Assembly (NCBI GenBank): GCA_021774785.1
Contig: JAJFIQ010000006.1
Coordinates: forward strand, 248,001 to 312,000
DNA from: Emcibacter sp.
Lineage (GTDB): Bacteria; Pseudomonadota; Alphaproteobacteria; Sphingomonadales; Emcibacteraceae
Direction of reading: 5' to 3'
Length of the DNA stretch: 64,000 nucleotides
Part shown: one piece after another, positions 1 to 64,000 of the stretch
How the letters are laid out: each line of letters opens with the position of its first letter
Position numbering within the stretch: the stretch's first letter is position 1
Program-made: the position numbers and the translations under genes
Notes under the pieces: model-generated
What the model saw: the letters and a program-made list of their open reading frames with translations, nothing else
Database searches by the model: none
What the model was told of the DNA's origin: nothing

Positions 1-383
1 ATGGAGCACAGGCTGAAAGCCATATTGGAGGCATCAACAAATTCATATACCGCCGAGGCGAGCGTAATTGGCAAGCCCTGCCCACCGTAATCCACATCAC
101 CCGATACACTGGTCCAGCCATTTTCAGCATAAGAGATGTAAGCTTCCTTAAAACCCGGTGAGGATTTTACGCCACCCTCTGTGAGACATGCACCCTGTCT
201 GTCGCCAACCACATTCAGCGGCGATAATATTTCACCGCAAAATTTTCCGGCTTCTTCCAATACCGCATCAATAATGTCATCACTGGCATCCTGAAATTTC
301 TCCAGCTCTGATATCTCTGCAATTTCAATCACATCCTTCAGAACAAATTTCATTTCACGGGTCGGGGCGATATATTCAGCCAC
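1..383 (-). CDS. Acyl-CoA dehydrogenase, N-terminal fragment (runs off the window)
   Basis: Reading the minus strand from the GTG at 381-383 gives an open frame to the window edge that begins V/M-AEYIAPTREMKFVLKDV and continues with GDVDYGGQGLP and an FVDASNMAFSLC stretch. This is the N-terminal helical domain of the acyl-CoA dehydrogenase subgroup that includes DmdC (3-methylmercaptopropionyl-CoA dehydrogenase) and related fatty-acid enzymes, which commonly start MxEYxAPxRDMxF. An AGGAG ribosome binding site sits a few bases upstream of the GTG, which supports this start. Only about 127 residues are present, so the FAD-binding and catalytic Glu regions are not visible and the substrate cannot be assigned. 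The gene is divergent from the downstream Sua5-type gene. Confidence 0.85.
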   Translation of the reverse strand, partial: MAEYIAPTREMKFVLKDVIEIAEISELEKFQDASDDIIDAVLEEAGKFCGEILSPLNVVGDRQGACLTEGGVKSSPGFKEAYISYAENGWTSVSGDVDYGGQGLPITLASAVYEFVDASNMAFSLCS

Positions 384-565
384 GGAAAAGCTCCTGTATT
401 ATTTCCATTATTTAAGTCGTAAACTCATGAATATTATATTATTAATATAATCGCACAGTAAAAAATAAAATAACATGAATTAAAACAGTCGTTTGAAATT
501 AGAATTTACATGAATTACCGGATTAAAACAAGCGTATAATCACCCTAAAGGATCAAAAGCAAATA
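384..565 (+). promoter_or_regulatory. Divergent intergenic region with a possible -10 box for the tsaC/sua5 gene
   Basis: AT-rich spacer between two divergent genes. A perfect TATAAT hexamer lies at 535-540, about 25 bases before the ATG at 566, but no convincing -35 hexamer is found at normal spacing. An AAAGGA sequence near 546-551 could serve as a distant Shine-Dalgarno. The promoter assignment is inference from the single hexamer. Confidence 0.3.
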
Positions 566-1543
566 ATGCCGCCCAGTGACACAAATAAAAACATAATGCC
601 GCCAACACTGGCCAATTTTCATCTGGCGGTAAAATTCCTGTTGCAGGGCAAGCTTGTCTCATTTCCCACTGAAACCGTATATGGTCTGGGAGCAGATGCA
701 ACAAGTGACATTGCCGTCGCCCATATTTTTGAAGCTAAACAAAGGCCTGCTTTTAATCCGCTGATCATTCATCTTTCATCGATTACGGAAGCGGAAAAAT
801 ATGTAGAATTTGACATGGTTTCCCGAAAACTGGCCGAAAAATTTTGGCCGGGTCCTTTCACACTTGTCTTGAAAAAGAAACCGGGCAGCATGCTGTCAGA
901 TTTAGTTTCTGCGGGTCTGGACACGGTAGCTGTTCGCGTGCCGGAGCATCCCGTGGTTAGGGAATTATTACAGCATTTCAATTATCCCATTGCCGCCCCA
1001 AGCGCAAATATTTCCGGAAAACTCAGCCCCACCCGCCCGGAACATGTCGCCGCCAGTTTATCGCCCGAGGTTGCCATGATACTCGACGGACCACCGTGTC
1101 GGGAAGGCATTGAATCGACCATCGCCCAAGTGGTGGGGGGTGAGATCAGGCTGTTACGCCCGGGTAGCATTACCAAAGATGAAATAGAGGAGCTTACCGG
1201 TCTTCGGGTCACCTATTATGAAGACGGCCAAAATCCAACGGCACCCGGTCAGCTTAAAAGCCACTATGCGCCTAATGCCCGTATCAGACTTAACGCTGAA
1301 ACCATCTATCCGGGGGAAGCCCTGCTGGCTTTTGGTAGCCTTTATCCAAAAGATGCTCAAATTATTCGAAACATCAGCCCCAAAGGTAATTTACGGGAAG
1401 CGGCAGCAAATTTATTTTCCATGTTGCATGAATTGGACCAGACGGGATGCAAGACCATTGCCGTAAGCCCGATACCGGATAAAGGTTTAGGCGTCGCTAT
1501 AAATGACCGGCTGGCTAGAGCTGCCGCAATGAATGATGAGTGA
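566..1543 (+). CDS. L-threonylcarbamoyladenylate synthase, Sua5 type
   Basis: Catalyses formation of threonylcarbamoyl-AMP from threonine, bicarbonate and ATP, the first step of t6A37 modification in ANN-decoding tRNAs. The 325-aa protein has the YrdC/Sua5 core at about residues 15-205, with the PTETVYGLG motif, the KQRP...NPLIIH ATP-binding stretch and APSANISG. A C-terminal Sua5 extension (about 230-325) begins at APGQLKSHYAP, so this is the long Sua5 architecture and not the short TsaC form. Two in-frame ATGs (566 and 596) both precede the conserved core, and the first is used here. The stop is six bases before the FAD dehydrogenase gene, so the two are probably cotranscribed with the hydrolase that follows. 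Confidence 0.93.
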   Translation: MPPSDTNKNIMPPTLANFHLAVKFLLQGKLVSFPTETVYGLGADATSDIAVAHIFEAKQRPAFNPLIIHLSSITEAEKYVEFDMVSRKLAEKFWPGPFTLVLKKKPGSMLSDLVSAGLDTVAVRVPEHPVVRELLQHFNYPIAAPSANISGKLSPTRPEHVAASLSPEVAMILDGPPCREGIESTIAQVVGGEIRLLRPGSITKDEIEELTGLRVTYYEDGQNPTAPGQLKSHYAPNARIRLNAETIYPGEALLAFGSLYPKDAQIIRNISPKGNLREAAANLFSMLHELDQTGCKTIAVSPIPDKGLGVAINDRLARAAAMNDE

Positions 1544-1549
1544 ATACAT

Positions 1550-2974
1550 ATGAGTATTGCATCCCGACATCTTGATGAGTTAAAAAAAATTTCCGGCATC
1601 AAAGGCTGGATTGATGATCAGAACAGCATGCAGCCTTTCCTCATTGAGCCCCGTGATAAATATCAGGGCAGGACATCTTTGGTTTTACTGCCGGATACCG
1701 TGGAAAAAATCGCTGAAATAGTCACCTATTGTGCCCAGAAAAAAATATCCATTATCCCTCAAGGAGGTAATACAGGCCTTGTTGGGGGGAGTATCCCGTC
1801 CACTTCCGGCCAAGAAATTCTGGTTAGCCTGAAACGACTTAATCGCATCAGGGAAAAAGACACCTACAATCAAACCCTGACAGTAGAGGCCGGATGCATC
1901 CTGTTAGATATTCAGGATCTGGCAAAGGATATGGGTTTCCTGTTTCCTTTAAGCCTCGCCGCAGAAGGGTCTTGCATGATTGGCGGCAATCTGTCCACCA
2001 ATGCAGGCGGGGTAAATGTACTCCATTACGGTAATATGCGCAGCCTTGTACTGGGATTGGAAGTCGTGCTTGCCACCGGTGAAATATGGCGTGGTCTTGG
2101 CGGATTGCAAAAAGATAATACCGGATATGACCTGAAGCAGCTTTTCATCGGTGCAGAGGGAACATTAGGGATCATAACGGCCGCCACTTTGAAATTATAT
2201 CCCTATCCCCATGAGAAGCAAACCGCCTTCGTCGCCGTTCCAAATCCGCAAGCGGCGGTGGACTTGCTTGAACTGACCCGCAGCGTCAGTGGTGATTGCA
2301 TTACTGCTTTTGAAATCATGCCCCGACGGGGAATAGAGATCGTAACCCGCCATATTTCAGGAGCCAGAGATCCCATGGCATCTGCATATGACTGGTATGT
2401 TTTGCTGGAATGCACATCATCCCTTAGCCGCACATTGCTTGATCTTGAACAGGTCATGGAACATATCCTGTCACAAGCCATGGAAAAGGAACTGGTTCTG
2501 GACGGCGTAATTGCAAAAAATGAATCAGAAAGTAGCAACCTGTGGCAGTTACGGGAAAATCTGTCCGAAGCGCAAAAACATGAAGGCGGCAGCATCAAAC
2601 ATGATATTTCCATACCCATTTCAGCCATTCCTAAATTTCTGACCGAAGCGGGCGCACTTGTGGAAAGCTTGATCCCCGACGCCCGTCCGGTGCCCTTCGG
2701 CCATCTGGGCGACGGCAACATCCATTATAATATCAGCCAGCCTCTGAATATGGACAAACAGGTCTTTCTGGATAAATGGGAAGACTTAAATCGCCAAGTT
2801 CATGACATGGTAAAAAAATACAATGGCAGCTTTAGCGCCGAACATGGTATTGGTCGTATGAAAGTGGCAGAAATGCTACATTATAAGTCCAAAACAGAGC
2901 TGAGCATGATGCGACAGATCAAGAAAAGCCTTGATCCCGATAACATCATGAATCCGGGTGTAATCCTGAATTAA
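1550..2974 (+). CDS. FAD-binding D-2-hydroxy acid dehydrogenase (GlcD / D2HGDH-like)
   Basis: A 474-aa flavoprotein of the vanillyl-alcohol oxidase/PCMH superfamily. The N-terminal FAD-binding domain carries PQGGNTGLVGGS at residues 70-81, and the C-terminal FAD-oxidase domain carries GHLGDGNIHYN and the terminal EHGIGRMK motif. This pattern is typical of D-lactate, D-2-hydroxyglutarate and glycolate (GlcD) dehydrogenases, which oxidise 2-hydroxy acids and pass electrons to the quinone pool or an ETF. No GlcE or GlcF subunit gene is adjacent, which favours a stand-alone D-2-hydroxyglutarate or D-lactate dehydrogenase. The exact substrate is not decidable from sequence. It lies between the Sua5 gene (6-nt gap) and a hydrolase gene (10-nt gap), so an operon is likely. 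Confidence 0.88.
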   Translation: MSIASRHLDELKKISGIKGWIDDQNSMQPFLIEPRDKYQGRTSLVLLPDTVEKIAEIVTYCAQKKISIIPQGGNTGLVGGSIPSTSGQEILVSLKRLNRIREKDTYNQTLTVEAGCILLDIQDLAKDMGFLFPLSLAAEGSCMIGGNLSTNAGGVNVLHYGNMRSLVLGLEVVLATGEIWRGLGGLQKDNTGYDLKQLFIGAEGTLGIITAATLKLYPYPHEKQTAFVAVPNPQAAVDLLELTRSVSGDCITAFEIMPRRGIEIVTRHISGARDPMASAYDWYVLLECTSSLSRTLLDLEQVMEHILSQAMEKELVLDGVIAKNESESSNLWQLRENLSEAQKHEGGSIKHDISIPISAIPKFLTEAGALVESLIPDARPVPFGHLGDGNIHYNISQPLNMDKQVFLDKWEDLNRQVHDMVKKYNGSFSAEHGIGRMKVAEMLHYKSKTELSMMRQIKKSLDPDNIMNPGVILN

Positions 2975-2984
2975 AGGGGGAAAA

Positions 2985-3854
2985 ATGCTTCAAAACAACC
3001 CATATGTGGAAAAATACTATAGCAGCCATGACGGCCTGAAATTATACTACCGTGATTATAATCAGGGAAACTCGGACAAGCTCCCTTTATTATGTCTTCA
3101 TGGGTTAACGCGAAATGCCAAGGATTTTGACAAATTTGCCCGGCATTTCTCACAGCACCGACGGGTGATTGCTCTGGATATGCGTGGTCGGGGCCAATCG
3201 GAATATGATCCCAATTACAAAAATTACCAAATCCCTGTATACGCGCAGGATGTTCAGACTTTCCTTAAACATGAAAATCTTGAGCAGATCATCGCTGTCG
3301 GCACCTCAATGGGGGGGCTCATATCCATGGCAATTGGCGCTAGCATGCCGGATATATTTAAAGCCATTATTTTAAATGACATCGGCCCTGAAATTGATCC
3401 CGTAGGCATTGAACGAATTTCCGGCTTCGTCGGCAACGGTGTTGTCCTTCAGGACTGGCAACAGGCCATCAATGGCATGAAGGTACTCTGTGGCAATTTA
3501 TTCCCTGATTACGGGCTAGACGACTGGGAAACTTTCACCCAAAACACTTTCCGTGAGCGAAAGGATGGCACCGTTGTTGCCGATTATGACCAGACTATCG
3601 GAAACGCCATGCGGGAAGTTGATGATTCTGTCGTTCCCGTTGATTTATGGGCCATATTCTCAAGCCTCAGCCCAATATCTGTCATGACGTTGCGCGGGGA
3701 GAATAGTGATATTCTTTCCAACGAAACATTGGAGAAAATGGCAGAAATACACCCAAAACTTACCAAACTTACCATAAAGGACCGCGCCCATACGCCCGAT
3801 CTTACTGAAGATATCAGCCTGAGTGAAATCAGTAAATTTATTAATCAATTATAG
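2985..3854 (+). CDS. Alpha/beta hydrolase
   Basis: A 289-aa alpha/beta-hydrolase fold protein. The oxyanion-hole HGLTR motif is at residues 39-43, the nucleophile elbow is GTSMGG with Ser108, and the probable catalytic His lies in DRAHTPDL near residue 270. An Asp in the GENSDIL stretch is the likely acid. There is no signal peptide, so it is cytoplasmic. The family covers esterases, C-C hydrolases and haloperoxidase-like enzymes, and the substrate cannot be assigned here. A good GGGGG-type ribosome binding site precedes the ATG. It follows the FAD dehydrogenase in the same direction and converges with the SRAP gene two bases later. Confidence 0.85.
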   Translation: MLQNNPYVEKYYSSHDGLKLYYRDYNQGNSDKLPLLCLHGLTRNAKDFDKFARHFSQHRRVIALDMRGRGQSEYDPNYKNYQIPVYAQDVQTFLKHENLEQIIAVGTSMGGLISMAIGASMPDIFKAIILNDIGPEIDPVGIERISGFVGNGVVLQDWQQAINGMKVLCGNLFPDYGLDDWETFTQNTFRERKDGTVVADYDQTIGNAMREVDDSVVPVDLWAIFSSLSPISVMTLRGENSDILSNETLEKMAEIHPKLTKLTIKDRAHTPDLTEDISLSEISKFINQL

Positions 3855-3856
3855 GG

Positions 3857-4600
3857 CTAGAACATACTATACTGATTGCCTTTTGTGGGGTTGATACATT
3901 CCGCGCTGTCATGGCGTACGTTGTTTACGTAACCACTCACTTCATGGATTTTTAGCGCGGCATCGGTCTTTGTGGCAAGCATTCTGAAAAATTCCGGGTC
4001 CGGCGGGTCCATGGGCCTAAGCCATAAATCATAATCGTCTTCATCCACAATGACCGGGCTGCGGTAATGTATGGGTTTCATGGTCGGGGTTGCGGCTTTG
4101 GTAACCAATGATACGGTTTCCAGCCAGTCTTCCCCATGCGGCCCCATCCATATTTCCCATATACCAGCAAGGGCAAAAGGGGTCCTTTCCGGCAAACTAC
4201 AATGAAAAGGCACCGGCGATGCACCCCTATTATTTCCGTCCCGTTTCCATTCATAAAAGCCATCCGCCGGCACTAGGCATTTACGCCGCCGAAAAGGTCC
4301 GCGAAAAGACGGCTTGCCCGCAATGGTCTCACTGCGGGCATTAATCAGGGGGCGGCCTTTGGGCATTTCTTTTGCCCAATGGGGCACCAGTCCCCATTGC
4401 ATCAGGGCAACTTCTTTTTCGGGCATATCCTGATCCGGCATGATGATCTGGTCCTGATCCGACCCCTTTAGGCGGATCACCGCTATGGGTTGCATGGGGG
4501 CGATATTAAACCGGCTGGGAACCCTTCCTGAACTAATACCGGTAAGAAGTTCCAGAAATTTTTCATAGGCTTCTGATGAAAGGGAGTATCTTCCGCACAT
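3857..4600 (-). CDS. SOS response-associated (SRAP / YedK / HMCES) protein
   Basis: A 247-aa SRAP-domain protein. Family members protect abasic sites in single-stranded DNA by forming a thiazolidine DNA-protein crosslink through Cys2. The sequence begins MCGRYSL, so Cys2 is present after Met removal. The other family landmarks are visible: NARSET (DNA-binding Asn), ADGFYEWKR with the catalytic Glu, and PIHYRSPVIV, which holds the conserved His in the position of the usual HxRMP motif (here HYRSP). The gene converges with the alpha/beta hydrolase and is divergent from the NUDIX gene. No LexA box was recognised upstream. Confidence 0.93.
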   Translation of the reverse strand: MCGRYSLSSEAYEKFLELLTGISSGRVPSRFNIAPMQPIAVIRLKGSDQDQIIMPDQDMPEKEVALMQWGLVPHWAKEMPKGRPLINARSETIAGKPSFRGPFRRRKCLVPADGFYEWKRDGNNRGASPVPFHCSLPERTPFALAGIWEIWMGPHGEDWLETVSLVTKAATPTMKPIHYRSPVIVDEDDYDLWLRPMDPPDPEFFRMLATKTDAALKIHEVSGYVNNVRHDSAECINPTKGNQYSMF

Positions 4601-4671
4601 ATATTGCTCTACAGTTCACAGTCTAATATCAATTGTCTGAAATATTGTCAGAGTAATAAAGATTTTTTGAA

Positions 4672-5109
4672 ATGAAAAGGGATTATCCAAAACGCCCCAT
4701 CATAGCCGTCGGCGTGGTCGTTGTAAAAGACAATAAGATTCTACTGATCAGGCGGACAAAACCGCCAAAATCGGATAGCTGGAGCATTCCGGGCGGCGCA
4801 CAGGAGCTTGGCGAAACCACGGTACAGGCCGCTATTCGCGAAGTATTGGAAGAAACCGCCATTACCATAGACAACCCACAATTTCTGGACGTTGTGGACT
4901 ATATTGAGCGGGATGAAACTAGCAACATTAAACATCATTATACCCTTGTTGATTATGCAGCGAATTACGGCTCCGGCGATTTGGCTGCGGGGGATGATGC
5001 CGAGCAAGCAATATGGGTTCCCATTGATCAGCTTTCAGAATATAATCTTTGGCAAGAGACAGAAAGAATAATTATAGCCGCTATGAAAAAGTTAAAGAAT
5101 GACAGATAA
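4672..5109 (+). CDS. NUDIX hydrolase
   Basis: A 145-aa protein with a complete Nudix box at residues 41-63 (GX5EX7REVxEEXA, starting GGAQELGE and ending REVLEETAI). The protein starts with a short beta-strand lead (PIIAVGVVVV). Nudix enzymes cleave nucleoside diphosphates linked to another moiety and need Mg2+ or Mn2+ bound by the box glutamates. The W-S-I-P-G-G lead-in resembles ADP-ribose pyrophosphatase and MutT-like clean-up enzymes, but the substrate is not determined. The 3' end overlaps the next small membrane protein gene by 11 nt, which suggests translational coupling. Confidence 0.9.
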   Translation: MKRDYPKRPIIAVGVVVVKDNKILLIRRTKPPKSDSWSIPGGAQELGETTVQAAIREVLEETAITIDNPQFLDVVDYIERDETSNIKHHYTLVDYAANYGSGDLAAGDDAEQAIWVPIDQLSEYNLWQETERIIIAAMKKLKNDR

Positions 5110-5251
5110 AAACGCGCCCCTGTCAAGCCGGATAAACCGGTCCGTTAAGGGGCACCTGCGGGTAGCCTTGATCGCATTGGTTTTTGGCATGACCGCATAC
5201 GGTTTTATTCATATACTGATCTGGGCCGTGAAAACTGTTGAAAATATGTAG
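5099..5251 (+). CDS. Small single-pass membrane protein (50 aa), uncharacterised
   Basis: A 50-codon frame starts at the ATG overlapping the NUDIX stop (5099) and ends with TAG at 5249-5251. The product has a basic N-terminal region (SSRINRSVKGHLR) followed by one hydrophobic segment at about residues 21-44 (VALIALVFGMTAYGFIHILI). Its tight position between the NUDIX and DUF2842 genes, an 11-nt overlap upstream and a 12-nt gap downstream, argues that it is a real gene of the same operon. No family is recognised. Confidence 0.55.
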   Translation: MTDKNAPLSSRINRSVKGHLRVALIALVFGMTAYGFIHILIWAVKTVENM

Positions 5252-5263
5252 AGAGTATATGTG

Positions 5264-5467
5264 ATGCGAAAATTATTTGGATATATGCTGGGACTGATCG
5301 TATTGATCATATATATCATTGTTATTTCCCGCCTTGGTGATGCCTTGTTTCCCATGCATATTGTTCTGGAGTTTGCCTATTATGCCATTGCGGGTATTGG
5401 CTGGATATTCCCGGCCATGTGGTTTATCCGCTGGTGGTATAGACCAAAAAATAACCAAACTGATTAG
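5264..5467 (+). CDS. DUF2842 family small membrane protein
   Basis: A 67-aa protein with two predicted membrane helices (about residues 5-25 and 35-55), ending in WFIRWWYRPK. The pattern MRKLxG, then a hydrophobic helix, then YYAIAGIGWIFPAMWFIRW matches the alphaproteobacterial DUF2842 family, whose function is unknown. A GTG directly before the ATG (5261) is an alternative start. A GAGAG sequence at 5251-5255 is a plausible ribosome binding site for either. It lies eight bases before eipA and is likely in the same operon. Confidence 0.7.
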   Translation: MRKLFGYMLGLIVLIIYIIVISRLGDALFPMHIVLEFAYYAIAGIGWIFPAMWFIRWWYRPKNNQTD

Positions 5468-5475
5468 AGGAAATC

Positions 5476-6087
5476 ATGAAAATATTCTTCCAAAGCGTGA
5501 TCATTACATTGGGACTAGTACTTGCAGGATGTAGCGGCAACGACACCGTTCCCCCCACAGAATCCGCACAGCACAGACAAAATCTGGATGAAACCAACTA
5601 TGCCAATACCTATGATGAGAAAAGCATCGTCAATGCGGCCTCTGATTTTCTGGGTGGCGGGTCAGAAGCCATAGCCAAAGTGGTTGAAAAAGCCTTCAAG
5701 GATCACGGGCGGCCCAATGGCTATATCATCGGCACGGAAATCAGCGGGGCATTGGTCGTCGGCGTCCGTTACGGCGATGGTACCTTAACCCATAAAATCG
5801 AAGGCGACAGCCGCGTATACTGGAAAGGCCCAAGCATTGGGTTTGATGTTGGCGCCAATGGCTCCCGCCTTTTTGCCCTTGTCTATAATCTGCATGATGG
5901 TGAGGAACTCTACCAACGTTTCCCTGCGGTTGAAGGCAGTGCCTATTTTATCGGCGGTGTTGGCATGAATTATCAACAGCGCGGCGATATTATCATAGCC
6001 CCTATCCGGGTCGGCGTCGGCCTGAGATTAGGCGTAAATCTAGGCTATATGCATCTCACCAAGAAAAGAGACTGGATACCTTTTTAG
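5476..6087 (+). CDS. eipA: DUF1134 (EipA-type) envelope protein with lipoprotein signal
   Basis: A 203-aa protein with a lipoprotein signal peptide, lipobox LAGC with Cys19, followed by the DUF1134 domain from about residue 50 (ASDFLGGGSEAIAKVVEKAF, GRPNGYIIG, VGVRYGDGTL). DUF1134 proteins are restricted to alphaproteobacteria, and the Brucella member EipA is an envelope-integrity factor. The lipobox is seen here, and lipidation is inferred from it. A strong AGAGGAAA ribosome binding site precedes the ATG. The last 77 bases of the gene plus about 59 bases downstream are duplicated at 7832-7966, on the far side of an accessory insert. The symbol is given by family and not by functional proof. 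Confidence 0.85.
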   Translation: MKIFFQSVIITLGLVLAGCSGNDTVPPTESAQHRQNLDETNYANTYDEKSIVNAASDFLGGGSEAIAKVVEKAFKDHGRPNGYIIGTEISGALVVGVRYGDGTLTHKIEGDSRVYWKGPSIGFDVGANGSRLFALVYNLHDGEELYQRFPAVEGSAYFIGGVGMNYQQRGDIIIAPIRVGVGLRLGVNLGYMHLTKKRDWIPF

Positions 6088-6146
6088 GGGGATATCCATC
6101 GGTCAGGGATCGACCTGACCTGAAACTTCATATAAGTGATTAAGAC
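6011..6146 (+). repeat. Direct repeat copy 1: 3' end of eipA plus downstream stem-loop
   Basis: This 136-base segment recurs at 7832-7966 in the same orientation. The copies differ by five substitutions and one base of length, and from 6082 to 6146 they are identical. The differences fall in the coding part and are mostly synonymous (TTA/CTA, the Ile, Pro and Phe codons before the stop), so copy 2 looks like the 3' end of a homologous eipA from a related genome. It brackets the accessory segment 6147-7831. Confidence 0.9.
6101..6120 (+). terminator. Stem-loop after eipA (weak terminator or recombination site)
   Basis: Perfect 7-bp arms GGTCAGG and CCTGACC enclose a GATCGA loop, 14 bases after the eipA stop. 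No T-tract follows, so a Rho-independent terminator is uncertain. The same element is present at 7921-7940 within the second repeat copy. Confidence 0.45.
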
Positions 6147-6230
6147 TATCCAACAGTCCATGATTGCCGGTAATCTCAAGTGATCAACGCAACATTTTAC
6201 TCTAATATAGAAATAGAGGGAGTGTTTGAT

Positions 6231-6329
6231 ATGACTTACAGAAATAGAATAAAATATACGGCTGAACAGAAAAAAGTAATGTGGGACCGTTGGCAAAAGG
6301 GCAATCGCCTTCTGTCGGCTATCTCCTGA
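6231..6329 (+). pseudogene. IS30-like transposase, N-terminal remnant
   Basis: From the ATG at 6231 the frame reads MTYRNRIKYTAEQKK, then VMWDRWQKGNRL, and stops after 32 codons. The YTxEQKxxMWDRWQxG pattern is typical of the N-terminal helix-turn-helix of an IS30-type transposase subgroup common in alphaproteobacteria. Nothing after NRL continues the family, and the catalytic DDE region is absent, so this is a truncated relic. It lies inside the insert flanked by the eipA repeats. From 6330 to 6457 the minus strand carries about 50 sense-looking codons of unknown origin (SLYEAVLAALPW, then LVVGELDVDGGNKD). Confidence 0.5.
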
Positions 6330-6570
6330 GCCAGCTTGATAATCATGTCTTTATTACCACCATCGACGTCTAATTCGCCCACGACAAGCGTGTCTTTTCT
6401 GTCCGCTGGCGCTTGCCACGGTAAAGCTGCTAAGACCGCTTCATAAAGCGACTGCAAGTAAACTTTTAAATTTTAAATTGATGGTCATGTAAATTCTCTA
6501 AATTGTAACTAGACCTACGCAAGGTAAGATCAGCGCTTGTAGTGAGCTGCTCTTTATTTATGTTATAAGG

Positions 6571-7443
6571 TTATGGTTTGGGCCTAAGCGTCTCAATAAA
6601 CCCAGCGTCCACCCAGAATATATCCATATTTTCGTACTTGTCTGAGCCCATATTCCTACCAAAGAAAAAGTATTTACCATCTGGTGTGATATAAGCTCCC
6701 CCTTCCTCCGCATCTGTATTTATCTTGTCACCCAAGTTAATAGCGGCACCCCATGAGCCATCTTGCTGTCGAAAACTGATATAGAGGTCATTATCACCAA
6801 ACCCGTTGTCTCTTTCGCCGTCCCACATAATATAGGACTCGTCTGGTGCAATTAAGGGGTGGGCATTCCATTTGCCAGTGTTAATCACTTTGCTGAGCGG
6901 TCGCGGGGCTTCACGCTTGCCGTCTACTATCCGCGAATAACGAAGAACGCCCTTGCCACCTCTAACTGCCTCGTCAAAAACATAGGTTCCCTGGGATGAA
7001 GCCGTAAGGCCCATGATCCGTATCTCCTCATAAGGGGTGCCAAGGCTTTTTATCTCTGACCAGCCAGCGTCGGTGCGCTCCTTATATCGCTTACCTAAAT
7101 GTATAGTCTTACCATCTGGCGAGAAAAAAGGCAGGTGCACTCTTCCCGGTATAACTGTCTCAAACCATCGATTGTTTTTTTGTTTATATATGACAGACTC
7201 TATTTTTTTATTGTCCTGACGTTTTCTAAGAAAATAAAACTCATCCATATCGGGTGAGAAAACGTGACCAACCTCCCAACCCTTTGTCGTAACAATACCG
7301 GGTGCAAAAGCTTCAGGAATTAAGCCGGGTGGCTTTTCCCCGAGATAGGGGCCTTCGAGGATGGGAACAGCATCTTGAGCTTGGCTGGGGCTACTGATCA
7401 TTAATACAGAAAGCAGCAGCATTATAGGCAAATTAGATTTCAT
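6571..7443 (-). CDS. Exported PD40 / TolB-like beta-propeller protein
   Basis: A 290-aa protein with a cleavable signal peptide (MKSNLPIMLLLSVLMIS, probable cut after SQA near residue 22). The body consists of WD40-like PD40 repeats, recognisable by FSPDMDEFYF, FSPDGKTIHLG, IAPDESYIMWDG and ITPDGKYFFFG. PD40 proteins form periplasmic or secreted beta-propellers of mostly unknown role. It is the only intact gene in the 1.7-kb segment between the eipA repeat copies, so it is probably acquired cargo. A purine-rich GGAAGAA ribosome binding site precedes the ATG. Confidence 0.8.
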   Translation of the reverse strand: MKSNLPIMLLLSVLMISSPSQAQDAVPILEGPYLGEKPPGLIPEAFAPGIVTTKGWEVGHVFSPDMDEFYFLRKRQDNKKIESVIYKQKNNRWFETVIPGRVHLPFFSPDGKTIHLGKRYKERTDAGWSEIKSLGTPYEEIRIMGLTASSQGTYVFDEAVRGGKGVLRYSRIVDGKREAPRPLSKVINTGKWNAHPLIAPDESYIMWDGERDNGFGDNDLYISFRQQDGSWGAAINLGDKINTDAEEGGAYITPDGKYFFFGRNMGSDKYENMDIFWVDAGFIETLRPKP

Positions 7444-7831
7444 GATTTCTTCCCTTATTTGAGATAAACAAACTACTTAACTTACCCAATACAATAGATT
7501 TCTAACGTCTTGCATTTGTCTCGCTTCTTTATTTTATCTGCAACCATAGAAATTCACGCTAAACCGCGCATCCCGGAATGGTAAATTTATCCAGAGCGAC
7601 ATCACAGTGTTTTAGGTAACATACTCTTACCCCTCCCATTCGGCATTAAGAATGACCGGTGCAATGCGCAATGAAATTGCGGTGAACCGTCATTATTATA
7701 CGACAAAACGTCAGTTTATATAACGAAATGGTCTATAGCCGATGGGGTAAATCGGTATAAATCGTCCAATTCGATGCTGAATAGAATAACTAAAATTGGA
7801 TTTATATAAACCATTCATTGTCTACTTTAAA
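7444..7831. other. Non-coding part of the accessory insert
   Basis: AT-rich stretch between the PD40 gene and the second eipA repeat. No open frame with family features, no clear terminator and no intact mobile element were recognised. It probably contains the promoter of the minus-strand PD40 gene and degraded sequence. Confidence 0.4.
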
Positions 7832-7966
7832 TCGGCGTCGCCTGAGACTAGGCGTAAATCTGGACTATATGCATCTCACCAAGAAAAGAGACTGGATTCC
7901 CTTTTAGGGGGATATCCATCGGTCAGGGATCGACCTGACCTGAAACTTCATATAAGTGATTAAGAC
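7832..7966 (+). repeat. Direct repeat copy 2: orphan eipA 3' end
   Basis: Second copy of the element at 6011-6146. It still encodes the EipA C-terminus (MHLTKKRDWIPF then stop), but one base is missing near its start and there is no upstream eipA sequence, so it is a non-functional tail. The stem-loop at 7921-7940 is unchanged. The arrangement resembles the duplicated target of a site-specific integration at a gene's 3' end. Confidence 0.9.
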
Positions 7967-8017
7967 CACCCAAAGCAGACAAATAAATTTTGCGTTTTAC
8001 CAATATTTTTTTAAATC

Positions 8018-8482
8018 CTACCCCCGCCCGCGATAAGTAGGTACGCCCTGTTCCGGTATCCAGATACCTTCCGGTGCATCGCCCGTCTGGTAAAATACAT
8101 CAATCGGTATCCCGCCGCGCGGGTACCAGTAGCCGCCGATGCGGAGCCATTTTGGGGCGAGTTCTGCGACCAGACGTTCTGCAATACCCACCGTACAATC
8201 CTCATGAAAGGCGGCGTGGTTGCGGAAGGAATGCATGTAGAGTTTCAGGGACTTGCTTTCCACAAGGAACTCACCGGGGATATAATCAATCACCATATGG
8301 GCAAAATCGGGCTGCCCTGTCACGGGGCAGAGCGATGTGAATTCCGGACAAGTGAAGCGGATGAAATAATCCACATTGGGGCGTGGGTTCGGAACGCGGT
8401 CCAGAATGGCTTCTTCCGGTGATGTGGGCGCCTTGATGTCTTTACCGAGTTGTGACAAGCCGTCATATATATCTTTGGTCAT
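8018..8482 (-). CDS. queF: NADPH-dependent 7-cyano-7-deazaguanine reductase (QueF, type I)
   Basis: Reduces preQ0 to preQ1 in queuosine biosynthesis. With the ATG at 8482, which has an AGGA site six bases upstream, the protein is 154 aa, the normal length of unimodular (type I) QueF. Catalytic landmarks are Cys52 and Asp59 in [13 protein letters not shown], the [15 protein letters not shown] substrate- and NADPH-binding motif, and the C-terminal TYRGRG. A GTG at 8509 is an alternative but longer start. The gene stands alone just beyond the accessory insert, and no other queuosine gene is in the window. Confidence 0.95.
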
Positions 8483-8552
8483 ATCAATCCTGTATCTTTT
8501 CCCCTTCACTATAACATTTTTTGGCTAATGTCATTAATGTTCCATCCTAAAC

Positions 8553-8581
8553 TTGCTTCCTGACCATGGCGTCCCTATATT
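8553..8581 (+). promoter_or_regulatory. Possible sigma-70 promoter of cysK
   Basis: TTGCTT at 8553-8558 and TATATT at 8576-8581 are separated by 17 bases, predicting a transcription start about 23 bases before the cysK ATG. The assignment is by consensus only. Confidence 0.45.
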
Positions 8582-8610
8582 CAGAGCTATAAATTTACAG
8601 GGATAATTTC

Positions 8611-9609
8611 ATGGATATAAAAGACGGTTTTGTCGGTTCCATTGGCAATACGCCGATGATCAAGCTCGCGAAAGCATCAGAAGAAACAGGCTGCACTATT
8701 CTGGGCAAGGCAGAATTCCTTAACCCCGGCGGGTCGGTTAAGGACCGGGCCGCGCTCTATATTATTCAGGATGCCGTGGAAAAAGGTCTGCTCAGACCCG
8801 GCGGCGTCATTGTCGAGGGTACGGCAGGAAATACGGGCATTGGCCTTGGGCTGGTGGCGAATGCGCTGGGCTATAAAACCGTGATCGTTATGCCCGAAAC
8901 CCAGTCACAGGAAAAAAAGGATATGCTGAACCTGTGCGGGTGTGATCTGCGTCTGGTGCCGGCATTGCCCTATAAAAACCCCGATAATTATGTTCGTTAT
9001 TCTGGCAGGCTGGCCGATGAACTCAGCCAGACAGAACCCAATGGTGCGATCTGGGCCAATCAGTTTGACAATATCGCCAACCGCCGCGCCCATGTGGAAA
9101 CCACTGGCCCCGAAATCTGGGATCAGACAGACGGAACAGTAGATGCCTTCACCTGTGCGGTGGGTACCGGCGGCTCATTGGGCGGGGTGTCCATGGCTCT
9201 GAAAGCCCGCAACAAAGATGTGAAAATCGTCCTTGCCGACCCCATGGGGGCCGCACTTTTTAACTATTACAAGCATGGCGAATTAAAGGCCGAGGGCACG
9301 TCCATCACAGAGGGCATTGGACAGGGCCGCGTGACCGCTAATCTGGAAGATGTGATCATCGATGATGCTTATCAAATCCATGACGCGGATGCATTGAGGG
9401 TTATTTTCGACCTGCTGAAATATGAAGGCCTGTGCCTTGGCGGGTCATCCGGGATCAATGTAGCTGCCGCCATTCGGCTGGCAAAGGAGATGGGGCCGGG
9501 TCATACCATTGTCACCCTGCTATGTGATTTTGGCACCCGTTACCAGAGCAAGATTTTCAATCCGGAATTTTTAAAACAACAAGGACTACCCTATCCCGAC
9601 TGGTTGTAA
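8611..9609 (+). CDS. cysK: Cysteine synthase (O-acetylserine sulfhydrylase)
   Basis: A PLP-dependent fold-type II enzyme of 332 aa that makes cysteine from O-acetylserine and sulfide. The PLP lysine is Lys44 in NPGGSVKDR. The substrate loop is EGTAGNTGIG, the phosphate-binding glycine loop is GTGGSLGG, and the PLP ring-nitrogen Ser motif is LGGSSGIN. The TAGNTGI form of the Asn loop, instead of TSGNTGI, and the length are consistent with the CysK group that includes eukaryote-like and mycobacterial CysK2-type variants. Cystathionine beta-synthase activity cannot be excluded. It is followed by sseA and metC on the same strand, giving a sulfur amino-acid cluster. Confidence 0.88.
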   Translation: MDIKDGFVGSIGNTPMIKLAKASEETGCTILGKAEFLNPGGSVKDRAALYIIQDAVEKGLLRPGGVIVEGTAGNTGIGLGLVANALGYKTVIVMPETQSQEKKDMLNLCGCDLRLVPALPYKNPDNYVRYSGRLADELSQTEPNGAIWANQFDNIANRRAHVETTGPEIWDQTDGTVDAFTCAVGTGGSLGGVSMALKARNKDVKIVLADPMGAALFNYYKHGELKAEGTSITEGIGQGRVTANLEDVIIDDAYQIHDADALRVIFDLLKYEGLCLGGSSGINVAAAIRLAKEMGPGHTIVTLLCDFGTRYQSKIFNPEFLKQQGLPYPDWL

Positions 9610-9652
9610 TATAATGGCTTTGTAAGCTATAAAATCATCAAAAGGAACGCGC

Positions 9653-10498
9653 ATGGCTGATACCACTCCCCCTCTTGTTTCCACCGAATGGCTGAATGAA
9701 CATCTTAGCGCCCCTGATATCAGGATCGTGGACGCCACTTGGCATATGCCGGGGGATGAACGCAATGCAAATAGTGAATATAGAGAGGCCCATATTCCCG
9801 GCGCGGTATTTTTCGATATTGATGAAATATGCGATCTGGATAACCCCTTGCCCCATATGCTGCCCAGTCCCGAGAAAATGTCGTCTCGTATGCGAAAACT
9901 TGGTATTGGCGACGGTAACAGGGTGATTATCTATGACAATAGCGACGTGCGTAGCGCGGCCCGGGTCTGGTTCATGCTGAAAGTATTTGGACTATGGGAT
10001 GTGGCCATACTGGATGGGGGTTTTCAAAAATGGAAGAATGAACGCTTTGAAATAGAAGATATACCCCCCATCCCCCGTTTGCGGCATTTTACCGCCCGCT
10101 TTAACACAACAAGGGTTCGTGACCTTGAACATATGCTGGAAAATCTGGACCATGGTAGAGAACAGGTGGTCGATGCCCGCCCGCCGGGACGCTTTCAGGG
10201 CAAAGACCCCGAACCGCGTGCTGATTTGAAATGCGGTGCTATTCCGGGAAGCTGTAATGTGTTTTTTAAATCCTTGCTCAATGGGGAAGACGGCACCTTT
10301 AAATCACCCGATGAAATACGCAAAATTTTTGAAGCGGCCGGACTGAATCTTAAAAAACCCATCATCACCAGTTGCGGATCAGGGATCACGGCGTCGGTAC
10401 TTTTACTGGGGCTTTATCTTATCGGTCAAAGGGAAATTGCCCTTTATGACGGATCATGGAGCGAATGGGGCAGCCATCCCAATACACCTGTGAGTTAA
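9653..10498 (+). CDS. sseA: 3-mercaptopyruvate sulfurtransferase
   Basis: A 281-aa protein with two rhodanese domains. The first (about residues 8-135) is inactive, and the second (about 155-280) carries the active-site loop C-G-S-G-I-T with Cys241, the CGSGxT signature that distinguishes mercaptopyruvate sulfurtransferases from thiosulfate rhodaneses. It transfers sulfur from 3-mercaptopyruvate to thiols or cyanide. A strong AAAGGAA ribosome binding site precedes the ATG. It lies between cysK (43-nt gap) and metC (4-nt gap), so all three probably form one transcript for sulfur amino-acid metabolism. Confidence 0.92.
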   Translation: MADTTPPLVSTEWLNEHLSAPDIRIVDATWHMPGDERNANSEYREAHIPGAVFFDIDEICDLDNPLPHMLPSPEKMSSRMRKLGIGDGNRVIIYDNSDVRSAARVWFMLKVFGLWDVAILDGGFQKWKNERFEIEDIPPIPRLRHFTARFNTTRVRDLEHMLENLDHGREQVVDARPPGRFQGKDPEPRADLKCGAIPGSCNVFFKSLLNGEDGTFKSPDEIRKIFEAAGLNLKKPIITSCGSGITASVLLLGLYLIGQREIALYDGSWSEWGSHPNTPVS

Positions 10499-10502
10499 GT
10501 CT

Positions 10503-11675
10503 ATGAAAGAAGATACCATCATCGCCTCCACCGGGCGCAATAAGAAATACACCCATGGGGCGGTGAATACACCGGTTTATCATGCCTCAACTCTGACCTT
10601 CGATACGGTCAAGCAGATGAAGGACGCATATATCAACCGCCATAAGGGGGCGTTGTCTTACGGTCGGCGGGGCAATCCCACCACCTATGCCCTATCCGAT
10701 GCCATGTGCGAGCTGGAAGGGGCGGATGGTTGCTTCCTCTATCCGTCGGGTCTGGCGGCGATTACCGGTGCCATATTATCCTTTGCCAATTCCGGTGATC
10801 ATATATTAATGGCGGACGGTGTGTATGAGCCAACCCGCGCCCTGTGCCATAAAACCTTGAAAAGAATGAACATTGCAGTCACTTTCTATGACCCTATGAT
10901 CGGGGCTGATATTGCAGAATTGATACAGGACAACACAAAAATTATTTTTGTTGAATCTCCCTGCTCCGTCACCATGGAAGTACAAGATATTCCCGCCATC
11001 ACACAAGCCGCCCACGCGCGGAACCTACTCGTGATGATGGATAATACTTGGGGCACGCCGCTTCATTTCAAACCATTTGACTTTGGTGTTGATTTTTCCA
11101 TCCATGCGGGAACCAAATATATTGTCGGACATTCAGACGCCATGCTCGGAACCGTATCCACAAGAGCTGCCCATATGGAACAGCTCAGTGATATGTCCTA
11201 TCAGATGGGATATTGCGTATCCCCCGATGATGCTTACCTTGCGCTGCGCGGAATCCGCACCCTTAAAGTGCGTCTGAGGCAGCATGAACAGAACGCCTTG
11301 AAAGTTGCGAAATGGCTCGAAGGACGTCCCGATGTAGATCATATTCGACATCCGGCTTTCGCAAGCTGCCCCGGACATGAATATTGGAAACGGGATTTTA
11401 CCGGTGCCAATGGCTTATTTTCATTTGTGATGAAAACTGGCAATGAGGCCGCCACCACCGCCATGATGGAAGGTATGAAGCATTTTAAAATGGGCTATAG
11501 TTGGGGCGGATATGAAAGCCTGATCCTAACCTATTACGGCATCAAGAACTATCGCACCGCCACCGGATGGGATGCCCCCGGCCCGCTGGTTCGCCTTCAT
11601 ATTGGACTGGAAGATGTGGATGACCTGATCGCTGATCTGGAACAGGGGTTTATGCGGTTCAACGCAAAACTTTAA
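10503..11675 (+). CDS. metC: Cystathionine beta-lyase
   Basis: A 390-aa Cys/Met-metabolism PLP enzyme that cleaves cystathionine to homocysteine, pyruvate and ammonia. The PLP lysine is Lys205 in SIHAGTKYIVGHSD. Other landmarks are YGRRGNPTT (residues 53-61), YPSGLAAI and MDNTWGTPLHFKP. The NTWGTP plus WGGYESL pattern is typical of the proteobacterial MetC branch instead of cystathionine gamma-synthase. It begins four bases after sseA, and its 3' end overlaps the convergent znuB gene by four bases. Confidence 0.9.
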   Translation: MKEDTIIASTGRNKKYTHGAVNTPVYHASTLTFDTVKQMKDAYINRHKGALSYGRRGNPTTYALSDAMCELEGADGCFLYPSGLAAITGAILSFANSGDHILMADGVYEPTRALCHKTLKRMNIAVTFYDPMIGADIAELIQDNTKIIFVESPCSVTMEVQDIPAITQAAHARNLLVMMDNTWGTPLHFKPFDFGVDFSIHAGTKYIVGHSDAMLGTVSTRAAHMEQLSDMSYQMGYCVSPDDAYLALRGIRTLKVRLRQHEQNALKVAKWLEGRPDVDHIRHPAFASCPGHEYWKRDFTGANGLFSFVMKTGNEAATTAMMEGMKHFKMGYSWGGYESLILTYYGIKNYRTATGWDAPGPLVRLHIGLEDVDDLIADLEQGFMRFNAKL

Positions 11676-12466
11676 ATTCTGAAACGATTGGGCAGCCCCC
11701 TGCCAACCAAAAACAAGATTAGTGCCGACAGGACAATGGATGGTCCGGCGGGTATATCCCACTGATTGGACATCATAATTCCCATGACCACAGACAGGCT
11801 GCCGATAATCATGGAATATAGTGCCATATGAAACGGAGACCGGGCAATATTGCGCGCCGCCGCCGCCGGAATGATCATCAGTGACGTAATCAGCAACGCC
11901 CCGATCACCTTCATAGCAAAAGCCACAAGTAGGGCAATCAGCAGCATATAGATAACCTTGGTCGCCAGCACATTAACGCCCTCAACCTGTGCCAGATCCT
12001 CATGCACCGTGACCGACAGCAATGATTTCCAGATATAAGCCAGACCACCAAGGGCGACCACTGTCATAATGCCAATACCCATGACACTTTGTATATCAAT
12101 GGCCAAAATATCCCCGATCAGAAAAAACATCATATCCTGACGCAGGCTTTCCTGTAACGCGATAATGATCAGACCGATGGACAGGGCACTATGGGCCAGA
12201 ATGCCCAGCAGGGTATCGGTTGAGAATTTACCGCCCCGCTGCAACAATAACAGCAAGCCCGACACCAAAGCACATGTCACCATGATAACCCACGGGCTCG
12301 CCGTACCAAACGCAATGCCTAACCCAACCCCCATAAGGGCGGAATGGGAAATGGTATCACCGAAATAGGCCATTCTGCGCCAGACCAGAAAGCAACCCAA
12401 TGGTCCCGCTGCCAAGGCTACAAAAATACCGGCTAGGGTGGCATTAAGAATAAATCCATCAATCAT
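11672..12466 (-). CDS. znuB: Zinc ABC transporter permease
   Basis: ABC-3 family permease of 264 aa from the ATG at 12466, with about seven to eight hydrophobic helices. The N-terminus carries the typical AGPLGCFLVWRRMAYFGDTISHSALMG motif region of ZnuB, and FAMKVIGALLITSLMIIPAAAAR is also family-typical. The start at 12466 overlaps the znuC stop in an ATGATTGA arrangement, indicating translational coupling. In-frame codons upstream (to 12502) lie within znuC and are less likely. It completes the inner-membrane part of a high-affinity zinc importer. No znuA binding-protein gene is adjacent. Confidence 0.92.
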   Translation of the reverse strand: MIDGFILNATLAGIFVALAAGPLGCFLVWRRMAYFGDTISHSALMGVGLGIAFGTASPWVIMVTCALVSGLLLLLQRGGKFSTDTLLGILAHSALSIGLIIIALQESLRQDMMFFLIGDILAIDIQSVMGIGIMTVVALGGLAYIWKSLLSVTVHEDLAQVEGVNVLATKVIYMLLIALLVAFAMKVIGALLITSLMIIPAAAARNIARSPFHMALYSMIIGSLSVVMGIMMSNQWDIPAGPSIVLSALILFLVGRGLPNRFRI

Positions 12467-13235
12467 GATCGCACCCCGCGCCATGCTTGTCCCCAGAATC
12501 ATCTAAGACTACATCTCCGTGACTGTCATGATGATGGTCGTGGTGATGGGTATAGAGTGCGACCGCCTCCGACTGCTGGCCAAACAGGGCGTGATATTCC
12601 GGATGATCCTGTATATTTCCCGGCTCTCCACTGCAACAGATATGCCGGTTGAGACAGATGACCTTATCCGTCCCCGCCATCACCATATGAAGGTCATGGG
12701 AAATCATCAGCACGCCACAGTTTTTCTCATCACGGACTTTACCGATAAGGTGGTAAAGTTCTTCTTGTCCACCAATATTCACCCCCTGTACCGGCTCATC
12801 CAGAACGATCAGGTCCGGATTTCCCAGCAAAGCCCGCGCCATAAGAACCCGCTGCATCTCTCCGCCTGAAATCCGTTGCACAGGGCTTGCGGCCACATGG
12901 GTAATACGCACAAGTTCCATTACCTCATCTACTTGAGGCTGATCCGTTCCGGGTCTGAGCATTAGAAAATCCCTGACCGAAAGCGGTAGAATATCTTCAA
13001 TGGTTATTCTTTGGGGCATATAGCCAATGGATATTTCAGACGCCCGGCGTACTTGCCCCTTGTCCGGCTCCAAAAGCCCCAAAGCTATTTTCATAACGGT
13101 GCTTTTACCCGCCCCGTTGGGCCCGATCAAGGTGACGATTTCGCCACGGCTCACGGAAAAGCTGACTTCCTCCAGAACCTCACGTCCCGAAAAGGCCAAA
13201 CAGACTTTTTCCAGTTCAATAAGAAAAGAATTCAT
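12459..13235 (-). CDS. znuC: Zinc ABC transporter ATP-binding protein with His-rich tail
   Basis: A 258-aa ABC ATPase. Walker A is GPNGAGKST at about residues 38-46, the signature is ISGGEMQRV, and Walker B is LIVLDEPVQG, followed by the switch-His region MISHDLH. The C-terminus carries an unusual His/Asp-rich tail (THHHDHHHDSHGD, ending GCDHD) that probably binds zinc. The ATG at 13235 overlaps the zur stop by one base (TGATG), so translation is coupled. A TTG at 13247 is less likely. It energises ZnuB for Zn2+ uptake. Confidence 0.94.
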   Translation of the reverse strand: MNSFLIELEKVCLAFSGREVLEEVSFSVSRGEIVTLIGPNGAGKSTVMKIALGLLEPDKGQVRRASEISIGYMPQRITIEDILPLSVRDFLMLRPGTDQPQVDEVMELVRITHVAASPVQRISGGEMQRVLMARALLGNPDLIVLDEPVQGVNIGGQEELYHLIGKVRDEKNCGVLMISHDLHMVMAGTDKVICLNRHICCSGEPGNIQDHPEYHALFGQQSEAVALYTHHHDHHHDSHGDVVLDDSGDKHGAGCDHD

Positions 13236-13705
13236 CAGTTTCGACAATTCTTACACAGTCCCATGATTTCCAACATACTATTTTCGCAGGTATAGCCATG
13301 ATCCACTGCCGTCTTGGATATATGTGTCATCAGCTTTGTATCGCTCATCTCTGTCACTGTTCGGCATTCCCGACAGATCAAAAAATGCCCCTGATGTTTA
13401 TGGGCCGGGTCCGGACAGCCAATGAAAGCATTTAAAGATTCCAACCGATGAACAAAACCTTCTTCGATCAAGAAATCAAGTGCCCGATATACGGTTGGTG
13501 GAGCCACTCTTTTTTTACCGGCATTACTCAACATATCAAGAAGCTCATATGCCGTCACTGGTGCATGGCCACCCCATACAAGTTCCAGCACCTGCTGGCG
13601 CAGTGGTGTGAAGCGCGCATCCCTTGCCTCACAAATCTCACGTGCAGCCACTAACGCATCTTCAATACATTTATCATGATCATGACTATGTGTAGACATT
13701 AGCAT
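13235..13705 (-). CDS. zur: Zinc uptake regulator (Fur family)
   Basis: A 156-aa Fur-family repressor. It has a winged-helix N-terminal domain (RFTPLRQQVLELVW, TAYELLDML, PPTVYRALDFLIEEGFVHRL) and a C-terminal metal domain with CRECR and CKNC pairs for the structural zinc. The N-terminus is short and His/Asp-rich (THSHDHDK). Being the first gene of zur-znuC-znuB, with a Zur-type palindrome directly upstream, identifies it as Zur and not Fur. ATGs at 13705 and 13699 are both possible. It is probably autoregulated through the operator at 13720-13735. Confidence 0.92.
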   Translation of the reverse strand: MLMSTHSHDHDKCIEDALVAAREICEARDARFTPLRQQVLELVWGGHAPVTAYELLDMLSNAGKKRVAPPTVYRALDFLIEEGFVHRLESLNAFIGCPDPAHKHQGHFLICRECRTVTEMSDTKLMTHISKTAVDHGYTCENSMLEIMGLCKNCRN

Positions 13706-13719
13706 TTTTTCTTTTTCGT

Positions 13720-13735
13720 GATATGTTATAACTTC
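13720..13735. promoter_or_regulatory. Zur box between zur and hisI
   Basis: GATATGTTATAACTTC contains the palindromic core ATGTTATAAC, which matches the alphaproteobacterial Zur operator core (TGTTATAACA) in all but the last position. It lies 15 bases upstream of the zur start and about 60 bases upstream of hisI, so it is placed to repress both divergent transcripts when zinc is sufficient. It is a motif match only and has not been tested. Confidence 0.7.
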
Positions 13736-13795
13736 CCTACAGGCCCAATAGTGGCCTTATTTGAAAAATTTTACAAGCCCATAAGCGAGGAGCCT

Positions 13796-14221
13796 ATGAA
13801 AAACCAGACTTTCATCCCTATTCCGGAAGAAATAATTCTTAAATCCCTAAATGAAATTAAATTTTCTGAGAAGGGGCTGATCCCCGCTATCGCCCAACAG
13901 CATGACTCAGGCGAGATTCTTATGATGGCCTGGATGAATGCGGATGCCGTACGGGAGACACTGTCCACGGGTAGGGTATGTTATTGGTCCCGCTCCCGCC
14001 AGTCTCTGTGGCGTAAGGGCGAAACATCCGGCCAGATTCAAATACTGATGAATTTTCGTTATGATTGTGATCGGGATACAATTTTATTATTAGTGGATCA
14101 AAAGGGTGTAGCCTGTCATACGGGCCGTCGCAATTGTTTCTTCAATGAAATTACCCCGGACGGTATCAAATGCATAAGCGATGTGGAAACTGATCCAGGC
14201 AGACTTTATTCAAAATCGTAA
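13796..14221 (+). CDS. hisI: Phosphoribosyl-AMP cyclohydrolase, in a Zur-controlled position
   Basis: Converts phosphoribosyl-AMP to ProFAR in histidine biosynthesis. The 141-aa length from the ATG at 13796, with GAGGAG as ribosome binding site, fits a stand-alone HisI. The metal site is visible in YDCDRD, ACHTG and RNCFF. All three zinc-ligand cysteines and the magnesium Asp residues are kept, so this copy need not be zinc-independent. An earlier GTG at 13718 would place the Zur box inside the gene and is rejected. The gene is alone, away from other his genes, and divergent from zur. Zur-regulated HisI paralogues are known in other bacteria, which makes this copy a candidate. Confidence 0.9.
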   Translation: MKNQTFIPIPEEIILKSLNEIKFSEKGLIPAIAQQHDSGEILMMAWMNADAVRETLSTGRVCYWSRSRQSLWRKGETSGQIQILMNFRYDCDRDTILLLVDQKGVACHTGRRNCFFNEITPDGIKCISDVETDPGRLYSKS

Positions 14222-14266
14222 ATATATTAAATAATCCGTTAAATAGCCGTTATCATCGCCCACTTT

Positions 14267-14280
14267 TTGACCTAGATCAT
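14267..14280 (+). promoter_or_regulatory. FNR/FnrL-type box upstream of the FNT channel gene
   Basis: TTGAC-CTAG-ATCAT matches the FNR/ANR consensus TTGAT-N4-ATCAA at 8 of 10 positions. It lies 60 bases before the GTG start, a distance compatible with a class II FNR promoter (site centred near -41). It suggests induction of the channel when oxygen is low. Confidence 0.6.
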
Positions 14281-14340
14281 GTCTTCTCTTCATGTAAAAT
14301 CATAAGGTTGACTTTAATATAAAGCTCAGGGGAGTAATAC

Positions 14341-15117
14341 GTGCATAAGGATATAACAAGACAATTTTCGGATATTGCCGTCAATAAGGTCAACTATTTC
14401 AAAAATAATCCATTAGGATTTTTCATATCAACCATGATGGCAGGTGCCTATGTAGGCATTGGCCTTATTCTTATTATGACCCTTGGTAATGAAGCAGAAG
14501 CCGCATCACGGAAACTGATTATGGGTTGTTTTTTCGGCATCACTCTGACACTGATCATATTTGCTGGCGCAGAGCTTTTTTCCGGTCACACCATGTATAT
14601 GACCTTTGGTTTTTTCTACCGGAAAGTTGGGGCATTCGCTGTGATTAAAGACTGGATTATCTGTTGGTACGGTAACCTGTTTGGCGCCATGATGCTGTCT
14701 ATTCTATTTATAATGGGCGGTGGTGGTGGCTGGCTTGATGACCCGTCAAGTCTGGTTCATATGACAGCCAGCGCCAAGATGAACAGCAGCATCACAGAGC
14801 TTCTGGCGCGGGCTATTATATGTAACTGGCTCATATGTCTCGCGATCTGGATGTGCGCCAAAACTAGAAATGACACAGCAAAATGCATCCTTATTTTCTG
14901 GTGTCTGTTTGCTTTTGTCGCCGCCGGTTTTGAACATGGGATCGCCAATATGACCGTTTTCACCATATCCATATTGGGCAATCATCCAGACAGTGTAACC
15001 CTCATGGGCGGTGTCTATAATCTGGCATGGGTTTCGGTGGGTAATATTATCGGCGGTGCCGGATTTATCGGCGTTGCTTATTACCTGACATCCAACCCCC
15101 TCTTTAACAACAAGTGA
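14341..15117 (+). CDS. Formate/nitrite transporter (FNT) family channel, NirC/FocA-like
   Basis: A 258-aa inner-membrane protein with six predicted helices. The FNT hallmarks are present: an amphipathic N-terminus, GAYVGIG in the first helix, GAELFSGHTMYM in helix 2 (the omega-loop region) and FEHGIANM in helix 5. The pore His is in FEHGIANM. FNT pentamers conduct formate, nitrite or hydrosulfide. The GTG start is supported by a GGGGAG site. The FNR-like box upstream and the NIT-domain kinase downstream favour nitrite as substrate, but this is inference. Confidence 0.85.
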   Translation: MHKDITRQFSDIAVNKVNYFKNNPLGFFISTMMAGAYVGIGLILIMTLGNEAEAASRKLIMGCFFGITLTLIIFAGAELFSGHTMYMTFGFFYRKVGAFAVIKDWIICWYGNLFGAMMLSILFIMGGGGGWLDDPSSLVHMTASAKMNSSITELLARAIICNWLICLAIWMCAKTRNDTAKCILIFWCLFAFVAAGFEHGIANMTVFTISILGNHPDSVTLMGGVYNLAWVSVGNIIGGAGFIGVAYYLTSNPLFNNK

Positions 15118-15188
15118 CTTAATCGAATAATAAATTTGCATGATTATGCATAGGCTATGACCATAAATGTAATAATAAATTTTGAATA

Positions 15189-17096
15189 ATGCTAAAGAAA
15201 TTATCCATAAAGGGTCGGTTACTACTTCTCATATTTGTTCCTATGATGGGTGCTCTCATCATGGGTTTTATCTATATTCACAAAATTTATAATGAATATT
15301 CAGATGCCACTTCTCTGGAAAAATATATTTCTTATTTGCCAGCTATTAGCAATGTTATCCATTCTCTGCAAAAAGAGAGGGGTGCCTCTGTCGGTTATCT
15401 TAAATCCAGAAATAAAAATAAGTTTGAAGAAATTTTTGATGCAGAAATATCAAATACTAATGAACATCTCTTAGTGATACAGAAAATCCGTCAGACAATA
15501 AAAATGAATGAGTTATCCCCAAAAACCATTACAATCATAACAGAATCCCCCTCTAATATTGATAAACTAGTGAGCATAAGAAGGGAAATACATGCTGGAA
15601 CAACTGATATTGATATAGTTACAGAATTTTATTCCACTCTCATAATGAACTATATTACCATAATTGAGGAGCTTAACTGGTTCAATATTTCTCCTGAAAC
15701 CAATAATGCATTGATGGCTTATAAATATTTCATGCTATGGAAAGAAAGTGCTGGACAAGAAAGAGCTTTTGGCTCCGGTGGTTTCAACATATATGAAATC
15801 GATGAAATCTTGCATCACCATTATCTACTCATTTTGTCCAAAATAAAAATGTTTAAGGGTCTTTTTATGGAAAAAAGCACCCCAAAGGAACAATCTTTTA
15901 TTTATGACATTCTTAACAGCCCAAATAGTATAAAAATAGTAGAAATGGAAGAATTTATCATTCACAACAAAATTCAAAAAGTTCGATTAATATTATCGGG
16001 TTTGCAATGGTATAACCTGTTATCTGAAAAAATTAATTTGATGAATGAATCTGAACATAAATTAATTGCCCAACTACTCCAGCAAACAAAACAAGTCGAA
16101 TCTAGCAAAAAATCATTGCTCATAGCCTCTGCCGCATTGACAGCAATACTGTTCTTAACGGCAATATTGTTCTCCATCAGAATTGCCATCAGCATTTCCC
16201 GCCCCATACATAATATAGGGGAGGTCATGAACAGTTTGATAACAGGGCGGGCAATGTTATCAACCGCACAAGATATTCCCCATATTAACGAGAAAAATGA
16301 AATTGGCCGCCTCAGTCGACAATTCAGTGATATGTTGCATACAATTCATAATCAAAATAAAAATCTAAAGATAGAACGGGACAATGCTCAAGCCGCAAAT
16401 CTTGCAAAAAGTGATTTTCTGGCAAATATGAGCCATGAACTTCGCACACCTCTAAATGCCATCATCGGATTTTCAGAACTCTTATCCTTAAATAAAAAAC
16501 AAACAATCGAAGAAAATATAAATTATCTAGATTACATCCTTAGTTCTGGAGAAGAGCTTCTACTACTTGTAGATAATCTTCTCAATATTTCCAGTGTTTC
16601 ATCCGGTAATTTAAAATTAAGTGAAGAAACATTCTCATTAAAAACACTCATTAATAATTGCTATGCTGTGTTTAATGAAAAAGCTGAGCTAGCCAAAATT
16701 TCTTTGAGTAGCAACACGACAGATACCGACCTGACACTCCGTACGGATCGTAATAGAATGGAACAAGTTCTTCATCTTCTGCTTTCAAACGCTATAAAAT
16801 TCTCATCAGAGAATGATAAAGTTTCCATTGATGCCCATATCACAACAAAAGGTGATTTGAGCATTGCGGTAAAAGATACGGGCATTGGCATGGATGATGC
16901 CCAACAAGAAAATGCCTTTCTAATATTTGGGCAAAATGAATATGGATATTCCAGAAGCTATTCTGGAATAGGCCTAGGTCTGCCTCTGGCGCGTGACATA
17001 GTCGAGAAACTCGGAGGAACTCTTACGCTTGAAAGCACCCCTGCAATAGGCACAATAGTTTTTATCATTTTACCTAAGAAATGCCTCGTCCTATAA
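15189..17096 (+). CDS. Orphan histidine kinase with nitrate/nitrite-sensing (NIT) domain
   Basis: A 635-aa membrane sensor kinase. Domain order: transmembrane helix at about 12-30; periplasmic NIT domain at about 45-290 with the LQKERGASVGYL signature; second helix at about 305-328; HAMP; HisKA with His416 in NMSHELRTPLNAIIGF; HATPase with LLSNAIKF (N box), DTGIGM (G1) and GIGLGLPLARDI (G2). NIT domains are associated with nitrate and nitrite sensing. It begins 71 bases after the FNT channel gene, so the two may be functionally linked. No response regulator gene is adjacent. Codon use is visibly more A/T-rich than in neighbouring genes, a possible sign of transfer. Confidence 0.88.
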   Translation: MLKKLSIKGRLLLLIFVPMMGALIMGFIYIHKIYNEYSDATSLEKYISYLPAISNVIHSLQKERGASVGYLKSRNKNKFEEIFDAEISNTNEHLLVIQKIRQTIKMNELSPKTITIITESPSNIDKLVSIRREIHAGTTDIDIVTEFYSTLIMNYITIIEELNWFNISPETNNALMAYKYFMLWKESAGQERAFGSGGFNIYEIDEILHHHYLLILSKIKMFKGLFMEKSTPKEQSFIYDILNSPNSIKIVEMEEFIIHNKIQKVRLILSGLQWYNLLSEKINLMNESEHKLIAQLLQQTKQVESSKKSLLIASAALTAILFLTAILFSIRIAISISRPIHNIGEVMNSLITGRAMLSTAQDIPHINEKNEIGRLSRQFSDMLHTIHNQNKNLKIERDNAQAANLAKSDFLANMSHELRTPLNAIIGFSELLSLNKKQTIEENINYLDYILSSGEELLLLVDNLLNISSVSSGNLKLSEETFSLKTLINNCYAVFNEKAELAKISLSSNTTDTDLTLRTDRNRMEQVLHLLLSNAIKFSSENDKVSIDAHITTKGDLSIAVKDTGIGMDDAQQENAFLIFGQNEYGYSRSYSGIGLGLPLARDIVEKLGGTLTLESTPAIGTIVFIILPKKCLVL

Positions 17097-17123
17097 TGCA
17101 TACGCGTTACCAGATTAGCATTA

Positions 17124-17948
17124 TCAAGCTTCTTTTATCAAATGAACATCCTGTTGCGGATAAGGGAAGCTGATGCCTTTTTCATCAAATTTATGTTTGA
17201 TATTTTTGGTCAAAGCAGCTTTCAAAGGCCAGTAATTCCCGCTTTCTGTCCAGACACGAACCACTATATTAACGGAACTATCCGCCAGTTCACTTACAAA
17301 AATGGCCGCTTCGGGCGTTTTCATGGTCCGCTCGTCCGCCGCTATCACATTTCCAATTTCGGTGATGGCATCATCAATATTATCATCATATCCGATGCCG
17401 ATCACCATATCGACCCGGCGGGTAGCATGGGCAGAAAAATTCTGAATTGATGCCCCCCATATCTGGCTATTGGGAACGATAATCTGAATGTTATCGCCAG
17501 TGGCCATTTCAGTGACAAACAGGCCCAAATCCTTCACAGATCCTGAATGTCCGGCAGCATTGATAAAATCGCCTATCTTAAAGGGACGGAAAATCAGCAA
17601 CATCACACCCGCCGCCACATTGCTGAGGGTACCCTGCAATGCCAAACCGATTGCCAGAGATGCCGCACCAAGTATAGTGATCAGGCTCGCCGTCTCAACC
17701 CCAAATTTTCCAAGAACGGCAATGATGGTAAATATGATAATAATATAGCGGACGGCACTGGAAAGAAATGATGTCAACGTGACATCAATCTTCTTACTTT
17801 TGCTAAGCATTCTAGTAATAAAACGTTTTGCCCAACCGGCAACCGTCCAACCAATGATCAGGATAAGTATGGCACCAAGGATATTTAACCCGTGTGTCAT
17901 GGCAAAACCAATGGCCAAATCTGTATATTCTTGTGCTGTATCTTCCAT
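17124..17948 (-). CDS. mscS: Small-conductance mechanosensitive channel (MscS family)
   Basis: A 274-aa protein with three N-terminal transmembrane helices. The pore-lining helix carries the small-residue pattern GAASLAIGLALQGTLSNVAAGVMLL, followed by FRPFKIGDFI at the start of the cytoplasmic beta domain. Length and pattern match E. coli MscS (286 aa), which opens on membrane tension during hypo-osmotic shock. The AAAGGGG sequence before the ATG is a good ribosome binding site. It converges with the NIT-kinase gene across 27 bases. Confidence 0.93.
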   Translation of the reverse strand: MEDTAQEYTDLAIGFAMTHGLNILGAILILIIGWTVAGWAKRFITRMLSKSKKIDVTLTSFLSSAVRYIIIIFTIIAVLGKFGVETASLITILGAASLAIGLALQGTLSNVAAGVMLLIFRPFKIGDFINAAGHSGSVKDLGLFVTEMATGDNIQIIVPNSQIWGASIQNFSAHATRRVDMVIGIGYDDNIDDAITEIGNVIAADERTMKTPEAAIFVSELADSSVNIVVRVWTESGNYWPLKAALTKNIKHKFDEKGISFPYPQQDVHLIKEA

Positions 17949-18025
17949 GGCAAACCCCTTTAGATTTTTAATATTCCGATCGTTAACTATATGCTGAGAC
18001 CGTGGGGCTGTCCATTATAACATTA

Positions 18026-18055
18026 CGGCGGCACCCTGAATTCAGGATGCCGCCG
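18026..18055 (-). terminator. Terminator-like inverted repeat after the P460 gene
   Basis: Near-perfect inverted repeat: CGGCGGCA, one mismatch, then CCTGAA meeting TTCAGG, then TGCCGCCG, with 14 of 15 positions pairing. It lies 33 bases downstream of the cytochrome P460-like stop on the minus strand. The following minus-strand sequence is only mildly T-rich, so strength is uncertain. Confidence 0.6.
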
Positions 18056-18088
18056 CTTTAAATATAACTGATGTAAGTTAGAAAAGTC

Positions 18089-18970
18089 TTATTTTCTATC
18101 TTCTTCCGGCAGGAAGAACATATAGTCCTGATCTTCCGCAGCATTATGACAATCGGAACAGAAGTTTACATTCTGCGCCCCTTTGCCTTGTGATGTGCCG
18201 ACAACCATACCATTTGGCATAATTAGTGTGTATGCCCAATCGCCGTTTTCTTTATTGTAACCAGCTTTCATTTTTTCCATGAGGAACAAAGGTCCTGGGT
18301 TCACTTTACCAGATGGGCTCACCATGAAACTGTCTTTGGCGAGAATAGTGCCGACTGACATTGTTCCGGCCTCTTCATATTTACCGTAGCTTTTCCGGTT
18401 TGAATAATTGTTAACTTCACGGCTTCCATGGGTATCAGAAACATAGGGTGTTTTGTTAAAACGTGACCATTTAGAATATTCCTTCGCTGCCGGAATACCG
18501 GATTTTGCATAACCTGCAAAAAGTGACTTGGAAAGTTTTTTATAAATTTTTGCCGCTTCCTTACCGCTAATATCAGCGGCTTCTGCCGGGCTGCAGGGGT
18601 TACCACAAGGATTGCCGCCGCATGGATTACCACCACATGGGTTTGCACCGCACGGGTTCATAGCACATGGGTTTGCACCGCACGGGTTCATAGCACATGG
18701 ATTCGCACCGCAAGGATTGTGTTTGGCGCAAGGATTAGCCATGCCACAGGGGTTATGTTTGGCGCAAGGGTTAGCCATGCCACAAGGGTTATGCTTGGCA
18801 CAAGGATTAGCTTTTGCACAGGGGTTATGCTTAGCGCAAGGATTAGCCTTGGCACAGGGGTTCATAGCATCGCTACTGGCAGCAAAACTAGTGGCCGCTG
18901 ATATTGTCATCGACAATGTAAATAGCAGGGCAACAGTTGCCTGTATTATGTTTGTAGTCGTCTTCGTCAT
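18089..18970 (-). CDS. Cytochrome P460-like c-type haem protein with Asn-Pro-Cys repeats
   Basis: A 293-aa exported protein from the ATG at 18970, with GAGAAGG as ribosome binding site. Parts: signal peptide at about 1-30 (cut near SFA/AS); a low-complexity segment at 37-126 with 17 Asn-Pro-Cys units (NPCAKH, NPCGMA, NPCGA types); then a cytochrome P460-like domain at about 135-293 with one CxxCH haem-attachment motif (CSDCH at 271-275) followed by a DYMFF tail typical of that family. P460 cytochromes act on hydroxylamine or nitric oxide, or bind NO in the cyt c'-beta relatives. The Cys-rich segment could bind metal. Nitrogen-oxide metabolism would fit the nearby FNT channel and NIT kinase. 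Function is otherwise unknown. Confidence 0.75.
   Translation of the reverse strand: MTKTTTNIIQATVALLFTLSMTISAATSFAASSDAMNPCAKANPCAKHNPCAKANPCAKHNPCGMANPCAKHNPCGMANPCAKHNPCGANPCAMNPCGANPCAMNPCGANPCGGNPCGGNPCGNPCSPAEAADISGKEAAKIYKKLSKSLFAGYAKSGIPAAKEYSKWSRFNKTPYVSDTHGSREVNNYSNRKSYGKYEEAGTMSVGTILAKDSFMVSPSGKVNPGPLFLMEKMKAGYNKENGDWAYTLIMPNGMVVGTSQGKGAQNVNFCSDCHNAAEDQDYMFFLPEEDRK
18593..18862 (-). repeat. Tandem repeat encoding 17 Asn-Pro-Cys units
   Basis: In-frame DNA repeat inside the P460-like gene. The first part has a period of about 36 bases (KANPCAKHNPCA and GMANPCAKHNPC units). Towards the C-terminal side it shortens to GANPCAMNPC and GGNPC units. Such arrays change length by slippage, so copy number may differ between strains. 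Confidence 0.85.
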
Positions 18971-19160
18971 TGATTTAACCTTCTCGTATTTGCCCACATT
19001 ATGGCCATTATATAAGTAATCTTTTTATTAATTCAGGCAAACTTTAGCTGCCCCCAAATAAAATACAATTATTTCCTCTTCACATGTACGTGATCAAAAT
19101 GTTACCTCAAGGCTACTCTGTGCCTAGAAAATTGACATGACTTTCAATCATGAAGGCGGT

Positions 19161-20306
19161 TTATACGCTTTTACAAATCCAGCCGCCGCCCAAAATCTGA
19201 TCTGCCATATAGAATACAGCCGCCTGACCAGGTGAGATTCCCATCTCCGGCACAGCCAGCCTAATATGCGCCATGCCCTTGTCCAGCATAGGAAACAGGG
19301 TTGCCGCCACGGGTGGCCTTGTGGATCGTACCTTGACTTCTATTTCAAGCCCGGCTTCGGGAATATGCTTGCTCCCCAACCAGTTTACTTCTGTTATAGT
19401 AATATCCGAAACCCCTAACGCTTCTTTCGGGCCAACGATAACCTGCTTCAATTCCGGCAGCAGCCTGATCACATAAAGCGGGTCACGGCCCCCAATGCCC
19501 AGCCCCTTGCGCTGTCCAATGGTGAAATGGATGATGCCCTTATGATGGCCAAGCACTTCGCCGTCCATATGAACAATTTCACCCGGTTCAGAAGCACCGG
19601 GTCTCAGGCGTTCAATGACACTGGCATAATTTCCGTTAGGCACAAAACAGATGTCCTGACTATCCGGTTTATCCGCAACCTGAAGACCGTATTTTTCGGC
19701 TAATTTCCGCACATCATCTTTTTCCATGCCACCCAGCGGAAAACGCAGATAATCAAGCTGTTCCTGAGTGGTGGCAAACAAGAAGTAACTTTGGTCACGA
19801 TTATCATCAACCGCGCGATACATTTCTGTATGATGGTCAAATATTTTCTGCTGCACATAATGACCGGTCGCCATAACATCAGCATCCAGGTCACGGGCGG
19901 TTTCCAGCAAGTCCTTGAATTTAACTTCCTGATTACAGCGCACGCAGGGAATGGGCGTTTCGCCCCGGATATAGCTGTCGGCGAAATTTTCCATGACGGA
20001 ATCCTGAAACCGGGTTTCATAATCCAGAACATAATGAGGAATACCGATCGCTTCTGACACACGTCTCGCATCATGAATATCCTGTCCCGCACAACAGGCC
20101 CCTTTTTTCTGAACTGCTATGCCGTGATCATAAAGCTGCAACGTGATACCGACCACATCGTAACCTTCATCTTTCAGCATGGCCGCTACGACTGAGCTGT
20201 CCACACCACCGGACATAGCCACCACCACCCGCGTATCCGCAGGGGATTTTGCAATGCCCAGTGAATTAATTGTCATTTCATTATTAAGTGCAGTATTTTC
20301 GGTCAT
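19161..20306 (-). CDS. mnmA: tRNA-specific 2-thiouridylase
   Basis: Thiolates U34 of tRNA-Lys, -Glu and -Gln at position 2 using persulfide sulfur. The 381-aa protein has the PP-loop SGGVDSS at residues 32-38, the nucleophile Cys124 in [10 protein letters not shown] and the persulfide Cys220 in [10 protein letters not shown]. The tRNA-binding central domain and C-terminal beta barrel complete the normal length. The ATG at 20306 is kept as start, although conserved sequence begins only at about residue 24. It lies 61 bases downstream of flgL on the same strand and is unrelated to the flagellar genes functionally. Confidence 0.95.
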
Positions 20307-20367
20307 GGGGCCAAATATAACATATATTGACCAACTTCAAGAGAAGATTAATTCTAAAGGTCTGACT

Positions 20368-21291
20368 CTAGAGGAACTCAAGAAGTGAAAGGTTGGTCAG
20401 TTCGCTGGTAATTTTGAACGATGCCTCCAGCGCCACCTGATCATTATTCAGACGGGTAATGGCTTCTGCCACATCAACATCTTCTATATCGGAGATAAAT
20501 ACCTGCAAGAAAACTTCCTGATTTTCATGTTCTTTAATAAAGCTATCCACACTATTCTGCCGCGTGCCATTTCGTGCCACCAACACCCGCAGGTTATCAA
20601 GGGCGGTGTCAAGATTTCCCATTTCACTCTGTAGAAAGGCCAGTTGTGTGGTATTCAACTGCCCTGACAATGGTCCGGATGGGCCGGCACTAAAGGTGGC
20701 AATATCCTTGAATATCTGAAAAACCTCCTGCCCCACTTCATCCGCCAAAAGACCATATTCCATGACCGTATTCTGCCCAATCTTAGCCAAAGGGCGAAGT
20801 TGATCATTCTGAAACATATCAGATACACTAGCCGCAGCAACAAGGTCAGATATTTGAGACCCAACAACGGGCTCTACATCTGAACGGCCACCGCTAAAAA
20901 CATGGACCCCGCCAATATTTGTATTGAGGGCGCTAACCATGGCCGTAAAAGATTCTTCCAACAGTTCATCCAAAGCGAATGTTTGGCCCTGAGCAATAGA
21001 TTCCAGTAAAGTATCCCGTACATTTTGCGTGTTTCTTACCATACTCTCAAGCTGGATATCATTCGTTCGCAGAAATCGGTCCACGTGATTTGTTGCCTGT
21101 ATATAGCCCTGTGTCTGGTTAAATACAGTTTTCGCACCCAGAAGCGTTGAAACTTCACTGGCAAGACCACTGTAATTTTCTTCTTTTTTACCGGTTGTGA
21201 TCTGCACCTGATCTTTGAACACCTTGGATTGGCCATTCATAAGGCTCGTAAGCATGACTTGCTGATTTCCGAAACTTGATACCCGTGTCAT
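20368..21291 (-). CDS. flgL: Flagellar hook-filament junction protein FlgL (HAP3)
   Basis: A 307-aa flagellin-fold protein whose N-terminus MTRVSSFGNQQVMLTSLMNGQ and C-terminus (TRLNNDQVALEASFKITSEL) form the coiled D0/D1 helices shared by flagellins and FlgL. The internal FSGGRSD motif is typical of FlgL and not of filament flagellin. It links FlgK to the filament. An AGGA site precedes the ATG. It follows flgK by 51 bases on the same strand, and no flagellin gene is in the window. Confidence 0.88.
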   Translation of the reverse strand: MTRVSSFGNQQVMLTSLMNGQSKVFKDQVQITTGKKEENYSGLASEVSTLLGAKTVFNQTQGYIQATNHVDRFLRTNDIQLESMVRNTQNVRDTLLESIAQGQTFALDELLEESFTAMVSALNTNIGGVHVFSGGRSDVEPVVGSQISDLVAAASVSDMFQNDQLRPLAKIGQNTVMEYGLLADEVGQEVFQIFKDIATFSAGPSGPLSGQLNTTQLAFLQSEMGNLDTALDNLRVLVARNGTRQNSVDSFIKEHENQEVFLQVFISDIEDVDVAEAITRLNNDQVALEASFKITSELTNLSLLEFL

Positions 21292-21342
21292 ATCACTATC
21301 CTATCTTTATTTTTAATCATTCTTTCGTCCAAAATCTGGCCA

Positions 21343-23454
21343 TTACACTATTTGTAAAATGGTATCAAACATTTCTTTTGCCGTATTCAGCAATCTGGCT
21401 GATGCGGAATAGGCATTTTGAAAAATAACCATGTTACCAAGCTCTTCATCCAGATTAACACCTGAAATATCGGATGATTTCCGGTTTAGCTCTTCACTCA
21501 GTGCCTGATTATCCACCATGTTATTTTCGGCCAGTGCGGCCCTTAATCCCAAGTTGGCCAAAAGATTTGCACTATATTGTGCTAACGTCACCGTTGCAGC
21601 TCCCAAGCCACCGGCTTTGGAAAATTTATGTGTAGCCGTTTCCAGATCCCTCAGAGCCAAGGCACCTGTCTGATCACCGACACTTAAAGCATTACCGCCA
21701 ACAAGTGCTGTCTGATCAAGCCGGGCCAGTGCCATCAGATTTGGGTCGGCATTAATCGCCTGACTTACTTTAAGATCAACGGCGGAATCCATACGAAACA
21801 CCTCACTGATACCGAAAAATGTGGAAATTGGCACATTTGATGCCCCGCGTGATGTACTATCCGATTTGACATGCAGACTTATGTCCTCCACCCCTGCTTT
21901 TGGTGTGGTAATCAATTCTCCGGTTGGTGAATAGGAGAATGTTGCAAATGTACTCAGTGGGCTGGCATTTAAACTAGTTAGAATATCATCAAAACTTGCC
22001 CCACCGATGGTCAGGCTGAATTCGCTCATCTTTACCCCATCGGCATCATTCAGTTCCAGTAACATGACACCACCCGCCGTAAAGCCGTGATTATCCGTAC
22101 CAACTATCCCGGTTTCAAAATGAGAAGGTGATTTAGCTTCCACCAGATTATTCATGCCAAAGAAATGTGAGAAGCCGCGTCCTGCCCGGCTGCTTTCATT
22201 TCCGGCCACCTGTGAAATAGATACGCCATTTCCACTAGTGGCCGTTGATGCCAAGGTCATCACACCATTGGTTAAGCTTAAAGCCCCCGTGACCCCCAGG
22301 CCTGCATTCACGGCGGTAATCACATCACCAAGGGTCGGACCTGTTACCGCAAAATCAATATTCACTTTTGAAACAAGGGCACCACTGGCATCAGTGACAG
22401 CAAATACCGCTTCCCCAGTGAAATTGTGATTATCGGTTGAAAGCAACCCAGAATTAATTCCGGTCAGTGTATTAGGGGCCGGAACAGCTGTATTCATGTT
22501 ATGAACCCGATTTAACTCATCGGCAAAACCGGATGCCAAACTTCCCAATTGTAATGAAATTTCCGGAAGGTCTTTATCTCTCAGGGTAAGAAGCCCCTTC
22601 AGTTCACCAGAAGTCAACTGCCCGTCAAGATGAATATTGCTTGGACGGATAGCGCCTGTCGCAGGGTCCATAAGATGAGCAGTGATTGGCGAAAATGGCG
22701 TTGATGACGTTACAACGCCCGGTGGCGAATATTGAAGAATACTACGGGTTACTCCCACAAGGGCTATGCCTGATGACGTGGAAATCTGAACACCATTATT
22801 TCCCGTGTCAATGACATTCAAATCAATGAGTTTGGATAGTTCGGTTATACTTTCCTCTCTCTTTCCAATCAATGCTCCCGGCTCCCCCCCGGTAAGCGTT
22901 TCTTTGGTGATGAGAGGGTTCAGGCTCTCTATGCGCGCCGTTAATGCATTTATCCGACCTACATTCTCTGCGATCTGATTACTGGCATCCATACGCATAT
23001 CCTGAATTTGACTACCCAACGCCCCTATTTCTTCACCAAACTGATTAATGGTCGATAATGTACTTTCCTTAAGAATAGTAGAAAGGGGGTTAAGTGCCAT
23101 TTCCGATAAGGCGTTGGATACCTGATCAATACGTCCAGAGAGTGAGTTATTCTCATCCGGCCGCCCCAATAGAGCCTGAATCCGGGCATGGAAAGTATTC
23201 TCTATTTCAAAGCGGGCAAAATCTGCGTTGGCATCCTGAACTGCTTTGACCAGAAATTTATCCACAACCCGCACAATTTCGGAAATTTTAACGCCCCCAA
23301 CAGACGTGCCATTGACGATAGCTTCCTGTTGAATAACCTCTCTGGCATAGCCGGGCGTATTGATATTGGCAATATTGCTGGATGTTGTACGCAGTGCGGC
23401 CTGATTGGTAAAAAGTCCGGTAAGAGAATTACTGATAATGGCATTAATAGACAT
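21343..23454 (-). CDS. flgK: Flagellar hook-associated protein FlgK (HAP1)
   Basis: A 703-aa export substrate forming the first hook-filament junction layer. The N-terminal flagellar rod motif is TTSSNIANINTPGYAREV, and the C-terminus has the flg_bbr_C helix ending SGVNLDEELGNMVIFQNAY. The length is longer than enterobacterial FlgK (about 547 aa). The extra sequence is in the central domain, with two related blocks around GTDNHGF/STDNHNF, suggesting duplicated variable domains. The AAGGAAG ribosome binding site is strong. A sigma-54 promoter candidate is at 23514-23529, and flgL is downstream in the same operon. Confidence 0.93.
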   Translation of the reverse strand: MSINAIISNSLTGLFTNQAALRTTSSNIANINTPGYAREVIQQEAIVNGTSVGGVKISEIVRVVDKFLVKAVQDANADFARFEIENTFHARIQALLGRPDENNSLSGRIDQVSNALSEMALNPLSTILKESTLSTINQFGEEIGALGSQIQDMRMDASNQIAENVGRINALTARIESLNPLITKETLTGGEPGALIGKREESITELSKLIDLNVIDTGNNGVQISTSSGIALVGVTRSILQYSPPGVVTSSTPFSPITAHLMDPATGAIRPSNIHLDGQLTSGELKGLLTLRDKDLPEISLQLGSLASGFADELNRVHNMNTAVPAPNTLTGINSGLLSTDNHNFTGEAVFAVTDASGALVSKVNIDFAVTGPTLGDVITAVNAGLGVTGALSLTNGVMTLASTATSGNGVSISQVAGNESSRAGRGFSHFFGMNNLVEAKSPSHFETGIVGTDNHGFTAGGVMLLELNDADGVKMSEFSLTIGGASFDDILTSLNASPLSTFATFSYSPTGELITTPKAGVEDISLHVKSDSTSRGASNVPISTFFGISEVFRMDSAVDLKVSQAINADPNLMALARLDQTALVGGNALSVGDQTGALALRDLETATHKFSKAGGLGAATVTLAQYSANLLANLGLRAALAENNMVDNQALSEELNRKSSDISGVNLDEELGNMVIFQNAYSASARLLNTAKEMFDTILQIV

Positions 23455-23513
23455 GCGCTTCCTTTCTGCTAATCTGGCAACAACTCTGGACGGCTTCTAT
23501 ACTCATCTGGATA

Positions 23514-23529
23514 GGCAACGCTTGCCCCA
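23514..23529 (-). promoter_or_regulatory. Possible sigma-54 promoter of flgK-flgL
   Basis: On the minus strand TGGGGCAAGCGTTGCC has the GG and GC dinucleotides separated by 10 bases, as required for -24/-12 promoters, with TTGC exact and the -24 element partial. The predicted start site would be about 50 bases before the flgK ATG. Class III flagellar genes are sigma-54/FlbD dependent in Caulobacter, which supports the reading. Confidence 0.45.
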
Positions 23530-23860
23530 AAGGGAAAATTTTCCCCATTCCGGCAAAAAAATATGTTTTCATTTTATCCAATTTTATCATTTTTGTATCC
23601 TTTTAAGGCATTGAAAAGATACATGAATATTTCAATTAGCCTTATAATGACAAAGGTCGCAGATCTATCCGCCCCTAAAGGTATGGTTAGTTAGATGCAA
23701 GGTTGGGGCCAACTATTTCATATCCTTATCAGGTCTATTCTGCCTATCAGCAATATTTACCCTAAAAAAACTGGAAATAATTACCTAAATTCTCACAAGC
23801 AGATTCTTTACCAAACAAAATACCTATATTTTACAACAACTTATGAAAACACCAGAAAAG
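23530..23860. other. Divergent flgK / fliK intergenic region
   Basis: AT-rich spacer between the two divergent flagellar operons. Apart from the sigma-54 promoter candidates at each end, no gene, repeat or hairpin was recognised. It probably holds enhancer sites for the FlbD activator, but no defined motif was seen. Confidence 0.4.
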
Positions 23861-23876
23861 TGGCCCGGTAATTGCT
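23861..23876 (+). promoter_or_regulatory. Sigma-54 promoter of fliK-flgD-flgE
   Basis: TGGCCCGGTAATTGCT carries GG and GC at the exact 10-base spacing and matches the TGGCNC-N5-TTGC consensus closely. The start site is predicted near 23887, leaving a leader of about 35 bases to the fliK ATG at 23922. Confidence 0.7.
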
Positions 23877-23921
23877 TAGATATTCACTAGATTATTGCGT
23901 TTATTAAAAATATGGAAAATT

Positions 23922-25853
23922 ATGACTGTAAGTTCTGAACTATTTTTACCCACTGCTAATACTGCCCCAACGGGCAGTGGTAAGAATAGTGCGTCCACAG
24001 ACAAGACCCGCATACAAAACACCGATGATAATTCATCAGAAAATAATACTAACGGTTTCAAACATCTTCTGGCACAGGAAACAGAAAAAACATCGTCACG
24101 CACACCGCCCACAGCTAACAAAGTAGAAAATTCCATTGAAAATAATATCCAGAAAAATAATATCCCTAATGTAATTCAGGAAGCTATTAACGAAGTCCTT
24201 GCCGATAATATCCCAACAGAAGCTAGTCAGGAAAATCTACCTGAACAGCCCCAAAAAGATGAGCATACATCCGGGTCAGATTCCAAAATTATCGATGTGA
24301 ACCAAATTCCATTGGTTAATAACACGCAGCCCGTAGTGGACGTTCCCATTACTAATAGTGTCGCAGCCCAACAAGGCACACCAAAGGGGAATAATTCCGA
24401 AAAACCGGATAATGATAACCCACAGGCCAAAGGTGACCGTACCCAACAAATGGCCGGTCCCGGGGAAAAAATATCTGAGCAAACGAAAACAGCCCGGAAT
24501 CATCCAGATAAAACACCGGCATCCACAAAGCCTGATAATGTTAACCCTGTTGTCTCCCCACGCCAGACAGCAGACGCCCCTGCTGTCGAAAATATTATGT
24601 CGGCAAATACAGTGAATACCAAGGTTTCAGAAAATAGTCAGGTTCAAGAGAAACCCCACCCATTAGAGGTTTCAGCAAAAGCAGAAATGGCTAACGCATT
24701 ACCTGAATTAGAAGAGTCTGCTACGAATTTTTCTCAGACACCTAAAGACCAAGGTATTCAGACACCTAAAGACCAAAATATTACGGAGACTGAAAGGTCC
24801 GCCCCTCAAAATACAGTGCCTCAAACCGAAGGTACTAAAGCAACTGTTGATGAAAAAACCACCACACAAAATACAGTGGTTCAAGCTGATGTGAATAAAA
24901 ACCCTGTTCCACTTGTCACGTCGGACATAGAGCAAGCACCGATACAGCAAGCTATCGCTGGTACCGAAACAATTGAACGTCAGTCTACGACACCACAGCA
25001 ACAGATGGCCGCCGCCACAGCAATGCCCGCCCCTCAAATAGCGGCTGAAAACAACCGAAGTGAAAAAGATACTAATCCAAAGGATTCTACTAAGGGGGCT
25101 GAAACTGCCGCTGCCAGTGCAAAAAATCGGGCAAATTCTTCTTACAACATTAAAAACACGCCCCAGAATTCCAGCGAAGAAAAAAATTCTGCCGCCGCAA
25201 CACAAAATAAAAATTCTGCCACTGGCCCTCAACAACTGCTTACGCCCAAAGTTCCTTTTCTGACAGAATTAAGTCAGACCATGACCGGCACTGAAGGCAA
25301 GACCACGGGCCTTGGCTCCTTACCGCCCCCTACCGGGTTGTTGGTGGCTCAGGAAGTAGGCCAGAATGGTCTTCAGGCAAACGGACTTTCTGCTGCGGTT
25401 CACGGAAAAACACACCTGCCTCCTGCCAACCCACAAATGATAACCAAACAAATCAGCATGGCCATTATGAAACAAGCCGATAACGGTCATGAAAGCTTTA
25501 AAATAAGTCTGAAACCTGCCCATCTTGGACAAGTGGATATCAAGATGGACTTTCAGGCAGATGGAAAAATGATCGCAACCGTATCCGTGGACAATGAACG
25601 AACATTGGCACTGTTGCAGAAGGATCAGGGGTCACTGGAAAAAGCATTGGAAAATGCAGGTTTTGATGCCAACGGAAACAACCTGAATTTCAGCTTGAAA
25701 GAACAACAACAAAATCAAGGTAAATCTGATTTTGCTGATAATGATACCGAAGACGGTGAAAATAACGATATATCCTTCCAACCGGACAGTATTATCAGTC
25801 ACCAACAAATGAAAATGGCCTATTCAGATAATATGCTGGATATAAATATTTAA
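23922..25853 (+). CDS. fliK: Flagellar hook-length control protein FliK
   Basis: A 643-aa secreted ruler protein. The long N-terminal and middle region (about 1-500) is Gln/Asn/Thr/Lys/Pro-rich and of low complexity, with a short repeat QTPKDQ. The C-terminal Flg_hook domain (about 525-615) is recognisable from FKISLKPAHLGQVDIKM and LEKALENAGFD, and it switches export specificity through FlhB. The ATG at 23922 has a GGA site and fits the predicted sigma-54 start, so a TTG at 23895 is rejected. It is followed by flgD (16-nt gap) and flgE, the classic hook operon order. Confidence 0.88.
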   Translation: MTVSSELFLPTANTAPTGSGKNSASTDKTRIQNTDDNSSENNTNGFKHLLAQETEKTSSRTPPTANKVENSIENNIQKNNIPNVIQEAINEVLADNIPTEASQENLPEQPQKDEHTSGSDSKIIDVNQIPLVNNTQPVVDVPITNSVAAQQGTPKGNNSEKPDNDNPQAKGDRTQQMAGPGEKISEQTKTARNHPDKTPASTKPDNVNPVVSPRQTADAPAVENIMSANTVNTKVSENSQVQEKPHPLEVSAKAEMANALPELEESATNFSQTPKDQGIQTPKDQNITETERSAPQNTVPQTEGTKATVDEKTTTQNTVVQADVNKNPVPLVTSDIEQAPIQQAIAGTETIERQSTTPQQQMAAATAMPAPQIAAENNRSEKDTNPKDSTKGAETAAASAKNRANSSYNIKNTPQNSSEEKNSAAATQNKNSATGPQQLLTPKVPFLTELSQTMTGTEGKTTGLGSLPPPTGLLVAQEVGQNGLQANGLSAAVHGKTHLPPANPQMITKQISMAIMKQADNGHESFKISLKPAHLGQVDIKMDFQADGKMIATVSVDNERTLALLQKDQGSLEKALENAGFDANGNNLNFSLKEQQQNQGKSDFADNDTEDGENNDISFQPDSIISHQQMKMAYSDNMLDINI

Positions 25854-25869
25854 CCAAGGACCAAGTAAA

Positions 25870-26535
25870 ATGGAAGTCAACAGCGCAGCAGCAAATACCA
25901 CCAGTGCCGCCAGTCAAAGCCAGACAAAACTGGCTCAGGATTTTGACCAGTTTCTCACATTGCTGACAACCCAGTTGCAGTTTCAGGACCCTTTGGATCC
26001 GCTGGATTCAAATCAATTCACTGAACAGCTGGTATCTTTCACACAAGTGGAGCAGACCATCACCACCAATAAGAATCTGGAGCGGATGATTAGTCAGACA
26101 AAAACCGCGGCCATGTCCAATGCGGTCGGTTATCTGGGAACGGAAGTGACTATTGAAACGGACCGGGCCGGATTACGGAATGGTACGGCAAAATGGGAAT
26201 ATGGTCTGGAAACAAATGCCGAAGAAGTGAAACTGACTGTCCAAGATGCCTCTGGGAAAGTTATTGATGAAGTCTTCGGCCCTAATAAGGCCGGATTGCA
26301 TGATTTCATCTGGGATGCCCCGGCTGATACACCTGACGGAATTTATCAATTGACTATTTCCGCTGAAACAATTGACGGGACCGAGATACAGGCCGCAATA
26401 TTCTCAAAAGGAACTGTCGAAGCCATTGAGATACTGGATGGGGACGCACATTTATCCGTCAACGGAATTTTAACAGCAGCCGGTAACATTCAGGCTGTCA
26501 AACCAAACAAACCTGTCGCAGAAGTCGCCAGTTAA
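25870..26535 (+). CDS. flgD: Flagellar hook capping protein FlgD
   Basis: A 221-aa hook-cap protein needed for FlgE polymerisation. The N-terminal signature DFDQFLTLLTTQLQFQDPLDP and the EQLVSFTQVEQ segment (about residues 20-65) are diagnostic. The C-terminal half contains FlgD tudor/Ig-like domains with the DGIYQLTISAE stretch. An AAGGACC site precedes the ATG. It lies between fliK and flgE in one operon. Confidence 0.95.
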   Translation: MEVNSAAANTTSAASQSQTKLAQDFDQFLTLLTTQLQFQDPLDPLDSNQFTEQLVSFTQVEQTITTNKNLERMISQTKTAAMSNAVGYLGTEVTIETDRAGLRNGTAKWEYGLETNAEEVKLTVQDASGKVIDEVFGPNKAGLHDFIWDAPADTPDGIYQLTISAETIDGTEIQAAIFSKGTVEAIEILDGDAHLSVNGILTAAGNIQAVKPNKPVAEVAS

Positions 26536-26615
26536 GTCGCGTAAAACGCTCTCAAAATATGGATTTTAACATACAGGCATTAACGCTATGCCGGTAAACA
26601 ATAAGGAGTAACGAC

Positions 26616-27998
26616 ATGAGTCTTTTTGCATCACTAGCTTCCGGTGTATCCGGGTTGGGAGCCTATAGTTCCGCCCTCGGCATGATTTCGGACAATATCG
26701 CCAATCTGAATACGACAGGTTATAAAGAAACCCGAGCTAAATTTTCCACATTGGTGACAGAAACCAGCTCATCAAGTTCTTTTTCTCCGGGCGGCGTTCA
26801 GGCATTGCCTCAATCGCTGATCAGTCGACAGGGTTTGCTGCAATCTTCCACATCCGCAACGGACCTCAGTATTGACGGGGCAGGATTTTTTGTCGTATCA
26901 ACCCGCGGGGAACCTGTTGATGCGGATTCAGAAATCAGTTTCACAAGAGCGGGATCTTTCACGCCAAATGCGGATGGTTTCCTCAGGAACACAGCCGGAT
27001 TTTTCCTCATGGGTGTCCCTCTTGACACATCCGGTAACCCGCCGACAAATCTGGTATTGACGGAATTACAGCCCATTAATGTCTCGAACCTGACCAGTAC
27101 CGCTGAAGCATCCACCAGCGTATCTATTCGTGCCAACCTGCAATCTTCACAGCCCCTGAGTGCGGCAGTAACAGGCGCAACATATAACGCGGCAACAGTA
27201 GCAGACTCCATGGCTGGTTATGCCGCTGATGTTGCCGCCGGTATCATTCCGCCTGTGAATGGCGTACAGCCAGACTTCCAGACAAATATACAGGTTTTTG
27301 ATGCCTTGGGTGGTGTTCATACGGTAACACTTGCAGCTCTGAGACAGACCGACAATCTTTGGAATGTTGAAATGTATGTTGACCCGCCGTCTGATATTAC
27401 TTCAGCTCTGGTGGGAACCGGACAGATTGCCAGTGGACAGCTTGCCTTTAACGGCGATGGTACTGTTGATATTGCAACAACCAGTGCGGCTCTTCTTAAC
27501 CCACTCAATGTTAGCTGGACGGGTGGCGCAGTTGCCAGCACTCTTACTTTTGATCTGGGGTCTGACGGACTGAGCGATGGGATGACCCAGTTCTCTGGTA
27601 AATCGACCATCATTTCATCTTCGGTCGATGGCGCAACATTTGGTAACGTGGTCGGCGTTGCCATTGATAAAGACGGCGTTGTCAGCGCTCTCTTTAGTAA
27701 TGGATTAGCCAAAAGAGTGTCACAAATACCATTATCCACTTTCCAGAACCCGGATGGGCTGACCAGGCGGCAGGGTAATACCTATACGGTATCCGATCAA
27801 TCAGGCACCCTGAACCTGAAACTTGCCGGATTCGGTGGTGCCGGATTTGTTGCACCACAGACACTTGAAGCCTCAACTGTTGACCTGGCTGCTGAATTTA
27901 CCAGCCTGATTACAGTGCAGCGAGCTTTTTCTGCCAACACCAAAGTCATTATAACGGTTGATGAGATGCTGAACGAACTGAACAGCGTAAAACGCTAA
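26616..27998 (+). CDS. flgE: Flagellar hook protein FlgE
   Basis: A 460-aa subunit of the hook. The N-terminal rod signature is LGMISDNIANLNTTGYKETRA, the central FlgE D2 domain is about 150-360, and the C-terminal helix (LAAEFTSLITVQRAFSANTK) matches flg_bbr_C. The AAGGAG ribosome binding site is strong. It is the last gene of fliK-flgD-flgE and is closed by a clear terminator at 28020. Confidence 0.95.
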   Translation: MSLFASLASGVSGLGAYSSALGMISDNIANLNTTGYKETRAKFSTLVTETSSSSSFSPGGVQALPQSLISRQGLLQSSTSATDLSIDGAGFFVVSTRGEPVDADSEISFTRAGSFTPNADGFLRNTAGFFLMGVPLDTSGNPPTNLVLTELQPINVSNLTSTAEASTSVSIRANLQSSQPLSAAVTGATYNAATVADSMAGYAADVAAGIIPPVNGVQPDFQTNIQVFDALGGVHTVTLAALRQTDNLWNVEMYVDPPSDITSALVGTGQIASGQLAFNGDGTVDIATTSAALLNPLNVSWTGGAVASTLTFDLGSDGLSDGMTQFSGKSTIISSSVDGATFGNVVGVAIDKDGVVSALFSNGLAKRVSQIPLSTFQNPDGLTRRQGNTYTVSDQSGTLNLKLAGFGGAGFVAPQTLEASTVDLAAEFTSLITVQRAFSANTKVIITVDEMLNELNSVKR

Positions 27999-28019
27999 TA
28001 AATCAATAACTTAAACTAT

Positions 28020-28057
28020 AAGCCGCTTGTGTAACGCAAGCGGCTTATTCTGTTTTT
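28020..28057 (+). terminator. Rho-independent terminator after flgE
   Basis: Perfect 10-bp stem AAGCCGCTTG / CAAGCGGCTT with a 7-base loop, followed by ATTCTGTTTTT. It begins 22 bases after the flgE stop and separates the hook operon from sciP. Confidence 0.92.
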
Positions 28058-28190
28058 CACGTCGAAAAAACGATTAGATAAAATTGTTATCAATATTTTA
28101 TTCCTCATTAACCGCGTTCATTAGGCTTTTTTTAAAGGCTTGTGATTACTCTGGTCAACATAAGTAAATGTTACCGGAGATTAGTATATA

Positions 28191-28490
28191 ATGAGTAGAT
28201 TTCAAAATATGTCTGCTGCACCAGTTTTAGGGCCGACAGGAGAGCCTCTTACGTTAGATGACCTCCCCCCGCCAAATACAAAACGTTGGGTCATTCGACG
28301 CAAGGCTGAGGTTGTGGCTGCCGTTAGGGGCGGGTTGCTGTCGTTGGAAGATGCCTGTAAGAAATATACACTATCCGTTGAAGAATTCCTGTCCTGGCAG
28401 CGTGCCATTGATAAAGACGGACTTCTGGGATTAAGGGTAACGCGGATTCAGGATTATCGGGAAATTTCATCCCAAAGATTTGATAATTAA
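28191..28490 (+). CDS. sciP: CtrA inhibitor SciP (DUF1153)
   Basis: A 99-aa helix-turn-helix protein of the DUF1153 family. The signature is LTLDDLPPPNTKRWVIRRKAEVV near residues 20-42, followed by a basic HTH (AAVRGGLLSLEDACKKY) and SVEEFLSWQ. In Caulobacter, SciP binds CtrA and blocks its activation of target promoters, including flagellar genes. It sits alone between two terminators, flanked by flgE and fliF, and ctrA itself is in the same window at 44692. Confidence 0.92.
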   Translation: MSRFQNMSAAPVLGPTGEPLTLDDLPPPNTKRWVIRRKAEVVAAVRGGLLSLEDACKKYTLSVEEFLSWQRAIDKDGLLGLRVTRIQDYREISSQRFDN

Positions 28491-28526
28491 TTCAATTCTT
28501 AGATAAAAAAATTTTAAATATTAGTG

Positions 28527-28567
28527 ATTAACCATAAGGAAAGTGATTCTTATGGTTAATTTTTTTT
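28527..28567 (+). terminator. Rho-independent terminator after sciP
   Basis: Perfect 12-bp stem ATTAACCATAAG / CTTATGGTTAAT with a 10-base loop and a run of T residues directly after it. It begins 37 bases after the sciP stop. The stem is A/T-rich, so efficiency may be moderate. Confidence 0.8.
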
Positions 28568-28694
28568 ATAGCCCAAAAATCGGTAATTTTAACCAATACC
28601 TACTATATATAGTATATTTTTTTAACGTGGCCACTATTACGGACACCTTGCAAACCCTCATCTTTTTAAATGTCAATATAAATATCAGCCTCGC

Positions 28695-28746
28695 TAGGCA
28701 AAAATTGCCTACCATTAACGTCTTGTTTACTTAATAATTGGTAAAC
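28695..28746 (+). promoter_or_regulatory. fliF upstream region: palindrome plus two CtrA-like boxes
   Basis: The perfect palindrome TAGGCAA-AAA-TTGCCTA occupies 28695-28711. Two adjacent near-matches to the CtrA box TTAA-N7-TTAAC follow: TTAA-N7-TTTAC at 28715-28730 and TTAA-N7-TAAAC at 28731-28746, each one mismatch from consensus. They lie about 100 bases before fliF, and Caulobacter fliF is CtrA-controlled. The rest of 28568-28842 is AT-rich and without a gene. Confidence 0.45.
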
Positions 28747-28842
28747 TTAATATCACGTTGAATCAATCACCACTTTACTGGAAATTCAGCGCATATAAAT
28801 ATTAAGCTGTATTATGATAAAAGTATAATAGGAAACCGCACC

Positions 28843-30543
28843 GTGAATGGTTTAGCAGAATTTTTCAGAACATTGGGTCCCGCAAGACTGGCGGCAATGG
28901 CAACAGTGGCTGCAATTACAATTGGCTTCTTTATTTTCCTGTCGATCCGCCTATCCACACCAAATATGTCATTATTATTTAGCGGACTCGATTTATCGGA
29001 TTCATCCAAAATTGTCCAGAGTCTGGAAGCACAGACAATTCCCTATAAGCTGGTTGGCGATGGCAGTACAATTTTGGTTCCCGACAATCAGGTTAACCGA
29101 ATCCGTATTTCTGTTGCTGAACAAGGGCTGGCTAGGGGCGGGTCACTGGGGTATGAAATTTTTGACCGGGGCGATTCTCTTGGTGCCACCAGTTTTGTAC
29201 AAAATATCAATCACCTGCGCGCATTAGAAGGGGAACTGGCCCGGACAATTCAATCCATTGAAAATGTGACCAGTGCCCGTATTCATCTTGTACTACCCGA
29301 ACGGCGACTGTTCAGCAATGAAACGAGACAAACTACCGCCAGTATTTTTATAAAGACATCAACAGGCCGTCTGTCACGTAATCAGGTCATGGCCGTTCAA
29401 AATCTTGTATCGGCTGCGGTGCCGGACCTGCAGCCCGAGCGCATTTCAATTGTTGATCAGAAAGGCTCCCTGCTGGCCCGTGGCTCATCAGAAGATGTCA
29501 CATCCCTGCTCGCGCTTTCTCTGGAAGAGAAAAAGATATCCATGGAGAATCGGCTGCGCGGTCAAATAGAAACTTTATTAGAAAAAACCATTGGCCTTGG
29601 AAAAGTAAGGGCAGAGGTCAGTGCCGAACTTGACTTGAACCGGATCACCAGTAATTCAGAAACATATGATCCCGATACCCAAGTAATTCTATCGGAATCC
29701 AGCAAGGAAATAATTAAAAACAGCCGTGAGAATGCAGAAGAAAAAACCGTGTCGGTAAATAACAATCTGCCGGACCAAGACCCTGATGCGAATGAAGATC
29801 CCGCTATCAAAAATCAATCAAACGACAGTACGACAGAAACCACAACAAATTATCTGAACTCTAAAACCATCAGAACCCAAATACATGAAGCGGGAACCGT
29901 CAAGAAAATTACTGTTGCCGTGTTGGTTGATGGCACTTATCAGGATGCTGGCGATGGAAGTCAGGCTGTTTATCAGCCGCGTACTGCGGATGACCTGACA
30001 AAGTTGGAAGATCTGGTTAAATCCACCATAGGATATGATGAAGACCGTGGTGATACAGTACAGATCATCAATATGCAGTTTGCCACAATTGATTATGGTG
30101 AAGAAGCAGCAGAAGCAGGCTTGTTCGATTTCAATAAGGCCGACATCATGCGCTTCATCGAACTGGGTGGCCTGATGCTAATCGGCATATTGGTTATCTT
30201 CTTCGCCTTACGGCCTTTGATCAAATTGCTCACATCGCCGCCAACCACCTATGTACCGCAAACAGCGGTCTTGGAGGGGGCAGCACAGGGACAATTACCG
30301 CCGGGGGAGCAGCAAGCCCTGGCAGCACCAGCGAATGAGCCTCAAGTCGCTCTGGTTGATGATCAGGGAAGAACTCTTTCTTCACGACAAATTGCCCAAC
30401 AACCCGGTGCCATTGATTCTGCAATTGATGTGGCTGCCGTAGAAGGAAAAATACAAGCCACCGCCCTGAAGAAAGTTGGGGAACTGGTTGAACGGCACCC
30501 GGAAGAATCCGCTGCGGTCGTTAGAGGTTGGTTATACGGATAA
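28843..30543 (+). CDS. fliF: Flagellar MS-ring protein FliF
   Basis: A 566-aa membrane protein that forms the MS ring. Transmembrane helices are at about 17-38 and 440-462. The periplasmic YscJ/FliF domain holds LVPDNQVNRIRISVAEQGLA and a SARIHLVLPERRLF stretch. The C-terminal cytoplasmic tail (GELVERHPEESAAVVRGWLY) is the FliG-binding motif. The GTG start has AGGAAA upstream. It leads the operon fliF-fliG-fliH-fliN-motA-flbD-flhA-flhF-flhG, and fliG follows after six bases. Confidence 0.96.
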   Translation: MNGLAEFFRTLGPARLAAMATVAAITIGFFIFLSIRLSTPNMSLLFSGLDLSDSSKIVQSLEAQTIPYKLVGDGSTILVPDNQVNRIRISVAEQGLARGGSLGYEIFDRGDSLGATSFVQNINHLRALEGELARTIQSIENVTSARIHLVLPERRLFSNETRQTTASIFIKTSTGRLSRNQVMAVQNLVSAAVPDLQPERISIVDQKGSLLARGSSEDVTSLLALSLEEKKISMENRLRGQIETLLEKTIGLGKVRAEVSAELDLNRITSNSETYDPDTQVILSESSKEIIKNSRENAEEKTVSVNNNLPDQDPDANEDPAIKNQSNDSTTETTTNYLNSKTIRTQIHEAGTVKKITVAVLVDGTYQDAGDGSQAVYQPRTADDLTKLEDLVKSTIGYDEDRGDTVQIINMQFATIDYGEEAAEAGLFDFNKADIMRFIELGGLMLIGILVIFFALRPLIKLLTSPPTTYVPQTAVLEGAAQGQLPPGEQQALAAPANEPQVALVDDQGRTLSSRQIAQQPGAIDSAIDVAAVEGKIQATALKKVGELVERHPEESAAVVRGWLYG

Positions 30544-30549
30544 TATGGA

Positions 30550-31569
30550 ATGAATGCTAAAATATCTCGAACATCTGATCTCTCTAGCCCGGACAAGGCG
30601 GCAGCTCTCATGCTGGCATTGGGCGAAGAAAATGGATCGATAATCTGGAATCTTCTGGATGATGAGGAAGTCAAGGAACTGTCCCTTGCCATGTCATCTT
30701 TGGGTGCGGTTGATTCAAAAGTGATTGAGGATTTATTCCTTGATTTTGCCAATGGTGTATCCTCTGTTGGTTCCTTAACCGGAAATTTTGATAATACGGA
30801 ACGCTTGCTGTCCAAAATGCTTAATGGTGACCGGGTCAGCCAGATCATGGAAGAAATTCGCGGCCCTGCGGGACGTACCATGTGGGACAAGCTGGGTAAT
30901 GTGAATGAAGTGGTGCTTGCCACTTACCTTAAAAATGAATATCCCCAGACGGTTTCCGTGGTGTTGTCGAAAATCAAGCCCGAACATGCCGCCTCTGTAC
31001 TGAGCGTTTTGCCTGATGAATTTTCCATGGAAGTCGTTCAGCGTATGCTGCGAATGGAGCCGGTTCAAAAAGATATTCTGGATAAAGTAGAACAAACCCT
31101 GCGAACTGAATTCATGAATAATCTGGCAAAAACCAGCCGCAAGGACAGCCATGAGACCATTGCTGAGATTTTCAACTATCTCGACCGGGCGGCTGAAACC
31201 CGCTTCCTGACCGCATTGGAAGACAGAAACCGGGAAAGTGCCGAAAAAGTACGCGCATTGATGTTTACCTTTGAAGACCTGCAAAATCTGGATGCCACCG
31301 GCGTGCAAACCCTGCTCAGAGGCATCGACAAGGATCGCCTTGGTCTTGCCATGAAGGGAGCTTCCGATAAAATCCGCGATATGTTCTTTAGCAACATGTC
31401 AGAGCGGGCAGCCAAAATCTTGAAAGAGGATATGGAAGCCATGGGTCCGGTACGCCTGAAGGATGTTGACGAAGCTCAGATGGAAATAGTCAATGTGGCT
31501 AAGGATCTGGCCGATAGTGGTGAAATTGTGCTCAATGATTCTAAGAGCGAAGACGAATTGATTTATTAG
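30550..31569 (+). CDS. fliG: Flagellar motor switch protein FliG
   Basis: A 339-aa rotor protein. It has the N-terminal FliF-binding domain, a middle domain with the [19 protein letters not shown] (EHPQ-like) motif, and a C-terminal torque domain with [27 protein letters not shown] and a charged ridge ([19 protein letters not shown]). It couples stator force to rotation. It follows fliF by six bases and fits the C-ring set with fliN downstream. fliM is not in the window. Confidence 0.96.
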
Positions 31570-31589
31570 AAACGGGATTTGACCTTGCC

Positions 31590-32240
31590 ATGAGCGCAAT
31601 AAAATTTACATTTGATGATGACTTTGAAAGCAGTACTAACGGCAGTATCAGCAAAAATAAGCTACGCGAAACTGCTTTTGCAGAAGGGCATGAAGCGGGT
31701 CGGGCTGAAGCGTTAGGCGGCTTGGAACAAAGCAGCGATGCCCTGCTCCAGAATATCCTTACAGCCACACAAAATCTAGAGCAACGTCAGGATGAACAGG
31801 TTGCCCTGATGCATAAGGAAGCCGCGAAGCTTGCCTATGCCATCATTGAAAAACTAGCCCCTGCAGTGGTTGAGAAAACGCCCCTGGCGGAAATAGAACT
31901 TTTGGTCGATCAATGTCTAAAAAACAGCCCGCTGGAACCGCGACTCGTCATCCGTGTGGATGATACCATCCTGCCCAACCTGCAAGATAAATTAGAAGAA
32001 ATGAAACGTGTCAGCGGTTATGCGGGACAGGTAATCCTGATCAGCGAGCCAATGCCACATGTCAGCGATTGCAGGGTAGAATGGGCCAACGGTGGTGCGG
32101 AGCGGGATTTCGATAGCCTGATGAACACGATTGAAACCACAGTTCAGCAGTTTATTGATGCGCCGGAAACAGTACTTACCTCTGCGACCAGTCAAATTGA
32201 CCCAGCCGCAGGTACAATATCGGAGACCATCACCAACTGA
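31590..32240 (+). CDS. fliH: Flagellar export ATPase regulator FliH (FlbE-like)
   Basis: A 216-aa protein. An acidic N-terminal segment (KFTFDDDF) is followed by an Ala/Glu/Gly-rich helix with AFAEGHEAGRAEAL (GxxxG-like repeats typical of FliH) and a C-terminal domain with AYAIIEKLAPAVVE and DCRVEWANGGAERDFD, the latter matching the FliH/HrpE C-terminus. It binds FliI and docks it to the export gate. In Caulobacter the same position between fliG and fliN is occupied by flbE. Confidence 0.85.
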   Translation: MSAIKFTFDDDFESSTNGSISKNKLRETAFAEGHEAGRAEALGGLEQSSDALLQNILTATQNLEQRQDEQVALMHKEAAKLAYAIIEKLAPAVVEKTPLAEIELLVDQCLKNSPLEPRLVIRVDDTILPNLQDKLEEMKRVSGYAGQVILISEPMPHVSDCRVEWANGGAERDFDSLMNTIETTVQQFIDAPETVLTSATSQIDPAAGTISETITN

Positions 32241-32384
32241 TAAATCCAGAAACAACATAATAGCCCCTATAGGCTTTTAGGATTTTGAATTTACGGGTAA
32301 GTATGGTTAATACATGATAAGCTATTGGAGAAATTTATTCATTATAATGGCTTATGACAATAATTTATTAAGGGCTTAAAGCTA

Positions 32385-32720
32385 ATGTCTGATACAGAAA
32401 ATATGGATTGGCAGGAATTGGATCAAGGTGATTCGGCGGTTGACACAAGCGGTCAGGACAGCGGCGGCGATGAAGCCGGAGGCGATCTTGAAGCTGTCTT
32501 TGACGTTCCGGTAAAAGTATCCGCCGTTCTAGGGATAACGAGCCTGTCGGTAAACCAGCTATTGAAACTTGGACCAGGTTCCGTCGTGGAACTGGACCGT
32601 AAGGTTGGCGAGGCCATTGATATTTATGTGAACAACAGATTGGTTGCCCGTGGTGAGGTCGTGTTGCTGGAAGAAAAACTTGGTATCACGATGACAGAAA
32701 TTATTAAGGGCAGTGAATAA
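32385..32720 (+). CDS. fliN: Flagellar motor switch protein FliN
   Basis: A 111-aa C-ring protein. After an acidic, low-complexity N-terminus (about 1-40), the SpoA domain holds VFDVPVKVSAVLGITSLSV and LGPGSVVELDRKVGEAIDIYVN, then GEVVLLEEKLGITMTEII. It forms the lower C-ring with FliM and helps dock FliH. A 144-base spacer separates it from fliH and may hold a secondary promoter, though none was clear. Confidence 0.95.
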   Translation: MSDTENMDWQELDQGDSAVDTSGQDSGGDEAGGDLEAVFDVPVKVSAVLGITSLSVNQLLKLGPGSVVELDRKVGEAIDIYVNNRLVARGEVVLLEEKLGITMTEIIKGSE

Positions 32721-32749
32721 ATAGGAATTTTGAAAGCGGGAACAAAAAA

Positions 32750-33511
32750 GTGATTACACTCCTTGGAATATTAGTTGGATTTGGGCTGATCATTACCGCC
32801 ATGCTTTATGGCGGCTCACCCATGGATTTTGTGAACTTGCAATCGGTTTTAATTGTGTTGGGCGGAACAATGGCGATTACAGTTGTCAGCTTCTCCCTGA
32901 AGGATCTGGCACAGATTCCTGCTGCCCTATGGCGTTTAATGGCCTATACTCCCCATGACCCACAGGAAATAGGGGTAACGATGATCCAGATCGCAGAAAA
33001 GGCCCGTACAGGCGACTTAATAGCACTGGAAAAAATTAGCAAATCCTTCAATGACGAGCCATTCCTGCAAAAGGGTCTGGATTTGACCATGGATGGCGCC
33101 AATGCAGAGGAAATCGAAAATATCCTGCAGCAGGAAATCTATTCAACCTCTTCTATACAATCTAAAAGCGTTGACCTATTGCGTCGTTCAGCAGAAGTCG
33201 CACCGGCCATGGGCCTGATCGGAACCTTGGTGGGGCTGGTTCAGATGCTCGGCAACCTCAGCGACCCCAGCACAATCGGCCCAGCCATGGCTGTAGCCCT
33301 GCTGACCACTTTTTACGGTGCTATTCTGGCCCATATGGTTTTGATACCCCTTTCCACAAAGGCGGAAAGAAATTCTCATAATGAATCTACCCTGAATTTG
33401 CTCTATCTGACGGGTGTTTTGTCCATTGGCCGAAAAGAAAACCCGCGTCGTCTGGAAATGCAGCTTAACGCCATGCTGCCGCAAACAAACCGGATCAATT
33501 ATTATGACTAA
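32750..33511 (+). CDS. motA: MotA/PomA-type stator subunit, without an adjacent motB
   Basis: A 253-aa inner-membrane protein of the MotA/TolQ/ExbB superfamily with four predicted helices. It resembles PomA (Na+-type stator subunit): a short N-terminus, the VVLGGTMA-like segment VLIVLGGTMAI, a cytoplasmic loop with charged residues, APAMGLIGTLVGLVQML (helix 3) and AVALLTTFYGAILAHM (helix 4). The GTG start is preceded by AAAGCGGG. It lies between fliN and flbD with short gaps. The MotB/PomB partner is not in the window, so the name is given by homology. Confidence 0.8.
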   Translation: MITLLGILVGFGLIITAMLYGGSPMDFVNLQSVLIVLGGTMAITVVSFSLKDLAQIPAALWRLMAYTPHDPQEIGVTMIQIAEKARTGDLIALEKISKSFNDEPFLQKGLDLTMDGANAEEIENILQQEIYSTSSIQSKSVDLLRRSAEVAPAMGLIGTLVGLVQMLGNLSDPSTIGPAMAVALLTTFYGAILAHMVLIPLSTKAERNSHNESTLNLLYLTGVLSIGRKENPRRLEMQLNAMLPQTNRINYYD

Positions 33512-33529
33512 ACCTTCAGGAATTGATCA

Positions 33530-34903
33530 ATGAGACTAATAATTGTAGGCTCACTTGAGGGACAGCTAGCCGCAGCGTCACAGATTGCAATGGGTAACGG
33601 CGCTAAAGTTATCCATGCTCCTGATGAAGCCACTGCCCTCAAACTGATCCGATCAAAAGGCGCTGACCTGTTGATGATAGATGTCAAATGCGACATCAAG
33701 GGACTGTTAGATCAATTAGCATCAGAACATATTTCAACGCCTGCCGTTGCTTGCGGCGTGGGGTCCAATTCCGATGAGGCTGTCGCCGCAATCCGCGCCG
33801 GTGCCAAAGAATATATCCCCCTGCCTCCGGACCCGGACCTTATCGCCGCTGTCCTGACCGCTATTTCCGTTGACGAACATGAATTTATCTATCGTGATCG
33901 CAACATGATGCAGGTGGTCAAACTAGCCGATCAGATCGCGGGCAGTGAGGCCAGCATCATGATCACAGGCGATAGTGGAACCGGTAAAGAGGTCATGGCC
34001 CGCCATGTCCATAGCAAAAGCCGCCGCAGATCAAAGCCTTTTATCGCCATCAACTGCGCTGCTATTCCTGAAAATCTTTTGGAAAGCGAACTTTTTGGCC
34101 ATGAAAAAGGAGCCTTCACCGGGGCAGTCGCCCGCCGGGTAGGAAAATTTGAAGAAGCCAATGGCGGGACTTTACTGCTGGATGAAATCAGTGAAATGGA
34201 TGTACGTCTGCAGGCCAAGTTATTACGCGTCATTCAGGAACGGGAAGTTGACCGTGTGGGCGGATCGAATGCCGTCAAAATTGACATCAGAATCATAGCT
34301 ACCACCAACAGGAATTTGCAGGAAGAAGTAAAAAACGGCAATTTTCGCGAAGACCTCCTCTTCCGGTTAAATGTAGTTAACCTGAATATTCCACCCCTGA
34401 AAGACCGCCCGGAAGATATTCGCGCACTGTGCAAGCATTTTGCCATTCGGTATGCCGAATTTAACGGCATGCCCCATAAAAATATTACCGATAGCGCCAT
34501 GAAGGTGCTGATCAACCACACATGGCCCGGCAATGTACGTGAGCTGGAAAACACTATTCACAGGGCAATTCTGTTGGTGGCGGGAACAGATATTAATGCC
34601 TCTGATATTGTATTGCCAGACGGCAAACCTCATATGGAAATTCAGTCCGGCGCATCACGGGAAGGTGCCATGACACCAGAGGGAACCGAACCACTGGCAG
34701 CCGCATCCCTGATCGGGCGAACTGTGGCTGATGTGGAAAAAGATCTGATTATTGATACCCTGAAACATTGTCTGGGCAATCGCACACATGCGGCCAATAT
34801 TCTGGGTATTTCCATCAGAACATTGCGTAACAAACTTAACATTTATATGTCTGACGGCGTGAATGTTCCGGGACCCGGAACGCCACAAGTTCCAAATTTA
34901 TGA
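33530..34903 (+). CDS. flbD: Sigma-54-dependent flagellar regulator FlbD
   Basis: A 457-aa bacterial enhancer-binding protein. The N-terminal receiver-like domain (1-115) has Asp51 at the phosphoacceptor position but lacks the usual acidic pair near residue 8 (VGSLEGQ), as in Caulobacter FlbD. The AAA+ domain has Walker A GDSGTGKE near 150, the sigma-54 contact loop GAFTGA and Walker B GGTLLLDEISEM. The C-terminal Fis-type helix-turn-helix is HAANILGISIRTLRNKL. It should activate the sigma-54 promoters before fliK and flgK. An AGGAATT site precedes the ATG. Confidence 0.92.
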   Translation: MRLIIVGSLEGQLAAASQIAMGNGAKVIHAPDEATALKLIRSKGADLLMIDVKCDIKGLLDQLASEHISTPAVACGVGSNSDEAVAAIRAGAKEYIPLPPDPDLIAAVLTAISVDEHEFIYRDRNMMQVVKLADQIAGSEASIMITGDSGTGKEVMARHVHSKSRRRSKPFIAINCAAIPENLLESELFGHEKGAFTGAVARRVGKFEEANGGTLLLDEISEMDVRLQAKLLRVIQEREVDRVGGSNAVKIDIRIIATTNRNLQEEVKNGNFREDLLFRLNVVNLNIPPLKDRPEDIRALCKHFAIRYAEFNGMPHKNITDSAMKVLINHTWPGNVRELENTIHRAILLVAGTDINASDIVLPDGKPHMEIQSGASREGAMTPEGTEPLAAASLIGRTVADVEKDLIIDTLKHCLGNRTHAANILGISIRTLRNKLNIYMSDGVNVPGPGTPQVPNL

Positions 34904-34943
34904 CATCTATTAAACCTAACGATATTAGAAACAGTCACAGCTC

Positions 34944-37043
34944 ATGAGCGACACGGCCACCAGTAACCCTTCCGGAAATATAGGAATCATGGGTCAGTTA
35001 TCCCAGCGTTCCGACGTCATCATGGCCATCGGCGTTGTTATGATCCTGATCATTCTTTTTCTGCCCATGCCGCCATGGTTGCTGGATATCGCACTGGCTA
35101 TTTCCTTTACTTTCTCGGTAACGGTTCTGATGACGGTCCTGTTTATCCAGACACCCCTTGAATTCAATACTTTCCCAGCGGTACTGTTATTGACAACCAT
35201 GCTGAGATTGGCCCTCAATGTGGCCTCAACCCGTCTGATCCTGTCCGATGGCCATACGGGTACAGCGGCAGCAGGTCATGTGATTGAAGCCTTTGGTAAT
35301 TTTATCATGGGCGGTAATTTTATCATCGGTCTCATTGTGTTTTCCATATTGTTGATTGTGAATTTCATGGTGATTACCAAAGGCTCCGGCAGAATCGCCG
35401 AGGTCGCCGCCCGCTTTAGTCTGGATGCTATGCCCGGCAAGCAAATGGCCATTGATGCTGATCTTTCCTCTGGCCTGATTGATGAAGATGCAGCCCGTAG
35501 CCGTCGGAAAAATCTGGAAGATGAAAGCACCTTTTTTGGTTCCATGGACGGGGCCGCCAAATATGTTCGGGGCGATGCCATTGCCGGCTTGCTGATTACC
35601 TTCATCAATATCATTGCCGGTATGATCATCGGCGTTGCCCAGAAGGGCATGACCTTTGGCGAAGCGGCAAATACCTATACGTTGCTCACTGTTGGTGATG
35701 GCCTGGTTAGCCAGATCCCCGCCCTGATTGTCTCTACCGCAGCCGGTCTTCTGGTCACCAAGGCCGGTCTGTCCGGCCGTACGGATAAGGCCTTATTCAC
35801 GCAATTCGGTAATTATCCCCGAGCCCTCGGTGTCAGTTCCGGCATGCTGGTCTGTCTGTCCCTCTTACCCGGCATTCCTTTCATGCCATTTGCCAGCCTT
35901 GCACTCCTGCTCGGCATTGCCACTGTTGCCCTTACCCGACAACAAGAAGAACGCGAAGAGGCCAAGCTGCAGGCCGTTGAAGAAGAAGAACAAAAGGTCG
36001 AGCATGTGGAAGAACCCATCACCACGGCCCTGACCATTGACCCTATTCGCCTGGAACTTGGCTACGGTTTGCTGCCCCTGATCAATGATGATACCGGCAT
36101 ACGCCTGACTGATCAGATCAGAGCCCTGCGGCGGCAAATGGCCACGGATATGGGCTTTGTCATGCCATCGGTGCGTATATTGGATAATATGCAACTGTCC
36201 GCCAATAATTATGTTATACGGCTAAAGGAAACCGATGCAGGACAAGGCGACATACAGCCTAACATGCTTCTGGTCATGGACCCGCGCGGCGAGCCGGTCG
36301 CCCTGCCCGGTGAAGATACACTGGAGCCTGCCTTCCAATTACCCGCCAAATGGGTTGATAAAAGCATGAAAGAAGAAGCCTCTTTCCGGGGCTATACCGT
36401 TGTTGACGCTGCAACCGTAATCACCACCCATATCACAGAGGTTATCAAGGATAATATGCCAGAGCTTTTATCCTATGCCGAAGTTAAAAAATTACTTGAT
36501 GATCTGGCTACAGAACATCAGAAACTGATCGCGGACCTGGTTCCGACCCTGATCACTCAAAGCGGTGTCCAGAGGGTATTGCAAAATCTATTAAGCGAGA
36601 GAGTTTCCATCCGCGATTTGCCCACCATTCTTGAAGGGGTAGCCGAGGCCTGTGGCTATACCCAGAATATCGTTATGATAACCGAACATGCCAGAACCCG
36701 TCTGGCTCGGCAAATCAGTTACGAAAATGCCGACCAGGAAGGCATCATACCACTTATTAATCTGTCACCGGAATGGGAACAGGCCTTCATGGAGGCGCTT
36801 GTGGGCGGGGGAGAGGAAAAACAACTCGCCATGCCGCCAAGCCAGTTACAAGAATTCATTGGTCTTGTCCGTATGACTTTCGAGGATCAGGCCCATGCCG
36901 GTGAATTACCGGTTTTATTAACCAGCCCGATGACCCGTCCTTACGTTCGCTCAATCATTGAACGCTTTCGCCCCGCGACTGTGGTAATGTCCCAGAATGA
37001 AGTCCATCCAAAAGTCAAAATCAGAACATTAGGTATGATTTAG
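34944..37043 (+). CDS. flhA: Flagellar export gate protein FlhA
   Basis: A 699-aa type III export component. The N-terminal half has about eight transmembrane helices with LTTMLRLALNVASTRLILSDGH and the FHIPEP-region motif around RIAEVAARFSLDAMPGKQMAIDADL. The C-terminal cytoplasmic domain (about 350-699) forms the nonameric ring that receives chaperone-substrate complexes. A mid-region acidic linker (EEEEQKVEHVEE) joins them. It is a standard-length family member, 40 bases after flbD, and flhF follows. Confidence 0.97.
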   Translation: MSDTATSNPSGNIGIMGQLSQRSDVIMAIGVVMILIILFLPMPPWLLDIALAISFTFSVTVLMTVLFIQTPLEFNTFPAVLLLTTMLRLALNVASTRLILSDGHTGTAAAGHVIEAFGNFIMGGNFIIGLIVFSILLIVNFMVITKGSGRIAEVAARFSLDAMPGKQMAIDADLSSGLIDEDAARSRRKNLEDESTFFGSMDGAAKYVRGDAIAGLLITFINIIAGMIIGVAQKGMTFGEAANTYTLLTVGDGLVSQIPALIVSTAAGLLVTKAGLSGRTDKALFTQFGNYPRALGVSSGMLVCLSLLPGIPFMPFASLALLLGIATVALTRQQEEREEAKLQAVEEEEQKVEHVEEPITTALTIDPIRLELGYGLLPLINDDTGIRLTDQIRALRRQMATDMGFVMPSVRILDNMQLSANNYVIRLKETDAGQGDIQPNMLLVMDPRGEPVALPGEDTLEPAFQLPAKWVDKSMKEEASFRGYTVVDAATVITTHITEVIKDNMPELLSYAEVKKLLDDLATEHQKLIADLVPTLITQSGVQRVLQNLLSERVSIRDLPTILEGVAEACGYTQNIVMITEHARTRLARQISYENADQEGIIPLINLSPEWEQAFMEALVGGGEEKQLAMPPSQLQEFIGLVRMTFEDQAHAGELPVLLTSPMTRPYVRSIIERFRPATVVMSQNEVHPKVKIRTLGMI

Positions 37044-37057
37044 GTGTAAAGCGAGCT

Positions 37058-38110
37058 ATGCGATTAAAAATATTCACAGCCGATAATATGAAAGCGGCCC
37101 TTACTTTAGTTCGGGAAGCCTTGGGCGATGACGCTATTATCATTAATAACGTGGAAGAAGACGGCAAGGTTAAGATCACTGCTGCCATAGAAATTCCGGC
37201 TCCAAAAGTTAACCCCCGCAAAGCACCAAAACCCAAGCCAAAACCATCGCCCGTACAACGGTCCTTGAGGGAACTGGAACAAGAGGATCATACTGATTCC
37301 ATAAGCTTGTCTTATTTTTTGTCCCACCACGGTGTGGAAAAACCTATGATGCGGCGCATACTGGAAACAGCGGCCTCCTTCGATGAAGAACGAAATATTA
37401 ATGCTTTGGCCAAAGCGCTTGATATTATGTTTCACTTCAGTCCCATCAATAATGACTTTCAAAATCGACCAATAATGCTGGTAGGACCACCCGGTGTCGG
37501 CAAAACCGTCACCACAGCCAAGCTTAGCAGTCAGGCCGTTTTGTCAGGAAGAACCGTGCGCCTGATCAATACGGACACTATCCGTACTGGCGGAACTGCT
37601 CAATTAGAAGGCTATGCAGAAGTTCTGAAAACCAGCGTAATAGAGGCCCCGGAACCGGACCTTCTGACAGCGGCCATTAAAACCAACAAGCAAAGTCACG
37701 AGTTAGTCATCATCGACACTATGGGCTATAACCCTTTTGATTGTGATGAAATGGCAGAGCTTCATCATTTTATTCAGGCCTATAATGTGGAACCAGTATT
37801 GGTCGTGGCGGCAGGTGCTGATCCCACAGAAGCTCAGGAAATTGCGGAAACCTATATGAACCTTGGGGTCAGACGGTTTATCGCAACCCGCCTTGATGTC
37901 GCCAGACGTTACGGTAGCCTACTGGCAACTGCCGCATCAATGGACCTTGCCTTTGCCGGGGTTGGCATCACCCCTTACCTTGCAAAAGGCATTGAACAAA
38001 TTGATGCCATAAGCCTTGCCCGGCTCCTGACCCGTATTCCAGACCGTAAAATTTTTGTTCCTCAAGAAAATGATGACATCGTAGAAGGTGAAGACCATGA
38101 CATCCCATGA
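37058..38110 (+). CDS. flhF: Flagellar biosynthesis SRP-like GTPase FlhF
   Basis: A 350-aa GTPase of the SRP54/FtsY family that sets the polar position of the flagellum. The short N-terminal B domain (MRLKIFTADNMKAALTLVRE) and the basic Pro/Lys linker KAPKPKPKPSP precede the NG domain. G1 is GPPGVGKTVTTAKL near residue 145, G3 is DTMGYNP, and G4 is reduced to TRLD. It overlaps flhG by 14 bases, a normal flhF-flhG pairing for numerical and spatial control of flagella. Confidence 0.93.
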   Translation: MRLKIFTADNMKAALTLVREALGDDAIIINNVEEDGKVKITAAIEIPAPKVNPRKAPKPKPKPSPVQRSLRELEQEDHTDSISLSYFLSHHGVEKPMMRRILETAASFDEERNINALAKALDIMFHFSPINNDFQNRPIMLVGPPGVGKTVTTAKLSSQAVLSGRTVRLINTDTIRTGGTAQLEGYAEVLKTSVIEAPEPDLLTAAIKTNKQSHELVIIDTMGYNPFDCDEMAELHHFIQAYNVEPVLVVAAGADPTEAQEIAETYMNLGVRRFIATRLDVARRYGSLLATAASMDLAFAGVGITPYLAKGIEQIDAISLARLLTRIPDRKIFVPQENDDIVEGEDHDIP

Positions 38111-38855
38111 TACTACATCATCCAGAATTATCACTATTGCTTCAGGCAAAGGTGGTGTCGGCAAGACCTGGGTTTCAACCACGCTGTGTCATCTGTTTGC
38201 CAGTCAGGGTAAACGGGTATTGTTATTTGATGGGGACCTGGGGCTGGCCAATGTGGATATTCAACTGGGCCTTGTTCCTGAGGCTGATCTGGGACAGGTG
38301 TTGAATGGGTCCATAACACTTGATCAGGCCATCACTCGTTTTGAAGCGGGACATGGGGGGTTTGACATTATATCCGGTCAATCAGGCTCTGGAACGTTAG
38401 CTTCCCTGAGAAAAGATAAACTTACCGCCCTTAATCAGGAGCTGGAACTGCTATCACATAATTATGACCTTACCATTATGGACTTGGGGGCGGGCGTCGA
38501 AACATCCGTCATGACGCTATGCGATACAGCAGACCGTATTATAGTGGTGGTGACCGCTGATCCTACATCGCTGACCGATGCCTATGCTTTCATTAAAATG
38601 AATCATATGCGTAACCCTGACATTAATCTGGGCATTCTGGTTAATCTGGTTGAGGACCGGCATGAGGGCAAGCGCACTTATGATACCCTAAAAAAAGTCT
38701 GTTTGAACTTTTTAGGCTTCAAGCCGGATTTTCTGGGGTCAGTACGACGGGACAGGCATGTTGTCGATGCCATTCGTCACCAAAAACCACTTATGTTACG
38801 CCATCCTAAAGCCAAGGCAGGTGAAGATATGGTGGAAATTACCAAAAAGGTGTAA
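38097..38855 (+). CDS. flhG: MinD-like ATPase FlhG (flagellar number regulator)
   Basis: A 252-aa ParA/MinD-type ATPase. The deviant Walker A is ASGKGGVGKTW near residues 13-23, followed by LLFDGDLGLANVDIQLG (switch I / A') and LTIMDLGAGV (Walker B). FlhG family members limit flagellar number by antagonising FlhF and, in polar flagellates, the master regulator. The ATG at 38097 overlaps flhF, and an upstream in-frame GTG (38088) is less likely. The C-terminal amphipathic membrane helix typical of MinD is not obvious. Confidence 0.9.
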   Translation: MTSHDTTSSRIITIASGKGGVGKTWVSTTLCHLFASQGKRVLLFDGDLGLANVDIQLGLVPEADLGQVLNGSITLDQAITRFEAGHGGFDIISGQSGSGTLASLRKDKLTALNQELELLSHNYDLTIMDLGAGVETSVMTLCDTADRIIVVVTADPTSLTDAYAFIKMNHMRNPDINLGILVNLVEDRHEGKRTYDTLKKVCLNFLGFKPDFLGSVRRDRHVVDAIRHQKPLMLRHPKAKAGEDMVEITKKV

Positions 38856-38863
38856 CATGGGGT

Positions 38864-41185
38864 ATGAGTGAAATTGATGCCCCATCAAATATCCCCCTCC
38901 TGACGGGCGAAGGTGCCACGCGGGTAACCCGTGCGTCTACCACGTCAGATGACAGTTCCGCACAACAACAGTCCACCGATCAAAAAGCCCAAACACCAGA
39001 AAAAACGCAGGAAAACAAAGAAAAACCCGCTACCCATGAGACGGCTGTCACCATTTCAACCAGCTTGTCCAACCTTGAAGCAGGCAGCCTTATTGTTGCA
39101 AATTATCAGGGTATCGATGGGCAGGACCGCCCTCTGATTGTTTCTGAAACCGGAACCTATGTGGTAAAATTTGACACAGCGCATCAACATGATATTGACA
39201 AAATCCAACAAGACACCAAGCTGGAAATTAAGATATTAAAGGTGGAGCGGGAAATTGAAGCCCGTCTTGTCTTCCGAGACCCCGCCGTGGCAAACCCCAA
39301 TACGCCACCGCTTTTTATTCCGGTCACGCTGGAACTGACAGGGCTTGGCAATGCGCCGCCAAAGGTCAGGGCAACCGCAAATCAAAGTCAATCCGCCCTT
39401 GATAAACAGCAAATACCCTATCAGGCGGCTGACCTATACCGGGCGGAAAATATCGCTCGGGAAAGTGCCCACAAGCTGAAAGAGTTGCCGCTGCCCGCGA
39501 CGACGACCAATTATACTCTCTATGAAAAGGCTGTCCCGCAACAAGATCGTCCGGCTATTATCCGCTCATCCATTGCCGGAAATGCCCTGATAGCCCAAGA
39601 GCAGATTATAAAAACTATCCCGCCCTCCGCACAAATACCCAAGGCCGAAGCTACAAAAATTAAAGCTGATCCTGTTGTGATTAATATTGAAAAACTGCTG
39701 CATAAAAATACATTGGCTACCGTGATCAAGAATATCCCCAAGGTGTCTATGGACCTTCCTGAAATAGTCAGAAAACAGCTCGGCACGACCACACCTCTGG
39801 ATAACCTTAGGGCTGGTAGCAATTTTACATTACGTATTGACTCCATCGCCATTCCAGATAATAGGCCAAATAAAGCCAGCCCCTCACAAATAAAACAGAC
39901 TATTGCCGCTAACGTTACAAAAAACCCTCCACCCGTGGAACATCCGATAACAGTGCGGAAGCCTGATAATTCGACATCCCCAATTCCACAAGAGAAAAAT
40001 TCCCCTGCCAGCCAGCCGCCGGGGCTATCCGGGATTATTATCGCGCCCGGACAGCATATTTTGAAAAATACAGATAAATCGACTGCGTCAAAGCCGCTGT
40101 CACCGCCACCGGCCAACCGCCAATATCCAGACCGTTATAATCCAGCATCATTTGCGGCCCCCAAGCGGGGGAGTGCGTTTATGACACTTTATGTTGCAAC
40201 CCCCGTGTCCGTAATTAAGTTCCAAAGTCCCATAGAACTTAAACCGGGAACGGTGGTTAGTTTTTCTGTAGCCCCACAACCCGGGGAGCAAATAAACAGA
40301 CAATCAGATTTGACTCCGTCAGGGCAAAAAACCGATGTGAAACCGACGCAAAAAGAAACCATAACCAATCCCCTAACCCAGCCGACACCAGAAAATCAAA
40401 TAGCAGGTTGGACCGCCACTTCACTAGCCACCAAGCCAGATATTCCCGTTGCATCGCCATTGGAGCGCGCGCCACAACCGTTGGAGAACTTTACCCAGAA
40501 CTGGCAATCCCTGAGCCAGATTTTATCAGCAGTACCTGTGGTGGATAACAGCAACGTTACCCAAAATCTGAACAATAGAATTCCCGGCGTGCAGAATTCC
40601 AGTCAGATGACGTCCGCCATGCTATTTTTCCTTGCGGCTATGGGCGCAAAAAATCCGGCAAAAATTTGGCTAGGGCCGGAAATTACCCAACAACTGGAAA
40701 AGACTGGACAGGGAAAACTACTCAACATGCTGGATAATGATATGCAGCGCATTTTCAGATTGGGCGCGGATACCGCCCCAAATGAATGGCGTCCGGCTCT
40801 AATCCCGCTTCAGGTTGGTGGTGAGGTAAATGCTATTCCCATACTGACCCGGCAGGTTCCCCAAGAGGATGCGGACGGGAAAAATAATAGCGGCGAAGAA
40901 GATGAAAATGAAAAAAATGCCGCCACACGATTTATCGTGGAACTGAAGCTGACCCAGTTCGGGCAGATACAGGTTGACGGTTTGCTAAAAGAGAAAAAAC
41001 TCAATATCATCATTCGGTCGAAAATCATTCTACCCTCTGAAATGAAACAAAGGATGACCGGAATGTTCACCACCGCCCTTGAGATCAGTGGCTATGCCGG
41101 TGACCTCCAATTCAGGGACAATATGTCCCCTGACATCTCGGTTCAGAATATCATCAATCAAAAAATTCACATGTTTAAGTCATAA
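38864..41185 (+). CDS. Second FliK-like, Pro/Gln/Thr-rich protein in the flagellar operon
   Basis: A 773-aa protein eight bases after flhG. Residues 1-50 are low-complexity. About 60-150 form a folded-looking region (LEAGSLIVANYQGIDGQ, then IEARLVFRDP). About 170-560 are Pro/Gln/Thr/Lys-rich and probably unfolded. The C-terminal 220 residues are ordered, with SAMLFFLAAMGAKNPAKIW and a segment VELKLTQFGQIQVDGLL ... EMKQRMTGMFTTALEISGYAG that resembles the FliK C-terminal fold (layered strands, then a helix ending in G-Y). The true FliK is at 23922, so this may be a second ruler or an export-related factor. The family could not be named with certainty. Confidence 0.5.
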   Translation: MSEIDAPSNIPLLTGEGATRVTRASTTSDDSSAQQQSTDQKAQTPEKTQENKEKPATHETAVTISTSLSNLEAGSLIVANYQGIDGQDRPLIVSETGTYVVKFDTAHQHDIDKIQQDTKLEIKILKVEREIEARLVFRDPAVANPNTPPLFIPVTLELTGLGNAPPKVRATANQSQSALDKQQIPYQAADLYRAENIARESAHKLKELPLPATTTNYTLYEKAVPQQDRPAIIRSSIAGNALIAQEQIIKTIPPSAQIPKAEATKIKADPVVINIEKLLHKNTLATVIKNIPKVSMDLPEIVRKQLGTTTPLDNLRAGSNFTLRIDSIAIPDNRPNKASPSQIKQTIAANVTKNPPPVEHPITVRKPDNSTSPIPQEKNSPASQPPGLSGIIIAPGQHILKNTDKSTASKPLSPPPANRQYPDRYNPASFAAPKRGSAFMTLYVATPVSVIKFQSPIELKPGTVVSFSVAPQPGEQINRQSDLTPSGQKTDVKPTQKETITNPLTQPTPENQIAGWTATSLATKPDIPVASPLERAPQPLENFTQNWQSLSQILSAVPVVDNSNVTQNLNNRIPGVQNSSQMTSAMLFFLAAMGAKNPAKIWLGPEITQQLEKTGQGKLLNMLDNDMQRIFRLGADTAPNEWRPALIPLQVGGEVNAIPILTRQVPQEDADGKNNSGEEDENEKNAATRFIVELKLTQFGQIQVDGLLKEKKLNIIIRSKIILPSEMKQRMTGMFTTALEISGYAGDLQFRDNMSPDISVQNIINQKIHMFKS

Positions 41186-41202
41186 AAAATGAGTATTGCC
41201 CT

Positions 41203-41589
41203 TTGACAAATTCCAAAAAAGATACGCTGTCCACATTCCCCAACCCCTATCGGAACAAGACCTATATTGTCTCAATAATTCAGGAAATCACACTGAACCG
41301 ACAGACTTTTATGTTCGGAATGCGATTTGTGCCGGATAAGCTATTATTGGACCATGAAAGTCTGGCGTCTTATCTGGATCAGATGTTAGCCCAAAACCCC
41401 AAAAAGGCAGAAATTCTTGCTCATGATATATTGGAAGAAATTATGGATCAGATCATTCCAAAGTGGGTTGAAGTAAACCTGAAACATGAAGAAAATAAAT
41501 TTGGCCAAAATGTCATGATCACCATAGAAGAAAGCCAACCTGGCTGGCAGAGTGATGCATTGTTAAAACGGCTACCCGCTGTATTTTAA
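41203..41589 (+). CDS. Uncharacterised 128-aa protein in the flagellar cluster
   Basis: A TTG-initiated frame (TTGACAAATTCC...) 17 bases after the FliK-like gene. The protein begins MTNSKKDTLSTFPNPYRNK, has alternating beta-strand and helix character (YIVSIIQEITL, FMFGMRFVPDKLLLD, DILEEIMDQIIPKWVEVNL) and ends VMITIEESQPGWQSDALLKR. No transmembrane segment or signal peptide is seen, and no family was recognised. No ATG or GTG start is available before residue 32. Its position between flagellar genes and a LuxR regulator is the only clue. Confidence 0.6.
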   Translation: MTNSKKDTLSTFPNPYRNKTYIVSIIQEITLNRQTFMFGMRFVPDKLLLDHESLASYLDQMLAQNPKKAEILAHDILEEIMDQIIPKWVEVNLKHEENKFGQNVMITIEESQPGWQSDALLKRLPAVF

Positions 41590-41650
41590 GCATGAATAGC
41601 AGAATAAGTATGTTAGTATCTTGTCTGAATTTGATAATAAGTAAGTGTAT

Positions 41651-42364
41651 ATGGTAGATTTCAATTTTGTAATGCACTATATCGACGAGATTAGAAACAT
41701 CACAGAAATTGATGTCCTCGCAGATCATTTTACGAAAACCATTAAAATTCTGGGCTTTAGTCAACATGTATCCTCTTCCGTCGTAGATCTTGCTGAAATG
41801 CCAGAGAATTCATTCCTCCTTTCCAGATACCCAGATGCGTGGTTAGAACGATATGTCGATCAAAATTATTATGATTTTGATGATGTGATCAAAACCGCTT
41901 TTAATCAAACGAGACCCTATATCTGGAAAGATGAGAACAGGGACCTGAAAAATCAACAGATTTTTTCCGAGTCAGGAGAGTTTGGCATTATTCACGGCAT
42001 CACTATTCCCATTTTTGTTGAAGGATACTATCCAACAACTGTGAATATAGCCGGTGACATAGCCAAAATACCCGAAGAAAATTTTCACGCCCTTCATTTA
42101 ATCAGCATCCACTATCATGACCTCATCTTAAAAATTCTGACCCGGAATAAAGAAGACCACAAAAAAGTGACCTTAACCAAGCGGCAAAGGGAATGCCTGC
42201 AATGGGCGGCGGCTGGAAAAAGCTATAACGATATTGGTGATATTTTATCTATCAGCACAAGAACCGTTCAATTCCATATTTCAAATACAATGAAAGTCTT
42301 TGGTGTTGCGACACATGAACAGGCCATCGCCAAGGCCACATCAATGGGTATCATATTACCATAA
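41651..42364 (+). CDS. LuxR-type regulator with autoinducer-binding domain (LuxR solo)
   Basis: About 237 aa from the ATG at 41651; an in-frame GTG at 41645 is also possible. The N-terminal autoinducer-binding domain (about 20-165) keeps most invariant acyl-homoserine-lactone pocket positions: the Trp and Tyr of AWLERYV, the Asp of FDDVI, the Trp of YIWKD and the Gly of IIHGITIPI. The usual Pro after the Asp is replaced by Asp. The C-terminal GerE helix-turn-helix is LTKRQRECLQWAAAGKSYNDIGDILSIS. No luxI-type synthase gene is in the window, so it may be a solo that controls motility or responds to a foreign or atypical signal. Confidence 0.85.
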   Translation: MVDFNFVMHYIDEIRNITEIDVLADHFTKTIKILGFSQHVSSSVVDLAEMPENSFLLSRYPDAWLERYVDQNYYDFDDVIKTAFNQTRPYIWKDENRDLKNQQIFSESGEFGIIHGITIPIFVEGYYPTTVNIAGDIAKIPEENFHALHLISIHYHDLILKILTRNKEDHKKVTLTKRQRECLQWAAAGKSYNDIGDILSISTRTVQFHISNTMKVFGVATHEQAIAKATSMGIILP

Positions 42365-42434
42365 ATATACTTTCGTATCCTGCTGAACTATTGCCGATTG
42401 TTTTTTCTTACCCTATATCTCACATCATACAATA

Positions 42435-42454
42435 ACCTGTCGTAGTCGACAGTA
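42435..42454. promoter_or_regulatory. lux-box-like palindrome
   Basis: ACCTGT-N8-ACAGTA is a 20-base near-palindrome with the CT-N12-AG spacing of lux boxes, 71 bases after the luxR-type gene stop. It lies between convergent genes, so a promoter role is doubtful. It may be coincidental. Confidence 0.3.
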
Positions 42455-42496
42455 TTCATAATCATTCGTTCAAGTAATATGTTCTTTCTTTGGGGG

Positions 42497-42528
42497 GAAG
42501 ATACTCCTTTTGGGGAAGGGGTATCTTC
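42497..42528. terminator. Hairpin between luxR-type gene and fliJ
   Basis: An 11-bp stem GAAGATACTCC / GGGGTATCTTC (one G-T pair) with a 10-base loop, flanked by G-runs. It lies between the convergent luxR-type and fliJ genes and is a plausible bidirectional terminator, though no clean T-tract follows on either side. Confidence 0.55.
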
Positions 42529-42554
42529 TTGGGGGCTTTCTATTTATCACTGCC

Positions 42555-42983
42555 TTATCCCAGCTTTTGACGTTGGCGATGCATATTTATCGCCAATTCA
42601 TCTTGTTCTATCTGCTGGCGGCGGTTAAGGTCGGCCCGTTCACGTTCCCGTTCCCGTTGCTCGACAACTTCGTATTTTTTCAGTTCCTTAAAGGCTTCCG
42701 CCACCTGATCCTTCATATCCTCTATGGAAACATCAATTTCCAGCATGGAATTTACGATATTAACCCGGCGGACCATAACCTGTTGAGCATATGCGGCATA
42801 GCCGATATTAACAACGGGCGATTCCGAAACTTTTTTCTGTTCCGCGATCAGCTCATTCTGAAGATTGGTTAAATTTTGAAGAAGTCCCGCCTTCATCTCT
42901 TCCAACTCAACCATATTTCGACGTTTCTCATCCAGTTGCCACTTATGTAGCCGGATCATTCCTGTCATGCCTTTACGACTCAT
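42555..42983 (-). CDS. fliJ: Flagellar export chaperone FliJ-like coiled-coil protein
   Basis: A 142-aa, almost fully helical and highly charged protein (KWQLDEKRRNMVELEEMK, QRERERERADLNRRQQ) ending RQRQKLG. FliJ proteins form an antiparallel coiled coil that sits in the FliI hexamer like the gamma subunit of F1-ATPase. Sequence conservation in the family is low, so the assignment rests mainly on coiled-coil character, size and its place 26 bases after fliI in the same operon. Confidence 0.75.
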   Translation of the reverse strand: MSRKGMTGMIRLHKWQLDEKRRNMVELEEMKAGLLQNLTNLQNELIAEQKKVSESPVVNIGYAAYAQQVMVRRVNIVNSMLEIDVSIEDMKDQVAEAFKELKKYEVVEQRERERERADLNRRQQIEQDELAINMHRQRQKLG

Positions 42984-43009
42984 TACACAAATATTCCCAT
43001 TATTATATT

Positions 43010-44356
43010 TTAGTTATTATTTATGTCCGGGTCTTCTGCCCCAGGTCCATTTTGCAGTATTTGCGCCAATTGCGCATAACCTTCTTCCAAGGTACTGCAT
43101 TCAGACTTTTGCTGCGCCATGAATTCTTCCAACGCAGGATGAAAATGAATCGCATCGTCAACCTCCTGGTTTGCACCAGGCCGATAAGCACCAAGGCGAA
43201 TCATTTCTTCCATATCATTATAGTCTGCTAAATATTTACGAGTGGTAACCAAAAGATCATTTTGTTCCTTATTGTTACATCCGGGCATGGTACGGGATAT
43301 GGACCGCAAAACATTGATGGCCGGAAAACGGCCCCGCTCGGCAATGGCACGATCAAGAATGATATGGCCATCCAAGATGCCCCGCACTGCATCGGAGATA
43401 GGTTCATTATGATCATCGCCTTCCACCAGAACCGCAAATAATCCGGTGATGGAACCCTTATCAATGCCCGGCCCGGCCCGCTCCAGCAATCTGGGAAGCT
43501 CTGAAAATACGGTCGGGGTATAGCCTTTACTGGCCGGGGGTTCCCCACCTGCAAGACCAATTTCCCTTTGGGCCATAGCAAAACGAGTCACGCTGTCCAT
43601 CAGGCATAGAACATCCTTTCCCTGATCACGAAAATATTCACTGACCGTTAAAGTAAGAAAAGCAGCCTGACGCCGCATGAGCGCTGTCTCATCTGAGGTT
43701 GCCACAACAACGACACTGCGGGCCAATCCCTCTTCCCCAAGATCATCCTCAATAAATTCCTGAACCTCGCGACCCCGTTCCCCGATCAGGCCAATGACCG
43801 AAACATCAGAGCGGGCATAACGGGCAAACATGGACAGAAGAATTGACTTGCCAACGCCGGAGCCAGAAAAAATCCCCATACGTTGCCCCTTGCAACATGT
43901 GACAAAAGTATTCAACGTACGAACTCCAAGGTCAATCTTGTCCCCGACCCGGTTACGTAAGTGAGCCGCCGGCGGTTGGGCACGAATAGGATAGGCTTCG
44001 GGTCCGGACTTGATAGGACCCTTGCCATCAATAGGCTCACCCATGGCATTAACCACCCGGCCCAGCCATTGACTTGAAGGATGAACAACTGGTGTTTCGC
44101 CCTCCACAAAAGCCTGACATCCAACCCCGACCCCTTCCAACATGGAATAGGGCATAAGCAGGGCACAATCCGACTTGAAGCCGACTACTTCACAGGGAAT
44201 GATTTTTTCCTGACGCGACAAAAGATTAACGCGAGCACCAATACTCAGAGAATGCTGAGCCCCGGCAACTTCAACCAGAAGCCCCTGAACACCAACAACC
44301 CGGCCATAAAAACGCCAGGCATGCATTCTTTCAATTTCTGCCTTTAACGTATACAC
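43010..44356 (-). CDS. fliI: Flagellar export ATPase FliI
   Basis: A 448-aa F1-beta-like ATPase driving flagellar type III export. Walker A is [12 protein letters not shown] near 165-176, then [19 protein letters not shown], Walker [37 protein letters not shown]-like region (here [17 protein letters not shown]) and the C-terminal [20 protein letters not shown]. The GTG at 44356 has a GAGG site five bases upstream, and an internal ATG at 44326 is the alternative. It is divergent from ctrA and shares that intergenic region. Confidence 0.95.
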
Positions 44357-44691
44357 AGTGCCTCACTTCGACTCATATTAATATATTAACGCATAATACG
44401 CTAAAAATAGCCGTTATCACAGTGAAAATTGCAAAGAACAGTTATATTTTTTCTCAAATTTATTGTTAACTTAAATTTTAGGTAATAATCATTAATATCA
44501 AGATATATCAATATGTTATATGATATTTTAAAAGGGTTTTTACAACAATAACCTTAATTTTCAACCCCAAAACACCCTATATTTACTAGCTGGTTACCAT
44601 TTGTTAACCAATTGTGTTAATAATAGTTAACTAAAAGTGGTTAATAACAAAAAATTATCGTTAAATAATTAAGAAAGGCAAGAGGTAAAAA
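44357..44691. promoter_or_regulatory. Divergent fliI / ctrA control region with clustered TTAA half-sites
   Basis: Very A/T-rich 335-base spacer. Directed TTAA/GTTAAC half-sites cluster at 44594-44665: TTAC-N6-TTAAC at 44594-44608 with the half-site TTAACCAA inside it, TTAA-N6-TTAAC at 44617-44631, and further TTAA copies at 44641 and 44661. CtrA boxes are TTAA-N7-TTAAC in Caulobacter, so spacing here is one base shorter. This suggests CtrA autoregulation and control of fliJ-fliI. AGAGGT before the ctrA ATG is the ribosome binding site. Confidence 0.5.
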
Positions 44692-45390
44692 ATGCGTGTG
44701 TTACTCATAGAAGATGATCCCTCCACATCAAAAAGTATCGAACTGATGCTATCAGCAGAAGGCTTCAATATTTACTGTACGGATTTGGGAGAAGAAGGCA
44801 TAGATTTGGGGAAATTATATGACTATGACATTATCCTGCTGGATCTGAATTTGCCAGATATGCATGGTTATGACGTATTGAAAAAATTACGCCTTTCAAA
44901 AGTCACCACCCCTATTCTAATTCTATCCGGCATGGGAGAATTGGAAAATAAAGTTAAGGGACTTGGATATGGTGCCGACGACTATCTGACCAAACCATTT
45001 TATAAAGAAGAATTGGTTGCCCGGATACAGGCCATCATCCGTCGCTCAAAAGGCCACGCAGAATCTATAATCCGTACCGGAAAGCTCGCGGTTAACCTTG
45101 ATACGAAAACAGTGGATGTCAATAACCAACGCGTTCATTTAACCGGCAAGGAATATGCAATGCTGGAACTGCTATCCTTACGTAAAAGCACGACGCTGAC
45201 CAAGGAAATGTTCCTCAATCACCTCTATGGCGGCATGGATGAACCTGAACTTAAGATCATTGATGTCTTTATCTGTAAATTGCGTAAGAAATTGATGGCA
45301 ATATGTGGTGAAAATTACATTGAAACAGTATGGGGGCGCGGATATGTGCTGCGCGACCCGGAAACAAATGATGATAGTGCGGTTGCCTGA
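44692..45390 (+). CDS. ctrA: Cell-cycle response regulator CtrA
   Basis: A 232-aa OmpR-type regulator. The receiver has Asp51 in [17 protein letters not shown], the acidic pair Glu7-Asp8-Asp9 and the switch Lys in DDYLTKPF. The DNA-binding winged helix includes [36 protein letters not shown] and [10 protein letters not shown]. Nearly every segment is CtrA-specific ([24 protein letters not shown]). CtrA controls flagellar, chemotaxis and cell-cycle promoters in alphaproteobacteria. The window also holds its phosphodonor ChpT and antagonist SciP. It is followed by a bidirectional terminator facing cheR. Confidence 0.97.
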
Positions 45391-45436
45391 CAAGCCCACA
45401 TCCAACATCTCCGGTAAATTCTAAATTTACCAAAAT

Positions 45437-45472
45437 AAAAAGGCCGCCCCAATATTCTGAGGTGGCCTTTTT
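45437..45472. terminator. Bidirectional terminator between ctrA and cheR
   Basis: Inverted repeat AAAAAGGCCGCC / GGTGGCCTTTTT with a short loop, carrying A-runs on one side and T-runs on the other. It therefore reads as a Rho-independent terminator from both directions, between the convergent ctrA and cheR genes. Confidence 0.9.
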
Positions 45473-45522
45473 AACATCTACAAAAATATACTAGTTATTA
45501 CAACTTTGGCTTTACTATAAAC

Positions 45523-46362
45523 TTATCCAGCCTTACGAATCTGAGCAACATGATCAGCCGTATTATACATACCGCGCTTTCCCGGTACTGGTTTGAATTT
45601 ATCTGATAATCCCAAAACGGTTTCTGCGGCACCAAGAAACAGGGTACCATCCTCAGGCATTTGCACGCGTAGCCGGTCCAGAATATCGCTCTTTGTTTCC
45701 TGATGGAAATATATCAATACATTACGACAAAAAATCACATCGAATTTGCCAAGTGCTGCATAGTTATCCAGCAAATTATAAGGTTTGTAGGTCACCATTT
45801 TACGGATATCCTCCGAAATCTGCCACATCTCACCGGCCTGTGTGAAATATTTCATCAATAATTTGATGGGCAATCCTCTTTGGACCTCAAACTGTGAATA
45901 GATTCCGGCCTTCGCCTTATCCAGAACCTGCTGGGTCAGATCAGTCCCAAGTATCTCTATTTTCCATCCGCTTAGCTGAGCTTCCATCTCTTTCAGAATA
46001 ATTGCCAGAGAATAAGGTTCCTGTCCTGTTGAGGCGGCGGCGCACCATATACGAATTCGTTTATTTGAAGCACGGGATTTCAAAAGACCGGGTAATACAT
46101 GCTCCTTGAACAGGTCGAAGGGCGTATTGTCGCGGAAAAAGAAAGACTCATTGGTCGTCATAGCATCGGTAATTTCCCGAAGCAGATCTTCCTTACGCCG
46201 CAATCTAACCTCATTAATCAGATCATCCAGGGTTTCCATACCCTTTTTTCGTGCGATAGGGGTAAGACGGCTTTCCAGCAGATATACTTTATCTTCCGAT
46301 AGGACGAGCCCGGACCTCTCTTTCAAGATAGTGCTGAGAAGTTCAAAATCCTCTTTTCTCAT
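45523..46362 (-). CDS. cheR: Chemoreceptor glutamate methyltransferase CheR
   Basis: A 279-aa SAM-dependent methyltransferase. The N-terminal helical domain (RSGLVLSEDKVYLLESRL) precedes the catalytic domain with TNESFFFRD, the SAM motif IWCAAASTGQEPYSLAI near residues 100-116, and FDVIFCRNVLIYF. It methylates receptor glutamates for adaptation. Its ATG overlaps the cheB stop by one base (TAATG). It is the last gene of chpT-cheA-cheW-cheY-cheB-cheR. No MCP gene is in the window. Confidence 0.95.
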   Translation of the reverse strand: MRKEDFELLSTILKERSGLVLSEDKVYLLESRLTPIARKKGMETLDDLINEVRLRRKEDLLREITDAMTTNESFFFRDNTPFDLFKEHVLPGLLKSRASNKRIRIWCAAASTGQEPYSLAIILKEMEAQLSGWKIEILGTDLTQQVLDKAKAGIYSQFEVQRGLPIKLLMKYFTQAGEMWQISEDIRKMVTYKPYNLLDNYAALGKFDVIFCRNVLIYFHQETKSDILDRLRVQMPEDGTLFLGAAETVLGLSDKFKPVPGKRGMYNTADHVAQIRKAG

Positions 46363-47510
46363 TATGCCAGTCCCATCATTTTCTCTTTAATTTTTGAACC
46401 AATTTCATTTAATGGATATACTCCACTGCAAAGGCCAGCGTTGCTGACCGCCCCCGGCATTCCCCATACTACACTCGTTTTTTCATCCTGCGCGATTAAT
46501 TTACCGCCAACTTCCACCAATTTCCGACTAGCTTCAAGGCCATCATGCCCCATACCGGTTAATATAACGGCGAATACCTCAGGCCCATATAGGTCAATAA
46601 GACTTCTGAACATAGGTTCAACAGACGGACGACAAAAATTTTCTGGTTTCTCTTGATTGAGAGAAATAAACTTGATCCCAGATTTATCAACCACTGTCAT
46701 GTGATAATCACCGGGAGCCAGATAAACTTTACCATTTTCAAGCCGGTCGCCATCTTCCGCTTCCTTACAATCAAAACCAGTCGATTGGGTAAGATGTTTT
46801 GCCAAAATATTAGTAAAAGTAGCCGGCATATGCTGCGTGATTAAAATAGGTACATTTACAGAACCCAGATCCTTGAGAACCGCCAGTAACGCCTGCGGGC
46901 CACCTGTGGAACTTCCAATGGCCAATACAGAAGATTTTCCCTTGGAAAACTTGCGTTTTTCAATGCCTTTTCTGGTTTGTACTACGGGCGTGAACTGTTT
47001 ATCAATCAGACTGGTCTTGCCTTTGAAAACTTCACCACCATTTCTTAATCTACTGGCTGCGGCTATACTGATAACCTTACTGATAAGTTCTTCCTGAAAA
47101 CTCTTCGAAGAAGAAATTTCACGGTTACTTGTCGGTTTGGACACATAATCCGTAGCCCCCAAAGATAGGGCCCGCATACTGATTTCTGCATTACGGCTCG
47201 TTAATGTGGATGCCATAATAACCTTAACTTTTGGATCTATATCGAAAAACTGCGGCAATGCGGTCAGACCATCCATTATCGGCATTTCTATATCAAGAAT
47301 AATAACCTCTGGGTCATACCGTTGCATACTTGCCAGAGCCATTTTCCCATTGCCCGCTGTCCCAACGATTTTAATGGCCGGATCTTCCTCAAGCCATCTG
47401 GACATGAGCCCCCTGATTACGGCTGAATCATCGACAACCATCACTCTATATTGGCCACTTCTCGCCACTTGTCCTATACCCCTTTTATCTTTTACAAAAT
47501 TTGAATTCAT
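46362..47510 (-). CDS. cheB: Chemotaxis methylesterase/glutamine deamidase CheB
   Basis: A 382-aa protein. The receiver domain has Asp73 in VIILDIEMPIMDGL, a linker follows, and the CheB methylesterase domain carries the catalytic triad: Ser201 in AIGSSTGGPQAL, His227 in ITQHMPATFT and Asp in ILTGMGHDGLEA. It removes methyl groups placed by CheR and is activated by CheA. It starts two bases after cheY, with its ribosome binding site inside cheY. Confidence 0.95.
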   Translation of the reverse strand: MNSNFVKDKRGIGQVARSGQYRVMVVDDSAVIRGLMSRWLEEDPAIKIVGTAGNGKMALASMQRYDPEVIILDIEMPIMDGLTALPQFFDIDPKVKVIMASTLTSRNAEISMRALSLGATDYVSKPTSNREISSSKSFQEELISKVISIAAASRLRNGGEVFKGKTSLIDKQFTPVVQTRKGIEKRKFSKGKSSVLAIGSSTGGPQALLAVLKDLGSVNVPILITQHMPATFTNILAKHLTQSTGFDCKEAEDGDRLENGKVYLAPGDYHMTVVDKSGIKFISLNQEKPENFCRPSVEPMFRSLIDLYGPEVFAVILTGMGHDGLEASRKLVEVGGKLIAQDEKTSVVWGMPGAVSNAGLCSGVYPLNEIGSKIKEKMMGLA

Positions 47511-47512
47511 TT

Positions 47513-47878
47513 TTAAAGTAATCCCACCTGAGAAAACTTGGATTCAATAATTTCACGGTCGAATGGTTTCATGATATATTCATCCGCACCAGCAGAAATT
47601 GCAGCACTGATATGGCTCATATCATTTTCGGTAGTACAGAATACAACCACTGGCTTGTCACCGCCTTCTGAAGCTCTCAAAGCCTTCAGAAAATCCAGCC
47701 CGTTCATCACTGGCATATTCCAGTCCAGAAGCACAACATCTGGCAAAATTTCATGGCATGAATCTAAGGCATCTTGGCCGTCAACAGCCTCACGAATGTC
47801 AAAATCTAGTTCCTCCAGAATACGACGCGCGACTTTCCTGATCACTTTTGAATCATCTACGACTAAGCAGGATCTCAT
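47513..47878 (-). CDS. cheY: Chemotaxis response regulator CheY
   Basis: A 121-aa single receiver domain. Phosphoacceptor Asp52 is in VVLLDWNMPVMNGLDFL, the acidic pair is in VVDDS, Thr is in VFCTTEND and Lys in YIMKPF. The WNMPVMNGLDFLKALR segment is CheY-typical. Phosphorylated by CheA, it binds the FliM/FliN switch or acts as phosphate sink, and it is the only stand-alone CheY here. GGAGAAA precedes the ATG. Confidence 0.93.
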   Translation of the reverse strand: MRSCLVVDDSKVIRKVARRILEELDFDIREAVDGQDALDSCHEILPDVVLLDWNMPVMNGLDFLKALRASEGGDKPVVVFCTTENDMSHISAAISAGADEYIMKPFDREIIESKFSQVGLL

Positions 47879-47926
47879 TTTATTTTTCTCCAGGCGAAAT
47901 ATTTATCTAACTTATTATAGTTTTAC

Positions 47927-48379
47927 TTAAGCAGCCGTAGCTTGTCCAATATCAAAATTCAAAAGCTTTTCCACATCAAGAATAACCATCAGTTCGCCCT
48001 TTAGACGGAAGATACCGCCAGAGACATCTTGCCAACAGGATTCCAATGTTACGGGGTTGCGTTCAAATGAGTCTTCCGGAAAGGACATAACATCACCTAC
48101 TGAATCAATCAAAAGGCTATATGGCTCACCTTGATATTCCACAACGATGCTCATGTTTTCACCATCAGCCTCCTGTTCAGCCAGCCCAAGTCTTTTTCTC
48201 AGGTTTATGGCCGTTACAATACGGCCCCGCAGGTTCAGAACACCCGCGACAGCCGGTGGCGCTAGGGGTACAGCTGTGATGCTCTGTTCTGATAATACAT
48301 CATGTACTTCGAGAACCGGAATCCCACATAACTGACCTGCCAGTCTTATCGTTACGAAATCTCTATTTTCATTTTCCAT
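47927..48379 (-). CDS. cheW: Chemotaxis adaptor CheW
   Basis: A 150-aa single CheW domain. Landmarks are FVTIRLAGQLCGIPVLEVHDVL, AGVLNLRGRIVTAINLRKRLGL and SLLIDSVGDVMSFPED. It couples receptors to the CheA P5 domain. AGGTGAAG before the ATG is the ribosome binding site. It lies 23 bases after cheA in the che operon. Confidence 0.95.
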   Translation of the reverse strand: MENENRDFVTIRLAGQLCGIPVLEVHDVLSEQSITAVPLAPPAVAGVLNLRGRIVTAINLRKRLGLAEQEADGENMSIVVEYQGEPYSLLIDSVGDVMSFPEDSFERNPVTLESCWQDVSGGIFRLKGELMVILDVEKLLNFDIGQATAA

Positions 48380-48402
48380 TTTACTTCACCTTTATAATAA
48401 AC

Positions 48403-51400
48403 TTACGCCGCATTTTGTTTTTTGCTGATCTGATCAACGATGGTCGTCATCAATGTATCCCGTTCAAGTTTAACCACATAATCGTCAAACCCAACTTCAC
48501 GGCCTCGGGCAAAATCTTTCGGCGTATGATGAGAGGACAGGGCAATCATTGGTGTTTTCTGCCAAATGCCGCCTTCACGAACTTCTTCAGCAAAACTAAA
48601 GCCATCCATATCCGGCATCTCAATATCGCTGATAATAATGTCATAATCATTACCTTGCTCGCGAAGAGCCAGAGCCGATGCCCCACTATCCACGGCGGTA
48701 ATTTTATAGCCCGCCGCTGATAGCAATGGTTTGATCATGTTAAGGAAGAATTTACTGTCATCTATAAGCAAAATATGTGGTTTAGCTTCTTCACCTGTAT
48801 GGCCGGATGTACTAGAAGAACCTAACGTTCCGAAGGCCTTTTCAATGTAAAATGCCACATCAATCATTTCTGTCGCATGACCATTGATCACGGCTGTTCC
48901 AACCTGACCATCAATGGCTGATGAAAGTTCAATATTGATATCATCTTCAAGGATATCAATAATTTCATCCACAACAATGCCCATGGACTTATCGCCATCA
49001 GCAAATACTAAAATAGGTTGGCGGCCTTCTGTTTTTAATTGATATGTATTATCCAGACTCACCAACGGCATTAATTGACCGCGGTACTGTACTACTGGCT
49101 TACCATCTGATATTTCGATGGTTTCTACTTCAATTTCTTCCAAACGCGCAACCAACGACAGGGGAACAGCCCGACGATTATTCTCACCAGCTCTGAACAG
49201 AAGAATTGCTTCACGCTCATCAGCCGCTCTGGTCTGTTTCTCTTCCTCAGCACCGAATCCACCAGTGTCAGTTACGCTATCGCTGATTTGATTAGCAATA
49301 CCATTGGGATCAAGAATCATAATAACCTTACCATCGCCAAGAATTGTATTCCCCGCAAAGGTCTGTAAATTTCTGAGGATTGGTGCCACTGGTTTGACCA
49401 CGATTTCTTCAGTATCAAATACTTTATCTACCACAATACCAAATGTAAAAGAGCCCACCTGAGTAATTACGATATAATCATCTTTTTTCTTTTCAGATTC
49501 TTCAGTTGTTTCTTTATCCACCGCAGTCATGCCAAGGATTTCATCAAGCCGAATCAGTGGCAACAACCGATCCCTCAACCGCAATACCGGTGTGTCATTA
49601 ATATGTTCAATACTATGTTCGGAATCTTTGGATGCCCGAACCAGTTCAAGAACGCTTATCTGCGGAATGGCAAATCTGTCATCCCGGCATTTCACGATCA
49701 AAGCTGAAACAATCGCCAATGTCAGAGGGATTTTAATACTGAAGCTGGTGCCTTTTCCTTCAACGGACTTAAGATCAACCGTACCGCCAATTTTTTCAAT
49801 ATTGGTACGTACGACATCCATGCCAACACCGCGACCCGATACTGCAGTTACTTTTTCTGCGGTAGAGAAACCAGCATGAAAGACAAACATCTGAATCTGA
49901 TTGTCCGTCATTTCATCCAGTTCTTCTTCGGTCGCCAAGCCATTTTTTAAGGCCTTGGCTTTCAGTTTTTCAACGGGAATTCCCGCACCATCATCAGTAA
50001 TTTCAATGATGATATGCCCGCCTTCATGGAACGCATTCAGGCGAATGACACCTGTTTCCTTCTTACCGGCGGCAAGACGGTCTGCTGGCATTTCCACGCC
50101 ATGATCAGCGGAGTTTCGTACCATGTGCGTCAGGGGGTCTTTAATCATTTCAAGTACTTGACGGTCAAGTTCCGTATCAGCACCAAGCATCTGAAGGTCT
50201 ATTTTCTTCCCCAGTTCCAGTTGCAAATCACGGATGATGCGTGGCAATTTGGCCCAGGCGTTGCCCACAGGCTGCATGCGGGTTTTCATAACCCCTTCCT
50301 GCAATTCCGTCGTGCATTGACTTAAATGCTGCAATGGAATTGAAAATGCACTGTCATTGCTATTACGCAGAAGCTGCATGAGCTGATTTCGTGTTAAAAC
50401 CAGCTCACTAACCATTGTCATCAGGTCTTCAAGCACTTGCACATTCACCCGAATACTTTGATTGGCAAGGCTACTATCACCCGCCTTAGCATTAGCATTA
50501 GCATTAGCCGCCGCCGCTTTCTTGTCTGATTTTTTGTTTTTTGTGTTAGTTTTTTTGGCAGTTTCAGAAAAAATATTTATGGCTACATCATCATATTCCG
50601 CCAAAACGGCTTCTGCATCCAAAGAAGAAAGATCAACTTCTTCCAACACATCGCCTAATAATTTGCGAATTGTATCATTTTGCTTATCTGTAATTCCATT
50701 TGAAATGAAGGGTTCAAAAGTTGCGGAGACACTGGGTGCTTTCTCTGGTTTTCCAGCAAGATAAGCTGTGAAGAAATCGCCCATCTTTTCTTTGCTTTCT
50801 CTTGTATTAGCACCATCCAGCAAGGTTTTCACAGAAACATCGCCTAGAATACGGTTATGGAACAAATGAATAATAACTTTAATGGCATCAACGCCACCTA
50901 TGCGCGTTAGAATATCTTCCTTATCATCTTCAGCTGTTACGTCTTCCTCCTCGTCATCATCAGGACCGGGGGCAGCTGCAAAAGCCGCTTCCAATTCCTC
51001 TAATGAAACCTGCCCAGGCAAAACATTTTCAGATTGTGTAATTTCAGGCATCTCTATGGCTTCTTCTACGGGAGCATCTTCCACAGGAGAAACTGCCGCA
51101 ACAGCGTCACCATAAGCAACCTCATTCAGTAGATTGATTATTTCGGTGTCATCACCCTGTGGTTCTTCCTGTGTTTCTTCCAGTCCTGCGAGAATTTCCT
51201 TGATCCGGTCTAGGGCGGATAAAATCAATGTTACTGAATCTGACGTAACAACCAATTCCCCGTCGCGATATTTACCTAATACATTTTCACCGGCATGGGC
51301 TACTGATTCTAATCGGGGAAGTCCAAGAAAACCACAAGTCCCTTTTATGGTATGAACCAGACGAAATATATTATCCAAGATGGGTTTATTCGTCGGATCC

Positions 51401-51483
51401 TGTTCAAGGGTAACAAGTTCAACGTCTACAACGTCGATACTTTCATTGGTTTCTGTCAGAAATTCGTTTAGCAAATCATCCAT
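48403..51483 (-). CDS. cheA: Chemotaxis kinase CheA: hybrid with globin-like insert, two CheW-like domains and receiver
   Basis: A 1026-aa kinase from the ATG at 51483. Domains (approximate residues): Hpt 1-105 with His44 in LVHTIKGTCGF; acidic linker; a truncated-haemoglobin-like stretch 191-300; Ala/Asn linker; P3 dimerisation 340-410; HATPase 415-590 with HMVRNSADHG, DDGAGIP and GRGVGMDVV; CheW-like P5 590-735; a second CheW-like domain 755-885; receiver 905-1020 with Asp953 in IISDIEMPDMDGF. Canonical CheA is about 650 aa. The CheY-binding P2 domain is not recognised, and the globin-like segment occupies its place. The C-terminal receiver could act as an internal phosphate sink. A TTG at 51492 is an alternative start. 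Confidence 0.93.
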   Translation of the reverse strand: MDDLLNEFLTETNESIDVVDVELVTLEQDPTNKPILDNIFRLVHTIKGTCGFLGLPRLESVAHAGENVLGKYRDGELVVTSDSVTLILSALDRIKEILAGLEETQEEPQGDDTEIINLLNEVAYGDAVAAVSPVEDAPVEEAIEMPEITQSENVLPGQVSLEELEAAFAAAPGPDDDEEEDVTAEDDKEDILTRIGGVDAIKVIIHLFHNRILGDVSVKTLLDGANTRESKEKMGDFFTAYLAGKPEKAPSVSATFEPFISNGITDKQNDTIRKLLGDVLEEVDLSSLDAEAVLAEYDDVAINIFSETAKKTNTKNKKSDKKAAAANANANAKAGDSSLANQSIRVNVQVLEDLMTMVSELVLTRNQLMQLLRNSNDSAFSIPLQHLSQCTTELQEGVMKTRMQPVGNAWAKLPRIIRDLQLELGKKIDLQMLGADTELDRQVLEMIKDPLTHMVRNSADHGVEMPADRLAAGKKETGVIRLNAFHEGGHIIIEITDDGAGIPVEKLKAKALKNGLATEEELDEMTDNQIQMFVFHAGFSTAEKVTAVSGRGVGMDVVRTNIEKIGGTVDLKSVEGKGTSFSIKIPLTLAIVSALIVKCRDDRFAIPQISVLELVRASKDSEHSIEHINDTPVLRLRDRLLPLIRLDEILGMTAVDKETTEESEKKKDDYIVITQVGSFTFGIVVDKVFDTEEIVVKPVAPILRNLQTFAGNTILGDGKVIMILDPNGIANQISDSVTDTGGFGAEEEKQTRAADEREAILLFRAGENNRRAVPLSLVARLEEIEVETIEISDGKPVVQYRGQLMPLVSLDNTYQLKTEGRQPILVFADGDKSMGIVVDEIIDILEDDINIELSSAIDGQVGTAVINGHATEMIDVAFYIEKAFGTLGSSSTSGHTGEEAKPHILLIDDSKFFLNMIKPLLSAAGYKITAVDSGASALALREQGNDYDIIISDIEMPDMDGFSFAEEVREGGIWQKTPMIALSSHHTPKDFARGREVGFDDYVVKLERDTLMTTIVDQISKKQNAA

Positions 51484-51654
51484 AATTTTCAACCTTTTCT
51501 ACGCAACATGAATAGTTACAATCCTTCACTCTTTAACAAGATCGGGCAAATTGGTTAAAAAGCTGTAAAAAACGGTAAAATGATTAGGGAATTATAATAA
51601 AAACTTTTAAATCCTTTATCTGAACCACGCTAAAGGTGGCCAGGCTTCACAATT

Positions 51655-52290
51655 TCATCTTTCCTGATAGGCCATATGAAGTGAAAAACTTTGTTCATTA
51701 TGCTGTAAATATTCAATTTTGCTATCAAGTTTCCGGGCAACATGGGCCGCGAGAAACGCCGGAGCTGATTTAGCCTCTATATTTTCCACCGGCGCTTCGC
51801 CCAAAATTGCAAGTCGGATAGCGTCTTGAAAAATAACCTTATCCCCGTGGATGGTTACGGTAACATCTGTCACGGGTGATTGCTCATTGATCTCGATAAG
51901 TAGCTTACCCCCCCTGATCAGGGTTTCTCCGGCAACCAGAACCATATTCAGCATCAGCTTCAAGGCATCCTTATCCATGCCACCCACATTGGATTGCCAC
52001 GACAGATTAATATTTCCAGAGCCATACAGGCCGCGAATGGCATTTTCTGCTTCGCTGAGGGGAACCTTTTCACCAAAACCACCCCCGGCCCCAAAAGACA
52101 GCCGGAAAAATTTAAGTTTGGCAGAAGTTACTTCGGCACTTTGGCCCAGAAGTTTCATCACCTCGACGCGCATCACTTCATCATCTTCATCGCCCAGAAT
52201 TTCAAGTCCGTTGGCGATAGCTCCCACCGGACTGATCAAATCGTGGCAAAGACGTGAACACAACAAAGCCGAAAACTCAATATCATCCAT
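51655..52290 (-). CDS. chpT: Histidine phosphotransferase ChpT
   Basis: About 211 aa from the ATG at 52290. The signature LLCSRLCHDLISPVGAIANGLEIL places the phosphorylated His at residue 16. The rest is a degenerate HATPase-like fold (SAKLKFFRLSFGAGGGFG, DKDALKLMLNMVLVA) as in Caulobacter ChpT, which relays phosphate from CckA to CtrA and CpdR. A longer upstream start (to 52347) lacks family support. It is the first gene upstream of cheA on the same strand (about 170-base gap), so cell-cycle relay and chemotaxis genes are adjacent. cckA is not in the window. Confidence 0.9.
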   Translation of the reverse strand: MDDIEFSALLCSRLCHDLISPVGAIANGLEILGDEDDEVMRVEVMKLLGQSAEVTSAKLKFFRLSFGAGGGFGEKVPLSEAENAIRGLYGSGNINLSWQSNVGGMDKDALKLMLNMVLVAGETLIRGGKLLIEINEQSPVTDVTVTIHGDKVIFQDAIRLAILGEAPVENIEAKSAPAFLAAHVARKLDSKIEYLQHNEQSFSLHMAYQER

Positions 52291-52385
52291 GAAACAGGGT
52301 CTTTCTTTTATAAGGTGACAATTTCTTGTCTGAACATATAATACCAATCTGACAAAAACAATTAATACTTCACAGGAAAATATCC

Positions 52386-53183
52386 ATGACAGAACAAACA
52401 GTCGATTACACCCAGCTAGCCGAAACTTTATATGAAACCACCCTAGAAGCTGGCCGGAAAATCATGGAAATTTTTGCTCAGGATTTTGATGTCAATTTCA
52501 AGGATGATAAATCGCCTGTTACTGAAGCCGACCAGGCAGCAGAAAAAATTATTCTCAGGGATTTGGCAACGGTTGCCCCGGATATCCCCGTCATTGCCGA
52601 GGAACAGGCAAGTGCCGGAAACATCCCCGATGTTGCCCGTAAATTCTGGTTAGTAGATCCATTGGACGGAACTAAGGAATTCGTGAGGAAAGGCACCGAT
52701 TTTACGGTCAATATTGCCCTGATAGAGGATAATCAACCTACCTTTGGCATTGTCTATGCCCCGGCACTTGGCCGAATGTTCGTTGCCAAAGACCCGGAAA
52801 CTGCTGTTCAGATGGATGTTCGGGAAGGCCGCTTTATGGGTAAAGAGACAATAATTACTGTCCGCGACGTGCCCGGTGACGGCATAACCGCAGTCGCCAG
52901 CAAATCCCACCGGGATGCCCAGACCAATGCTTTCCTTGAGAAGCTTGGCGTTTCGGATATTGTATCAACGGGCAGCTCATTGAAATTCTGTCTGGTAGCA
53001 GCGGGGGAAGCGGATATCTACCCGCGCTTTGGCCCCACAATGGAATGGGATACCGGGGCGGGCCATGCGGTCTTAAAAGCCGCAGGCGGCACCGTATCCA
53101 ATCCGGACGGCTCCCCCTTTCGCTATAAAAAACCCGACTTCCGCAATGGCTACTTTATCGCAAATGGCAAAGTGGACTATTAG
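52386..53183 (+). CDS. cysQ: 3'(2'),5'-bisphosphate nucleotidase CysQ
   Basis: A 265-aa inositol-monophosphatase-fold enzyme that hydrolyses PAP to AMP after sulfate reduction or sulfotransfer. Metal-binding motifs are VIAEEQAS, WLVDPLDGTKEF and EWDTGAGHAVL. GSSLKFCLVAAGEADIYPRFGPT is diagnostic for CysQ as opposed to SuhB or HisN. It is divergent from chpT and overlaps the convergent LysE gene by four bases. The sulfotransferase gene at 57038 would produce PAP, its substrate. Confidence 0.92.
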   Translation: MTEQTVDYTQLAETLYETTLEAGRKIMEIFAQDFDVNFKDDKSPVTEADQAAEKIILRDLATVAPDIPVIAEEQASAGNIPDVARKFWLVDPLDGTKEFVRKGTDFTVNIALIEDNQPTFGIVYAPALGRMFVAKDPETAVQMDVREGRFMGKETIITVRDVPGDGITAVASKSHRDAQTNAFLEKLGVSDIVSTGSSLKFCLVAAGEADIYPRFGPTMEWDTGAGHAVLKAAGGTVSNPDGSPFRYKKPDFRNGYFIANGKVDY

Positions 53184-53797
53184 AAAAGGTTTTTACTTAA
53201 GGCCCAGACACCACATAATGCGACAATAATGGCTGACACCCGGTTGATCTTGAGCAGGTGATCATCGGACAGTCGATTGCGCATATATCCCGCACAGCCT
53301 GTAATGGTAAACCACCATAGGCTTGAGCCAAGGAAGATACCAATAATCAGGGCAATCGCCTCTAACAGCTCCTGCTCCATATTCCCAAGCCCGAATGCCC
53401 CAAAAAAGAAGACAAAGCCCAAAATAGTCATAGGGTTCATTATTGTTAACGTAAACGCCCCTACAGCCCCCTTCAGTCGATCCCTGATCGTATCTTCCAC
53501 ATCGGCAAGATGGGGATGCTTGGTCCAGAGGTTAATGCTGACAATGATCAGAATGACCCCACCAAAAATTTCAACCCAGCCGTTCACCTGATTGACCATT
53601 CCCATGACCGATGACAATCCAAAAGCAGCGATGGCCCCAAAAATAGTGTCCGCCACCGCGGCCCCCATACCGACCGTGAAGCCATTGCGTCTGCTATAGG
53701 CCAGCGTACGACGGATACAGATCAAATTCACTGGCCCCAGTGGTGCCGCCATGACAATACCTATCATCGCGCCCCAGAGAATATAGATTAACGGCAT
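53180..53797 (-). CDS. LysE/RhtB family amino-acid exporter
   Basis: A 205-aa inner-membrane protein with six hydrophobic segments. The first holds GAMIGIVMAAPLGPVNLICIRRTL, close to the LysE-family GxxxGPxxxxxxxxxxxxG signature, and the middle holds LTIMNPMTILGFVFFFG, a conserved NP motif. Family members export basic amino acids, homoserine or threonine, and the substrate is unknown here. Confidence 0.85.
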   Translation of the reverse strand: MPLIYILWGAMIGIVMAAPLGPVNLICIRRTLAYSRRNGFTVGMGAAVADTIFGAIAAFGLSSVMGMVNQVNGWVEIFGGVILIIVSINLWTKHPHLADVEDTIRDRLKGAVGAFTLTIMNPMTILGFVFFFGAFGLGNMEQELLEAIALIIGIFLGSSLWWFTITGCAGYMRNRLSDDHLLKINRVSAIIVALCGVWALSKNLF

Positions 53798-53892
53798 TAT
53801 TCCTCCCGTATATTTTAATTAACCATCTTTATATAGGAAATTGGATCATGATTTAAAGAATTTATCTGGTGCCTGTGTCTTTTTCATGTTAG

Positions 53893-54198
53893 ATGCCCCC
53901 TATGACACAAGATACAGAAGAGATAGAAAAAGAGGAAGATCCCATCATCCTCTATATTATGAACGCCGTGGAACGTGGCTCGCCCGTGGCACCACGCGAC
54001 ATCGCCATTGAAATCGCCGATGACAGAGCGCGTGAGAATAGCCCCAAAGACGCCTGGCGGAAATATCTGCTGGCGGTCAAACAACAGGCCAAAAATCTTG
54101 CCCGTCAGGGACGCATCAGTATCCTGCGGCGCGGTCAACCCATCGACCCCAATAAGATGAAGGGTCTGGTTAAGTTTTCTCTGCCTGTAAAGGAATAG
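53893..54198 (+). CDS. DUF3253 family protein
   Basis: A 101-aa protein resembling a winged-helix domain. PIILYIMNAVERGSPVAPRDIA is followed by WRKYLLAVKQQAKNLARQGRISILRRGQPIDP, the latter being the DUF3253 pattern (W.K.L..V...A..L...G.I...R.G.P.DP). The function of the family is unknown, and a nucleic-acid role is only suggested by the fold. ATGs at 53893 and 53902 are both possible. Its 3' end overlaps the convergent M67 gene by 29 bases. Confidence 0.75.
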   Translation: MPPMTQDTEEIEKEEDPIILYIMNAVERGSPVAPRDIAIEIADDRARENSPKDAWRKYLLAVKQQAKNLARQGRISILRRGQPIDPNKMKGLVKFSLPVKE

Positions 54199-54595
54199 CC
54201 GTCAATTGCTCCGTGTCCGGATCAGAGGCAAAGGCATTCATGGCCAAGGCAACACCACCCGTTACTTGAACAACCACCCAGATTAATTCATCATCATAAT
54301 TTTTGGCCTGATCATCCACAGAGGGTTGGGCCTGCCCGTCCGGGTGGGAATGGTAATGTCCGAGGATCCTGTCATGTCCCAGCCGGCTGTTTTTTTGATG
54401 CTGGAGAATAAGCGCCGGATCAATTTCAAAATTTTTCGCGGGATGTTCTGCCATATTGGGTGAGGTCACAATATTTGTCGCCACATCATCGTCCCAGCCA
54501 ATAATCAGCCCGCAAGCCTCAAGCGGATAGCTGCTCGCACAATGCTGGCGAATTTGATACTGAAGGTCAGTCGACAGGCACAGTTTCTTCATCAT
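54170..54595 (-). CDS. M67 family (JAMM/MPN) metallopeptidase
   Basis: A 141-aa prokaryotic JAB-domain protein. The JAMM zinc site is complete: the catalytic Glu26 in YPLEACG and HSHPDGQAQPSVDD (HxHP-x6-SxxD) near residues 82-95. Bacterial members process small ubiquitin-like sulfur carriers or unknown isopeptides. No ubiquitin-like gene is adjacent. Its start lies inside the 3' end of the upstream membrane-protein gene (29-base overlap), so translation is probably coupled. Two consecutive ATGs occur (54595 and 54592). Confidence 0.88.
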   Translation of the reverse strand: MMKKLCLSTDLQYQIRQHCASSYPLEACGLIIGWDDDVATNIVTSPNMAEHPAKNFEIDPALILQHQKNSRLGHDRILGHYHSHPDGQAQPSVDDQAKNYDDELIWVVVQVTGGVALAMNAFASDPDTEQLTAIPLQAEKT

Positions 54596-54950
54596 CCCTT
54601 TTTACCTCTATGCGGCCAATGGTATTACCTGTGAAATCTTTATATATGAGACGGTCTGTTTTACCGTCCCGCCCGATCCTGAACCACAGGCCATTAGCGG
54701 CTGCCGTTGTTTCAAGAATCACCTCCCCCGACTCTAAGTTCATATCAAAGGAAAAACCTGCATTGGACACTTGTTCAGGCTTTAATATCAGTTCTTGTTG
54801 CGCGGCTTCCATTTCTAACCTTGCGGCCCTCTGTTTAGCCAGATCTATGACTTTCCAGACCACCACGATGAGTCCCAGAACAATTAAAATTCCCATAAAG
54901 ATCACAATAAACTTGAGAAACCCGCTGGTTTTTGGCACTTCTTCTGTCAT
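54567..54950 (-). CDS. Single-pass membrane protein, probably DUF6476-like
   Basis: A 127-aa protein from the ATG at 54950 (MTEEVPKTSG), with one transmembrane helix at about 10-35 (FLKFIVIFMGILIVLGLIVVVW) and a soluble C-terminal part that looks beta-rich (WFRIGRDGKTDRLIYKDFTGNTIGRI). The position next to rluD and the overall form recall the alphaproteobacterial DUF6476 family, but this is tentative. Its start codon shares the sequence CATG with the divergent rluD start. Confidence 0.65.
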   Translation of the reverse strand: MTEEVPKTSGFLKFIVIFMGILIVLGLIVVVWKVIDLAKQRAARLEMEAAQQELILKPEQVSNAGFSFDMNLESGEVILETTAAANGLWFRIGRDGKTDRLIYKDFTGNTIGRIEVKRDDEETVPVD

Positions 54951-56016
54951 GACGTTACAAAATTCCAATATAGATGACATAAACATCGATTTAACGGTAG
55001 AAGAAGAAGCCGAGGGTCTGCGCCTTGATAAGTATCTGTCCCAGTCCTTAAGTGACATTAGTCGTTCGCGGCTGAAGCAGTTGATCATCGACGGCGAGGT
55101 TAAAATCACCTGTGCTAAATCTTCCCAATTAACCGAGACCATAAACGACCCGTCTTATCGGGTCAAATGCCATGATCAGGTATTTTTCACTATCCCAGAT
55201 ATGACAGAGCCAGACCCCGTGGGACAAGATATCCCCCTTGATGTGGTCTATGAAGATGATCAACTGATCGTTATCAATAAACCAGCTGGTATGGTTGTCC
55301 ATCCCGCCCCCGGCAATCCGGATGGCACTTTGGTCAATGCCCTGATCTATCATTGTGGAGACAGCCTGTCGGGTATCAACGGTGTTAAGCGGCCTGGCAT
55401 TGTCCATCGTATCGACAAAGATACCAGCGGATTAATGGTCGCTGCCAAAACCGACCGCGCCCATAATAAGCTGGCCAAACAATTTGCCAAGCATAGCCTT
55501 GAGAGGGCATATCAGGCCGTGGTCTGGGGTGTACCCAATCCGGCAGCAGGCATTATCCATGAAAAAATTGGCCGCGATTCGCGTAATCGTCTAAAAATGG
55601 CCGTGGTTCCCTATGAAAGCAAACGGGGTCGTGATGCCATAACCCATTATCAAGTCATTAGAAGGCTGGAGCCAAAACGCAAAACATTTGAGCGTGGCAG
55701 TGCCCTCAAACGTCTGGCACCAAGTTTGAGCCTTGTGGAATGTCGCTTAGAGACCGGCCGCACCCATCAGGTACGTGTCCATATGTCCCACATAAGACAT
55801 CCGCTTGTGGGCGACCCCTTCTACGGAAAATCCGGCCCTGTAAAATCAAAGAATTTTTCTGAGCTCGCGCAGCAGGCTATCGATGGATTTACCCGCCAAG
55901 CACTTCACGCCTTTGTGATCGGATTTAAGCATCCGACGACGGGGGAGGACTTGAAATTTGAAGCAGAGTTACCAAATGATATGAAACGCCTTATTTCTGC
56001 CCTCGAACATAATTAG
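54949..56016 (+). CDS. rluD: 23S rRNA pseudouridine(1911/1915/1917) synthase RluD
   Basis: A 355-aa RluA-family synthase. The S4 RNA-binding domain is about 15-75 (LRLDKYLSQSL, SRSRLKQLIIDGEV), and the catalytic domain has Asp156 in HRIDKDTSGLMV. The C-terminus contains LETGRTHQVRVH, LVGDPFYG and QALHAFVIGF. The ATG at 54949 is the only canonical start compatible with an intact S4 domain. It has no Shine-Dalgarno and overlaps the divergent start on the other strand, so leaderless initiation is possible. rpoH follows 75 bases later. Confidence 0.93.
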   Translation: MTLQNSNIDDINIDLTVEEEAEGLRLDKYLSQSLSDISRSRLKQLIIDGEVKITCAKSSQLTETINDPSYRVKCHDQVFFTIPDMTEPDPVGQDIPLDVVYEDDQLIVINKPAGMVVHPAPGNPDGTLVNALIYHCGDSLSGINGVKRPGIVHRIDKDTSGLMVAAKTDRAHNKLAKQFAKHSLERAYQAVVWGVPNPAAGIIHEKIGRDSRNRLKMAVVPYESKRGRDAITHYQVIRRLEPKRKTFERGSALKRLAPSLSLVECRLETGRTHQVRVHMSHIRHPLVGDPFYGKSGPVKSKNFSELAQQAIDGFTRQALHAFVIGFKHPTTGEDLKFEAELPNDMKRLISALEHN

Positions 56017-56045
56017 GGTAAAGATGAATAAAACACAAAAATATG

Positions 56046-56067
56046 ATATACTTAACTTCAAGTATAT
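56046..56067 (+). promoter_or_regulatory. Inverted repeat upstream of rpoH
   Basis: Perfect 8-base arms ATATACTT and AAGTATAT around AACTTC, ending 24 bases before the rpoH ATG. It could be an operator, part of the promoter, or a weak leader hairpin acting as a thermosensor. The GGTGGAGAG ribosome binding site follows outside the repeat. Confidence 0.4.
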
Positions 56068-56091
56068 AAAGCCGAAAGGTGGAGAGAGTTC

Positions 56092-56988
56092 ATGGCCAGA
56101 CAATTAACACCGGCAATTACGCCGGAAGGCAGCCTTACCAGGTATCTTCAGGAAATTCGCAAATTTCCCATGTTGAAACCTGAGGAAGAATTTATGCTGG
56201 CTAAAGCATGGACCGAACATGAGGACAGTGAAGCCGCCCATAAACTGGTCACATCCCATCTGCGTCTGGTGGCGAAAATCGCCATGGGCTACAGAGGTTA
56301 CGGCCTGCCCATTGGTGAACTGATTTCTGAAGGTAACGTGGGCATGATGCAGGCGGTAAAACGCTTTGACCCGGACCGGGGCTTTCGCCTCGCCACCTAT
56401 GCCATGTGGTGGATCAAGGCCTCTATACAGGAATATATCCTGCGCTCTTGGTCTCTGGTGAAAATCGGCACGACCGCCGCCCAGAAAAAATTATTCTTTA
56501 ATTTGCGCCGCATCAAGGGGCAGATTCAAGCCATTGATGAAGGTGACCTGCATCCGGATGATGTCGCGGAAATTGCCACCCGCCTGAATGTCAGCGAGAA
56601 TGACGTGGTTCAAATGAACCGCCGTATGGCAGGCGCCGACCACTCCCTCAACGCCCCCATGCGGGCCGATGCCGAGGGTGAATGGATGGACTGGCTCGAG
56701 GATCAGGATGCCGTTGATCAGGAAACAGCCTATGCCAATGATGAAGAACTGACCAACCGCCGCGCCCTCATGGTAGATGCCATGAAGGATCTTAACGAGC
56801 GCGAGCAGCATATCCTGACCGAACGGCGGCTGAAAGATAAACCTTCCACATTGGAAGACCTGAGTAAGATATATAACATCAGCCGCGAGCGAGTGCGTCA
56901 GATCGAAGTCAGGGCCTTTGAAAAGCTACAAAAAGCCATGCAGGCCGCTGCCATTGAACAGGGCAGTATGACCATTGATCACAAGTAA
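56092..56988 (+). CDS. rpoH: RNA polymerase heat-shock sigma factor RpoH (sigma-32)
   Basis: A 298-aa group-3 type sigma factor. Region 2 contains SHLRLVAKIAMGYRGYGLPIGELISEGNVGMMQAVKRFDP and ATYAMWWIKASIQEYILRSW. The RpoH box AAQKKLFFNLRR, diagnostic for sigma-32, follows. Region 4 ends with TLEDLSKIYNISRERVRQIE. A strong GGTGGAGAG site precedes the ATG. Alphaproteobacteria often have more than one RpoH, and only one copy is seen here. Confidence 0.96.
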   Translation: MARQLTPAITPEGSLTRYLQEIRKFPMLKPEEEFMLAKAWTEHEDSEAAHKLVTSHLRLVAKIAMGYRGYGLPIGELISEGNVGMMQAVKRFDPDRGFRLATYAMWWIKASIQEYILRSWSLVKIGTTAAQKKLFFNLRRIKGQIQAIDEGDLHPDDVAEIATRLNVSENDVVQMNRRMAGADHSLNAPMRADAEGEWMDWLEDQDAVDQETAYANDEELTNRRALMVDAMKDLNEREQHILTERRLKDKPSTLEDLSKIYNISRERVRQIEVRAFEKLQKAMQAAAIEQGSMTIDHK

Positions 56989-57037
56989 ACTTTAGCCTAT
57001 ACAGAGTGTTTGATATTCTGACCATGAGGCTATAGTA

Positions 57038-58504
57038 ATGGCGACTGACCTTCAATTCCGCATTGCAAAAATTCGGAACTGTATTACCAGAAAAGAAGAC
57101 TTTCAGGCCGTCTGTGATGTGCGGCAATTAATAATCGACAACCCGAACCTTGGAGCCCAATGGCAGACCGTAGCTGAGCTATGTCATTCCCTTGGAGATA
57201 TGGATGCGGGGCTGACCGCAGTGCGGCGTTTTGTCGAAGATAACCCGGAAGACCCCGAACGACAGGGTATGCTTTCTGAGTTTCTGGTTGCAACAGGACG
57301 CATTCAGGAAGCTCTTGATCTGATGACACCCTTCGCAGAAAAATTCTCGGAACATGCTCCTGTCCATTACGGCATCGGTGTGATGCTGTCCCGCCTTGGC
57401 CGATTTGAAGAAGCCGAAAAACATTTTTCCCGTGTCCTTGACCTGCTGCCCAGCTTCACATTGGCATGGGAGCAATTAGCACAAGTTCATGAATTTACCT
57501 CTGGCGACCCATGGATTGCCCGCTACCAGCAAGTTGAAGGGCTTCAGCACCTGATACCAGTTGCGGATAAACCGGCATTCTTTTACGGGCTAGGCAAGCT
57601 TTATGATGATCTGGAACAGTATGACAAGGCCTTTGCCAGCTTTCAAAAAGGTGCCACCATAAAAAACAAGGCCGCCCCCTTTAACAGGGATAGCTTCACT
57701 GCCCATATAGACAGGCTGGAAAATCTCTATACTGCAGAATTATTTTCACAGGAAACGACAGAAGGTGACCCCTCTGCTCGGCCCATATTCATTGTTGGGA
57801 TTCCCCGGTCTGGCACGACATTGGTCGAAAGGATCATAGCCGCCCATTCGGAAGTTTCTTCAGGGGGGGAAATGCCGCTGTTCAGGCTCGCATCCCTGCC
57901 ATTGGACGCTCCAAAAAATAATGAAGCACTATCGCTGACCGACTATAAATTGGAAGACGATGCCACATGGTCCTCCATGGGGCGGGATTATCTGGCGCGG
58001 CTCACTGAGAGGTTTGGCAGCGAAGGGCGCGTCACTGATAAATCACTGGTAAATTATCTGTATATTCATGCCATTATGCGTGCTCTGCCAAATGCAAAGA
58101 TCATTTATTGCCGACGCGACCCTGTTGATACGGCATGGTCAAATTTCCGCACCCTTTTTGGCACAGCAAACCTGATGAGCTATGATCTGGATGACATTGT
58201 GCTCTATCAAAATAATTATCACCGTCTCATGAAACATTGGCAGACATTACGGCCCGAAGCCATATTGGAAGTGCAGTATGAAGATCTAGTCTCAGAGCCG
58301 GAACAAAATATCAGACGTCTGCTTGATTACTGTGACCTTGATTTTGAGGAAGGATGCCTCACCTCACACACCAATAAAACTGCCGTTAATACAGCGAGCT
58401 TTAAACAGGTTAGGGAACCTATATATAAAACTGCAGTTGGTGGTGCTAAAAATTACGAGGGATATCTAGGCCCTTGGCTTCAAAAACTGCGGGAGAGTAA
58501 TTGA
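57038..58504 (+). CDS. TPR-containing sulfotransferase
   Basis: A 488-aa protein. The N-terminal half (about 1-220) has tetratricopeptide-like repeats (ALDLMTPFAEKFSEHAPVHYGIGVML, RFEEAEKHFSRVLDLLPS, QYDKAFASFQKGA). The C-terminal half is a PAPS-dependent sulfotransferase with the 5'-phosphosulfate loop GIPRSGTTLVERI near residues 252-264 and the 3'-phosphate motif IIYCRRDPVDTAWSNF. Acceptors of this bacterial class (glycans, lipids, tyrosine or polysaccharide) are unknown. The stop overlaps the TTG start of the next membrane-protein gene. CysQ at 52386 would remove the PAP product. Confidence 0.88.
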   Translation: MATDLQFRIAKIRNCITRKEDFQAVCDVRQLIIDNPNLGAQWQTVAELCHSLGDMDAGLTAVRRFVEDNPEDPERQGMLSEFLVATGRIQEALDLMTPFAEKFSEHAPVHYGIGVMLSRLGRFEEAEKHFSRVLDLLPSFTLAWEQLAQVHEFTSGDPWIARYQQVEGLQHLIPVADKPAFFYGLGKLYDDLEQYDKAFASFQKGATIKNKAAPFNRDSFTAHIDRLENLYTAELFSQETTEGDPSARPIFIVGIPRSGTTLVERIIAAHSEVSSGGEMPLFRLASLPLDAPKNNEALSLTDYKLEDDATWSSMGRDYLARLTERFGSEGRVTDKSLVNYLYIHAIMRALPNAKIIYCRRDPVDTAWSNFRTLFGTANLMSYDLDDIVLYQNNYHRLMKHWQTLRPEAILEVQYEDLVSEPEQNIRRLLDYCDLDFEEGCLTSHTNKTAVNTASFKQVREPIYKTAVGGAKNYEGYLGPWLQKLRESN

Positions 58505-59088
58505 CCTTAAATTTTAAGCAGCTCCATAAAATAGAAACCCATCGTGAGGTTGTGGTTAAATTTTTGCTGCTTCTCGGTGTACTGATTCTGTATTTTGGCT
58601 ATCTAAGTTATGAATATGGTTTGCTGACCGGAGGGATAGTGGCAGCACTCACATGGAGTTTCTTTGTTCTGTGTACACCAGTGGCTGATGCTGGCTTTCT
58701 GCTTGATTTCCCCATACGCCTGACCTTAGGTATTCGCATGCTCTATAGTGAAATTCTTGTTTGGGGGGTCGCCATTTTCATTAATCTATATGCCCTTTCC
58801 TATAATTCCAGCGCATATGATAAGACGGCCCTCACCGCAATGTTTAGAGAAATTATTACAACCCCATACCCCTGTTGGAGTATAATTTTTCTTAGCGGGA
58901 CTGGAACATTTCTCTCGATATACTTTGGTGATGAAATGCTGGATGTTTTCAGACATAAGGACCGCGTTAAATATCACCAACATGCCTTCAAGTTAAAGGT
59001 TATTGGCATCCTCAGCCTGTTTATCTTAATTTTTTTCGCCTATTATTTTCTACTGAACTCCATGCACATCAATCTCAACGGCAAATAA
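58501..59088 (+). CDS. Polytopic membrane protein coupled to the sulfotransferase, uncharacterised
   Basis: A 195-aa protein with about five hydrophobic segments (roughly 20-35, 40-60, 80-100, 122-140 and 165-187). The TTG start overlaps the sulfotransferase stop (TTGA), which suggests translational coupling and a joint function, for example an acceptor-handling membrane partner. Nothing in the sequence resembles a named family. Residues CTPVADAGFLLDFPIRL between helices 2 and 3 are conserved-looking. The 3' end overlaps the convergent kinase gene by 14 bases. Confidence 0.7.
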   Translation: MTLNFKQLHKIETHREVVVKFLLLLGVLILYFGYLSYEYGLLTGGIVAALTWSFFVLCTPVADAGFLLDFPIRLTLGIRMLYSEILVWGVAIFINLYALSYNSSAYDKTALTAMFREIITTPYPCWSIIFLSGTGTFLSIYFGDEMLDVFRHKDRVKYHQHAFKLKVIGILSLFILIFFAYYFLLNSMHINLNGK

Positions 59089-59548
59089 AATCACTCATTT
59101 TTTCCGGATTCACCTCCCGGACATAACGCTCAAACGTTGGTATCCATATATCATCGAAGACTGATAGCGGACGATTGTCCCCGACCTTCTGTTTTCGTTC
59201 CACATAGCGCGCCTTTGCCAAGGCGGGGTCCACTGGCAAAAATACTTTAATTTCCAGAGCGGGAGCCAGATAATCCTTGAAAAGAAAGACCCCCTCAATA
59301 ATCGTTACATCATATTGCTGGCGGGACTCAGTTATCGCTTTTACTACTTTATCGTAATGAATACTGTCTGTATAAAAAAGGGCCTGCAACTCCTCTGTAA
59401 AGGCCCCCTGTGCATGAGCTTGATAAATCACTTTCTGAACTTCAAAATTATTGTAATTGTCAATATGCAGTAAATTACATTTTATATTCCGGCTTTCCAA
59501 TTTTTCATATAAGGCCTTGGCAAAGGTGGTTTTACCGGAACAATCCAA
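59075..59548 (-). CDS. Uridine-kinase-like P-loop NTPase with missing canonical start
   Basis: The protein resembles uridine kinase/PRK-type P-loop kinases: SGKTTFAKALYEKL (Walker A), LLHIDNYNNF, TIIEGVFLFKDYLAP and RYVERKQKVGDNRPL (lid). The only canonical start near the beginning, TTG at 59548, cuts the Walker A motif after its first Gly. The open frame continues upstream for 23 codons through PIAIGING, which completes the P-loop, to an ATA codon (59615-59617) preceded by AGAGGTG. No ATG, GTG or TTG exists in that extension before an in-frame stop near 59655. So the true start is non-canonical or the gene is damaged. The convergent membrane-protein gene overlaps its 3' end. Confidence 0.75.
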   Translation of the reverse strand: MDCSGKTTFAKALYEKLESRNIKCNLLHIDNYNNFEVQKVIYQAHAQGAFTEELQALFYTDSIHYDKVVKAITESRQQYDVTIIEGVFLFKDYLAPALEIKVFLPVDPALAKARYVERKQKVGDNRPLSVFDDIWIPTFERYVREVNPEKMSDFICR

Positions 59549-59727
59549 GCCATTAATACCAATGGCTATCGGTGCAGCCGATATCGAAGTTTCTATTTTT
59601 TCTATTATATTTTTTATTTCGGCACCTCTGTATTCAAAGATGTTAATACTGGACTAAAAACTGTGATCAGGCTATATTTTCCTTCAGGAAAATCACATAT
59701 CTCATGAAATTTTAAAAGGAAAAACTG

Positions 59728-60099
59728 ATGGATCAGAAATCACTCTATGAACGTCTGGGCGGGTATGATGGTATTACAGCTTTCGCCAACAATCTTTTGC
59801 CCCGCTTGCAAGAAGACCCTCAATTGGGCCGCTTCTGGCAAAATCGTGGTGCCGATGGCATTGCAAGAGAAAAGCAATTACTCATTGACTACCTATCCGC
59901 TAACGCCGGTGGACCGCTCTATTACACGGGTCGCGATATGCTGACAGCCCATAAGGGTATGAAAATCAGTGAAAGTGACTGGTCTGTATTCATCGGCCAT
60001 GCAGGTGACACTTTCGTAGCCTTAGAAGTTCCGGCACAGGAATGTGATGATGTGGTTGCCTTTGTCCTCAGCCTGAAAGATGACATCGTCGAGGCATAG
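59728..60099 (+). CDS. Truncated haemoglobin, group 1 type
   Basis: A 123-aa 2-on-2 globin. LYERLGGYDGITAF forms helices A/B, PQLGRFW and LLIDYLSANAGGPLYYTGRDM lead to the proximal His75 in MLTAHKGMKISESDW. The B10 position (FANNLLPRL) is not Tyr but Asn-type, unlike classical NO-dioxygenase trHbN. It probably binds O2 or NO. It begins 180 bases from the kinase gene and nine bases before the GST-like gene, so it is likely cotranscribed with the latter. A degenerate relative of this fold is embedded in CheA. Confidence 0.92.
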   Translation: MDQKSLYERLGGYDGITAFANNLLPRLQEDPQLGRFWQNRGADGIAREKQLLIDYLSANAGGPLYYTGRDMLTAHKGMKISESDWSVFIGHAGDTFVALEVPAQECDDVVAFVLSLKDDIVEA

Positions 60100-60107
60100 G
60101 TAAAAAA

Positions 60108-61229
60108 ATGTATCAACTTCTGGGGCATGATATTTCCCTTTATTCCGGGAAAGCCCGCGCCTACCTGCGTTATAAGAAAATTCCTTTTGAGGAAAAGCTT
60201 TCTTCTGAAAATTACGCCGATATTTTAAAACATGTCGGGCGCAAAGTCATTCCCGTGCTGGTCACACAACAAGGCGAATATATTCAGGATACCACCATCA
60301 TCATTGACCGGATGGAGGAAAGATTTCCAACCCCGCCCATCTATCCCTCAACGCCATTGCAAAAACTCGTCGCGCTTTTGATGGAAGTATACGGCGACGA
60401 ATGGCTGCTTCTACCGGCCATGCATTACCGTTGGCAGTTCAAACGCCAGAACCTGTGGTTTGTCCTCAATCGTTTCGGTGATGTTATTAAACCCCATTGG
60501 CCGGCCTGGTCCAAACCCATCGTTGCTATTCCAGCGGCTATGTATTTTGGCCGCATGTACAGGCCACTGATGGGGCTGACGCCAGAAATTGAACGTGAGG
60601 TGGAAAAAAGCACAGAAGGTTTCCTACGCGATTTTGACCGCCATCTGGCTGATCACGACTTTCTGCTGGGCAGTCGCCCCTCCATCGGTGATTTTGGTCT
60701 TATTGCACCGCTCTACGCGCATCTGGGACAGGATCCTTATCCTAAGAAAATGATGCAGGATATCGCCCCAAGAGTTTTTGAATGGACCAAACGTATGCAG
60801 AACCCTTCAGGAGAAGAAGGGCAATTCTTGGCAGATGATGAGATACCGGAGACGCTCTATCCCATCCTGTCACGCATGTTCAGCGACCAGATGCCACTGC
60901 TTGTCGATACCCTGCAAAAGGTCGGGAAATGGGTCAATGAAAATCCAGACGCCAAAAGCTTCCCCCGGGCCATTGGCCGTCATGATTTCACCCTTGGCGG
61001 CGTGCAGGGTAACCGTGCCATTCTACCGTATCAACAATGGATGTTCCAAAGACCCCTGCGGTTTTATCAGGGATTGACAGAGGATGAAAAACTAGGCATC
61101 GACCCCCTATTGGAAAAACTGGGCGGGCTAATTGGCCTTCAGGTAGATATTCCCGTCGCCCTTGATTATATTGGTCATAAACTGGTCGTAGCTTGCACCC
61201 TCAAAGATACTCATCAAAATAGTTTTTGA
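60108..61229 (+). CDS. Glutathione S-transferase-like protein
   Basis: A 373-aa protein. The N-terminal thioredoxin-like GST domain (about 1-80) has SLYSGKARAYLRYKKIPFEE, VGRKVIPVLVTQQGEYIQDTTIIIDRM. The C-terminal region is a long helical GST_C-type part with GSRPSIGDFGLIAPLYAHLGQDPYP. It is longer than usual GSTs (about 220 aa), with an extension of about 110 residues after 240. Substrate unknown. The 3' end overlaps the convergent S9 peptidase gene by 29 bases. Confidence 0.85.
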   Translation: MYQLLGHDISLYSGKARAYLRYKKIPFEEKLSSENYADILKHVGRKVIPVLVTQQGEYIQDTTIIIDRMEERFPTPPIYPSTPLQKLVALLMEVYGDEWLLLPAMHYRWQFKRQNLWFVLNRFGDVIKPHWPAWSKPIVAIPAAMYFGRMYRPLMGLTPEIEREVEKSTEGFLRDFDRHLADHDFLLGSRPSIGDFGLIAPLYAHLGQDPYPKKMMQDIAPRVFEWTKRMQNPSGEEGQFLADDEIPETLYPILSRMFSDQMPLLVDTLQKVGKWVNENPDAKSFPRAIGRHDFTLGGVQGNRAILPYQQWMFQRPLRFYQGLTEDEKLGIDPLLEKLGGLIGLQVDIPVALDYIGHKLVVACTLKDTHQNSF

Positions 61230-63447
61230 TCAGACTCAGGAAATGTCTTTTGCGGATTTTATCGCTGCCTATTCTATGGGTTTGTCCGGGATAGGCCATA
61301 AAATCGAACTGAACGGCGTTCTTCTGTAATTCATCCAGCAACATACTGCTGTTATTAAAGATTACATTATCGTCAGCCATGCCATGAACGAACATCAATT
61401 TTCCCTTCAGGTTTTTAACATAAGGGAAAACGCTGCTTTTATCATAACCAGCCTTGTTTTTATCGGGTTGTCCCAGATAACGTTCGGTATAGGCCGTATC
61501 ATACAACCGCCATTCCGTCACCGGGGCGCCGGAAACACCAACCTTGAAAACATCCGGCGCCTGGAACATCGACATCAGGACCATATAACCACCATAACTA
61601 TGCCCCTGCACACCAATTCTGGTCGGGTCAACAAAGTCCAGTTTCTTCAGAAAATCCGCACCCGCAACCTGATCTTCCACCTCAACCTTGCCCAGTTGAC
61701 GGTACAGAGTTCCCTCAAATTCCACCCCACGTTTATTGCTACCCCTATTATCCAAAGTAAACACAATATAGCCACTTTGGGCCAGAATCTGATGAAACGG
61801 CTTATCCCAGCTTTTGCGAACCAACTGCACATGTGGCCCACCATACAGGGTAAAAATTACCGGATATTTCCGTCCCTTCTTCATGTTCTCGGGCTTATAC
61901 ATGCGGTAATAGAGATCATCGCCACTTGGGCCCTTGAATACGCCAAATTCAGGCGTAATATGACGCTGGACATAGGGGAAATAAGGGTGATTCTCGCTCA
62001 GGGCATTTTCGTCAATCCATGTGACAAGGCTGCCGTTGGCAGAACGGATTGACACCTGTCCCGGCGTATTCGGGTCTGAATAATAGTTAATATAATTCTT
62101 CTCTTTTTCTGGCCATACTTTCGGAAAAACAAATCTATGCCAGCCGCCGGCTTTTGAAATTCGTGCCGGTTTATTCTCATGCCTGTCTGATAATTTTACC
62201 CTATAGAGATGATGTTCAAGTGGCGTATCCGCATGACCCGAAAAATAAACGTCCCCTGTCACATCATCCACATGATGCAGTTTGCTGACCACCCAGTTAC
62301 CATCAGTCAGTTGCCCGACCAGGGTGCCATCATTTTTATAATGATATAGATGATTAAAACCGCTGCGTTCCGAGGCCCAGAGGAACTCTTTACTATCATT
62401 AATGAACTTCAGGTTCTTCTGTAAATTGATCCAATATTTTGACTTTTCGGTTAATATGGGTCTTGTTTTGGCCGTTCCGGCATCGGCAAAAATCAGATCA
62501 AGACGCTTTTGTTCCCGGTCCAGACGTTGAAAAAATATGCCGCTGCTATCAGTCAACCATTTAACTCGCGCCAAATATATATCCTTACTTTCGCCAAGGT
62601 CGACCCATTTTACTTTGCCCGTCTTCACCGTCATGATGCCAAGTTTCACGGTCACATTATTGGTTCCGGTCCGGGGATATCGCTCCGTCAGAACCTTGAA
62701 ATCATCACGGTTGACCTCATAACGCTGGCTGATTTCCACAGCTGCTTCATCAAACTGAATGAAGGCAATATATTTTTCATCTTCTGACCACCAATAACCT
62801 GTATCCCTATCCAGTTCTTCCATGGCAATAAACTCGGCACTACCGTTCTTAATGGTTGATGACTTGGATTTAGTCAGTTGACGGCTTTTACGTTTCTTCA
62901 CATCCACAATATAAATATTATGATCCAGAATATAGGAAACATAATTACCCTGCGGGGAAAAACGGCTATCGGTTTCATAAACTGAGGAATGGGTTAGACG
63001 CTCTGTTTTACCGTTGCTTAATTCATATTGATACAAGTCTCCGCCAAGGGGAAAGAGCAGCTTCTGACCATCCTTTGACCAGCTATAGGATACGATACCT
63101 TTGCTGGTAATGCGCATCCTCTCTCGGCGGGCGCGTTCAACTTGTGACAGTATCTCAGCCCCTCCCGTAATGGTAGACGCCGCAACAAGTAATCTGGCCT
63201 GTTTATCCGCAAGATTATATTCCCACAGGTCAAGCACCTTATAATCGGCCTCGCTGGGCCGCAGGAATGTTACCCGCATGCCATCTGGCGAAAATTTAAC
63301 CGCCCGTGGAGAACTGCCCGACAGCGCCGGACTGGAGGTGATGCGTTCAATGGTCAGTGTTGAGGTGGAATTCTGGCCCGCTAAAGCGGTAGAGACCAAA
63401 AGCAAAACGCCCGCACAAAAAAACATGAAAGACTTTAATATTGACAT
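61201..63447 (-). CDS. Dipeptidyl peptidase IV-like S9 prolyl oligopeptidase
   Basis: A 748-aa exported peptidase. A signal peptide at about 1-23 is followed by an eight-bladed DPPIV propeller (about 40-480) and an alpha/beta-hydrolase domain. The catalytic Ser617 is in GVQGHSYGGYM, Asp is in FVHGMADDNV and His is in YPGQTHRI. The glutamate pair IAMEELDRDTGYWWS is the DPPIV double-Glu motif that binds the substrate N-terminus. It removes Xaa-Pro or Xaa-Ala dipeptides in the periplasm. No obvious operon partner. Confidence 0.93.
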   Translation of the reverse strand: MSILKSFMFFCAGVLLLVSTALAGQNSTSTLTIERITSSPALSGSSPRAVKFSPDGMRVTFLRPSEADYKVLDLWEYNLADKQARLLVAASTITGGAEILSQVERARRERMRITSKGIVSYSWSKDGQKLLFPLGGDLYQYELSNGKTERLTHSSVYETDSRFSPQGNYVSYILDHNIYIVDVKKRKSRQLTKSKSSTIKNGSAEFIAMEELDRDTGYWWSEDEKYIAFIQFDEAAVEISQRYEVNRDDFKVLTERYPRTGTNNVTVKLGIMTVKTGKVKWVDLGESKDIYLARVKWLTDSSGIFFQRLDREQKRLDLIFADAGTAKTRPILTEKSKYWINLQKNLKFINDSKEFLWASERSGFNHLYHYKNDGTLVGQLTDGNWVVSKLHHVDDVTGDVYFSGHADTPLEHHLYRVKLSDRHENKPARISKAGGWHRFVFPKVWPEKEKNYINYYSDPNTPGQVSIRSANGSLVTWIDENALSENHPYFPYVQRHITPEFGVFKGPSGDDLYYRMYKPENMKKGRKYPVIFTLYGGPHVQLVRKSWDKPFHQILAQSGYIVFTLDNRGSNKRGVEFEGTLYRQLGKVEVEDQVAGADFLKKLDFVDPTRIGVQGHSYGGYMVLMSMFQAPDVFKVGVSGAPVTEWRLYDTAYTERYLGQPDKNKAGYDKSSVFPYVKNLKGKLMFVHGMADDNVIFNNSSMLLDELQKNAVQFDFMAYPGQTHRIGSDKIRKRHFLSLIKNYFDEYL

Positions 63448-63576
63448 AAATTATCCCGTTTTTTATCAACTGATTTTCATTATGCTCACAGAGTACAAAA
63501 TTTTTCTACATCTGTCAGCTTTTCAATCCCCGCCAGATGCCATATTATCCAGTGACATTTATAAAAAGGCATACTC

Positions 63577-64000
63577 ATGGAGCTTTCCCCGCTTGATAAA
63601 CTAAAGACCCAGATACTGGACATCATGCAACATCAACCCTTCTCAGCCTTGCTTAATGTTCAACTCACACGCCTTGAACAAGGCTATGCCCAGTTGGAAG
63701 TTCCCTTTTCCAAAGAACTCACCCAGCAACATGGTTTTGTTCATGGTGGTGTTATCGGATATCTGGCCGATAATGTCTGTGGCATTGCAGCCGCGACAGA
63801 GGTCGGCGAAGTCGTAACACAGGAATATAAGATTAATTTTATTGCGCCCGCTATTGGTAAGCATTTTATAGGCAAGGGATATGTCATCCGCGCAGGCAAA
63901 CGTCAGGTGATATGCCGTTCCGATGTTTATGCCATCACGGAAGAGGGCGAGGAGAAGCATGTGGCCACAGCCCTTGCCACCATCCTTCCCGTAACCTACG
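63577..64000 (+). CDS. PaaI-type hotdog thioesterase, 3' end outside the window
   Basis: The frame from the ATG at 63577 (AAAGGC ribosome binding site) runs to the window edge for 141 codons: FSALLNVQLTRLEQGYAQLEVPF, then QQHGFVHGGVIGYLADNVCGIAA and YKINFIAPAIG. The HG-FVHGG segment is the hotdog thioesterase active-site helix. It probably hydrolyses an acyl-CoA, and the substrate is unknown. It is divergent from the S9 peptidase. Confidence 0.88.
   Translation, partial: MELSPLDKLKTQILDIMQHQPFSALLNVQLTRLEQGYAQLEVPFSKELTQQHGFVHGGVIGYLADNVCGIAAATEVGEVVTQEYKINFIAPAIGKHFIGKGYVIRAGKRQVICRSDVYAITEEGEEKHVATALATILPVTY

Follow-up and report, generated by a model that had tools for sequence, protein, structure and literature searches.

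The histidine kinase CheA is described as lacking a sensor domain in a survey of CheA architecture (PMC10782961). The window studied here, a stretch of 64,000 nucleotides from Emcibacter sp., encodes a CheA with a segment resembling a truncated haemoglobin between its P1 and P3 domains, which raises the question of whether this segment is a globin, whether it could hold haem and what it would do inside a kinase. The initial annotation had proposed a globin fold without the proximal His, acting either as a haem-free signalling domain or as a repurposed docking domain in the place of P2, and knew of no description of such a CheA. The fold, the missing His and the lack of a published account withstood the analysis; the docking domain in the place of P2 was not supported.

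The cheA gene (48403..51483, minus strand) encodes, according to Pfam, domains in the order Hpt - linker - globin - H-kinase_dim - HATPase_c - CheW - CheW - REC. Its open reading frame (48403-51492, minus strand) has 1029 amino acids counted from the TTG at 51492, and the conserved CheA N-terminus MDDLL begins at the ATG at 51483. The P1 (Hpt) domain (51199..51477, residues 6-98; PF01627, 54.4 bits) carries the phosphorylation-site motif HTIKG at residues 47-51. After it, likewise on the minus strand, come the globin domain (50527..50940, residues 185-322), the P3 dimerisation domain (50281..50463, residues 344-404), the P4 kinase domain (49720..50139, residues 452-591), the first CheW-like domain (49288..49704, residues 597-735) and the C-terminal receiver (REC) domain (48445..48774, residues 907-1016); Pfam counts two CheW stretches and the coordinates are those of the best one only. 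Matches to the Hpt, dimerisation, HATPase_c and CheW models identify the protein as a CheA. Downstream, also on the minus strand, lie in this order cheW (47927..48379; PF01584), a cheY-like response regulator gene (47513..47878; PF00072), cheB (46362..47510; PF01339 and PF00072) and cheR (45523..46362; PF01739 and PF03705). The gene upstream of cheA has a histidine phosphotransferase domain (PF10090) and is presumably of the ChpT type.

Two CheW stretches and a C-terminal REC are features of the F5 class, in which 99% of the members have two CheW domains and many have REC, and which is known from Azospirillum, Caulobacter, Rhodospirillum and Azorhizobium (PMC10782961). The window's CheA shares with this class the core domain order, the two CheW domains, REC and the absence of a recognisable P2, a domain missing in more than half of the CheAs surveyed there; the label F5-like is used below for domain content and core similarity, apart from the published F-class clade models. 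It differs from the class as described in that survey by its globin, since the section on auxiliary domains covers P2, REC and CheC/CheX and the words 'globin' and 'heme' are absent from the main text (PMC10782961). The search of the open-access literature likewise found no paper describing such a CheA. CheA and truncated globins are both of known kinds; as far as this search shows, neither the two combined nor the haem-less version of that combination has been described.

The truncated-globin domain

Residues 185-322 of CheA are a group-1 truncated-globin domain. The strings first noticed in the sequence (IGG..AI, FHNRILGD, KMGDFFTAYLAG and NGIT) are all present, and the profile search and structure prediction proposed with them converge on the same fold. 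With hmmscan, PF01152 matches the whole CheA with 27.0 bits, above the cut-off of 21 and over profile positions 5-119 of 121, and the globin segment alone with 32.3 bits (E=1.2e-7). A phmmer search of the PDB sequences retrieves trHbN entries (E=3.2e-6 to 1.2e-5). Named relatives of the domain occur in 14 MAG records titled Emcibacter, Emcibacteraceae, Alphaproteobacteria and, once, Kordiimonas. A profile of 14 family members of the CheA globin (A3) matches 20 distinct PDB sequences at E<=0.001 (best 5.6e-11), all of them named haemoglobin, globin, cyanoglobin or algal THB. Aligned by hhalign with a profile of 8 stand-alone truncated haemoglobins, A3 gives a probability of 98.6 (E=5.9e-16).

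The AlphaFold model of the domain (pLDDT 89.4, pTM 0.83) finds in Foldseek as its top match 1s56, a trHbN (E=1.4e-5, TM 0.73/0.78). In VIA, group-1 truncated haemoglobins fill the best 19 rows, with Z 15.4-16.4 and an rmsd of 2.1-2.9 over 115-122 aligned residues; lower down come group II entries (Z about 12.5-14.5), classical globins (about 9.6-12.8) and a few group-1 entries (10.8-13.7). With truncated haemoglobins as the best matches in both comparisons, the predicted model has the 2-on-2 globin fold. The domain has in common with the trHbN of M. tuberculosis (GlbN) the fold, the length, the Gly-Gly opening and the helix order. The outcome named beforehand as fatal to the proposal, absence of a globin match or a P2-like or disordered fold, was looked for and is not what was found.

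Haem-ligand positions and spread of the domain

When the domain is aligned with alphaproteobacterial truncated haemoglobins, position F8, the proximal His in HbN, falls on Phe259 (codon 50716..50718, minus strand) and B10, Tyr in HbN, on His212 (codon 50857..50859, minus strand), exactly as numbered in the initial annotation. A plain pairwise alignment with M. tuberculosis HbN places Phe262 instead of Phe259 opposite His81, because the F region of HbN is shorter, and the residue opposite the proximal His is Phe under either alignment. At E11, Gln in HbN, there is Met, so that in place of the distal Tyr B10 and Gln E11 of trHbN the domain has His212 and Met; the lack of the proximal His, these two replacements and the embedding in a kinase set it apart from trHbN. 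His209 and His212 are its only histidines.

The residues were surveyed in an alignment of 102 globin domains, from which L059-L072 were left out (13 of their 14 contigs were already included, that of L068 was not). The F8 His is present in 45/45 domains outside CheA and CheW, in 13/53 of those in CheA and in 0/4 of those fused to CheW, the CheW domain of the four fusions being confirmed by Pfam (4/4). Phe occupies F8 in 27 CheA globins: every one of the 22 in the window's family (f1), two each in f94 and f111, and one in f145. Five CheA globins, all of family f44, have a gap at F8, and eight, one of them a fragment, have Ala, Gly, Ser, Met, Leu or Ile. In the CheA tree the families f94, f111 and f145 are separate from that of the window, many of the intervening branches having support of only 80-93; as the Phe lineages do not come together, Phe would have replaced His more than once, if the ancestor had His at F8.

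These substitutions suggest that the window's CheA globin is haem-free, a reading against which His212 at B10 counts as a conceivable distal haem ligand. A domain still binding haem through His212 or His209, and serving as an unusual gas or redox sensor, would agree with the invariance of both histidines in the 14 sequences of A3 and with the intact predicted fold. It is nevertheless very unlikely: B10 is Ala in six rows of f5, f7 and f8 (L028-L030 and L056-L058), in which His209 is kept, F8 is Phe in 22/22 rows of the window's family, E11 is Met, Ile or Val, and the window's domain offers no further His.

The CheA globin is not peculiar to one genome. Within the window's order, a CheA frame or fragment bearing a globin occurs in 37/60 sampled genomes, namely in 14/16 of the genus (the other two being 67% and 69% complete), in 8/16 of the remaining family members (among the eight that lack it, six give no match to CheA whatsoever) and in 15/28 of the rest of the order. 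The families concerned are f1, f2, f5, f7 and f8, five of the eight sampled. No globin was found in the four f4 CheAs that were read, nor did the order-wide search give a globin match in the f6 genomes. The only f3 CheA (L201) has a long helical-looking insert to which the profiles give no score, neither clearly globin nor clearly disordered.

Beyond the order, a survey of other alphaproteobacterial CheAs, as the initial annotation had advised, used a class-wide sample of 192 genomes, the window's included. The model PF02895 located CheA in 89 of them, at 118 places. Of these, 94 were read (the 80 numbered L100-L179 and 14 with globin), and the other 24 are mostly of class II length. Their length and their resemblance to the kinase core of the window's CheA separate the 94 into 76 of class I (F5-like, mostly 870-1200 aa) and 18 others; L088 could not be placed in this comparison. 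A globin is present in 14/76 class I CheAs (13/75 when the window's own is set aside); eight of the 14 keep the F8 His (L039, L040, L041, L042, L044, L045, L047 and L051) and six lack it (L001, L046, L048, L049, L050 and L089). In L100-L179 the globin profile gives nothing above 5.5 bits. All 13 distant globin CheAs tested match Hpt, H-kinase_dim, HATPase_c and CheW in Pfam, and 11 match REC; globin CheAs without REC are L082 and L039, both short frames. L089 and L079 do not reach the PF01152 cut-off; it is the CheA-globin profile that identifies them as globins.

Outside the class, among the matches listed at E<=1e-6 in 397 Pseudomonadota genomes, none of the five longer frames examined (L093-L097) is a globin CheA, the P1 and ATPase motifs of CheA being absent in all five; frames of, for example, 531 and 383 aa stood outside these five. 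Viral contigs searched for the globin domain gave no relative. Plasmid records gave CheA matches and separate truncated haemoglobins, none covering 80% of the P1-globin-P3 query at one place. Globins were also met in other positions: two CheAs (L041 and L039) have one nested within their first CheW domain, and four CheW proteins (L083-L086) bear one C-terminally.

The P1-P3 linker and its conserved motif

P3 begins 243-319 residues after the P1 histidine in 32 globin CheAs, as against 136-227 residues in 60/62 class I CheAs without globin; the two longer globin-less linkers, L124 (260) and L114 (345), are both disordered-looking. Of the 112 P1-P3 segments, every one has matches to Hpt and H-kinase_dim and 25 have one to Bac_globin at E<=0.001, 32 being globin-bearing by the CheA-globin profile. 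The P2 models (PF07194 and PF09078) match 0/112 of these segments at E<=0.001, and none matches the window's CheA. These models are insensitive, the CheY-binding one matching only 5/9 putative class II P2 regions, weakly (best E 0.0024), and the absence of P2 is therefore based in part on linker length and composition. The PDB holds no match to a profile built from class II P2 regions, and a single such region gave a chance-level match only. Judged by eye, 16 of the 18 CheAs outside class I have a domain-like stretch between P1 and P3, and class I CheAs without globin have only a disordered-looking linker there.

The globin could be thought of as a docking platform for CheY or CheB standing in for P2, since it lies between P1 and P3 as does P2 in E. 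coli CheA. The globin-less CheAs of the same kind argue against this, as they have a disordered-looking linker and no recognisable P2 at the place where the initial annotation had expected a docking domain. Moreover, genera g5 and g21 each have one CheA without globin, L215 (G022) beside six globin-bearing congeners and L213 (G049) beside two, and both retain the conserved linker motif discussed below. The globins within CheW of two CheAs and at the C-terminus of four CheWs also fit control of the array or the kinase better and make it likelier than CheY docking. We regard docking on the globin as unlikely, and substitution for P2 was lowered as a candidate because the globin-less relatives show no P2. 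Given the linker lengths and the absence of P2 matches, the globin is most plausibly an insertion into a linker that has no P2.

The motif LPGQVSLEELEAAFAAAPGPDDD (50953..51021, minus strand, residues 158-180) lies between P1 and the globin and is a candidate FliM-like CheY-docking motif. It is predicted, with low confidence (block pLDDT about 64), as a short helix at residues 161-169 (numbering from MDDLL) within a disordered stretch, and in 14 family members many of its positions do not vary. Its typical form in class I linkers, which are otherwise unalignable, is PGEVSLEELEAAFxxAPGPE. Among class I linkers it occurs in 45/111, where shuffled sequences give a mean of 0.02 and at most 1, and among class II linkers in 0/17; the count is descriptive, as the pattern was set after viewing the same linkers. 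A second motif, of loose pattern, is found in 10/111 class I linkers. Within the window's order, the first motif is present in 10/10 globin-bearing members among L001-L058, in 7/9 globin CheAs of L200-L209 (the other two are one residue off the pattern) and in all seven globin-less members L210-L216. It is absent from 22/22 globin CheAs outside the order, 11 with the F8 His and 11 without, and is therefore no docking site common to all globin CheAs; in those outside the order the globin itself might in principle bind CheY or CheB.

Compared by eye, the motif VSLEELEAAF appears similar in type to the VLDQTEIDSLL of the FliM of the window's genome, for which the reference form is LSQxEIDxLL. The amphipathic N-terminal helix of FliM is a CheY-binding one. 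In this order the motif PGQVSLEELEAAF..APGP may thus be proposed, by its likeness to FliM, as a likelier docking element for CheY or CheB than the globin. No paper on a CheY-binding linear motif in CheA was found in the open-access literature search. The motif would bear on how P2-less CheAs dock response regulators.

Constraint, ancestry and possible role

The haem-less CheA globin is under purifying selection and is less constrained than the kinase. Codons were compared in 11 pairs, three of which gave no globin value (dS saturated) and two of which share L009; the P1 figures of L046 and L040 were left out (misplaced anchor). In three f1 pairs with unsaturated dS, dN/dS is 0.02-0.04 in the kinase part and reaches 0.06, 0.11 and 0.13 in the globin. 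The f1 pair that includes the window (L001/L003) gives 0.10 against 0.07 with dS near 2, the f5 pair 0.05 against 0.01, and two f44 pairs 0.04 and 0.17 against 0.03 and 0.10. The His-bearing pair L040/L042 gives 0.09 against 0.03.

A globin that is a passive leftover, merely lengthening the linker, would account for its absence from single members of two genera, for the free variation in linker length and for a dN/dS that exceeds the kinase figure wherever the globin gave one. Values of 0.04-0.17 in seven His-less pairs (one with dS near 2), the invariant HLFHNR stretch, Lys and Glu of the family and the presence of the globin in 5/8 sampled families of the order speak against it, and the idea deserves little credence. 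The same purifying selection, with haem ligands lost and the fold kept, could also be produced if the haem pocket were re-used for another small ligand, for example a fatty acid, the domain sensing a different cue. Haem-less globin folds that bind ligands do exist in signalling proteins. Phe at F8 would however tend to fill the pocket, and such a re-use is improbable.

In a CheA-core tree made by a quick method (95 rows, without ORFs <600 aa except L128, so that L042, L051 and L078 were dropped, and with only four class II rows), the globin label needs 8 changes and ten members of the order form one clade with a support of 98. In a globin tree of 75 rows and 128 columns, without 19 divergent or distant loci and 8 near-copies, 36/43 CheA domains come together (support 89) and seven lie among stand-alone truncated haemoglobins; its columns are few and its branches long, and the long branches of haem-less domains may attract each other. 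The trees allow one main origin with losses plus further insertions. With 8 label changes, few columns and long branches, several separate globin insertions are possible, and the trees are compatible with gain as well as with loss. The domain would descend from haem-binding truncated haemoglobins, and the probable direction of change is haem first and then its loss in CheA.

The best explanation, to which we give about an even chance, is that a former haem gas-sensor module is now a haem-free regulatory domain inserted in the P1-P3 linker of a P2-less F5-like CheA. It draws on the computed fold and homology, the missing F8 His, the recurrence, the purifying selection, the conserved motif and the fact that no P2 can be recognised in relatives without the globin. 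What it would add to them is the absence of haem, the direction of change, sensing in the His-bearing relatives, an effect on P1 and a role for the motif. A group-1 globin domain would have entered the disordered stretch that separates P1 from P3. The His-bearing globins that occupy this position in the CheAs of further alphaproteobacterial families probably bind haem, as their F8 residue suggests, and would be plausible built-in sensors of O2 or NO, most simply a gas sensor wired to the kinase with no need of a receptor. Their existence is the reason why the window's form, beyond what the initial annotation had considered, is best read as a derived, haem-less one, whose ligand would have been lost before its family diversified. 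Gas sensing of the usual kind would not be possible in the window's lineage. With its ligand missing and its fold constrained, the window's globin would have to work haem-free, and the simplest ways are steering of P1 and contacts within the array. The retained fold would tether P1 and tune its access to P4 or to CheY/CheB; alternatively, the haem-free globin may pack against the receptor array. If docking of CheY or CheB occurs, the adjacent FliM-like motif would more likely provide it than the globin.

A broader proposal, somewhat less probable than an even chance, is that alphaproteobacterial F5-like CheAs form a family with a built-in truncated-globin sensor, whose haem members would respond to O2 or NO without a receptor, whose haem-free form would serve as a control domain in several lineages including that of the window, and whose FliM-like linker motif would dock CheY in this order. 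If true, the globin, present in about one sixth of the F5-like CheAs that were read, would give bacterial chemotaxis an input independent of receptors, and the presence or absence of the haem ligand among CheAs would provide a natural series leading from a haem sensor to a haem-free one.

Partial parallels are found in known systems. The globin sensor RsbR of the stressosome binds haem in Vibrio and is called non-heme in Bacillus (PMC9237108), so that, as here, a globin is coupled to a kinase switch and haem and non-haem forms occur in one protein family; RsbR differs in having a globin of the globin-coupled-sensor type and in belonging to another signalling machine. Globins are tied to the chemotaxis pathway, as in the window, in the chemoreceptor HemAT and in the Bac_globin-PAS-MCP of Corallococcus coralloides (PMC6194562), for which oxygen sensing has been proposed or shown. 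In these proteins the globin is on the receptor, whereas in the window it is on the kinase and without the haem ligand. The genome of the window encodes 12 receptors above the Pfam cut-off, FliM and a second, shorter CheA (L106).

Short motifs in the P1-P3 linker

Comparison of the linkers that join P1 (Hpt) to the P3 dimerisation domain in class I CheA proteins (P2-less, F5-like kinases) showed that a short motif, PGEVSLEELEAAFxxAPGPE, is kept amid otherwise disordered sequence. The motif, located at 50953-51021 on the minus strand in the CheA of the window, recurs in L110, L119, L133, L160, L162, the globin-less CheAs of the window's order (L210-L216) and others, and is arranged in tandem in some linkers, with two copies each in L160 and L162. 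Among the class I linkers it occurs both with and without the truncated globin. By its sequence the motif is FliM-like and would be a possible candidate for CheY docking. In other class I CheAs it is replaced by a second kind of short motif, similar to DEHGFVPVPA or GFPVAAELLAEFE, carried by the linkers of L112, L121, L123, L129, L135, L151, L161, L174 and L177, all of them lacking PGEVSLEELEAAFxxAPGPE, and present twice in those of L121, L123 and L174. In the L201 CheA (genome G033, family f3) the first of these two motifs is followed by a helical-looking insert, which received no score from the globin profiles and may be a globin decayed still further.

Globins in or beside CheW domains, and in chemoreceptors

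Two CheAs with a P1-P3 globin, L041 and L039, harbour an extra truncated globin nested within the first CheW domain (ORF residues 709-824 and 659-775, respectively), in both cases His-bearing. Four CheW proteins, all from genomes of family f112, carry a C-terminal globin domain: that of L083 (2979-4184, plus strand) passes the Pfam truncated-globin model PF01152, and those of L084 (3830-4939), L085 (4046-5143) and L086 (3863-5044), on the minus strand, are detected only by the CheA-globin profile. These four globins lack the His at F8, the proximal haem-ligating position, which is occupied by Ser or Tyr. In one of the four genomes, G268, the class I CheA (L115) is globin-free.

At L074 (3965-6829, plus strand) a chemoreceptor combines an N-terminal His-bearing truncated globin with PAS and MCP signalling domains, and at L053 (2983-4032, plus strand) the globin and PAS portion of a similar receptor is read in a frame ending at the contig end. 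Their make-up resembles that of the Bac_globin-PAS-MCP protein reported in Corallococcus (PMC6194562).

Other genes of the window and its genome

At 59728-60099 on its plus strand the window encodes a 123-aa stand-alone truncated globin that keeps the F8 His (AHKGM); a second one (L196) lies elsewhere in the same genome. Directly upstream of cheA, a gene at 51655-52347 on the minus strand contains the histidine phosphotransferase domain PF10090, which we take to be of the ChpT type.
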